From Planctomycetota bacterium (lineage in GTDB: Bacteria; Planctomycetota; Planctomycetia; Pirellulales; Thermoguttaceae), in contig JAJYGU010000452.1 of the NCBI GenBank assembly GCA_021784975.1, forward strand, positions 1 to 36,824: a stretch of DNA of 36,824 bases, read 5' to 3'. Below the pieces are notes generated by a model. The model was not told the DNA's origin and searched no databases. It saw nothing but the letters and a program-made list of their open reading frames with translations. Position numbers and translations under genes: made by a program. Below are positions 1 through 36,824 of the stretch, piece by piece (position 1 is the stretch's first letter; every line of letters starts with the position of its first letter).

Positions 1-414
1 CGGGTGGGCAGAGTGTTTCCGGTCGTCGATGCGGCGACCAGTCGGACTTTCGCCACACACGGGGCGGGGGTTGTAATCCACAAGATCAGCGAGCGGGCTG
101 GCGTGGTGGTCGGCCAGACGGAAAAGCTGGTCGAGGAAGACGGCAAGCGGGTCAAGAAGACCGTCAAGCTGTTCGCGGGTGCCCATGACCTCCGGCGGGC
201 GTTTTGCTCCCGGTGGGCGAAGAAGGTCATGCCAGCCGTCCTACAGCGGTTGGCGCGTCATGCCAACGTCGCTACCACGATGGCCTACTACGTGTCCTTG
301 ACGGCCGATGAGATTGGGGCCGACTTGTGGGCCACCCATGCGACGGGCAAAAACCAAGAAGGTAACATTTTTGGTAACATTCGCCGAAAAACGGCCCGAC
401 GGACAAAGAAGTGA
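1..414 (+). CDS. Tyrosine recombinase (phage-type integrase), C-terminal part, cut by the window edge
   Basis: This is the C-terminal end of a tyrosine site-specific recombinase, which cuts and rejoins DNA through a covalent phosphotyrosine. The reading frame is open to base 1, so the gene starts outside the window. Visible catalytic parts are the H-x-x-R box (HDLRRAF), the following histidine (LARHANV) and the tyrosine nucleophile region (TTMAYYV). The first catalytic arginine and the N-terminal DNA-binding domain would lie upstream. About 138 residues are present against the 300-400 usual for the family. The stop lies 40 bp from the 3' end of a tRNA-Phe gene, the classic position for an integrase beside its attachment site. 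Whether the rest of the gene is intact cannot be seen. Confidence 0.85.
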   Translation, partial: RVGRVFPVVDAATSRTFATHGAGVVIHKISERAGVVVGQTEKLVEEDGKRVKKTVKLFAGAHDLRRAFCSRWAKKVMPAVLQRLARHANVATTMAYYVSLTADEIGADLWATHATGKNQEGNIFGNIRRKTARRTKK

Positions 415-454
415 ACCATGCGTAACTATTTGCGCATTCTTGTCTTACGTCGAG

Positions 455-500
455 TGGACAGGGCCGGGATTGAACCGGCGACACCTGGATTTTCAGTCCA
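455..500. other. Probable integration (att) site in the 3' half of tRNA-Phe
   Basis: Integrases of this type commonly recombine within the 3' half of a tRNA gene and restore it. The integrase fragment sits directly beyond the tRNA 3' end, so the att core is expected in the T-arm/acceptor part. The second copy would lie outside the window, so neither the core nor its exact length can be defined here. Confidence 0.35.
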
Positions 501-527
501 GTGCTCTACCAACTGAGCTACCTGTCC
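455..527 (-). tRNA. tRNA-Phe (GAA anticodon)
   Basis: The reverse complement folds into a standard 73-nt cloverleaf. The acceptor strands GGACAGG and CCTGTCC pair, followed by discriminator A. The D-arm is AGCTCAGTTGGTAGAGC, the anticodon stem CTGGA/TCCAG encloses a loop with GAA, and the T-arm contains GGTTCAATCCC. The terminal CCA is not encoded, because the next bases are CTC. The 3' end faces the integrase gene at 1-414. Confidence 0.97.
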
Positions 528-1050
528 AAAGTCCTTTATTATCAAAGACTTATGGCGTTGCGTCTGAGTGCTCCCGGGCTCTTCTGCCGGCACACGATTC
601 GGATTTCGGCCAGCGATCGGAAACCCCGCTGAGTATCACATGCCAATGGCGAGGCGTCAAGCCGGTCGGGAGATTCCCCTGCCGGGACGCCGCCGACAGG
701 CAAGACCCCTGGGGCGCTGGGGCGCGAAATCCGGGAAATGATGGTGACAGGCGGGCGCATCGCGGCTACAATCGCCGCCACTTGTGCCACCATGACAAGG
801 CGGGCAGGCACCTGGCAATGGCTGCTTCCGCCGGATCGTACGCCTTTTGGCGTCGGTCGGCGGTGCGGAAGCCGGGTTATGATCGGTTGTTGGTTCAGCG
901 CCAGCCCCGTTTGGTCCAGACCCTTGGTCGAGAAAGACGCACCTCTTGCCCTCATCTTCCCAGACCTGCCAGTTGGGCGCTTCGCCGCCGGATGCCGCCG
1001 TTGCCGTAAGCACGACAATCGGGACCAGCACATCGCAGCATCACCCGCGG
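528..1050. other. Non-coding stretch between tRNA-Phe and the E1 gene
   Basis: No convincing gene is visible here. The open frames in the ORF track that cross it have unstructured, Arg/Pro-rich translations typical of high-GC shadow frames. The region should hold the leftward tRNA-Phe promoter and the rightward promoter of the E1 operon. An AT-rich stretch just upstream of the tRNA (about 530-550) is the only visible candidate. Confidence 0.5.
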
Positions 1051-3099
1051 ATGATGCCTCCACCGAGCGGGGCGGGGGGCGGGATCGCTGGCTCCGGTCG
1101 GCTTCATGGGCCCGTGCCGCGGGTGCTCTTTCCCGAGCGGCTCTCCGAGCCGGCGTTTTTCCCAGCGGCCTATCCATGGATGTATCTCTCGCGCCGCATG
1201 GAAGAGAAGCTGATGGAGCTCTTCCAGAAAGGCTATGTGAAGGGGACGGTGACATCCGGCATCGGCAACGAAGCCACCGCGCTGGGCATGACCATGCCCT
1301 TGCGGCCGGGGCAAGATGTCGTATCGCTCCTGCACCGCGACTTCGCCGGCCATCTGGTTCTGGGATCGTCGCCGTATGAGCTGTTCTGCCAATACCTGGC
1401 CAACGCCGATAGCCGGACGCACGCCCGCGAGGGCAACGTCCATCATGGCAACGCCGCCCGGCGGCGGTTTCCGATGCTCAGCCACCTGGGTAAGATGCTG
1501 AGCGTGGTGGTAGGCGGGACCTGGGCGGCCCGGCGCCAGGGCGAAGAGGTATTCGGACTGGCGGCCATCGGCGACGGCGGCACGAGCACCGGCGAGTTCC
1601 ACGAAGCGCTGAACCTGGCCTCGGTGCACGCCGTGCCGGTCGTCTTCTTGATCGAAAACAACCATTACGCCTTCTCGACGCCGACGCAACGCCAATACCG
1701 TTGCCAACGGCTTTCCGATCGGGCGGCGGGGTACGGGATCAGCGGCCGAACCATTGACGGGGCCGACGCCTGGGCGGTCTACGCCGCGGTGTGCGACGCC
1801 CTGGAGGCGATCCGCCGCGAGCCCGCGCCGACGATCATTGAGTGCATGAGCCTGCGGCTGCTCGGGCATGCCGCCTACGACAAGGGGAGCTATGTTCCGG
1901 CGGAAACCTTGGGGCAGTGGCGCGAGCGCGACCCGCTACCGGCCGCGCGGCGGAGGCTGCTGGAGTTGGGCGGCATGTCGGATGCCGCTGTGCGATCGCT
2001 GGAAGAGGAGATCGAAAAGGAGATTCGCGAAGCGCTGGCCAAAGCGTTGGCGGTCGGGCGCCCTGAGCCGAGCGAGCCGGGCGCGGCAGTGTTTGCCCGA
2101 AGGCCGCGGACGACTGTGAAGCCCTTTCACTCGCCGCCGGTGAAAAACGGCGAGGCGGTCGGTCGGGCCTTGGATTACCTGCTGGAGAACGATCCACGGG
2201 CGTTCGTGGCGGGTCTCGACGTGGGCGTCTACGGTTCGGCTTTCAAGACCTGCAAAGGCTTGCTGGAGCGTCACGGGCCGCAGCGCGTGATCGACATGCC
2301 GTTGGCGGAATCGGCGATCATGGGCTTCGCCCTGGGGGCATCGCAGCTTGGCGGGCGGCCGATCGTCGAGTTCCAGTTCGCCGATTTTTCCACCGAAGCG
2401 GTCTCGCAGCTTGGGCTCAACGCGGCCACCTGGCACTTCCGCGCCGACCGGCCGGCGCCGTTGTTGGTGCGCCTGCCCTGCGGCGGCGGGTTGACGGTGG
2501 GTGCCTTTCATTCCGGCGAGTTTGAGGGCCTGTGGTCCCGCTTTCCCGGGCTGAAGCTGCTTTATCCCGCCACCGCCCAAGAGACCTTCGAGGCCCTGGT
2601 AGCGGGATACCATGATCCCAATCCGTGCCTGGTGTTGGAACACAAGCTGCTTTACTGGAGCAAAAGCGGGCCGATTGATTTTGACGGCGACCTGGAAGCC
2701 GTGTGGCGTCCGCGCTGCTACTGCGAAGGCGGCGAAGTGACCGTGGTGGCCTTCGGCGCCATGGTCCACCAGGCGCTGGCCGTGGCTGCTCGGAGCCGTT
2801 GCTCGATTGAGGTCTGGAACCCCTTCGTGCTGCAACCCTTGGAGATCGGACCCATCTTGGAATCGGTGCAAAAGACCGGGCGATTATTGGTGGTGCAGGA
2901 ATGCGGTGCCACCCAGGGTCTGGGCGACCGCGTGATCTCGCTGGTCTGCCGCGACTGTTTTGCGTCGTTGAAGCGTCCGCCGGTATTGGTGGCAGCGCCC
3001 GACGCGCCAGTCCCCTTTGCTGCCGAGTTGGAGTCGGCGCACCGGCCCGACGGCGCGCGGATCGAGGCGGCAGTCGCCGGACTCATGGAGGGCCGATGA
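1051..3099 (+). CDS. Single-chain 2-oxoacid dehydrogenase E1 (fused alpha and beta subunits, TPP-dependent)
   Basis: This protein of about 682 residues should decarboxylate a 2-oxoacid using thiamine diphosphate and transfer the acyl group to a lipoyl arm. The N-terminal half is E1-alpha-like: the TPP/Mg motif begins GDG (about residue 174) and ends ENN (about 202-204). The C-terminal half is E1-beta-like, with MPLAESAIMGFALGAS and EFQFADF followed by the transketolase C-terminal region. In most bacteria these halves are separate proteins. The ATGATG at 1051 was chosen over the upstream ATG at 946 because the preceding residues look non-coding. GTG at 1114 or 1123 is possible, and no good ribosome-binding site separates them. 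The next gene overlaps the stop codon and supplies a lipoyl domain. Sequence alone does not decide between branched-chain 2-oxoacids, pyruvate and acetoin as substrate. Confidence 0.88.
   Translation: MMPPPSGAGGGIAGSGRLHGPVPRVLFPERLSEPAFFPAAYPWMYLSRRMEEKLMELFQKGYVKGTVTSGIGNEATALGMTMPLRPGQDVVSLLHRDFAGHLVLGSSPYELFCQYLANADSRTHAREGNVHHGNAARRRFPMLSHLGKMLSVVVGGTWAARRQGEEVFGLAAIGDGGTSTGEFHEALNLASVHAVPVVFLIENNHYAFSTPTQRQYRCQRLSDRAAGYGISGRTIDGADAWAVYAAVCDALEAIRREPAPTIIECMSLRLLGHAAYDKGSYVPAETLGQWRERDPLPAARRRLLELGGMSDAAVRSLEEEIEKEIREALAKALAVGRPEPSEPGAAVFARRPRTTVKPFHSPPVKNGEAVGRALDYLLENDPRAFVAGLDVGVYGSAFKTCKGLLERHGPQRVIDMPLAESAIMGFALGASQLGGRPIVEFQFADFSTEAVSQLGLNAATWHFRADRPAPLLVRLPCGGGLTVGAFHSGEFEGLWSRFPGLKLLYPATAQETFEALVAGYHDPNPCLVLEHKLLYWSKSGPIDFDGDLEAVWRPRCYCEGGEVTVVAFGAMVHQALAVAARSRCSIEVWNPFVLQPLEIGPILESVQKTGRLLVVQECGATQGLGDRVISLVCRDCFASLKRPPVLVAAPDAPVPFAAELESAHRPDGARIEAAVAGLMEGR
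3087..3092 (+). promoter_or_regulatory. Ribosome-binding site deciding the lipoyl-KAS III start
   Basis: GGAGGG lies inside the last codons of the E1 gene, 6-7 nt before the ATG at 3099 and only 3 nt before the ATG at 3096. The spacing favours 3099, which overlaps the E1 stop as TGATG and suggests translational coupling. Confidence 0.6.
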
Positions 3100-4415
3100 T
3101 GGACGCCGCCCTGCGCATGCCTTTGTATCTGCCGGCCCAAGGGGCCTCGGAGACCGACGCGACCATCATCGAGTGGCTGGTGGCCGAGGGCGATCACTTT
3201 CGCAAGGGGCAATCCTTGGCCCAGATCGACAGCGCCAAATCGGTCTTCGATTTCGAGGCCCCCTGCGACGGCATGGTGATCCGGCGATTTCATCTGGAAG
3301 GCGACACCCTGGCACTGACCACTCCGATCATGGAGATCGAGGCCTTCGACGCCGCCATGCGCGACTGGATTCCGCCCGCGGCAGCCAACCCGCGAGCGGC
3401 GGCGCGGCCCGAAACCGCCCCGGCGGCCGCCGATCCTGCTCCCGGCCGCGAGCCGGTGGTAATCCGCGGCGTCGGCGGCTATTTGCCGCCGCGGGTGGTC
3501 ACCAACTCCGAATTGGTGGCCGCCTTTCCCGAAATCTCGGAAGAGTACGTCTACCAGGTCACCGGCATTCGCGAGCGTCGCTGGGCCGAGGCCGATGAAA
3601 AGCCCTCCGGCATGGCCTACAAGGCGGCCTTGGAGGCGATCCGCCGCTCGGGCGTCGACAACAAGGACATCGACGCCCTGGTGCTGGCCACCACCACGCC
3701 GGACGTGGCCATGCCCTCGACCGCCGCCATCGTGCAAGACCGTTTGAACCTGCCCAGCATCCCCGCCTTCGACCTGAACGCCGCCTGCTCGGGCTGGCTG
3801 TACGCGGTCTCGGTGGCCCGCGGCCTGATCCTCGGCGGCACCGCCCGAAACGTGCTGACCATCGCGGTCGATATGCAGTCGCGGCTGATCGACCCTTCCG
3901 AGCGTAGTGCCTACCTGATCTTCGGCGACGGCGCCGGAGCGGCGATCATTTCCTCAGGCACGCTGGGGCATCCAATCCGCCACGTGCAATTGGGGGCCGA
4001 CACCCGCGGCCTGCGGATGGCCCGCCGCGAAGAGCCGGGCTACGCGGTGCGCAACGGGCATTGCCGTGTGGACCCCTGGATCCGCATCGACGGCCAGGCG
4101 ATGTTCCGTTTCGCCACCCAAGCTTTCACCAACGTCATCCGCCAGGCGATCGACCAGAGCGGCTGGACCGACGCCGAAACCCGCTGGATCATTCCCCATC
4201 AAGCCAACGGCCGAATCCTCAAGGCGGCCGCCAGGCGGAGCGGCCTGCCTTTCGACCGTTTCTTCCTGAACATCGAGCGGGTAGGCAACACCTCGAGCGC
4301 CAGCATCCCGCTGGCCTTGGTGGAAGCCGAAGAAAAGCTCCGCCCGGGCGACAAGCTGATTCTCTGCTCGGTCGGAGCCGGCTTGACCACCGCCGCCATT
4401 GCGGTCGAGTGGTAG
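3099..4415 (+). CDS. Lipoyl domain fused to 3-oxoacyl-ACP synthase III (FabH/KAS III-like)
   Basis: This protein of 438 residues has two parts. Residues 1 to about 85 form a biotinyl/lipoyl-type domain with DSAKS, so Lys47 is the predicted lipoyl-lysine; this resembles the ETDKA type of 2-oxoacid dehydrogenase E2 rather than the biotin AMKM motif. An Ala/Pro-rich linker (about 92-117) follows, then a full KAS III with the catalytic triad Cys230 (NAACSG), His367 (IIPHQAN) and Asn397 (VGNTSSAS). KAS III normally takes acyl-CoA and condenses it with malonyl-ACP. Fusion to a lipoyl domain and coupling to an E1 suggest that the acyl group is delivered on the lipoyl arm instead. No E2 acyltransferase domain is present. 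The start was chosen from the GGAGGG spacing. The domain calls are firm; the direct transfer is inferred. Confidence 0.93.
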   Translation: MDAALRMPLYLPAQGASETDATIIEWLVAEGDHFRKGQSLAQIDSAKSVFDFEAPCDGMVIRRFHLEGDTLALTTPIMEIEAFDAAMRDWIPPAAANPRAAARPETAPAAADPAPGREPVVIRGVGGYLPPRVVTNSELVAAFPEISEEYVYQVTGIRERRWAEADEKPSGMAYKAALEAIRRSGVDNKDIDALVLATTTPDVAMPSTAAIVQDRLNLPSIPAFDLNAACSGWLYAVSVARGLILGGTARNVLTIAVDMQSRLIDPSERSAYLIFGDGAGAAIISSGTLGHPIRHVQLGADTRGLRMARREEPGYAVRNGHCRVDPWIRIDGQAMFRFATQAFTNVIRQAIDQSGWTDAETRWIIPHQANGRILKAAARRSGLPFDRFFLNIERVGNTSSASIPLALVEAEEKLRPGDKLILCSVGAGLTTAAIAVEW

Positions 4416-4427
4416 CCCGGGCCGGTG

Positions 4428-4481
4428 GTACTCGTTACGCGCTCCGCGTGACGACTTCTTCACGCGGAGCATGAAGAGTAC
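4428..4481. repeat. Palindromic dispersed repeat downstream of the KAS III gene
   Basis: An 11-bp perfect stem (GCTCCGCGTGA / TCACGCGGAGC, loop CGACTTCT) lies inside outer inverted ends GTACTC / GAGTAC. It starts 12 bp after the KAS III stop and could also end transcription of the E1 operon, although no T-run follows. A related palindrome is at 22411-22467. Confidence 0.7.
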
Positions 4482-4578
4482 GCGGTCCCCCGGCTGGCAT
4501 TTTCGCGATCTTCCGGGCATTCGGTTGCGAACTGGACGACGACGACTGGCGAACCCCTCTGGAATGGGGCTCGATTTC

Positions 4579-4633
4579 TTGTTTGCGCCGCCGACCCGTG
4601 CCACAATAATAGAGACTCTAGCGATGACGGAGG
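4579..4633 (+). promoter_or_regulatory. Possible promoter and ribosome-binding site for the HlyD-like gene
   Basis: TTGTTT (4579-4584) is followed after 18 bp by ACAATA (4603-4608), a weak sigma70-like match. GGAGG at 4629-4633 lies 10 nt before the ATG at 4644 and supports that start. The promoter is tentative. Confidence 0.3.
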
Positions 4634-4643
4634 ATATTCGGCT

Positions 4644-6308
4644 ATGACCCATAGTGTTGCACATCGGCTCCTCGTGCTGCTCGCGGTGGTAGGGGGCCTT
4701 ACGACGTTGGCAAATGCGGAGCCGGCCAAGCCCGCTAAGCGGGCCCTACCAGCTAAGCCTAAAGCGGTTTCCCAGCCGGCAGCGCCCAAAGCAGCCGATG
4801 CCGCCAAGCCCAAAGCGGCGGCTACGACAGCGGAAGCTAAGGCCGCCGAGGCGAAGAAACCCAAGGCCGCCGAGTCCGTGCAAGCGAAGGCCCCGGTTGG
4901 CACGACGGCGTCAAAACCGTCGGCTAGCGCGGGCACGACGTCGAATAGCTACACGGTCAAGAGGTCGCCGCTGCGGATTACGCTCGAGCTGGACGGCGTT
5001 TTCGAGAGCCGAAAGACGCACGAAGTTTTGGTCAAGCCCGCAGAATGGACGATGCTGACGGTTTTGGAGGCGGTGCCACACGGCGCCCGGGTAAGGCAGG
5101 GCGATGTATTGCTCAAGCTCGATACCCAGAAGCTCGATCAGACAATCCGCGATCTCGAAACCGAAGTGAAGCTCAACGAAACGGCCCGGCGGTTGGCGGC
5201 CGACCAGTTGCGGGTCCTGGAAAAGACGGTGCCGATGGATCTGGCGGACAGCCAGCGGGCGGCGCGGATTGCCGAGGAAGATCGGGCCGACTATTTTGCG
5301 GTCGATCGCCCCTTTCTGTTGAAGGCCAACACGCACCGGCTGAAGGACTCCAAGGACTCGGTTGACGATCGGGCCGAAGAGCTTCGGCAGTTGGAGAAGA
5401 TGTACAAGGCCGACGATATCACCGAGGAAACCGAGAAGATTGTCTTGAAACGGGCCCGAAACACCTTGGACCGGGTGAAGTTCTGGGACTTGGAAAGCAC
5501 CCAACGCCGCTACGACGAAGCCTTGAAGTACCTAATCCCACGGTTGGATACCCAGATGAAAGAATATGCCGATCGCAAGGCGATTGACTGGCAAAAAGAC
5601 AAGGTCCAATTGCCGCTGGTGCTGGAAAAGCAGCGGCTCGATCTGGAGAAGCTGAAGACGCTCCAGGCTCGCTCGGCGGAACGGCTTCAAAAGCTCTTGG
5701 CCGATCGAAAGTTGATGGAGGTGAAATCGCCTATCGACGGCGTGGTGTACTACGGCAAGGCGATTCGCGGCAAGTTCGGCGATTCCAACAGCCTGGCGGA
5801 AATGCTCCGTCGCCACAGCAACATCCAGCCCAATCAAGTGGTGATGACCATTGTACAGCCCGACGACCTCTTCATTCGAGCCACCGTCCCGGAGGAACAA
5901 CTGCACAACGTCCGTGCGGGCATCAAGGGCCTGGCCACGCCCACGGGTTACCCCGACACGCATCTGCCTGTCCGGGCAGATCGCATCGGCCGATTCCCGA
6001 TCGCCTCCGAGAGCTATGATGCACGGTTCAAGCTGACCGACGATGAGCCGGACGCCTCGCTGGTGCCGGGCATGACCTGCAAGGTTAGGCTGACCGCCTA
6101 CTTCAAGAAGGACGCTCTGTGTGTGCCGCCCAAGGCGCTGGTGCCCGACGAGTTGCACGATCAGCAGTATTGCGTCTGGGTGGTCAAGAGCGACGGCACG
6201 AAGGAGAAAACTCCGGTCGTGGCCGGCAGGCGGACCGACAAGAAGGTCGAGATCCTCGAAGGGCTCAACCTCAACGATCGGGTCCTGTTGGAACCTCCGC
6301 AGGAATAA
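4644..6308 (+). CDS. Exported HlyD-family (membrane fusion / efflux adaptor-like) protein
   Basis: This 554-residue protein begins with a cleavable-looking signal peptide (LLVLLAVVGGLTTLANA) and a linker of about 75 residues rich in Ala, Lys and Pro. A barrel-sandwich half-motif follows (VRQGDVLLKLDTQKLDQ). The long charged helical section, about residues 165-370, is the expected coiled coil. The second half-motif (EVKSPIDGVVYYGKAIRGKFG) and beta-barrel strands come next, ending in VEILEGLNLNDRVLLEPP. This is the usual order for HlyD/RND/ABC periplasmic adaptors, which link an inner-membrane pump to the outer envelope. No pump gene is adjacent. The next gene starts 8 nt later and is probably co-transcribed. 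Function in transport is inferred from the fold only. Confidence 0.85.
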   Translation: MTHSVAHRLLVLLAVVGGLTTLANAEPAKPAKRALPAKPKAVSQPAAPKAADAAKPKAAATTAEAKAAEAKKPKAAESVQAKAPVGTTASKPSASAGTTSNSYTVKRSPLRITLELDGVFESRKTHEVLVKPAEWTMLTVLEAVPHGARVRQGDVLLKLDTQKLDQTIRDLETEVKLNETARRLAADQLRVLEKTVPMDLADSQRAARIAEEDRADYFAVDRPFLLKANTHRLKDSKDSVDDRAEELRQLEKMYKADDITEETEKIVLKRARNTLDRVKFWDLESTQRRYDEALKYLIPRLDTQMKEYADRKAIDWQKDKVQLPLVLEKQRLDLEKLKTLQARSAERLQKLLADRKLMEVKSPIDGVVYYGKAIRGKFGDSNSLAEMLRRHSNIQPNQVVMTIVQPDDLFIRATVPEEQLHNVRAGIKGLATPTGYPDTHLPVRADRIGRFPIASESYDARFKLTDDEPDASLVPGMTCKVRLTAYFKKDALCVPPKALVPDELHDQQYCVWVVKSDGTKEKTPVVAGRRTDKKVEILEGLNLNDRVLLEPPQE

Positions 6309-6316
6309 GGCAAAGC

Positions 6317-7522
6317 ATGCATCGACGGTGCCTGTCCCCTTTTGTGGTGCTTGCACTGGCCGTCTGTGGTCTACCAGCTTGGGCCGGCGGCGCAGTACCA
6401 GTCTCGCGCACTTCGCTGGCCGAGACGGGTCCGAAACCGAAGCCGATCCGGCCACCTTCGCAGCAAATGATCGACGCTTCGATCCGCCGCGGCGTCGCAT
6501 TCTTGCTGAAGCGACAGAACAAGGACGGCTCGTGGGGCTCGGCAAACATCACGCGTCCTGACGAGGTTTATGCCCCCGTGCCCGGCGCGCACCAAGCCTT
6601 TAAGGCGGCAGTGACGGCACTGTGTGTTTCGGCGCTAATTGAGGCCGGTGGTCCCCGGTCGGAAGTCGTAGATGCCGTCGATCGCGGCGAGACTTGGCTG
6701 TTTGGACACCTTGCGAAAGTGCGACGGGCCACGCCCGACACCCTGTACAACATCTGGACGCACGCCTATGCGATCCAGGCGTTGGTGCGGATGCTGGCCC
6801 GCCGACCCAAAGACCTCCAGCGCGCCCGAAAAATCCACGCCCTGATCGAGCAGCAGCTCGGCATGCTCGAACGCTACGAGGTGGTCGATGGCGGCTGGGC
6901 GTACTACGATTTCGAGGCCCAAACCCAGAAACCGAGCGGCTCGACGATGAGTTTCCTCACCGCGGCGGTGCTGGTCGCCCTGCATGAAGCCAAGAACGTA
7001 GGGGTGAAGATTCCCCGGCGGCTGGTGGATCGCGCCAAGGCGTCGCTCCTGCGTCAGCGCGAACCGGATTTCTCCTACCTCTACGGCGAGTACACCAAGT
7101 ACTGGGGTCTGCCGGGCATCAATCGGCCCGCCGGCAGTTTGGGTCGCTCGCAGGCCTGCAACCTGGCCATGCGCCTCTGGGGCGACCAGCGGGTGACCGA
7201 CGCCGTCTTGAAGACCTGGCTCGACCGCCTCTTCGCCCGCAACCTCTGGCTCGATCTGGGCCGCAAACGCCCGGTGCCGCACTCGTCGTGGTGCCAGGTG
7301 GCGGGCTACTTCTTTTACTACGGGCACTACTATGCCGCCCTGTGTATCGACCAACTCCCCAGGGACCAGCGCGGGCACTACGAAGGATACCTGGCCCACA
7401 TCCTCACCCACCTGCAAGAGCCGGACGGCTCGTGGTGGGATTTCCCGCTCTACGACTACCACACCCAGTACGGCACGGCCTTCGCGCTGATGTCGCTGCA
7501 CCGCTGCCAAGACAGCCGCTAG
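6317..7522 (+). CDS. Exported prenyltransferase/squalene-cyclase-repeat protein (alpha/alpha toroid)
   Basis: The product (401 residues) has a signal peptide (LSPFVVLALAVCGLPAWAGG) and sequence repeats of the prenyltransferase/squalene-oxidase class. These include FLLKRQNKDGSWG near residue 65, GGWAYYDF in the middle, and LQEPDGSWWDFPLYDYHTQYGTAFALMSL at the C-terminal end, the last recalling QW motifs. Full squalene-hopene cyclases are about 630-700 residues and carry a DXDD catalytic motif, which is not seen here. The protein is therefore probably a toroid-fold protein of unknown activity. The ATG at 6317 was preferred over the track start at 6119 because it begins the signal peptide, lies just beyond the HlyD stop and has AAGG 6 nt upstream. 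It is likely in an operon with the HlyD-like gene. Confidence 0.8.
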   Translation: MHRRCLSPFVVLALAVCGLPAWAGGAVPVSRTSLAETGPKPKPIRPPSQQMIDASIRRGVAFLLKRQNKDGSWGSANITRPDEVYAPVPGAHQAFKAAVTALCVSALIEAGGPRSEVVDAVDRGETWLFGHLAKVRRATPDTLYNIWTHAYAIQALVRMLARRPKDLQRARKIHALIEQQLGMLERYEVVDGGWAYYDFEAQTQKPSGSTMSFLTAAVLVALHEAKNVGVKIPRRLVDRAKASLLRQREPDFSYLYGEYTKYWGLPGINRPAGSLGRSQACNLAMRLWGDQRVTDAVLKTWLDRLFARNLWLDLGRKRPVPHSSWCQVAGYFFYYGHYYAALCIDQLPRDQRGHYEGYLAHILTHLQEPDGSWWDFPLYDYHTQYGTAFALMSLHRCQDSR

Positions 7523-7760
7523 CCTCCTCTCGCGGCCTTGGGTCGTCGCTCTTCCGCCCTCCGCCTTTCGCTCAACCTCTCAACTCTCACGCACGCCGCC
7601 CTCTGGACACGAGCAGCGGTTTCCGGTCCAATTACATTCGGGTGTCAAAGTCCGGCAAGGTCCGATCGTTGACCCGCGGTGGAAGAAGGCGCATCATGCG
7701 CGGCGCCAGCACGTTTACTGGCTTGTCTTTCGGAAGTCGCAAAAGTGCGAGTAGCTAGCT
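7523..7760. other. Short intergenic stretch without a gene
   Basis: No gene is seen in these 238 bp. A small hairpin-forming GCGCATCATGCGC lies near 7690. The following gene has no clear Shine-Dalgarno sequence. Confidence 0.4.
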
Positions 7761-8183
7761 GTGAGATCACTGACCGAGTATTTGACTTTCAACGTGCCCA
7801 CGCGGATGGGCTTCGTGAACATCACCCACCAGGTGAAAGACGTGGTTCAGCGGAGCGGCGTCCAGGAAGGGTTGGTGCTGTGTAATGCCATGCATATTAC
7901 GGCCTCGGTGTTCATCAACGACGATGAGCCGGGCCTGCACGAGGACTACAAGCGGTGGCTGGAGAAGCTGGCCCCTTACGACCCCTCGCCGGCCACCTAC
8001 CAGCACAACCGCACCGGCGAGGACAACGGCGACGCCCACCACAAACGGCAAATTATGGGCCGCGAGGTGGTGGTGGCCGTCACCCGCGGCAAGCTCGACT
8101 TCGGCCCCTGGGAGCAGATCTTTTACGGCGAGTTCGATGGCCGGCGGACCAAGCGGGTGCTGGTCAAGGTGATCGGCGAGTGA
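7761..8183 (+). CDS. YjbQ/UPF0047-family protein (secondary thiamine-phosphate synthase-like)
   Basis: This complete small protein of 140 residues matches the YjbQ family along its length. It carries the conserved [18 protein letters not shown] block, the histidine-rich [11 protein letters not shown] segment, and the C-terminal [23 protein letters not shown] block typical of the family. The E. coli homologue has weak thiamine-phosphate synthase activity, and its physiological role is uncertain; the same caution applies here. The start is GTG at 7761, the only start giving the full N-terminal strand. Neighbouring genes give no clue to pathway. Confidence 0.9.
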
Positions 8184-8294
8184 GGGATTGATTTCCATTT
8201 GCTTCTCTGCTGAAATAGAAGTCAGCCGATCCGCGCGACGGCAGGCTCGCGCGGTCCCGATTTCGCACCTTCCCGCCCTCATAGGAGCCCACCC

Positions 8295-9731
8295 ATGTCG
8301 TCGCACACCCGCCGTGACTTCTTGAAACGATCCGCCGCTGTCGCCGGCGGCCTGGCCGCCTTCAGCCTCGCGGGAACCCAGGCCTCGGGCAGGGTGCTCG
8401 GGGCCAACGACCGCATCCGGGTGGCGGTGGCCGGCATCCATGGCCGCGGCCGCTCGCACATTGACGCCTACTCAAAAATGAAGGGTGTGGAAGTTGCCTA
8501 CCTGGTCGATCCCGACAGCCGTCTGTTTGCCTCGCGGAGCAAGGTGGTGGAAAAATACGGCGCGCCGAAACCAAAGTGCGTTCAAGACCTCCGCAAGATC
8601 CTGGACGACAAGAACCTCGACGCCGTCTCCATCGCCACTACTAACAGCTCGCACGCCCTGTTGGCCATCTGGGCGTGCCAGGCGGGCAAGGACGTATATG
8701 TCGAGAAGCCGTGCAGCCACAACATCTTCGAGGGCCGCAAGATCGTCGAGGCGGCGCGGAAGTACGATCGCATGGTGCAGATCGGCACCCAAAGCCGTTC
8801 GGATCCGCATTGGAACGAGGTGATCGAAGCCGTCCACAGCGGCAAGTACGGCAAGCTGCTGATCTCCTATGGTTATGCCAGCAAGCCCCGCGGCAGCATC
8901 GGCTTCAAACTACCCAAGAATCCGCCCAAGGAGCTGGATTTCGATGTCTGGCTTGGGCCGGCCTTGCAGCAGAAGTATCACGAGAACATCGTGCACTACA
9001 ACTGGCACTGGTTCTGGGACTTCGGCAACGGCGAGATCGGCAATCAGGGCATCCATCAGCTCGACATCGCCCGCTGGGCCATGCCCGCCGGGGCTGTGCC
9101 GCAGAGCGTGATCAGCCTGGGCGGACGCTTCGGCTACGAAGACCAGGGGCAGACGCCGAACACCCAGTTCACCGTGATCGACTTCGGCGGGCCCAAGATG
9201 TTCTTCGAAGACCGCGGCCTGGTGACCGGCAAGAGCTCCAAGGTGACCAACGAATTCTACACCGACCTGGGCGTGATCAAGGGCGGCAAGTTCTACCCGA
9301 AGGGCCAGAGCCAAGGCGAGCCGATCGTGCAGAGCAAGGCGGTCAACGTGGAGTTCCAGCCCAACCACTTCGCCAACTTTATCGATTGCGTGCGGAGCCA
9401 TAAACGCGAAGGACTGCACGCCGAAATTCTGGAGGGCCACCGCTCGACGCTGCTGGCCCACCTGGCCAACACCTCGTACCGGCTGGGCGCCCAGGTCCCC
9501 TTCAACAAGCAGATGAAGGCCTTCGGCGACGACAAGGCCGCCTACGAGTCCTTCGCAGACATCAAGGAGCACTTGAAGAAGGTGGCCAAGATGGACCTGA
9601 CGGCCTCGACGTATTGTTTGGGCCGCATGTTGAAGTTCGATGCCCAGACGGAGAAGTACGACGACGATCAGGCCAACAAGCTCCTGACGCGACCGTACCG
9701 CCGGCCGTATGTGGTGCCGGAACAGGTGTAA
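8295..9731 (+). CDS. Tat-exported Gfo/Idh/MocA-family oxidoreductase
   Basis: This 478-residue protein begins with a twin-arginine signal ([22 protein letters not shown]), so it is probably folded with its cofactor before export. An N-terminal Rossmann fold follows ([16 protein letters not shown]). The family EKP motif (YVEKPCSHN) holds the expected catalytic lysine. The C-terminal part is the alpha/beta domain of sugar or polyol dehydrogenases. Planctomycetes encode many such exported members, mostly uncharacterised and presumed to act on sugars from polysaccharides. AGGAG ends 7 nt before the ATG and fixes the start. The substrate cannot be read from sequence. Confidence 0.93.
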
Positions 9732-10140
9732 GGCATTTTCGCCCCTATTTTCATCAACAAGTTTTCCACGCAGGTCGGGCGGCGGCTGCCCCCCCCTCGA
9801 AAAGGTGGATGGCATGTTCTCGTCCGGAGATTTTCGGGCCTTTTCCGCCTCCGCGAGATTATTTGGGAAGACGTCTGGAGAAGCCGTCGCCGGCCGTGGT
9901 ACAATACCACCGGTCACCCACGTCAAGGTTCGTAGGCTGGGGCCGAGCAGCGACTTCTCCACAGCCGAGGGAAGCCGAGGCGCGACCGCCGGCCTACGAG
10001 CTTTTTGGGATGGATGGCTCCGCCCTGAGAGACTTGGCGCAGTGCGTCCGCGCGCCCCGCCTAAGTGCGAACTGCGGGGCGTCGCCTCGCCAAACCCTGA
10101 TCTCAAATCCCGGCCCCCGACCTCTGGCCCCTCTCCAGCC
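9732..10140. other. Non-coding region upstream of floA
   Basis: No gene is supported in these 409 bp. The ORF track extends the floA frame to 9709, but the extra translation is low-complexity and lacks flotillin features. A TACAAT at 9900-9905 could be a -10 element for floA, without a good -35 partner. Confidence 0.45.
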
Positions 10141-11217
10141 ATGCTCCTCTTGGCCCAAGACACTACGCAAGACACGATCCAGGTACTCATCATCGTCGGC
10201 ATCATCCTGGCGATCTTTCTGGGGCTGATCGTGTTGGCGGTGTTTACCCGCTATTTTCGCCTCTGGATCCAGTCGGTCACCACCGGGGCCGGCATCGGCA
10301 TCTTCGATCTGCTGGGGATGACCTTTCGCAAGGTCAATCCGGCGGTGATCGTCCGCAGCAAGATCATGGCCGTCCAGGCGGGCATCGGTGAGGAACACGG
10401 AGTTACCTCACGGGCCCTGGAAGCGCATTATCTGGCCGGCGGCAACGTGCCGCTGGTGATCCGCGCCCTGGTGGCCGCCAACAAGGCCAAGCTCGAAGAA
10501 CTCACCTTCAAGCTGGCCACCGCCATCGACCTGGCCGGCCGCAACGTGCTGGAGGCCGTGCAGACCAGCGTTAATCCCAAGGTGATCGACTGCCCTGGTC
10601 GCAGCGGCGCCAAGCAATCGCTCGACGGCGTGGCCCAGAACGGCATCCAATTGAAGGTGAAGGCGCGGGTCACGGTGCGGGCGAACCTGCGGCAATTGAT
10701 CGGCGGGGCCACCGAAGAGACGATTATCGCCCGGGTGGGCGAAGGGATCGTTAGCGCCATCGGCTCGGCCGCCTCGCATCTGATCGTGCTGGAGAATCCC
10801 GACCGCATCTCGAAGACTGTGCTCGCCCGGCGGCTGGACGCCCAAACCGCCTTCGAGATCGTCTCGATCGACATTGCCGACGTCGACGTAGGCGAGAACA
10901 TCGGCGCCCGCCTGCAGGCCGACCAGGCCGAGGCCGACACCCGCGTGGCCCGCGCCAACGCCGAGGGCCGACGGGCCATGGCCGTGGCCGAAGAGCAGGA
11001 AATGATCGCCCGCATCGAAGAAAACCGGGCGAAAGTGGTGGAGGCCGAGGCCGAGGTGCCCAAGGCCATCGCCAACGCCTTCCAGAACGGCAAGCTCGGG
11101 CTGTTGGACTACTACAAGCTCCGCAACATCCAGGCCGACACCGACATGCGGTCTTCGATCGCCAAGATGAGCCCGACCAACCGTAAGGCAGGCGTCCCGA
11201 CGGGAGCGGCCACATGA
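10141..11217 (+). CDS. floA: Flotillin-like protein FloA
   Basis: The product (358 residues) is a full-length bacterial flotillin of the FloA (former UPF0365) family, which scaffolds functional membrane microdomains. One N-terminal membrane segment ([21 protein letters not shown]) is followed by the SPFH-like region, including the [46 protein letters not shown] and [19 protein letters not shown] stretches typical of the family. A long Ala/Glu-rich coiled coil runs over about residues 250-310. The start at 10141 was chosen because family similarity begins near it; the longer track ORF adds about 144 unrelated residues. In Bacillus, floA follows an NfeD-type gene. Here no NfeD gene is adjacent, and an unknown membrane protein overlaps its stop. 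Confidence 0.93.
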
Positions 11218-11918
11218 ACACCCTGAGGCCAGTGCTGGCAGCCGTAAACGGCGACTTGCTCCGGCTGTTGGTCATCATTGCGATCCTGGTTCTCAGCGGC
11301 CTGGGGCAACTGATCGGGCGGTTGAAACAAGCCAAGCCGCCGCGCCCCGGCCCGGGCAGGCCACAGCCGCCCAAACCCAAGGTGGGCCAACCGGACAATC
11401 CGGTGACCAAGGAAATCGACGAGTTTCTTCGCCGAGTGGCCGAACGCAGCCAACGCAAGGGCGTCGAGCCGGTGGCCAAGCCTAGGCTGCCAGAATTGCC
11501 GGCCAAGCCGAAAGTCTCGGCCCTGCCCAAAACCAGCACCGAAAAGCCCGTGGTCGCTGAGGCGGCCGCAGAGGTCCCCATCGGCCGGCAAGTCACCGAG
11601 CACGTGACCAAGTACCTCGACGAGCAGGAGTTCGCTCGCCGCAGTGCCCAACTCGGCGCCGAGGTGGCCGAGATCGACCGCGAGGTCGACCAGCACCTTC
11701 GCCAGACGTTCGACCACTCGCTCAGCAAACTGGCCAGCGTGCCGGGCGAGACGGCCGCGCCTCCGAGCGTCGAATCGGCGGAGCCGGTCCAGGTCGCTAC
11801 CGCCGTAGCCGTGGCCGGCCCCGAGAGCCTACTACTCGCGCTGGCCCATCCCGACTCGATTCGCCAGGCCATCGTGCTCAACGAGATTCTGCACCGGCCG
11901 GAAGAGCGCTGGGTGTAG
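11214..11918 (+). CDS. Unknown membrane-anchored protein overlapping floA
   Basis: I do not recognise this 234-residue protein. It has one predicted N-terminal membrane helix ([23 protein letters not shown]), a Pro/Lys/Gly-rich stretch (about 38-65), another Pro/Lys-rich linker (about 85-120), and a soluble acidic C-terminal half ending in [25 protein letters not shown]. That last motif resembles short C-terminal segments in other planctomycete hypothetical proteins; this is an impression, not a search. Its ATG overlaps the floA stop as ATGA, so the two are translationally coupled. It may act with FloA at the membrane. Confidence 0.8.
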
Positions 11919-11948
11919 TGGGCCAGAGTGCCATTCAGAGCGAAGCTT

Positions 11949-12050
11949 GTCATTCTGGCGGGCACCATGCGAAGCATGGTCGGCGAAGGATCTCCTCCGC
12001 CAGAACAAGGCAGACGGACGACGCAGATTCTTCGCTGCGCTCAGAATGAC
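11949..12050. repeat. MITE-like palindromic element with 9-bp terminal inverted repeats
   Basis: The perfect ends GTCATTCTG and CAGAATGAC bound a 102-bp segment. Inside, TTCTGGCGG pairs with CCGCCAGAA around a further perfect hairpin ACCATGC-GAA-GCATGGT. It sits between the convergent unknown gene and cytochrome gene and contains no ORF. Ends reading GTCATTCTGAGCG are common in dispersed bacterial repeats. Confidence 0.7.
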
Positions 12051-12065
12051 TACGCCTACGTTACA

Positions 12066-12686
12066 TCACTTCGTTTTCTGACTGTTGGGCTTGACCCCGC
12101 TGGCGGCTGGCGAGTTCTTGTACATCATCCGCACGCCGTCGTCGGAAATGAGTTTGCGGGTCTTCTTGTCCCACTTCCGCGTCCGTACCGCCATGTGATG
12201 GTTTTCGCCGTGACATTCGGTGCAAACCAGATGTTCGTCGGCCGGCTGACTGGCCGCGAAGAGGCCTTGGTGGTGCTGGTTCTTGGCGATCTTCTCTTTC
12301 GGATGGCACGTCATGCAGAAGGCGTCCACGTCGCTGTGGGCGAACATCACGTCCGGCGGCGTCAGTCCGTCCTCGTCGCCGCTGTGTTTTTCCGATTCGC
12401 CGTGGCACTTGGCACAACCAACGCCCGCGATCTGGTGGCTGCGGGTCAACTTCTCGGTCTCATAGTTCAGGTGACATACGAGACAGTAGGAATTATCGGC
12501 CGGCTCGACTTTCGGCCTGGCAGCAGCTTTGGCCGAATCCTTTTTTGTGTCGGCGGCTTTTGCGGCCGGCTTTGCAGTCGCAGGATCGCCCGCGGAACTG
12601 GGCCCGGTCCAGACGGCAAGTATGGCGATCATCGCTGCGCCAGATGTCAGCGCCACCGCAAGCGGAAGGAATCGCCGGCCCCTCAT
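12066..12686 (-). CDS. Exported tetraheme c-type cytochrome
   Basis: This 206-residue protein has an N-terminal signal/anchor (FLPLAVALTSGAAMIAILAVW), a linker rich in Ala, Lys and Asp, and four CxxCH heme-attachment motifs in order: CLVCH, CAKCH, CMTCH and CTECH. Several spaced histidines (SHQ, AHS, HHQ, HHM) could be distal ligands, giving bis-His hemes like those of small multiheme electron carriers. The C-terminus after the fourth heme is short and lysine-rich. The start was moved from the track position to 12686, where the ATG overlaps the stop of the aldo/keto-reductase-like gene (TGATG) and directly begins the signal sequence. Coupling suggests electron exchange with that protein, but no partner is proven. 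Confidence 0.9.
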   Translation of the reverse strand: MRGRRFLPLAVALTSGAAMIAILAVWTGPSSAGDPATAKPAAKAADTKKDSAKAAARPKVEPADNSYCLVCHLNYETEKLTRSHQIAGVGCAKCHGESEKHSGDEDGLTPPDVMFAHSDVDAFCMTCHPKEKIAKNQHHQGLFAASQPADEHLVCTECHGENHHMAVRTRKWDKKTRKLISDDGVRMMYKNSPAASGVKPNSQKTK

Positions 12687-13813
12687 CAAACGTACTCCCA
12701 CTCCCGCAGCCAATGGTAATCGGGGGGCAGGTTGGCCCACATCCGATCGCCCCACTCCTGCAACTGGGCCTTCTCGCCGGCATCCAATTGGCGGCGTTCG
12801 CGGATCGCTTGCACCACGTTATCGACCTGGCTGATGCTGATCAGACCGGGAATGGGGGCAGTCACGGCCGGGTTGCAGAGGATGTTGCGAATCGCCACCC
12901 GCGCGCGGCGGTTGTCTTCATCGCGATGCGGGCCGTTGGGCGAGCCGTCGCCCAGGAAGAGCGTATTGCTGGCGAACGGCTTGATCCCCAACATGCCTAC
13001 ATCGTGTTTCTTGATGGCGTCAAAGAGGCTATCGACGGGCAGGACTTTCGACGTGGCCGTGTAGGGCGTGCAGAGCATCTGGATCGTGTCGGGATATTCT
13101 TGGATGAGCTTCTTCGCCCACTTGCGATCGTGCGTCGACATGCCGGTGAAACGGCAGAGCCCCTTCTTCCTGGCGGCATCGAGGGCGCCGATCATGGCGT
13201 CCACGTCGGCCTGGCTGTGCGAACCGCCGCGCTCCAGGGCCATCAGCCGCCAGATATCGGCGTATTCCAGCTTGCAGCGTTTCAAGCCTGCCTCGAAGAG
13301 TTCGAGCAGTTTCTGGGTGCTGCGGTTCTCGGGCACTCGCAGTTCGCTGGCCGGATGCGAGTAGGCCAGGAACAACCGGTCGCGGCGGCCGGCCAGCACC
13401 CGGCAATAGACTTCCGGCTCGGCGTCGCCGGCGAAGTCGATCAGATTGATGCCGACGTCGATACAGTGATGGAGCACGTCGCGACGGTTCTTCAGGAAGG
13501 GCCCCAAGTCGGCCTTCTGGTCGGGGCCGTTGTACGGATTGATTTCGGCCTTGGCGCCGATGACCTTGTCGATCCGCTTCCAATGGCCGCCCATGCAGAC
13601 GGCGGAGACCCACAACCCGGTCTTGCCGAGCCGGCGATATTCCATGTTCGGATGGTAGCTGCGGGTGTTCTTGACTTCCGCCGGCACGTCGACGGCGCCT
13701 GCCGCTACGATGCCCGCTTGCCCGTGGAGCAGGCCGCCGGCCGCGGCCGCCCCGGCCGCCATCGCGACCGTATCACGCACGAACTCTCGTCGATTCAAGC
13801 GATCAGAATGCAT
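12686..13813 (-). CDS. Tat-exported aldo/keto-reductase-like protein with a degenerate active site
   Basis: This 375-residue protein starts with a twin-arginine signal (NRREFVRDTVAMAAGAAAAGG) and continues as an aldo/keto-reductase TIM barrel (MEYRRLGKTGLWVSAVCMGG, DVGINLIDFAG, GLCRFTGMSTHDRKWAK). The usual Asp-Tyr-Lys-His tetrad is not complete. The first Asp is present, but the lysine strand reads RLFLAYSHPA and the histidine strand reads YADIWRLMAL, so Lys and His appear replaced, and the Tyr is doubtful. Normal NADPH-dependent reduction is therefore uncertain. It is coupled to the tetraheme cytochrome downstream. The start at 13813 gives a complete Tat signal; CTCTCCTT on the plus strand just upstream reads as AAGGAGAG on the coding strand, a good ribosome-binding site. 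Confidence 0.88.
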   Translation of the reverse strand: MHSDRLNRREFVRDTVAMAAGAAAAGGLLHGQAGIVAAGAVDVPAEVKNTRSYHPNMEYRRLGKTGLWVSAVCMGGHWKRIDKVIGAKAEINPYNGPDQKADLGPFLKNRRDVLHHCIDVGINLIDFAGDAEPEVYCRVLAGRRDRLFLAYSHPASELRVPENRSTQKLLELFEAGLKRCKLEYADIWRLMALERGGSHSQADVDAMIGALDAARKKGLCRFTGMSTHDRKWAKKLIQEYPDTIQMLCTPYTATSKVLPVDSLFDAIKKHDVGMLGIKPFASNTLFLGDGSPNGPHRDEDNRRARVAIRNILCNPAVTAPIPGLISISQVDNVVQAIRERRQLDAGEKAQLQEWGDRMWANLPPDYHWLREWEYV

Positions 13814-13828
13814 CGGATTTCTCTCCTT

Positions 13829-13917
13829 GGTAGTGCAGGCATCTTGCCTGCATGTTGCGCTGCAAGTGCCTTATTTGCATGTTTCTGCGCCGACGGGACA
13901 CCTGCCCTACAATAACG
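13829..13917. repeat. Palindromic dispersed repeat (GCAGGC-ATCTT-GCCTGC type)
   Basis: A perfect 6-bp stem GCAGGC/GCCTGC with loop ATCTT lies at 13835-13851. The far end of the segment, near 13900-13912, reads on the opposite strand as GTAGGGCAGGT, resembling the near end GTAGTGCAGGC. The whole segment is therefore an imperfect inverted repeat of about 85 bp. It lies upstream of the aldo/keto-reductase-like operon. Confidence 0.5.
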
Positions 13918-13940
13918 TCCATGCCTGCCTCCACCAGCCC

Positions 13941-14855
13941 CTAGTGCTTTCCGGCGGGCGGGTGCCAAGTCCGCGGATGCGGTTTCGGTCCGGCCGGCTT
14001 TCCGTCGAGTTGGGCTACGAGCCAATCGAGGCCGTCCAGGTTGTCGCGCAGCCGGGCCTCGGCGTCTTCGCCCGTGTGGTTGAGAATGCCGATCGGGCCA
14101 CGGTAGCCGCTGGCGCGGATCAGTTCCAGCAGTTCGAGGTCGTAGTCGCCTTGCCCCAACGGCAGGATGATCTGCCCGCCGACCAGTTGGCCGTTCTTCA
14201 TCATGCCATTGAGATTCAGCGCGTGCAGGTAGGGAAGCATCTGCTTGAGCAACTCGGGAAACCGGGCCATGTGTTGGTGGCCGTGGTGCAGGTTGTACAC
14301 GATGCCGACGTTGGGCAACTTCAATTCCTTGATAATGGCGATTTGATTCTCGGGCTCGCCGAACCAGCCGTCGTGGTTGTAGAGTTCCACGCTGCAGCCG
14401 ATCTGGGCGGCGGCTTCGGCAATGGGTCGGATGCGGGCCGCCTCGGCAACCACGCGCTCGCGCTGTTCGGCGTCTGAGTGCGTCGGCCCGCCGCCGCCCA
14501 TCACCCAAAGTTGCGTGTGGATTCCGTTCTGTTTCAGCACGGCGAGGATGGTTTGCGCATCCTTATCGAGAGTCGTCGGGAACCAGAACGCCGTCAGCTT
14601 GATGCGATGGCGTTTCAAGGCCTCGATTTCGGCCGTGAAGGTGGGAATGTGCTCGGCTCGCCAGTCGTAAGCCAGTTGATGGATGTCCAAGCGTTCGAGC
14701 ATGGCTGCCCGCTGCTCCGGCCCGCGCTTTTGCGCATCGAAAGGAACAATGCACCAAGCCACGAGATTGTCGCGGGCAAACAGCGATTCGTCGGCATGGA
14801 CCGGCCCTGCCAAAGTCAGGACCGTATAACAGCCGAGAAGCAGGACGCTTCGCAT
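13941..14855 (-). CDS. Exported sugar phosphate isomerase/epimerase-like TIM-barrel protein
   Basis: The product (304 residues) has a signal peptide (SVLLLGCYTVLTLAGPVHA) followed by a xylose-isomerase-like TIM barrel. Typical features are conserved acidic and histidine residues at strand ends (GCSVELYNHDGWFGEPEN, VGIVYNLHHGHQH, LHALNLNGMMKNG, GPIGILNHTGED). Such proteins isomerise or epimerise sugars or inositols with a bound metal. The exported form is frequent in planctomycetes and of unknown substrate. The start at 14855 replaces the longer track ORF because GAGGAGG lies 7 nt upstream of this ATG and the signal peptide begins here. It is transcribed leftward with its own promoter in the divergent intergenic region. 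Confidence 0.88.
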   Translation of the reverse strand: MRSVLLLGCYTVLTLAGPVHADESLFARDNLVAWCIVPFDAQKRGPEQRAAMLERLDIHQLAYDWRAEHIPTFTAEIEALKRHRIKLTAFWFPTTLDKDAQTILAVLKQNGIHTQLWVMGGGGPTHSDAEQRERVVAEAARIRPIAEAAAQIGCSVELYNHDGWFGEPENQIAIIKELKLPNVGIVYNLHHGHQHMARFPELLKQMLPYLHALNLNGMMKNGQLVGGQIILPLGQGDYDLELLELIRASGYRGPIGILNHTGEDAEARLRDNLDGLDWLVAQLDGKPAGPKPHPRTWHPPAGKH

Positions 14856-15291
14856 GGCAACCTCCTCGAGTTCAAACCGCGGCAGCGAACTGCAGGTGGG
14901 ACACAACTGGGCAAGTGGGCACAATCTGGCAAATGGGCCGGATTACGATAGTTCGGCGACGTCGTGCATCGGTCGCGCGATTGCCATGGCGGGACCGCTT
15001 CTCAAGGTCCAATCTAACCAACGACGGCACGTCAGTAAAGACGGGCAATTTGCATCGACCGTTGATATTGGCCGGCCGAGCTTGACGCGCTGGCTTGGCT
15101 TCGCTATACCGTCCACGGCGCAAGACGAAGCATTGAGCCACCGCAAGAGGAAACGCTTAGCCGCCGCCGGTACGGCGGCGCAGGGATTCCCATTGGAAAG
15201 CCGACGTTCCGTCGGCCGCAAAACGGCTCGGTTCCTCCCGCGCGCTCCATAAAGTGCCAGCGCAATTGCCCGAACGGAAACCGTTACGGAA
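14856..15291. other. Divergent intergenic region with a dispersed repeat
   Basis: No gene is seen in these 436 bp between divergent genes, so promoters for both should lie here. The right part carries the palindromic element at 15151-15232. A short tandem-like sequence (ggcaagtgggcacaatctggcaaatgggc) occurs at about 14909-14940. Confidence 0.5.
15151..15232. repeat. Dispersed repeat, copy 1 (matches 30782-30858)
   Basis: This segment and the one at 30782-30858 share an identical 21 bp (TTAGCCGCCGCCGGTACGGCG) and a near-identical right half (gccgacgttccgtcgg here, gccgaccttccgtcgg there). Each copy is an imperfect inverted repeat of about 80 bp and lies upstream of a rightward gene. Confidence 0.75.
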
Positions 15292-16221
15292 ATGAGCACA
15301 GACCTTCAAGAGTTGGCGCACAGCACGTCGACGGCCAAGCCAAGCTGGCAGCAATTGCCCCCTCGAATGAGGGTTCTCTATATTGCAAGTCGCCAACGGA
15401 CCGGCGGCTGGCTGGCCGAGGCCTTCGCCGCCGACAGCGCATCGCAGGTCGTGTTACAAGAGGCGGTGGGCACGGCCGCCGGTTTGGCCCGGCTCCGCGA
15501 CGACCTGTTCGACGCGGTATTGGTCAGCCACGAGCCGGGCGAGCTCGATGCACTGGACCTGGTCGAAGGCTATCGTGTCGGCGGGGCCGACGAACCGATC
15601 GTGGTGTTGGGCACGCAGAGCGAACAGGAGATGGCCGCCCTATGTTACGAGGTGGGCGCCGACGGCTACGTCTGCGTCCACACCACCACCACCCGCACCC
15701 TGATTTGGGTGGTCGCCCGCGCCGTCCAACGTTACCAGGTGGTGAAAGAGAACCAACGGCTCACCCTGGCCGAGCGAACCCGTCTGCAACGTGAGCACGA
15801 CGAGGCCGCCCGACTGCTCGACCAGCAGCGATCGCTGGTGGAGTGCTCCCAAGCGGGCGGGCAGGATGCCGGCGGCGATTTGTTGCCGATGCACCTGTTG
15901 CCCAACGAGTTGATCGCCCACTATCGCGAATTGCTGCGGACCTACGTGATTATGGGTTCCGGCAACCTGGTGGACGAGTTGAAGATCCTGGCCGAGCTGT
16001 TGGTCACCGCCGGCCTCTCCGCCCGGCAAATGCTGCAATTCCATTTGACCGTCCTGGAGGACCTGATCCACGGCCTGGGCATGCGGAGTTCGCGGCACGT
16101 CATGAATCGCGCCGACCTGTTGGCCTTGGAACTCCTCATGCACCTGGGCGAAGGCTATCGCCAGCGGTATCAGGAGCGACTCTACCCGCCAGCCCAACTC
16201 CGCTTACCGGGAATCGAATAG
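15292..16221 (+). CDS. Response-regulator-like protein with a pseudo-receiver domain
   Basis: This protein has 309 residues. About 25-145 resemble a CheY-type receiver domain (MRVLYIASR, DDLFDAVLVSHEPGELDALDLV, EPIVVLGTQSE, CYEVGADGYVCVHTTTT). At the position where receivers carry the phospho-accepting aspartate (usually VLLD) the sequence is VLVS, so phosphorylation is unlikely. A charged helical stretch (about 145-185) is probably a coiled coil. The last 100 residues form a helical domain I do not recognise and contain no DNA-binding motif I can identify. The MazG-like gene begins 2 nt after its stop, so the two are probably co-translated. The start at 15292 is the first ATG after the repeat; the ATG of MRVLYIASR is an alternative. 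Confidence 0.75.
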   Translation: MSTDLQELAHSTSTAKPSWQQLPPRMRVLYIASRQRTGGWLAEAFAADSASQVVLQEAVGTAAGLARLRDDLFDAVLVSHEPGELDALDLVEGYRVGGADEPIVVLGTQSEQEMAALCYEVGADGYVCVHTTTTRTLIWVVARAVQRYQVVKENQRLTLAERTRLQREHDEAARLLDQQRSLVECSQAGGQDAGGDLLPMHLLPNELIAHYRELLRTYVIMGSGNLVDELKILAELLVTAGLSARQMLQFHLTVLEDLIHGLGMRSSRHVMNRADLLALELLMHLGEGYRQRYQERLYPPAQLRLPGIE

Positions 16222-16223
16222 CA

Positions 16224-16589
16224 ATGCCCGATTCCACCACTACCGTCGCCGAGCTGAAACGCTGGGTCAACGACTTTGTCGACCGCCGCGATTGGCACCA
16301 GTTTCATGCGCCGAAGAACCTTGCCATGTCGTTGGCCATCGAGGCGGCCGAGTTGATGGAACATTTCCAGTGGATTTCGGTCGATCAGTCGCGCGAGGCG
16401 GTCCAGCATCCGCAAAAGCTGGCCGAAGTGGGCGAAGAGCTGGCCGACGTGCTCTGCTACGCCCTGGCGATGGCCAATGAATTAGGGCTCGATCTGGCCA
16501 CCACCCTTCGCCAGAAAGTAGCCAAGAACGAGCAAAAATACCCCGCCGACCAATACCGCGGCCGCTACGGGCCGGAAGACCCAGGCTAG
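16224..16589 (+). CDS. MazG-like nucleotide pyrophosphohydrolase
   Basis: This 121-residue protein matches the small MazG/dCTP-pyrophosphatase-like class (all-alpha NTP-PPase), which hydrolyses NTPs or dNTPs to NMP and pyrophosphate as house-cleaning enzymes. The metal-binding signature is visible as IEAAELMEHFQW followed by VGEELADVLCYALAMANELG, i.e. paired E-x-x-E and E-x-x-D helices. The C-terminal KNEQKYPADQYRGRYG is also typical. Its ATG is 2 nt beyond the stop of the pseudo-receiver gene and has no separate ribosome-binding site, pointing to translational coupling. Nucleotide preference is unknown. Confidence 0.9.
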   Translation: MPDSTTTVAELKRWVNDFVDRRDWHQFHAPKNLAMSLAIEAAELMEHFQWISVDQSREAVQHPQKLAEVGEELADVLCYALAMANELGLDLATTLRQKVAKNEQKYPADQYRGRYGPEDPG

Positions 16590-16610
16590 AATCGGAAGAG
16601 GACCGACTCG

Positions 16611-17960
16611 CTACTGCTCGACCTTCTTGGGCATGTAGTCGTGGGCCCGCTTGCGAAGGACTTTGGCCTCGATGATCTTGTCGGGCCGTGGGGCCTCCTG
16701 ATCCTCGGGGTCGCGCCGCTGGAGCTTGGCCAGCACGTCCATCCCCTTGATCACCCGGCCGAAGACGGTATGGTGGCCGTCCAGGCTCACGGTGGGCACG
16801 AAGGTGAGGAAGAACTGCGAGCCGCCGGTGTCGCGCCCCTGGCCGTCGGAGCCGCCGCTGGGGGCCTTGGCCATGCTCAAGCTGCCGCGAAAGTGATGGC
16901 GGTAGTTGGGCTTGTAGCATTCGCAGGGGATCGAGTAGCCGGGGCCGCCGGTTCCCGTGCCCGTCGGGTCGCCCCCCTGGGCCATGAAGCCCGGCAGCAC
17001 GCGGTGGAACGGCACGCCGTTGTAGAACTTCCTTTCCACCAGATAGATGAAATTCCCGACCGTCAGCGGGGCCTCATTCTCGAACAACTCCAGTTCGATA
17101 TCGCCTTTGGAGGTCTTCAGCAACACGCGGGGCAGATTGTCGGCGTTGGCCTCGTTCTCGCGGATTTGCTGCTCTTTGGCCCAGTTCCGCTCGAAGGGGG
17201 CGGGATTGCGGCGAAAGGCCTGCACCAATTGCTCCAGATAGGCGTGGTCCTTGTCGAGCCCCAGCGAGGTCTCCAGACCGGGAACCTGCTTCAAATAGCG
17301 CTCGGCCGCGGCGAGGTCGCCCACCACAAAGGCGGCCACCCCGGCCAAGGCCGGCAGTTGCTTGGCGTCGCAGTGGTTCTCCATCAAGAGCTTGCCCACC
17401 CGCGCGGCCGGCTCGTACTCGTCGCGCCGCAGCATGGGCCGGAGGACATTGGTCAAGTACTCGGTGATCCCCTTATCCTGGTTTGGCGCGGCCGCATAAG
17501 CTTTCTCGGCGGAATCGAGCAGCCGGGCCTCCATGACTTCGCCCTTGGCGATCAACTCGTCCCACTGTTGCTGGATCTCGAGTTTTTGATCGTCGTTGGC
17601 CGAGCGGTATCGCAGTTGCAGGCCGGCCAACTTGCCAATCAGATCCTTCCACTGGGTAAAGACCTTGCCGAACTCGGCGACGGCCGCGGACTGGGCCTTG
17701 GGCTGGCTGGCTGGCTTGCCTGGAGCTTTGCCCTCGCCTTTGGCCTTCGGCTCGGTTGCGGGCTTGCTTTGGCTCTTAGCTTTGACTGCGGCGGCTTTTG
17801 CCGGGACCGCAGCCGTTGAAGTCGCCCCGCCAGCTTTTGGAGCCGTGGCAGACGACGAGGGTCGGGCATCCTTCGGCGCCGCCGGCGGATCAGCCGCCCA
17901 AACCAATGCAGCCAGCCCCAGAACGGTGGTAATCGAAGCCCAAAAAACGCGAACGCTCAT
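16611..17960 (-). CDS. Exported cyclophilin-type peptidyl-prolyl isomerase with helical N-terminal region
   Basis: The product (449 residues) starts with a signal peptide (VFWASITTVLGLAALVWA) and a low-complexity Ala/Lys/Pro/Ser linker (to about 95). A helical region of about 170 residues, of TPR-like character, is followed by a C-terminal cyclophilin domain. That domain carries the expected active-site blocks FHRVLPGFMAQGGD, GGSQFFLTF and LDGHHTVFGRVIKGMDVL. It should catalyse prolyl cis-trans isomerisation during folding outside the cytoplasm. The start at 17960 was chosen because it begins the signal peptide; the track extension to 18002 adds unconvincing residues. The gene converges on the MazG-like gene with a 21-bp gap. 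Confidence 0.9.
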   Translation of the reverse strand: MSVRVFWASITTVLGLAALVWAADPPAAPKDARPSSSATAPKAGGATSTAAVPAKAAAVKAKSQSKPATEPKAKGEGKAPGKPASQPKAQSAAVAEFGKVFTQWKDLIGKLAGLQLRYRSANDDQKLEIQQQWDELIAKGEVMEARLLDSAEKAYAAAPNQDKGITEYLTNVLRPMLRRDEYEPAARVGKLLMENHCDAKQLPALAGVAAFVVGDLAAAERYLKQVPGLETSLGLDKDHAYLEQLVQAFRRNPAPFERNWAKEQQIRENEANADNLPRVLLKTSKGDIELELFENEAPLTVGNFIYLVERKFYNGVPFHRVLPGFMAQGGDPTGTGTGGPGYSIPCECYKPNYRHHFRGSLSMAKAPSGGSDGQGRDTGGSQFFLTFVPTVSLDGHHTVFGRVIKGMDVLAKLQRRDPEDQEAPRPDKIIEAKVLRKRAHDYMPKKVEQ

Positions 17961-18086
17961 AATGGAACTATCCCCCAATCGCTTGCTTTCGTGAATCCCC
18001 AATCCCTGATCCCTAACCTCACGGGTTCCCTCTCAATTCCTTTCACGGTACCATATTCGAGCGTGGCAGGCAAAGGGAGACCATCA

Positions 18087-18743
18087 ATGGCCCGGCGAGG
18101 AAGCAGACCGAATGACACTGCGGGCAAACATAGCGCAACCGCGCACGTCAGAAGCAGCGTCGGGGTGCGGATCATCGGTGGACGCTTTCGCGGCCGAAGG
18201 CTCCTCTACAGCGGCGATTTGCGTACCCGGCCCATGAAGGACCGGCTGCGGGAGACGGTTTTCAACCTGCTCGGGCCGTCCGTTCGTGAGAAACACGCCG
18301 TCGACTTGTTTGCCGGGACGGGCGCGTTGGCCTTCGAGGCCCTCAGCCGGGGCGCGGCGCGGGCTACGTTGATCGAGCAGCATTTTCCCACCGCCGACAT
18401 CCTACGGAAAAACGCCGTCCTGCTCGGCGTCGAAGGACTCGTCGACGTCATTGCCGGCAACGTCTTCGTGTGGGCGCGTCGGGAACTGCCGCCGGACAAT
18501 TTGCCGTGGGTGGTGTTTTGCTCGCCGCCCTACAAGTTCTACCGGGAACGCACGGAGGAAATGCTGGAGCTGATCGGCCGACTCTTGGAAAAGACGCCCG
18601 CGGCGAGCATCTTCGTCGTGGAAGCCGACGAAGGCTTTGACTTCCAACTGCTGCCCGATGCGCAATCCTGGGGCGTACGTCCTTACTTACCAGCGGTGAT
18701 TGGCATTTACCGGAAGCAGGCGAAGAGGCAAGATTTTATGTGA
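18087..18743 (+). CDS. rsmD: 16S rRNA (guanine-N2)-methyltransferase RsmD
   Basis: This 218-residue protein is the RsmD-type Rossmann methyltransferase that methylates G966 of 16S rRNA using S-adenosylmethionine. Family blocks are VRIIGGRFRGRRL, LRTRPMKDRLRETVFNLL, the SAM motif VDLFAGTGALAFEALSRGA, and the catalytic motif VVFCSPPYKFY. That last motif is usually DPPF/DPPY in RsmD; here the first residue is serine. An N-terminal extension of about 25 Arg/Ser-rich residues precedes the core. GGGAG 9 nt before the ATG at 18087 fixes the start, against the track start at 17991. It is divergent from the cyclophilin gene. Confidence 0.92.
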   Translation: MARRGSRPNDTAGKHSATAHVRSSVGVRIIGGRFRGRRLLYSGDLRTRPMKDRLRETVFNLLGPSVREKHAVDLFAGTGALAFEALSRGAARATLIEQHFPTADILRKNAVLLGVEGLVDVIAGNVFVWARRELPPDNLPWVVFCSPPYKFYRERTEEMLELIGRLLEKTPAASIFVVEADEGFDFQLLPDAQSWGVRPYLPAVIGIYRKQAKRQDFM

Positions 18744-19139
18744 CTAACCGAGCAGGAACTGTTCTGGTGGCGTGTGGTTCGTCGCCCACAGGCATCAAGT
18801 TGAGTGTTTCAAGGCGAATTGTGGCAGTTCAAACATCCCCAGATTTCCAAATTACCACAGATTCACACGACAAGCGTCCTAATCTTTGAAATCTGCGGAT
18901 TATACGTAGAATTTACAACTGGTTTTCGCGTGCCGCCTCGTTGACTTGGTGGGATTGGTGGCATCGACGGCTGTGCTTCCGGTCACCGGACACCTGTTCA
19001 TCCTTCCCCGTCACCCCAGTTCGTGCTGGCTGGTGCGTCCATTCTGGCTGATTCTGTCGTTTTTGTCGGCTTTATCGGCCGATCTAATAGAAGCGCAATT
19101 TCGTTGTTCTCAGCCGCGATTGGGTCGAGGGGATGAACG
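18744..19139. other. AT-richer non-coding region with a hairpin and possible promoter
   Basis: No gene is supported in these 396 bp. They contain the imperfect hairpin at 18856-18899. They also hold a weak promoter-like pair TTGTCG (19063-19068) and TAATAG (19085-19090), spaced 16 bp, before the unknown exported protein. GAGGGG at 19127-19132 is that gene's ribosome-binding site. Confidence 0.4.
18856..18899. repeat. Imperfect inverted repeat (CCACAGATT...AAATCTGCGG)
   Basis: The two arms pair with one mismatch around a spacer of about 22 nt, in a locally AT-rich stretch. Sequences of this CACAGATT/AATCTG type are common dispersed hairpins in several phyla. Only one copy is seen here. Confidence 0.4.
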
Positions 19140-21371
19140 ATGCATCCTCGCCGAATTGGTCTCAAAACGCCTCTCTTGCCACTGTTAGCGTGTCTGGCTC
19201 TCGGGGCACCCACAATTCATCGATTGGCGTATGCCGACGGCAGCGCGCCCAGGAATGCAGGGCTCCACAAGGACTCTCGCTCCGCGGAGCAAGCTCGGGA
19301 TCGCGCCGTGCCGCCGGGAAAAAGCGTCAAGGGCCAGAATCCTGGCCAAAGAGTCTGGCAAAAACCCGAGGCCCTCTTGAAGAAGCTCAGGGAGTTGGCA
19401 AAGGCAAAATCGACCGCGCGATGGGCCGAGGGCGTATTGGACGGTACTCAGGCCCTGGGGGCAGCATTGGACGGCAAGACCGGCCAGCCGGCGTCTGCCA
19501 TCGGCGAACTGTTGGAACTCAACCGCCAGGTCCCGAAGTTAGCCGCCGGAATCGAGGACCGAGAAGTCCGCCGTAAGCTTTACGAGACCGGCTACGCCTT
19601 GGCGCGGCGTCTGGACGTCTGGCAAGGGGTTGTAGGTTTGCGGAATGCGTCCGCCGCCGATGCTGCCGCGACGAAGCCCGACCGCATGCGATTGGTAGCC
19701 TGCTTAGACCAGGTTGAAGCTCTGATCGGCAATTCGCCGCAGTCCCGGGGATGGCGAGACTACCTCTTGCTCGATGCCTTGAAGAAACGGTCCGGCCGGG
19801 AGGGAATGCTCGACAGTCCGGCCGGCTACAGACTTGCGCAACAGGCCTTGGCCCGCATGACACAAAGCCCGCTGACGTCCGACCAGCGGCAGTTCGTGAC
19901 CAGTCCAGCCGTAGTCGCATTGGCCGACCAGTTGCGGCGTTGGGCTGCCGAACCGGTGGGCATGGCCGCCTTGCTGGGCGACTTGGAACGCTACGAACGC
20001 ACCGACCGGCCGAGCGACGCCGGGCGGCTGGCGGAAGACTGCGAGCACTTGAGGGCCGCCTCGACACCAGCTCGGCGGGCGTTGTGCCAACGCTTGGACG
20101 CCCATTATCGCAACGCCAATCTCCGGGTAGCGGTCAGCGAAGAACTGCTCAACCGGCTCATCCCCGAGCGGGGGGTTGAGTACGCGCCGGTCAACGACAC
20201 GGTGCTCGGCCGACCGGTGCACGGCCGCAGTGAGATGGCTTCGGAAGTGGCCCTGCGAATGCTGCCCGATCCGCATCGGGTGCGGTTGGCCCTAGAGGTG
20301 ACCGGGCGGATTGCCGCAGAAACCACCGGCGACGCCGGACCGGCAAGGTTCGTCAACGACAGCCAATCGTATTACGTTGCCCGCAAGCCGCTGGAAATCA
20401 ACATGCAGGGCATTTCCCTTTGGCCGGCCGAGGTCGAGGTGCACAATCAAACCCGGCTCCGCGAGGTGGAGACCGACTTGGACGGCATTCCGTTGATCGG
20501 CTCGTTGGCCAAGGGGGTGGCCCGGACGCAATTGGAGATGAGCAGTTCCGCCGCCGACCAAGAGGTGCGGCGAAAGATTGCCGCCCAAGCCCGGCAACGC
20601 GTCGACGCCGAAGCCCGGCAGCGATTGGGCGAGTTGGTCGAGCGGCTGAATCGGCAGATGTTTGAGCCGTTGAGCTCGTTGGCCCTGGACCCGCAGATGA
20701 TCGATGGGGGAACCGCGCCGACGCGATTCACCATGCGATTGCGGTTGGCCGGCGAAGATCAACTGGGCAGCCACACTCCCCGCCCACAGGCCCCCGCCGA
20801 CAGCCTGGCGAGCGTGCAAATCCACGAATCGGTGATCAACAACTGCGTGGAGCGGCTGGAGCTGAACGGCCGGACGTTTACCTTGCTGGCCCTCTCGAAA
20901 CACATCGCCGCCCGGCTGAACCGGGCAAAGCTTTGCCAACTGAGCCCTGAGGCCGAGGACGTCCGCATCACCTTTGCCGCCAAAGACGCAGTGGTGGTCC
21001 ATTGCCGGGAGGGCCGGGTAGAGGTCACCGTATCGATCGCCGAGTTGGCCCGCTCGCCCCAGCGCTGGCGGAACTTCCGGGTCCGCGCCTTCTACCGACC
21101 GGAGGTCCACGGGCGATCGGCAGAATTGAAGCGCGAGGGCGTGGTGCAGCTCATCGGCCGATTGAACATGACCGGGCAGATCGCCTTGCGAGGCGTCTTC
21201 TCCCGGGCCTTCTCGAAGAACGTGCCCTGGCAACTCGTACCCGAACGGATCAGAAAAGAGCCCAAGCTCAAGGACGCCTCGATCCGTCAATTTGTGATCG
21301 ACGACGGTTGGATCGGCATCTCTCTCGGCCCGCAACGGCAATTCCTGCGGACCGCCGCCCGCGCCCAGTGA
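19140..21371 (+). CDS. Large exported protein of unknown function
   Basis: I do not recognise this 743-residue protein. It has a signal peptide (TPLLPLLACLALGAPTIHRLAYA) and a helical, Arg/Ala-rich first half. Its second half (about 330-740) is predicted to be mainly beta strand and may be an internal duplication. Segments beginning LRVAVSEELLNRLIP and SVQIHESVINNCVERL look alike, and each leads into strand-rich sequence. The final block VVQLIGRLNMTGQIALRGVFSRAFSKNVPWQLVP is followed by FVIDDGWIGISLGPQ. No catalytic motif or heme site is visible. GAGGGG 7 nt before the ATG fixes the start. It converges on galE with a 14-bp gap. Confidence 0.85.
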   Translation: MHPRRIGLKTPLLPLLACLALGAPTIHRLAYADGSAPRNAGLHKDSRSAEQARDRAVPPGKSVKGQNPGQRVWQKPEALLKKLRELAKAKSTARWAEGVLDGTQALGAALDGKTGQPASAIGELLELNRQVPKLAAGIEDREVRRKLYETGYALARRLDVWQGVVGLRNASAADAAATKPDRMRLVACLDQVEALIGNSPQSRGWRDYLLLDALKKRSGREGMLDSPAGYRLAQQALARMTQSPLTSDQRQFVTSPAVVALADQLRRWAAEPVGMAALLGDLERYERTDRPSDAGRLAEDCEHLRAASTPARRALCQRLDAHYRNANLRVAVSEELLNRLIPERGVEYAPVNDTVLGRPVHGRSEMASEVALRMLPDPHRVRLALEVTGRIAAETTGDAGPARFVNDSQSYYVARKPLEINMQGISLWPAEVEVHNQTRLREVETDLDGIPLIGSLAKGVARTQLEMSSSAADQEVRRKIAAQARQRVDAEARQRLGELVERLNRQMFEPLSSLALDPQMIDGGTAPTRFTMRLRLAGEDQLGSHTPRPQAPADSLASVQIHESVINNCVERLELNGRTFTLLALSKHIAARLNRAKLCQLSPEAEDVRITFAAKDAVVVHCREGRVEVTVSIAELARSPQRWRNFRVRAFYRPEVHGRSAELKREGVVQLIGRLNMTGQIALRGVFSRAFSKNVPWQLVPERIRKEPKLKDASIRQFVIDDGWIGISLGPQRQFLRTAARAQ

Positions 21372-21385
21372 ACCGGTACGGTCGT

Positions 21386-22375
21386 CTAGCCCCGGTAGCC
21401 TTGCGGATGGCTCCGGAACCAGTTCCAAGCCGTCTGCACAATGGCGTCGAGGTCGCGGTAACGGGCCGACCAGCCGAGTTGGCGGCTGATCTTTTCCGAG
21501 TCGGCAAAGAGGATTGCCGGGTCGCCGGGACGCCGGGCGCCGTACTGGATCGGAAGCTTGAGACCGGTTACCCGCTCCGCCGAGGCGATCACTTCCTTGA
21601 CGGAGTACCCTCTGCCGATGGCAAGGTTGTAGAAGCGTGCGTCGCCGGGCCGCAGCGCCTCCATCACCAGAACGTGCGCCGCGCACAGGTCTTCCACGTG
21701 GACGTAGTCGCGGATGCAGGTGCCGTCGGGGGTCGGGTAATCGCTGCCGAACACGGTCACTCGCTCCCGTTGGCCCAGCGCCGCCAGCAGCAATACCGGG
21801 ATGAGGTGCGTTTCCGGATCGTGGTCTTCTCCCAAAGAGCCGTCGGCGGCCGCGCCGGCCACATTGAAATAGCGCAAGGCGGCGAAGGAAAACTCCCGAT
21901 CGGCGGCCGAGTAATCGCGGAGCACGCGTTCGACACACCACTTGGACCAACCATAAGGATTCACCGGCTGCTGGGGCATGCTCTCCACTAGCGGAGTCCG
22001 CTCCGGCTCGCCGTAGGTGGCGGCGGTAGAGCTGAACACCAGCCGCTTCACCCTCGCCGTCTGCAGGGCCTTCAACAGGCTGATGGCGCCGGCCGTGTTG
22101 TTGTCGTAATAGGCCAGCGGATTGCCGACTGATTCGCCCACGTAGGCCAAGGCGGCAAAGTGCATCACACCCTCAATCGCATGGGCGGTCAGGGCGTCGG
22201 TCAGGCCGCGGGTGTCGGCCAGATCGATCTGGCGGAAGGCCGCCCGGCGATCTACCGCCCGCCGGTGGCCGCGACACAGATTGTCGACGACGACCACCCG
22301 GTGGCCGGCATCCAGCAGTTGTTTCACGGCGTGCGAACCGATGTATCCGGCGCCGCCGGTCACCAAGACGTTCAT
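21386..22375 (-). CDS. galE: UDP-glucose 4-epimerase
   Basis: This 329-residue extended short-chain dehydrogenase interconverts UDP-glucose and UDP-galactose using bound NAD. The nucleotide motif is VTGGAGYIGSH (about residues 5-15), and the catalytic Ser/Thr is in VFSSTAATYG. The Tyr-x-x-x-Lys pair is YGWSK (Y141, K145). RYFNVAGA and the substrate-binding GDGTCIRDYVHV-like block (PTPDGTCIRDYVHV) are present, and length is normal. The track ORF starts at 22573, but the extra N-terminus is not coding-like; the ATG at 22375 begins the Rossmann strand directly. The SurA/PpiD-like gene upstream reads the same way, separated by a palindromic repeat, so co-transcription is possible. Confidence 0.95.
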   Translation of the reverse strand: MNVLVTGGAGYIGSHAVKQLLDAGHRVVVVDNLCRGHRRAVDRRAAFRQIDLADTRGLTDALTAHAIEGVMHFAALAYVGESVGNPLAYYDNNTAGAISLLKALQTARVKRLVFSSTAATYGEPERTPLVESMPQQPVNPYGWSKWCVERVLRDYSAADREFSFAALRYFNVAGAAADGSLGEDHDPETHLIPVLLLAALGQRERVTVFGSDYPTPDGTCIRDYVHVEDLCAAHVLVMEALRPGDARFYNLAIGRGYSVKEVIASAERVTGLKLPIQYGARRPGDPAILFADSEKISRQLGWSARYRDLDAIVQTAWNWFRSHPQGYRG

Positions 22376-22410
22376 GGTTGCAAAGTGCTCCTCACGCTCC
22401 ACGCGAGAAA

Positions 22411-22467
22411 GGCCGTCACGCGAAGCGTGACGAGTACAATTTCCGTCACGCGGAGAGTCACGAGTGC
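22411..22467. repeat. Palindromic repeat related to 4428-4481
   Basis: A perfect 7-bp stem GTCACGC-GAA-GCGTGAC at 22415-22431 is followed by a second degenerate unit (CCGTCACGCGGAGAGTCACGAGT). The reverse complement GTACTCGTCACGC...GCGTGACGG matches the element at 4428. It lies between galE and the chaperone-like gene. Confidence 0.65.
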
Positions 22468-22482
22468 CGCTGAAGCTGGCCG

Positions 22483-24942
22483 CTAGTAATCCCCGTCGCC
22501 CTCGTCGTGCCGGCTGCCCGGGGTCGATTTCCCCGTCGAGGTCTGCTGCGCCGTCTTGTAGGCCTCGGTCCACTTGAAGCCGGCCGAAGCCTTGATTTCC
22601 TTGAGCCAGGCCGCGCCAATCTGCCGCTGCGCACCCGCCAAGGCCGGCTGATAGGTACTGAAGTCGTCAACCTTGAACTGGGTCCAGAGGGCCTCTGGCG
22701 ACGGGGCTATGCCGGTTACCCGAATCACGTAGGCTACCGTCTGGGGGGCGTTGAAGGCCACGCCGATCTGGCCGGGCTTGAGGCTGAAGACCGTCTCCAT
22801 GAACGTCTCACCGGCCAGGTCCACTCCGGGCACGCGGCTCATCCGCACCTCCCGCGACGACCCCGTCGGCACCTGCCCGAATGTCAACCAGCTAAATGGC
22901 GGCGGCGTCACCACCGGCAGGTCCGGACGGTTGACGAAGGTTTGCTTCAAGGAGCCTTTCGACTTGCGGCCTTCGTCGGCCAGGTGCTTGGCTTCGTCCG
23001 TGGCCGGCTTGCGAGCCTCGATCATCTTCCAGGCCCGAAGCACCTCGGCGGCCACGCCGGGATCGTCGAACTTGGGCACGCGGGCCGGCTCTTCGCCGGT
23101 CTTCCAGAACAGATAATAGTTGTCGCTCTGATCGTAGGACCTCTCGGGGCGATATTCGGAAAAGGAGCGAAAGGCAAAGGACCATACCGGCTGACCGGTT
23201 TCGACGACCGAATTGCAAAATGGATTGCGCTGCGCCACGACTTCCGACAGCCAACCGGTGGCGCCGGCCGTCAGTGCGCCGGGCGTGCCGGCGGTTTCGG
23301 CGGCTTGGCGGGCAAGGGCTGCTAGATCGAGCTTTTTGGGCGCGGCGATCGAGATGCCCTTGATTTTAGCGTCCTTGTATCGGCTCATGGCGCTGCGATG
23401 GCGGTCGATCTGCTCGCTCAGCGACTGAAAGGCCTTCTGCAGCCGTGCTCCGACGATCTGCCGGCGGATGAACGTTTTGAGATGCGCCGACGGCTCGGTC
23501 TTGGCAGCTCCAGGCCTCTTGGCTGCCGCCGCCGGTCCGGGGGCCTTCCCGGTCGGCTTTTCCGAGGCCCTGGCTGGCTTGGCCGGGGCTATCTTGGCCG
23601 GCTTCTCCGGGGTCTTGGCGGGTTTGGCCTCGATCGGCTTGGTGGGTTTGGCCGGGGCCTGGGTAGCCTTTGTCTTCGTAGATTTGGGGGCGTTCCCGGC
23701 GGCGGGCTTTGCGGCCTCGCCGAGCTCAGGTTTCTTGTCGGCCGCGAAGACCGTCCGCACAGACGCCCAGGGGCGATCCAAGCTGGAAGTGCTCTCCGGC
23801 TGTTTCTTCTGCTCGTCAGCCTTCTTGGCGTCGGTTTTCTTCTCGCCAGTCTTGATCGGCGATTTACCAGGCGGGGCGGCCTTCGGTGGGTTGCTCATGG
23901 ACTTCGAGGCCGGCTGGGGCTGAGCGGATTTTTTCTCCTTCGGGGATGGCGCAGCAGCAGGCGTGTTTTCCGCTCTAGGCTTGGCCGACTTTGCGGAGGT
24001 CGCCGGCTTGGTCGGCGGGGTCGCACTTTTCGGCGATACCGCCGGCCCTTCCTCTTGGAGCCTTGCTTGCGCCCGCCGTTGCTCCATTTGATCGTAGAGG
24101 GCCTTATCCTTCCGGTAGCGGGCCAGCACCTCGGAATCGCTCACGCCGGCCAGGAGCCTCTGGTAGTCGGCTTTGACATATTGCATCTCGATCCGCTTGG
24201 GGACGTGGAAGCCAGGAGCGGGCGAATCGGGCTTGGCGTCGTCATTCTTGTGCTTTTCAAAAAAGTCCTTCAGGGTTGCGGTGCTCGGATCGGCCACCCG
24301 GTCCACATACCGGTCCACCGGCACGGGCACGGCCTCGATCCGGGCCTGCTCCTTGACGCGGGTAAAGTATTTCCAACGCTCCGCCGGGGTGGCGGCCTCC
24401 AAGCTGTAGCCGAAGCTCTTCTTCAGTTGCAGGGCCAGCAATTCCTCGCGAAGCGCCGCAAAAAACCGCCGCTCGGAGACCCCGGTCCGCTGAAAGGCCG
24501 CTTGAAACTCCTTGGGCGAAACCCGGTTGAAGGTGACTTGTCTGAGGAACCCATTTATAATGTCGTCGCTGATCACCATCCCTGTTTTTTGGTGGGCGTA
24601 ATTGGCCAGCAACCAGCTATCCACCAAGCCCTCGTCGGTGGTTGGACCGAACACTTCGCTTTCCAGGTACTGCCGTGCGGCCTGCGGATTCCCGTGCGCC
24701 AGCGGCGCGAGCACCTCGGACAAGACGGCCAAGACCTGATTCCGCTCGGTCCGCAAGTTGTGCAAGTCGAATCTGGTCAGGTCGCCATATTTCGATTTGA
24801 CTACCACAGGGTTCGAAACCGTCTGGGAACCCATGGATTGCAAGAAGATGGGCAAGAAAACAAACCCAAACATGGAGAGAATGGTCAGAATGACCAGCAT
24901 CATCGTGCGGTTCTTGCGAAAAACAGAGAACGGGCTCGCCAT
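22483..24942 (-). CDS. Membrane-anchored SurA/PpiD-like chaperone with a long Lys/Ala/Pro insert
   Basis: This 819-residue protein has the layout of PpiD/SurA-N proteins: a short cytoplasmic start, one membrane helix (MMLVILTILSMFGFVFLPIFL), then an extracytoplasmic helical SurA-N-like region (SWLLANYAHQKTGMVISDDIINGFLRQVTF). An insert of about 200 residues, roughly 285-485, is extremely rich in Lys, Ala and Pro. The C-terminal part contains SLKPGQIGVAFNAPQTVAYVIRVTGI, which resembles the end of a parvulin domain. I cannot find the rest of a convincing parvulin active site, so prolyl isomerase activity is doubtful. AAGGATAGGA precedes the ATG. It is divergent from topA. Confidence 0.75.
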   Translation of the reverse strand: MASPFSVFRKNRTMMLVILTILSMFGFVFLPIFLQSMGSQTVSNPVVVKSKYGDLTRFDLHNLRTERNQVLAVLSEVLAPLAHGNPQAARQYLESEVFGPTTDEGLVDSWLLANYAHQKTGMVISDDIINGFLRQVTFNRVSPKEFQAAFQRTGVSERRFFAALREELLALQLKKSFGYSLEAATPAERWKYFTRVKEQARIEAVPVPVDRYVDRVADPSTATLKDFFEKHKNDDAKPDSPAPGFHVPKRIEMQYVKADYQRLLAGVSDSEVLARYRKDKALYDQMEQRRAQARLQEEGPAVSPKSATPPTKPATSAKSAKPRAENTPAAAPSPKEKKSAQPQPASKSMSNPPKAAPPGKSPIKTGEKKTDAKKADEQKKQPESTSSLDRPWASVRTVFAADKKPELGEAAKPAAGNAPKSTKTKATQAPAKPTKPIEAKPAKTPEKPAKIAPAKPARASEKPTGKAPGPAAAAKRPGAAKTEPSAHLKTFIRRQIVGARLQKAFQSLSEQIDRHRSAMSRYKDAKIKGISIAAPKKLDLAALARQAAETAGTPGALTAGATGWLSEVVAQRNPFCNSVVETGQPVWSFAFRSFSEYRPERSYDQSDNYYLFWKTGEEPARVPKFDDPGVAAEVLRAWKMIEARKPATDEAKHLADEGRKSKGSLKQTFVNRPDLPVVTPPPFSWLTFGQVPTGSSREVRMSRVPGVDLAGETFMETVFSLKPGQIGVAFNAPQTVAYVIRVTGIAPSPEALWTQFKVDDFSTYQPALAGAQRQIGAAWLKEIKASAGFKWTEAYKTAQQTSTGKSTPGSRHDEGDGDY

Positions 24943-25120
24943 GTAATCCTATCCTTCTAGAGATGGGGCGAACTGGATTCGGCTTGACACGCCGGCCACT
25001 GCCGCGGTAATGGAATATGGAGCAATTCCCATGTCGTCAATCGCCGGAAGTCCTTCGTGTGACCAGAATTTAGTGATTTTAGAGGAGGCTGGCGCAAATG
25101 CAATGCCACTTGACGTGCGA

Positions 25121-25148
25121 TTGTGCGGACACGAGTCACTGGTACAAT
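25121..25148 (+). promoter_or_regulatory. Candidate topA promoter
   Basis: TTGTGC (25121-25126) and TACAAT (25143-25148) are separated by 16 bp, a fair sigma70-like pair about 65 bp before the topA ATG at 25213. Confidence 0.4.
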
Positions 25149-25212
25149 TCTATCCCTGGCGCTGCGTGACCGTCGAACCGTTGACTGGATAACCCACATT
25201 TTCAAGACTTCC

Positions 25213-27933
25213 ATGGCCAAAAAATCAGCCGCCTCCACGGGAAATTCCTTGGTGATCGTCGAATCGCCCGCCAAGGCACGTACGATCAGCAAGTTTCTCG
25301 GCAGTGGCTACGTGCTCGAGGCCAGTATCGGCCATGTTCGCGACCTGCCGCAAGGTGCCAAGGAGGTTCCGGCGGAGTATAAGAAGGAGGATTGGGCGTA
25401 TCTGGGCGTCAACGTGAACCGGGACTTCGAACCGATTTACATCATTCCCCGCGAGAAATCGCAGCAAGTTCGCAAGCTCAAGCGGCTCTTGAAGGAGGCC
25501 AAAGACCTGTACCTGGCCACCGATGAAGACCGGGAAGGCGAGGCCATCAGTTGGCACTTGTGCGAGGTGCTGAACCCTCGCGTGCCGGTGCGGCGGTTGG
25601 TCTTCCATGAAATCACTGAAGGGGCCATTCGCGAGGCTCTGCAGAACCCGCGCGAGATTGATCACAATCTGGTTCGGGCTCAAGAGGTCCGCCGCATTGT
25701 CGATCGTCTTTATGGCTACGATGTCTCCCCCCTGTTGTGGCGGAAAATACGCCCGCGGCTCTCCGCCGGCCGGGTGCAGAGTGTGGCCGTGCGGCTGATC
25801 GTCGAGCGGGAGCGGCAGCGGATGGCCTTCAGGGCGGCGACGTTTTGGGACCTTTTGGGTGAGTTTGCCAAACCCAGCGGCGAGAGCTTCGCGGCCGAAC
25901 TAGTCTCGGTCGACGGCCGTAATATCCCCGCCAGCCGGGATTTCGACCCGGTCACCGGCAAGTTGAAGGACGCCAAGCTGTTGCTCCTGAGCGAGCAGGA
26001 GGCCCGGGCGTTGGTCGCCCGGCTCCGCGACGCCCTTTGCCGAGTGGCCCACGTCGAAGACAAGCCCTACACGACCCGCCCCTATCCGCCGTTTACCACC
26101 AGCACCTTGCAGCAAGAGGCCAACCGGAAGTACGGATTTACTGCCCGGCATACCATGCAGGTGGCCCAGGCGCTCTACGAGAACGGCTTCATCACCTACA
26201 TGCGGACGGATTCGACCACCCTGGCCGCCGTGGCCGTCGACGCTGCCCGCCGCCTGGTCGCCTCGCAGTACGGCGAGGAATACCTGCCCTCGGCGCCGCG
26301 GGTGTATCAAACCAAGGTCAAGAACGCCCAGGAGGCCCACGAGGCAATTCGACCCGCCGGTCGCGTGCTGGATTTTCCCGAAACCTTGCGCGGCCGGCTG
26401 AGCCCCGACGAGTTCAAGCTCTACGATTTGATCTGGAAGCGAACCGTCGCCAGTCAGATGGTCGATGCCCGCGGTCATCGCCTGACCATTCGCCTCGAAG
26501 TCGAGGGCGCGATCTTCGAGGCCAGTGGGAAGACGATCGAGTTCCCCGGCTATTTGCGGGCGTATGTCGAGGGCTCGGACGACCCCGAGGCCGAGTTGGC
26601 CGACCGCGAGACCGTGCTGCCGCCGCTGGCCGTCGGTGAAAGGCTGCACTGCCAACACCTCGAGCCGAAGAGCCACACCACCCAGCCGCCCAACCGCTAC
26701 AGCGAGGCCTCGCTGACCCGCGCGTTGGAGGAAATGGGCATCGGCCGGCCCAGCACCTATGCGTCGATCATCGACACCATCTTGGCCCGGCAATATGTCT
26801 TCAAGCTGGGCCGCAGCAACGTGCTGGTGCCCACCTGGACCGCGTTTGCCGTCTCGCAGTTGCTCGAGGCCCACCTGCCCGATCTGGTCGATTACCAGTT
26901 CACCGCGGAGATGGAGGACGAGCTCGACGCCATCAGCCGCGGCGAGATGAATTATCTCGACTACCTGCGGAGCTTCTACTTCGGCAATGAACACCCGGGC
27001 TTGAAGCAATTGTTGAAAGACAAGGCCGACGAGATTAGCGCCCGGGAGGTATGCCGTATCCCGCTTGGCGAACCGACGGGGGAAGGGGATCGCGGCCAAC
27101 AAGTCTTTATTCGCGTGGGCCGCTACGGCCCTTTCCTGGAACAAGGCCCGCGGCGGGCCAGCCTGCCCGACAAACTGCCCCCCGACGAACTGACTCTCCC
27201 ACGGGCCCTGGAGATGCTCGACCAGGCAGGGCAGGGCGAGGAGCCGCTGGGCTATTGTCCTGAGACGCACAAGCCTGTCTATCTCAAGACCGGACGTTTC
27301 GGTCCCTATGTGCAGCGCGGCACATCCGAGGACGACCAGAAGCCGCAGAGCGCCTCGCTGTTGAAAGGCATGACGGCCAAGGACGTCGATCTGGCCACTG
27401 CGGTGAAGCTGCTCGCCTTGCCACGCACGCTGGGCGATCATCCGCAGACGGGCCAGCCGATATTGGCCCACAACGGCCGCTACGGGCCGTATGTGAAGTG
27501 TGGGACGGAGACCCGCTCGCTGCCCGACGGCTGTTCGCCCCTGGACGTCACCCTGGAGCAGGCACTGGCCCTGTTGGCGCAGCCCAAGGCCCGGCGCGGG
27601 GCCGCCTCGCGGCGCGAGCCGTTGAAGGTCTTCGACCCCTCGCCGGTGACCGGCCAACCGGTGCGACTGATGCAAGGCCGCTACGGTCCTTACGTGAGCG
27701 ACGGCGCCACCAACGCCTCGCTGCCCCGCGGGGCCTCGCCGGAGGAAGTGACCTTCGCGTATGCTTTGGATCTCTTGAAGGCCCGTGCCGAAGCCGGCCC
27801 CGCTCGCCGGGCGGGCCGGAACAAGGCCGGCCCCCGCGCCTCCAAGGTCGCCAAGAAGACCGTCAAGACAACCGCGAAGAAGGCCGCCCGGAAGACCGCT
27901 AAACGCAACACCCAGAAATCTGACGACGCGTAA
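25213..27933 (+). CDS. topA: DNA topoisomerase I (type IA)
   Basis: This 906-residue enzyme relaxes negative supercoils through a 5'-phosphotyrosine intermediate. The Toprim domain shows VIVESPAKARTISKFLG and LATDEDREGEAISWHL. The active-site tyrosine is in FITYMRTDSTT (Tyr329), and RLSAGRVQSVAVRL and GIGRPSTYASII are further family blocks. The C-terminus has no Cys4 zinc fingers. It has four repeats centred on GRYGPFLEQG, GRFGPYVQRG, GRYGPYVKCG and GRYGPYVSDG, then a histone-H1-like Lys/Ala tail (KKTVKTTAKKAARKTAK) suited to DNA contact. The ATG at 25213 was preferred to the track start at 25123 because similarity begins immediately after it. Confidence 0.97.
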   Translation: MAKKSAASTGNSLVIVESPAKARTISKFLGSGYVLEASIGHVRDLPQGAKEVPAEYKKEDWAYLGVNVNRDFEPIYIIPREKSQQVRKLKRLLKEAKDLYLATDEDREGEAISWHLCEVLNPRVPVRRLVFHEITEGAIREALQNPREIDHNLVRAQEVRRIVDRLYGYDVSPLLWRKIRPRLSAGRVQSVAVRLIVERERQRMAFRAATFWDLLGEFAKPSGESFAAELVSVDGRNIPASRDFDPVTGKLKDAKLLLLSEQEARALVARLRDALCRVAHVEDKPYTTRPYPPFTTSTLQQEANRKYGFTARHTMQVAQALYENGFITYMRTDSTTLAAVAVDAARRLVASQYGEEYLPSAPRVYQTKVKNAQEAHEAIRPAGRVLDFPETLRGRLSPDEFKLYDLIWKRTVASQMVDARGHRLTIRLEVEGAIFEASGKTIEFPGYLRAYVEGSDDPEAELADRETVLPPLAVGERLHCQHLEPKSHTTQPPNRYSEASLTRALEEMGIGRPSTYASIIDTILARQYVFKLGRSNVLVPTWTAFAVSQLLEAHLPDLVDYQFTAEMEDELDAISRGEMNYLDYLRSFYFGNEHPGLKQLLKDKADEISAREVCRIPLGEPTGEGDRGQQVFIRVGRYGPFLEQGPRRASLPDKLPPDELTLPRALEMLDQAGQGEEPLGYCPETHKPVYLKTGRFGPYVQRGTSEDDQKPQSASLLKGMTAKDVDLATAVKLLALPRTLGDHPQTGQPILAHNGRYGPYVKCGTETRSLPDGCSPLDVTLEQALALLAQPKARRGAASRREPLKVFDPSPVTGQPVRLMQGRYGPYVSDGATNASLPRGASPEEVTFAYALDLLKARAEAGPARRAGRNKAGPRASKVAKKTVKTTAKKAARKTAKRNTQKSDDA

Positions 27934-27955
27934 CGCCCGCGATAAGCCTGACGAC

Positions 27956-28008
27956 GGGGACGGTCCCGATTTTTTGTGGCAGGACGCCACAATAAATGGG
28001 ACTGTCCT
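27956..28008. repeat. Long-hairpin REP-like element upstream of trpF
   Basis: The left half (GGGACGGTCCCGATTTTTTGTGGC) is nearly the reverse complement of the right half (GCCACAATAAATGGGACTGTCC), so the whole element folds into one long hairpin. Each end also contains its own palindrome, GGGAC-N-GTCC. The left palindrome followed by six T resembles a terminator for topA. A half copy lies at 36598. Confidence 0.75.
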
Positions 28009-28042
28009 CCTTGGTTCACCAGAGACGCCCAAATCGAGCCCC

Positions 28043-28732
28043 ATGTTCCGCATCAAGATCTGTGGCATTACCAGCGTGGGCGACGGGCTGATGGCGGTCG
28101 ACGCCGGGGCCGATGCCGTCGGGTTGAACTTCTACGGCCGCAGCCCGCGCTTCATCACCTTCCAGACAGCCCGGCAAATCGTGGCCGCCTTGCCCAAGCC
28201 GGTGACCAAGGTCGGCCTGTTCGTCGATGCGGAGGTTGAGGAGGTCTGTCGCAGCTTCGACGAGCTGGGTCTGGATCTCGTGCAACTCCACGGCAACGAA
28301 CCGCCGGAGTATCTGCTTCGATTAGGTCAACGGCCGGTGATGCGAGCGTTTCGCCTCGGTGGTGACGGGCTGCGGCCGGTGACCGAGTATCTCGTTCGAT
28401 GCAGCGCCCTGGAGGCCGTGCCGAAATGGGTCTTGCTGGATGCGAAGGTCCCCGGCCAATATGGTGGCACCGGCCAGACGACCGACTGGTCGGCGGCCGC
28501 GTCGTACGTCCAACAAGGGGGCTTACCACCGCTGGTCTTGGCAGGCGGCCTGACGCCTGCCAATGTAGCCCAAGCGATCCACGTTGTCCGGCCAGCGGCC
28601 ATTGATACCGCCAGCGGTGTAGAAGCCAGCCCTGGCCACAAAGACCCGGTCCTGGTCCAGGCATTTGTGGTAGCCGCGCAGGCCGGCTGGGATCATGAGG
28701 CCGCTGGCTCGCCGGCGTCCGAATGGAACTGA
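28043..28732 (+). CDS. trpF: Phosphoribosylanthranilate isomerase
   Basis: This 229-residue TIM-barrel enzyme performs the third step of tryptophan synthesis, isomerising N-(5-phosphoribosyl)anthranilate. The catalytic cysteine is in KICGIT (Cys7) and the catalytic aspartate in VLLDAKVPGQYGGTG (Asp133). The phosphate-binding end is LVLAGGLTPANV and AIDTASGVEASPGHKD. Length is normal. The start at 28043 is chosen because the family begins with this strand; the longer track ORF runs through the repeat and the topA end. No other trp gene is nearby, so the pathway is scattered. No clear ribosome-binding site is seen. Confidence 0.96.
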   Translation: MFRIKICGITSVGDGLMAVDAGADAVGLNFYGRSPRFITFQTARQIVAALPKPVTKVGLFVDAEVEEVCRSFDELGLDLVQLHGNEPPEYLLRLGQRPVMRAFRLGGDGLRPVTEYLVRCSALEAVPKWVLLDAKVPGQYGGTGQTTDWSAAASYVQQGGLPPLVLAGGLTPANVAQAIHVVRPAAIDTASGVEASPGHKDPVLVQAFVVAAQAGWDHEAAGSPASEWN

Positions 28733-28888
28733 CGTTTACTCAACCGGCAAAATCGGCTACTTTTCTCGCCAAGCCTCCGCATGGTAACGGGATGCGGCTT
28801 GCGTTTCGGTGCGCGCAAGACGTCCGGCGGGCGGCGCCGCGCACCGTCACGAAAGGCCACCCGGACGCATCTGCTCCCTCAGCCACGC

Positions 28889-29758
28889 ATGACTACCTCG
28901 ACTTTGCCCGCCCAGGCCTTGCCGACTTGCCCCCTACCCGTCGCAGGCTCCGCGTTACGGATCGCGCCAGCCGACCACGATTTGACGGTGGTCATTCCGG
29001 CCTACAACGAAGAGCAACGCTTGCCGGAGACGCTGACGCAACTGACCGCCTTCTTGAACCACTGGGGGGTAGATTATCGCGTGCTGGTGGCCGACGACGG
29101 GAGCACGGACCGAACGGAAGTGCTGGCCCGCGATCACGGCCCGCGCTGTTCCACCCTCCGGTTGACGCCGCAGGGCGGCAAGGGCCGAGCGGTCCGAGCC
29201 GCCATGCTCCGTGCCGCCGGGCGGGTGCTGGCCTTCACCGACGCCGATCTGCCCTTCGATCTGGCGGCCCTGCGGACGGGCTATGAGTTGATCCATCGTG
29301 GCCAGTGCCAAGTGGTCTTCGGCGCCCGCGACCTGCCTGAGTCCAAGAGCCTGGTCCCTCGGCGGATAACGCGGCGCATGGCCACCTTTGCCTTCCGCCA
29401 GATCGCCAAGTGGCTGATTTCCCGCCAAGTCACCGATACCCAGTGCGGGATGAAGGTCTTCAGCCGCCGCGCCGCTGTGGAAATCTTCTCCAGGACCACC
29501 ATTGAGGGATTTGCCTTCGATGCCGAAGTCGTCCTGCTGACCCATCGGCTGGCCCTGCCGTTCGAGCGGTTGCCGGTGCGGCTGGTCCACGACTTCGACT
29601 CGACGTTGTCGCTGCGTCGCAACGTCGTCCCCATGTTGTACGACGTGTTGCGCCTCTGGCTGCGCGATCGGCTGGGCCACCCATGGCCGGCGCCGCCGTT
29701 GGATTTCGCCGAGGCCGGGCCGACTTCGGAAGATGATCGCAACCGGCTGGCCGCGTAG
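28889..29758 (+). CDS. Family 2 glycosyltransferase (polyprenyl-phosphate glycosyltransferase-like)
   Basis: This 289-residue protein is a GT-A fold enzyme that should transfer a sugar from a nucleotide donor, most likely to a polyprenyl phosphate. The N-terminal block is LTVVIPAYNEEQRLPETL. The donor motifs are VADDGSTDRTE and the DxD-type FTDADLPFD. The QVTDTQCGMKVFSR and FAFDAEVVLL stretches are typical of the dolichyl-phosphate glucosyltransferase-like subgroup. No membrane helix is evident. The ATG at 28889 was preferred; the track start adds 36 basic residues without similarity. The deacetylase gene begins 2 nt after its stop, so both probably modify the same glycan or lipid-linked sugar. 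Confidence 0.88.
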   Translation: MTTSTLPAQALPTCPLPVAGSALRIAPADHDLTVVIPAYNEEQRLPETLTQLTAFLNHWGVDYRVLVADDGSTDRTEVLARDHGPRCSTLRLTPQGGKGRAVRAAMLRAAGRVLAFTDADLPFDLAALRTGYELIHRGQCQVVFGARDLPESKSLVPRRITRRMATFAFRQIAKWLISRQVTDTQCGMKVFSRRAAVEIFSRTTIEGFAFDAEVVLLTHRLALPFERLPVRLVHDFDSTLSLRRNVVPMLYDVLRLWLRDRLGHPWPAPPLDFAEAGPTSEDDRNRLAA

Positions 29759-29760
29759 CC

Positions 29761-30732
29761 ATGAACCCCACCGCCGCCCGCATCACCTTGCATGCCGACG
29801 ACCTGGGGCTGAACCCGGCCGTCCGCGAAGGCGTCTTACAAGGTTTCCGCCACGGGCTGTTGACCAGCAGTTCCCTACTGAGCAACGCCCCCGACGCCGC
29901 CCGCGCATTGGATGGGTGGAAGCAGCTTGAGGCGGAGCGGCGAAGTGGCGGTTTGCCGTCGTTGCTGAAGCGAGAGCGGCTCGGCGATCCGAATGAGCCT
30001 TTCGACTTGGGCGTCCATTTGAACCTGACTCAGGGCCGGCCGCTGACCGGCGACCGTTACCCAAGCGAATTGCTCGACCGCCGGGGCCGCTTTCCCGGCG
30101 TATTTGCTCTCTTTGCGCGACTGCTCCGCGGCGGCGGTCGCTTCCGTACGGCCGTGCAGGCGGAACTCGAAGAGCAGGTGCGGTTCGTCTGCGACCACGG
30201 TATCAGGCCATTGCCTCTCAACGGGCATCAATATGTGGAGATGATGCCGGAAGTCCGCTCCCTGCTGCCAGGGCTTGCAGAAAAGTTCCACATCCCGACG
30301 GTGCGAGTGGCCTTCGAGCCGACCCTGTTTCGCTCAACGTTCGTTGGTCGTTTTCAACCCTGGCAATGGCCTCTGGGCCGGCTCAAGCGATGCTTCGCCA
30401 AGCGCCTCCGCCGGCAAATGGACCGGGTGAGGATTGCACATCCCGCGGCGTTTTACGGCACCGTGCACGCCGGACGGGTCGACCTGCCGACGATGCGGTG
30501 CTTCCTAAGCCATGCGGGCCGTTTTTCGCTGACGGAGATTGCCCTGCACCCAGCGGTCGAGCGGCCCCTATTGTCCTCCGAAGAGGTCGCCGACGGCTGG
30601 GAAGACCCACTCGGCTCGCTACGTCCCCGAGAACTGCAATTGCTGGTGGCCGATGAGCTGGTGACGCTCATCGAATCCAACCACCTCCGCTTAGGCCGGC
30701 TTGCTTCCGATTCCTCCGACGCCGCTGGCTGA
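29761..30732 (+). CDS. ChbG/HpnK (YdjC)-family carbohydrate deacetylase
   Basis: The product (323 residues) is a metal-dependent deacetylase of the YdjC fold, a TIM-barrel-like family. Members remove acetyl groups from chitobiose-type sugars (ChbG) or act in hopanoid modification (HpnK). Motifs are LHADDLGLNPAVREG (metal aspartates 13 and 14), FDLGVHLNLTQGRPL and PLNGHQYVEMMPEV (metal histidines). The C-terminus has EIALHPAVE. The start ATG is 2 nt after the glycosyltransferase stop, indicating translational coupling. Context suggests action on a sugar placed by that enzyme. The exact substrate is unknown, and no hopanoid gene cluster is seen. Confidence 0.9.
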   Translation: MNPTAARITLHADDLGLNPAVREGVLQGFRHGLLTSSSLLSNAPDAARALDGWKQLEAERRSGGLPSLLKRERLGDPNEPFDLGVHLNLTQGRPLTGDRYPSELLDRRGRFPGVFALFARLLRGGGRFRTAVQAELEEQVRFVCDHGIRPLPLNGHQYVEMMPEVRSLLPGLAEKFHIPTVRVAFEPTLFRSTFVGRFQPWQWPLGRLKRCFAKRLRRQMDRVRIAHPAAFYGTVHAGRVDLPTMRCFLSHAGRFSLTEIALHPAVERPLLSSEEVADGWEDPLGSLRPRELQLLVADELVTLIESNHLRLGRLASDSSDAAG

Positions 30733-30781
30733 CTCAGCTATTCCGGCCGACAGTGAATATAGACCGTCGGCGGGGCAAAAT

Positions 30782-30858
30782 GAGACGTTTAGCCGCCGCC
30801 GGTACGGCGACGATTGGCGGTGCAGGGCCGACCTTCCGTCGGTCGCTGAACGTTTCGG
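30782..30858. repeat. Dispersed repeat, copy 2 (matches 15151-15232)
   Basis: It shares a 21-bp identical core with 15151-15232. Its ends are imperfect inverted repeats: GAGACGTTTAGCCGCC on the left, and GAAACGTTCAGCGACC when the right end is read on the other strand. It lies immediately before the TATAAT that may serve uvrC. Confidence 0.75.
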
Positions 30859-30874
30859 TCCATCCCGCATGCGG

Positions 30875-30880
30875 TATAAT
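30875..30880 (+). promoter_or_regulatory. Possible -10 element for uvrC
   Basis: A perfect TATAAT lies 26 bp before the uvrC ATG and just beyond the dispersed repeat. No good -35 is present at 16-18 bp, where the sequence is GTTTCG inside the repeat end. Confidence 0.4.
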
Positions 30881-30906
30881 TCAGTGGGTTTGGGCGCCTC
30901 GCACCA

Positions 30907-32331
30907 ATGGCTGATGAACCTTCTCCGCCTTCCGATAATTCCTCGGCTGCCGAAAAGGTCCGCTCCTTTCCGCAGACGCCCGGGGTCTATCTGATGAAGG
31001 ATGGGGCGGGGCGAGTGATCTACGTGGGCAAGGCGAAGAACCTCCGCGCTCGGGCCGGCAGCTACTTCTTGCCGGCGGCCGCCGAGGACCCCCGCACCGC
31101 CCGGCTCGTGCCGGAGATTCGCGACATCGACTACCTCGAGGCCGAAAGCGAGATCGATGCCTTGTTGATGGAAGCCCGCCTGATCAAGGACATCCTGCCC
31201 AAGTACAATCGCGACCTCCGCGACGACAAGACTTTCCCCTACCTGGAAATCTATACGCGGGAAGACTTTCCCCGCGTCCGCTTGACCCGCCAGCCGATGG
31301 CCCGCGGCACCAAGCTCTATGGGCCGTTTACCAACCCACGGGCATTGCGAGGCGCAATCCAACTGCTGCAAAAGACCTTCAAGTTCCGCACCTGCTCGCT
31401 CGACATCGACGAGAGCGATCCCCGCTGGCGATGGTTCCGCCCCTGTCTGCTGGCCTCGATCCACCAGTGTTCGGCCCCGTGCAACCTGCGGATTTCGAAA
31501 CAGGAGTATCGCAAAGCCGTTCGCCGGCTGCAGCGGTTCCTGGAGGGCGATCGCCGGAAGCTGCTTGCCGAGATGCGCGAGGAAATGGCGGCGGCGGCCA
31601 AAGACCTGCACTTCGAGGAGGCCGCTCGGCTCCGCGACGAAATCGAGATGATCGAGTCGCTCGATCAATGCGGCAAGCTGGAGACCCACGTGCAGCCCGA
31701 GGTCTTTCCCATCGATCCCAAAAAGGGCGTAGCCGGTCTGCAGCGGGTGTTGCGGCTCGAGCGCCGGCCGCGGACCATCGAAGGGATCGACATCGCCCAC
31801 ACCGCCGGCACGGCCACGGTGGCCAGCCTGGTGCAGTTCATCGACGGGCTGCCGTTCAAGCCGGGCTACCGGCGGATGAAGATTCGCGGCGTGGAAGGGC
31901 CGGACGACGTGGCCAGCATCCACGAAGCGGTGGCCCGCCGTTTTCACCACCTCCGCACGGCGGGCGAAGCACCGCCCGACATCCTCTTGATCGACGGCGG
32001 CCCGGGACAGCTCAACGCCGCCTTGGCCGCGCTGCCTGATAAGGCAAGCCATGCTAGGCAGACTGGTCTCGAAGACGAACCCAGTTTCAACGACCCGCAC
32101 GAGAGTTCGGGCCAGTCGCCCGTCCCGGCGGCTAGTGGCGTCGGCCTGACGACGGTGCTCGCGCTGGCTAAGCGTGAAGAGATGGTGTACCTGCCGGGCA
32201 GCCCGGCCCCGCTGCAACTGAGCCGCCATAGTTATGCCTTGCGGCTGCTGCAATACGTCCGCGACGAGGCCCACCGCTTCGCCCAACACTATCACCACAT
32301 CCTGCGGCGCCAGTCGCAAATGGGTGAGTGA
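30907..32331 (+). CDS. uvrC: Short excinuclease ABC subunit C lacking the helix-hairpin-helix end
   Basis: UvrC makes both incisions in nucleotide excision repair. This 474-residue form has the GIY-YIG nuclease domain (TPGVYLMKDGAGRVIYVGKAKNLRAR), then four conserved cysteines matching the iron-sulfur site (RTCSLDI, RPCLLASIHQCSAPC). The UVR helical motif (AAAKDLHFEEAARLRDEIEMI) and the RNase H-like second nuclease domain follow (IEGIDIAHTAGTATVASLV, LLIDGGPGQLNAAL, VRDEAHRFAQHYHH). An extra segment of about 35 residues (after LAALPD) interrupts the second nuclease domain. The protein stops about 10 residues beyond HRFAQHYHH, so the C-terminal double helix-hairpin-helix DNA-binding domain of the usual 600-residue UvrC is absent. 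No frameshifted remnant follows. No clear ribosome-binding site is seen. Confidence 0.92.
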   Translation: MADEPSPPSDNSSAAEKVRSFPQTPGVYLMKDGAGRVIYVGKAKNLRARAGSYFLPAAAEDPRTARLVPEIRDIDYLEAESEIDALLMEARLIKDILPKYNRDLRDDKTFPYLEIYTREDFPRVRLTRQPMARGTKLYGPFTNPRALRGAIQLLQKTFKFRTCSLDIDESDPRWRWFRPCLLASIHQCSAPCNLRISKQEYRKAVRRLQRFLEGDRRKLLAEMREEMAAAAKDLHFEEAARLRDEIEMIESLDQCGKLETHVQPEVFPIDPKKGVAGLQRVLRLERRPRTIEGIDIAHTAGTATVASLVQFIDGLPFKPGYRRMKIRGVEGPDDVASIHEAVARRFHHLRTAGEAPPDILLIDGGPGQLNAALAALPDKASHARQTGLEDEPSFNDPHESSGQSPVPAASGVGLTTVLALAKREEMVYLPGSPAPLQLSRHSYALRLLQYVRDEAHRFAQHYHHILRRQSQMGE

Positions 32332-32347
32332 ACGCTTGAACCCGACC

Positions 32348-32376
32348 TTTACTCGGCGGTGGGAATGACCTACACT
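32348..32376 (+). promoter_or_regulatory. Candidate promoter for the ClC channel gene
   Basis: TTTACT (32348-32353) and TACACT (32371-32376) are separated by exactly 17 bp, with four of six consensus positions in each. It lies about 225 bp before the channel start, leaving room for a structured leader. Confidence 0.4.
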
Positions 32377-32413
32377 AGTAAGCTAGATTGTTAATCGTGG
32401 CTTGCGCCATCTA

Positions 32414-32511
32414 GGCGACTGTCGCCGGACCCAGCGGGTGAGTTTGATGGTGGCCCGCTGGCGAAGGGCTTCTGCCCACTGGCCCAAACATCGCCGGCAA
32501 AGAGGCGGTGT
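32414..32511 (+). promoter_or_regulatory. Hairpin-rich leader upstream of the ClC channel gene
   Basis: Four stem-loops occur in under 100 nt. They are GGCGAC-T-GTCGCC (32414-32426); CCAGCGGG paired with CCCGCTGG around a 15-nt loop (32431-32461); GGGC-TTCT-GCCC (32466-32477); and ACATCGCC paired with GGCGGTGT, with one G-U pair, around GGCAAAGA (32488-32511). They lie between a candidate promoter and the start codon, so a cis-acting RNA is possible. I do not recognise a known riboswitch class, and some hairpins are expected by chance at this GC content. Confidence 0.4.
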
Positions 32512-32600
32512 GTGACGAACACTGAGTGGCCGGACAAATACGCGAGGGGGCAAAGCCGACGGCAAGCTACGCTTCAGAGGGTGGGGCAGGGTCGATAGCA

Positions 32601-34664
32601 ATGGTCTCTCACAAGGTGAAACCCGCCAACCTGCCCAACCCGGTGGGAACTTGGCTATGGCTCCTGGGGTTGGCCAGTCTGACCGGCGTCGTGGCCGGGC
32701 TGTCGGCGGCCGCGCTGGATTGGAGCCTCGAGAAGGGGATCGACGCGGTCATTGGTCGGGTCGCCCCGCTGGACGTCGGGGAGATTTTCGCGTTTCATCC
32801 GCTGGTCCTCATCTTGCCTGCGGTCGGCGGACTGGCCTCGGCCTTGATAGTCATGTGGCTGTGCCCGACATTCACCCGCCAGGGGGCGAATGCGATGATT
32901 CGGGCATTTCACCGGCAGCGGGGCGAGTTGGAATTGCGGGGGCCAACCGTCAAGGCGGCTGCCTCGGTGGTGGTTATTTCCTGCGGAGGCTCGGCGGGGC
33001 CGGAAAGCCCCATCGCGGCCTTGGGGGCCGCCATCGGATCCCTGTGTGGAAAGCTGTTCCACGTGTCGCCTGCCCAGCGGCGGGTGCTGTTAATCGCGGG
33101 CTGCGCGTCGGGCATCGGGGCGATCTTCCATTGCCCGCTGGGCGGGGCCCTGTTCGCCATCAGCGTGCTTTATAGTGAACCGGACTACGAGACCGATGCG
33201 ATCATGCCCTCGCTGGTCGCTTCGGTGATGGGCCACTCCACCTTCATGGCCCTGTTGGGCCAGGACAAGTTCCTGGTTCGCGGGTGCGCGAGCTTGTTGT
33301 TCCGGTCGCCGTTGGAACTGGTGCTGTTCTTGGCGTTGGGGGTGGTATGTGGTCTGACGGCGATCTTTTTCGGGCTGAGTTTCCGCTTCGTCCGCTGGGT
33401 GAAAGGCGTCGGCCGGCTTCCACGGTGGCTATGGCCGGCGGTTGGGGGCTTGGCCACCGGCGGGTTGGCCTGTTTTCTGCCCCAGGTGATGGATGCCCGC
33501 TATGATTTCGTTCGCGCAATCATGGACGGGTCGGTGTTTGCCGGCGGGGCCGCCCATTCGTGGTGGTGGTGGACCGCTTTGTTTGGCGCCCTGGTCCTAG
33601 TGAAATGTATGGCAACCGCCTGCACGATCGGCAGCGGCGGGGCGGGCGGGGCGTTGGGGCCCGCGTTGGCCATCGGGGGCTTTGCCGGGGCCGCGCTGGG
33701 GGCGATCTGCGAGGCCCTCGTGCCCGGCATGTTCCCCGAGCCGCTGCGGCAAGCGCTCATCCCGGTGGGCATGGGCGGGGTGCTGGCGGCCAGTATGCGG
33801 GTCCCGCTGGCGGCCATCGTTATGATCGTCGAGATGACCGGAAGCTACGGCCTGATCGTCCCGATTATGCTGGTTTGCGTGACCGCCTACCTGATCGGAC
33901 GCCGCTGGGGGCTGCTGGACGAGCAGGTTCCGTCGAGCGTCGAATCGCCGATCCACACCGCCGACGTGGTCGTCCGCTTGCTGGAGTCGTCGCGAATCGG
34001 CGAACTGGTCGAGGTCGACGGCAGCCCCGTCGTTCCTCCGGACACCCACCTGAATCAACTGGTCCAGCAACTTAAGCCGGGACAACAGCCGGCCTTCATG
34101 GTGGTCCGGGACCGGCGCCTGCTGGGCGTGATCACCGTGCCCGACCTGGCCCATGTCCTCTGCAACTCCCAGCTCAACCGGGTGGTGATCGCCCACGATA
34201 TCATGAACGAGCAAACCCATGCCCTCACCCCCGACCGCAGCCTCTACGACGCCTTGGAAGTGTTTCGCAATAGCCAGCGTGCGGTCCTGCCGGTAGTCTC
34301 CCGCGAGCCGCCCCATTACTTTCTGGGGGCGGTGAGCCGGCGGACCATCTTCGACACCCTGGTCGAGCGGATCCACAGCATGAAGGAAATCGCCTTGGGC
34401 GAGCACAAGGGGCTGCTGGCCATCGAGGAAGAGGCCCGCTTGGACCACCTCTTGATGGCGGTCACCAACGGCCACGGTCCCCAAGTCAAGCGGTTGATGG
34501 TGCCGCTGGAGGTGCTGGGCAAGTCCATCCACGAATCCCAGTTCCGCAGCCGCTACGGTCTGCAGATCGTGGCCGTCGAACAGCCGGATGGAGTGATCCA
34601 GAGCCCGCCCGACTTGTACGTCCCGTTGGAGAGCTCGCAACGGCTACTGGTGATCTCGGCTTGA
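32601..34664 (+). CDS. ClC-family chloride channel/transporter with CBS pair and TrkA-C domain
   Basis: This 687-residue membrane protein has a ClC core over about residues 1-430, with many hydrophobic helices. The selectivity-filter-like loops are CGGSAGPESPIAALGAAIGS (about 128-147) and GSGGAGGALGPALAIGGFAGAALG. MGGVLAASMRVPLAAIVMIVEMTGSYG lies near the end of the core. Two CBS domains follow (about 450-590), normally nucleotide-binding regulatory modules. The last 80 residues match a TrkA-C/RCK-C domain (VLGKSIHESQFRSRYGLQIVAVEQPDG). It should move chloride or another anion across the inner membrane. ATG at 32601 was chosen because AGGG precedes it; an in-frame start at 32526 adds 25 hydrophilic residues. 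Its 3' end overlaps the convergent gene by 21 bp. Confidence 0.92.
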   Translation: MVSHKVKPANLPNPVGTWLWLLGLASLTGVVAGLSAAALDWSLEKGIDAVIGRVAPLDVGEIFAFHPLVLILPAVGGLASALIVMWLCPTFTRQGANAMIRAFHRQRGELELRGPTVKAAASVVVISCGGSAGPESPIAALGAAIGSLCGKLFHVSPAQRRVLLIAGCASGIGAIFHCPLGGALFAISVLYSEPDYETDAIMPSLVASVMGHSTFMALLGQDKFLVRGCASLLFRSPLELVLFLALGVVCGLTAIFFGLSFRFVRWVKGVGRLPRWLWPAVGGLATGGLACFLPQVMDARYDFVRAIMDGSVFAGGAAHSWWWWTALFGALVLVKCMATACTIGSGGAGGALGPALAIGGFAGAALGAICEALVPGMFPEPLRQALIPVGMGGVLAASMRVPLAAIVMIVEMTGSYGLIVPIMLVCVTAYLIGRRWGLLDEQVPSSVESPIHTADVVVRLLESSRIGELVEVDGSPVVPPDTHLNQLVQQLKPGQQPAFMVVRDRRLLGVITVPDLAHVLCNSQLNRVVIAHDIMNEQTHALTPDRSLYDALEVFRNSQRAVLPVVSREPPHYFLGAVSRRTIFDTLVERIHSMKEIALGEHKGLLAIEEEARLDHLLMAVTNGHGPQVKRLMVPLEVLGKSIHESQFRSRYGLQIVAVEQPDGVIQSPPDLYVPLESSQRLLVISA

Positions 34665-36491
34665 CGGCTGCGGTGAGCGCGGTTGGCGGTTCCACCATTG
34701 CTGCACGCGAGCCGGCGACTGCGGGCTCTGGAAGCGATAGCCGTCAAGGTGCAGGCTAAGCATCAAGGGGTCGTGGATCGGCACGAGTTTGAAATCGGCG
34801 GGACGCTCTCCGTGCCGCTTGAGCAAGAGGGCAGCGGCAGTGGCCCCGATTTCCGCAGCCGGCAACGTGCGGCTTGCACGCGGCGCCGCCTTTCCCGCGG
34901 AATCATCGTCCTCGTCCGGCGTCGGTGGCCGGTGGGCACTGGAACTTTCCCGGAGGGCATCCTGGTTGCCGATCTGCCCGGCTAGCCATTCGTCGACCCC
35001 CCGCCACGGATCGCGAGTGGCGAGGGACAGGGCTGCCAGCCACTCGAGCCGGTAGGGCGAGGCCGGCGTGGGGGGAAGAAACCGTCGCTGGGCGATGGCT
35101 TCCGTCAAACCGGCAGTGGCCTCCTGGGTGCCGTCGATCGCCAGTTGAGCGCAGATCCTGCCAAACCGGCTGGGTTGTCCACCCGTCACGGCGGCAGGCG
35201 GACCGGTTTGCGGGCCGTCCTCGACCAGCAAAAAGTATCGGCCCGCAAATCGCGACACTTCCCTCGGGTCGAGACCGGCCAGCATCTGCAATTCCGGCTC
35301 GGTCAGCAGATGCTTGTCTGCCAAAAACCGATCGAGAGTGCGGCGGCTCAGGGCAGCCAGCCGCGTTGCCTGGTCGGTTTGCACGTAGTAGGCGTAGGCC
35401 AGGCGGCGCCGCGGCGTCGGCAAGTTGACCAGGTGAAACATCGCCCCCGGCTGCTTGGGGTGCGGAAAGGCCACGCCCACCGGATAATCGCCGGGCGAAA
35501 GCGAATTGCCGCTGACGCAATGCGCCGTGTGCTCATCCACACGATCAAAGTAGCTGGGCCGGGTGGCCCCGGGTGACATCAGGGGCACCCCTACGATGAG
35601 GTGTTGCTCACCCAGATGCCGGCGGCCGTACCAGTATTCGGCCACCATAGCCGGCTTGGTCAGATCAAGTAGGTCTTGCAATCGCCCTGCGGCCGCTGCT
35701 TCTAGTCCCTGATCCAGCCGCGCCTGCAAGGCCTGGACCACGCGCGGCGTGCAGCGGTCGCTGGCCAGCAGCACCAGCAACTCGCGGCGGGCGGTGCGAT
35801 GCAGGCGCCACCGCCCCGGTCTCTTGCCCGCCGGGGTGGGACGGGCTAAATCGTCGACCCACTGGCGGATCTGCTCATCGCTGGCCGGCGGCAGCCTCGA
35901 GGCCGACGGCTCGCTCAACAACCACGCCCCCCACGCACGTTTCCAGGCTGACTCCAGCGGACCTTCGGCGTCGGCCGGCTGAGCCGTGTCGGCCAGCCGC
36001 CGCTTCAGCCGCAGCAAAAGCGGACCCACCAGCTTCGGATTGCTCAACAGCCATTCCAGCCGCTCTACGGCGCCGCGGCGGGCCGCGTAGGACTCATCGT
36101 CCAACTGCCGCACCACCCGATCGAGTTCCGCGTCGGACACTGAAGCGGCCGGCGGCAACGGGGTAGGCGGCAGGCGGCGAACCCACTGCTCCAAGCGCCA
36201 GCGGACCTCAAACGAAATGTCCGCCCGCAATAACCATCGGCGGAACTCGGCCGACAACCAAGGGGCCAGTTCCGGCTGGCCCACCATAGTCTCCAATCGG
36301 GCAGCCGCCGCCCGGCGGTCATCGAACCGCTCACTATCCAGCTCGCCGATCAGCCGGGCGACCTCGACCTTCAACTGCTGTAGGCGGCCCGCTGGCTTAG
36401 CTGTGGATGTTGCGCCGGTCGGTGGAGCGCCGTCGCCGACCGCCGGCGCGGCGAGGAGGAATATTGCCAAGATGTTCAGCGGGCGCAGCAC
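34644..36491 (-). CDS. Exported protein of unknown function with HEAT-like repeats
   Basis: I do not recognise this 615-residue protein as a whole. A signal peptide (LRPLNILAIFLLAAPAVGDG) follows the GTG at 36491, which I prefer to the track ATG at 36719; the sequence between them is repeat-bearing and not coding-like. About residues 30-170 contain two HEAT-like units of the kind common in secreted planctomycete proteins (LIGELDSERFDDRRAAAARLE and VVRQLDDESYAARRGAVERLEWLL). The middle and C-terminal parts have no clear motif; segments such as HCVSGNSLSPGDYPVGVAFPHP suggest a beta-rich domain. It overlaps the last 21 bp of the convergent ClC gene. Confidence 0.78.
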   Translation of the reverse strand: MLRPLNILAIFLLAAPAVGDGAPPTGATSTAKPAGRLQQLKVEVARLIGELDSERFDDRRAAAARLETMVGQPELAPWLSAEFRRWLLRADISFEVRWRLEQWVRRLPPTPLPPAASVSDAELDRVVRQLDDESYAARRGAVERLEWLLSNPKLVGPLLLRLKRRLADTAQPADAEGPLESAWKRAWGAWLLSEPSASRLPPASDEQIRQWVDDLARPTPAGKRPGRWRLHRTARRELLVLLASDRCTPRVVQALQARLDQGLEAAAAGRLQDLLDLTKPAMVAEYWYGRRHLGEQHLIVGVPLMSPGATRPSYFDRVDEHTAHCVSGNSLSPGDYPVGVAFPHPKQPGAMFHLVNLPTPRRRLAYAYYVQTDQATRLAALSRRTLDRFLADKHLLTEPELQMLAGLDPREVSRFAGRYFLLVEDGPQTGPPAAVTGGQPSRFGRICAQLAIDGTQEATAGLTEAIAQRRFLPPTPASPYRLEWLAALSLATRDPWRGVDEWLAGQIGNQDALRESSSAHRPPTPDEDDDSAGKAAPRASRTLPAAEIGATAAALLLKRHGERPADFKLVPIHDPLMLSLHLDGYRFQSPQSPARVQQWWNRQPRSPQPSSRDHQ

Positions 36492-36794
36492 TGCGGGTAA
36501 TGGTGAAAACGGGGTTTCAAGTTGAACGATACCACCGGAAGCCAACGAAGGGTAGCCGTCAAGGTGGGGGGGATGGACGCCGGTCAGGCTGATCTCTGGG
36601 ACTGTCCCGATTTTTGCGGCGATCGTGCTGCGCACGGTGCCCGGCCACAAGAATGAAATCGTCCGCTCTGCGCGCCGTTTGACACCGAATTCGGTACCGG
36701 CTTGATCTTGCGTCGCCACGACATTTGCATTACAAGTCGCCGCTCAAAGACGTCTCGGAAACGGGCAGACTTCACAGCATAGCGAGGAGTTGCC
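36492..36794. other. Divergent intergenic region
   Basis: These 303 bp between the HEAT-like gene and the rightward partial gene contain the half copy of the REP-like element at 36598. They also contain an AT-richer stretch near 36720-36740 that may hold promoters. No gene is supported. Confidence 0.45.
36598..36615. repeat. Half copy of the GGGACTGTCCC REP-like element
   Basis: GGGACTGTCCCGATTTTT matches the left half of the element at 27956 (GGGACGGTCCCGATTTTTT). The right half of the long hairpin is not found downstream. Confidence 0.6.
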
Positions 36795-36824
36795 ATGCAT
36801 CGCAGGGGAATCTGGCTGATGGTC
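36795..36824 (+). CDS. Start of an exported protein, cut by the window edge
   Basis: Ten codons (MHRRGIWLMV) follow an ATG with GAGGAG 5 nt upstream. Two arginines followed by hydrophobic residues look like the start of a signal peptide. Nothing else can be said because the gene leaves the window. Confidence 0.5.
   Translation, partial: MHRRGIWLMV

Follow-up and report, generated by a model that had tools for sequence, protein, structure and literature searches.

This locus raises the question of why a bacterium would carry a complete condensing enzyme of the KAS III type on the same polypeptide as a lipoyl domain, directly behind the E1 component of a 2-oxoacid dehydrogenase. The window, by which we mean the entire stretch of 36,824 nucleotides analysed here (contig JAJYGU010000452.1 of the planctomycete assembly GCA_021784975.1), carries on its forward strand a TPP-dependent 2-oxoacid dehydrogenase E1 with fused alpha and beta parts (946..3099), which is recognized by the Pfam models E1_dh, Transket_pyr and Transketolase_C and by its TPP motif and catalytic His pair. 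The true start of this frame is uncertain, and conservation begins at about position 1177. Its TGA stop codon (3097-3099) overlaps by one base the ATG of the next gene on the same strand, in the arrangement TGATG, and this second frame continues to a stop codon at 4413-4415 and encodes a protein of 438 amino acids in the order lipoyl domain, linker and KAS III (3099..4415). The structures closest to the E1 are those of PDH and BCKDH, with similar scores that favour neither substrate. The E2 catalytic domain PF00198 is absent from the window proteins scanned adjoining the E1/lipoyl-KAS III pair, and the PF00198 matches of this genome lie on other contigs only. Likewise, no peripheral-subunit-binding domain is recognizable in either member of the pair.

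The architecture of the fusion protein is well defined by Pfam, NCBIfam, an alignment of its homologs and an AlphaFold2 model, the last computed from a 21-row alignment with a mean pLDDT of 81. Residues 5-82 (3111..3344) form the lipoyl domain, which matches PF00364 (Biotin_lipoyl) with an E value of 4e-10 and is modelled as a beta-sandwich whose strands extend from residue 5 to 82. Lys47 (3237..3239), the predicted lipoylation site, lies in a DSAKS motif within the hairpin that joins strands 39-45 and 49-53. An Ala/Pro-rich linker follows (residues 83-119; 3345..3455), of which residues 94-115 are predicted to be disordered and have pLDDT values below 50. The remainder (residues 120-438; 3456..4412) adopts a FabH-like KAS III fold in the model, matches FabH structures in Foldseek with a TMt of about 0.9, and is recognized by ACP_syn_III (2e-21) and ACP_syn_III_C (3e-28). 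Its score with NF006829, the NCBIfam model for beta-ketoacyl-ACP synthase 3, is 316 bits relative to a cut-off of 249, and that with TIGR00747 (fabH) falls narrowly below the cut-off (287 versus 292.1).

Residue equivalences were assigned with the Escherichia coli FabH sequence of PDB 1HN9, which was matched letter for letter. On this basis, the nucleophile is Cys230 (3786..3788; FabH C112), and the other two catalytic residues are His367 (4197..4199; H244) and Asn397 (4287..4289; N274). These three residues and Lys47 are unchanged across 21 aligned proteins, the window protein included. Thus, the coordinates, frame and residues given in the preliminary description for a lipoyl lysine joined to a complete Cys-His-Asn KAS III are correct. 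The protein shares the fold and the triad of E. coli FabH but has an additional N-terminal lipoyl domain. Biotinyl domains carry their lysine in an MKM context, and a biotinyl identity was rejected given the contexts found here (DSAKS or EADKA) and the presence of an E1 as partner.

The preliminary description had itself named an isolated assembly artefact as a finding that would overturn its reading. A search for the architecture and its gene neighbourhood recovered full-length copies from 21 of the 37 genomes of the window's Pirellulales family (window counted), along with one further piece at a contig edge. The 20 homologs share 46-72% identity with the window protein, and each of the 21 copies adjoins an E1. 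Specifically, the E1 lies immediately upstream on the same strand at 20 of the 21 loci, with gaps of -7 to +164 bases, and one of these 20 E1s is cut by a contig end; at locus L048, the E1 frame extends up to the gene and the E1 stop was not recovered. No gene besides the E1 is common to all loci. Across 392 genomes sampled evenly from the phylum, this two-gene form was seen in the one family only.

Furthermore, the same parts occur elsewhere as one polypeptide, in the order E1alpha, E1beta, lipoyl domain and KAS III. The first two examples came from the same order, with frames of 1146 and 1218 amino acids, and a survey of the phylum added four more, giving six from genome searches. When an alignment of these six was scanned against a collection representing 84,980 prokaryote species, 349 relatives were found, of which the best 80, all of them from MAGs, were examined. 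Each of them aligns over most of the 1140 residues and comes from an uninterrupted frame no shorter than 1083 amino acids. These best 80 of the 349 are distributed among Planctomycetota (32), Spirochaetota (19), Verrucomicrobiota (18), Kiritimatiellota (4), Lentisphaerota (2), Pseudomonadota (2), Sumerlaeota (1), Myxococcota (1) and Cyanobacteriota (1), although for Myxococcota, Cyanobacteriota and Pseudomonadota the MAGs may be mis-binned. Five single-chain proteins were tested with Pfam, which confirmed every domain; four of the five have a source beyond doubt, and PF00198 is absent from the fused single chains scanned in this way. The neighbours of the single-chain form are bound to particular lineages only, and in neither form does a conserved neighbour point to the product. 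Coverage of the query stays below 80% in every record of a plasmid collection, and the rows listed there align with the KAS III part only. Given full-length copies in 21 of the 37 family genomes and single-chain relatives in multiple phyla, we reject an assembly artefact, a chimera or a chance fusion as the source of this architecture.

What, then, does the KAS III domain replace? Another planctomycete family offers an instructive comparison, because its members (L060, L062, L063, L064 and L065) also carry E1alpha, E1beta and a lipoyl domain in one chain but end in an E2 domain; the C-terminal PF00198 assignment was made on L060. In the E1 tree, these proteins and the single-chain KAS proteins group as sisters with a support of 97. 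The two groups therefore share an E1 lineage and a domain order and differ in that the one ends in 2-oxoacid_dh (PF00198), a CoA acyltransferase, whereas the other ends in KAS III. Since the sister proteins carry lipoyl and E2 domains in one chain, the KAS III domain takes the place of E2. The coupling to an E1 lacking an adjoining E2, which had been noted from the window alone, is thus borne out by a conserved E1 neighbour, by single-chain versions in several phyla, and by the presence of an E2 at the same place in related E1s.

The number of times this substitution occurred is harder to judge. The window-type E1s are placed apart from the single-chain KAS E1s in the E1 tree, and an arrangement of both KAS-coupled types as one clade receives a p-AU of 0.03 in a tree with long branches. 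The KAS trees unite the window-type and single-chain domains with a support of 86 (unstarred), and they do not settle whether there was one origin or two. An E1-lipoyl unit was possibly joined to a KAS III in place of E2 more than once.

It is well established that E1 acylates a lipoyl lysine and that KAS III loads an acyl group on its cysteine and condenses it with malonyl-ACP. We consider it probable that the pair in the window combines these reactions, in that a condensing enzyme has taken over the position of E2 in a 2-oxoacid dehydrogenase and acyl groups pass from the lipoyl arm directly to KAS III and then to malonyl-ACP. The E1, to judge from its conserved motifs, would use TPP to decarboxylate a 2-oxoacid and reductively acylate the lipoyl group on Lys47. 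The arm, carried on a flexible linker, would then visit the KAS III domain and pass the acyl group to Cys230. Two points sit less easily with the scheme: the pair shows no recognizable peripheral-subunit-binding domain by which the E1 would hold the lipoyl-KAS protein, and the lipoyl-lysine arm, at about 14 Å, is shorter than a phosphopantetheine arm, so that the tip of the hairpin would have to enter the mouth of the KAS tunnel. Condensation with malonyl-ACP, which we infer because the Cys-His-Asn triad is intact and the residue equivalent to FabH Arg249 is conserved, would yield 3-oxoacyl-ACP and start a fatty acid or polyketide-like chain without acyl-CoA. Finally, the dihydrolipoyl arm would be reoxidized by a free E3.

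The residues on which this scheme depends are strongly conserved. We compared 105 fused KAS domains (21 of the window type and 84 from single chains) and used 49 free FabHs of the phylum as a reference. The equivalents of FabH C112, H244, N274 and R249 are present in all 105. The lipoyl lysine is unchanged in the 21 window-type proteins and, as the equivalent of K738, in the 46 single-chain proteins aligned. Among the E1s, the catalytic His pair (equivalents of H271alpha and H128beta, whose catalytic roles are described in PMC2663715) is unchanged in 20 window-type and 17 single-chain proteins; the TPP motif is invariant in the 20 window-type E1s and, but for isolated substitutions, also in the single-chain set.

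The CoA site presents a different picture. In FabH, the adenine of CoA lies between Trp32 and Arg151, and Thr28 and Arg36 also touch CoA (PMC4606726). Trp32 is retained in 45 of the 49 free FabHs but absent from all 105 fused domains, being replaced by Tyr in every window-type protein (21/21) and by Asp, Glu or a small residue in every single-chain protein (84/84). Arg151 has been lost from all 84 single-chain domains and from a third of the window-type domains (7/21), and is retained in the other 14, including that of the window. Arg36 is Val in 21 of 21 window-type domains and Arg in 75 of the 84 single-chain domains and 46 of the 49 free FabHs, such that in the window the segment Tyr150 to Val154 (3546..3560), which corresponds to FabH W32 to R36, has the CoA-contact residues at both of its ends replaced. 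The Thr28 position is also substituted in the window-type domains. These changes fit an altered acyl donor, although as a suggestion and not as proof, because they are not enriched over general divergence: relative to other conserved FabH positions, loss at the CoA site gives a Fisher p of 0.27 for the window type and 1.0 for the single chains, and Trp32 is one of seven positions, among 81 conserved, that are lost in both groups.

A further hint concerns the size of the primer. At FabH position 87, a bulky Phe is associated with the use of acetyl-CoA and Thr with long primers (PMC3734052). This position is Thr or Ser in 82 of the 84 single-chain domains and Met in 19 of the 21 window-type domains, and from the Thr/Ser pocket gate it is plausible that the single-chain group accepts a primer bigger than acetyl.

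The alternative that fares best is that the KAS III is an ordinary FabH that uses acyl-CoA made locally by a separate E2, and that the lipoyl domain merely tethers it to the E1 or to another complex. In its favour, the domain scores above the NF006829 cut-off for beta-ketoacyl-ACP synthase 3, the genome has separate E2 genes, and most single-chain proteins keep R36. We nevertheless regard this account as unlikely, given the complete loss of Trp32 from the fused domains and of Arg151 from the single chains, the lack in the single-chain proteins of the E2 domain that their sister proteins have, and the invariance of a lipoyl lysine that a plain tether would not need. Slightly less credible still is a KAS III that serves as an E2 substitute and nothing more, its cysteine moving acyl groups from lipoate to ACP or CoA without any condensation. 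KAS III enzymes do catalyse transacylation as a half reaction, and the domain occupies the position of E2 in the chain, but the His and Asn residues required for decarboxylative condensation, and not for transacylation, are invariant in all 105 domains. The least probable of the three has the acyl-lipoyl group condensed with something other than the malonyl-ACP of fatty acid synthesis, such as a second acyl chain or a dedicated carrier, to make a specialized metabolite; the free FabH-like proteins also encoded by these genomes might already cover ordinary priming, but neither form has conserved biosynthetic genes or a dedicated carrier beside it, and the Arg249 position is retained throughout.

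Direct hand-over of the acyl group from lipoate to KAS III without CoA is, on the sequences compared here, the most economical explanation, and it would agree with the altered CoA site. Considering both forms together, we lean towards the view that they represent a widespread, previously undescribed enzyme class in which oxidative decarboxylation of a 2-oxoacid supplies carbon-carbon bond formation directly, with acyl-lipoyl and not acyl-CoA as the donor of a ketosynthase. Many bacteria encode it in one chain, and the family of the window encodes it by a pair of genes.

The nearest functional parallel is the priming of branched fatty acids in Bacillus-type systems, where the E2 of the BKD complex releases acyl-CoA, which is then used by a separate FabH (PMC6461809). 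The proposed route resembles the BKD and FabH route in that a 2-oxoacid is decarboxylated by E1, the acyl group is transferred to lipoate, and the primer is condensed by a KAS III. It differs in that the fusion unit lacks an E2 and has its lipoyl domain on the KAS III itself, whereas the FabH of the BKD route is separate and uses CoA. KAS III-like enzymes with donors other than acetyl-CoA also exist, as exemplified by CorB, PqsC and DarB. These proteins share the KAS III fold but are weaker matches to the window protein, and none of the matches covered the lipoyl part or an E1.

The preliminary description knew of no characterized example, and we likewise found no description of a lipoyl-KAS III protein in the full text of 5.39 million open-access papers. 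As far as that literature shows, the architecture is new. If the proposed mechanism is correct, these bacteria would not need CoA to link a 2-oxoacid dehydrogenase to the priming of chains, a lipoyl arm would be able to serve a ketosynthase, and acyl-lipoate would gain a second catalytic fate besides transfer to CoA. It would also account for a protein family that extends across Planctomycetota, Verrucomicrobiota and Spirochaetota and of which curated models name only pieces, and the engineering of fatty acids or polyketides would gain a priming module that is self-contained and independent of CoA.

The scheme would require lipoate and E3. Within the window's family, lipA is present in 20 of 22 carrier genomes versus 8 of 15 non-carriers (Fisher p = 0.017 in an unplanned comparison in which 3 of the 20 carrier matches are cut or split), a distribution that fits a need for lipoate in carriers. 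The window's own MAG (89% complete, in 506 contigs) fits the scheme less well, in that it yielded no lipA above the cut-off. In this fragmented assembly, the E3 dihydrolipoamide dehydrogenase is present as fragments only, and three matches of the LplA/LipB type were found.

A TREExGxPxL-like motif is common to the single-chain proteins, in which E1alpha, E1beta, lipoyl and KAS III domains form one polypeptide, and alignments A2 and A3 site it between the lipoyl and KAS domains. In one such protein of 1140 amino acids (L027), these alignments place the motif at residues ~782-795, and the structural model predicts a strand at 790-795 that covers part of it. We consider that this motif may be a docking element of the single-chain proteins.

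Among the best 80 of 349 relatives, 12 single-chain loci (L149 and 11 others) have a neighbouring gene that appears, as judged by sequence alone, to be NeuB-like (sialic acid synthase family), and an SDR-like gene is present at nine. Both neighbours are lineage-bound. Planctomycetes of a family other than the window's carry whole E1 and E2 in one chain, arranged as E1alpha-E1beta-lipoyl-E2 catalytic domain (~1120-1190 amino acids; L060, L062, L063, L064 and L065).

Across the whole genome of the window's own MAG (G000), no lipoate synthase (lipA) match was found above the cut-off, and dihydrolipoamide dehydrogenase (E3) is represented by fragments only. G000 has lipoyl-domain proteins and three LplA/LipB-type matches, and the missing lipA and whole E3 probably reflect MAG incompleteness. 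Its other FabH-like protein (L034, G000:C167:4484-5449) is strongly divergent, with a branch of 2.65 in the KAS tree, and likewise lacks Trp32, which stacks on the CoA adenine in FabH.

Immediately left of the E1 gene, the C-terminal piece of a tyrosine recombinase (4-414, + strand; PF00589 match, score under the family cut-off) adjoins a tRNA-Phe gene (454-527, - strand); this is probably the end of an element integrated at that tRNA.
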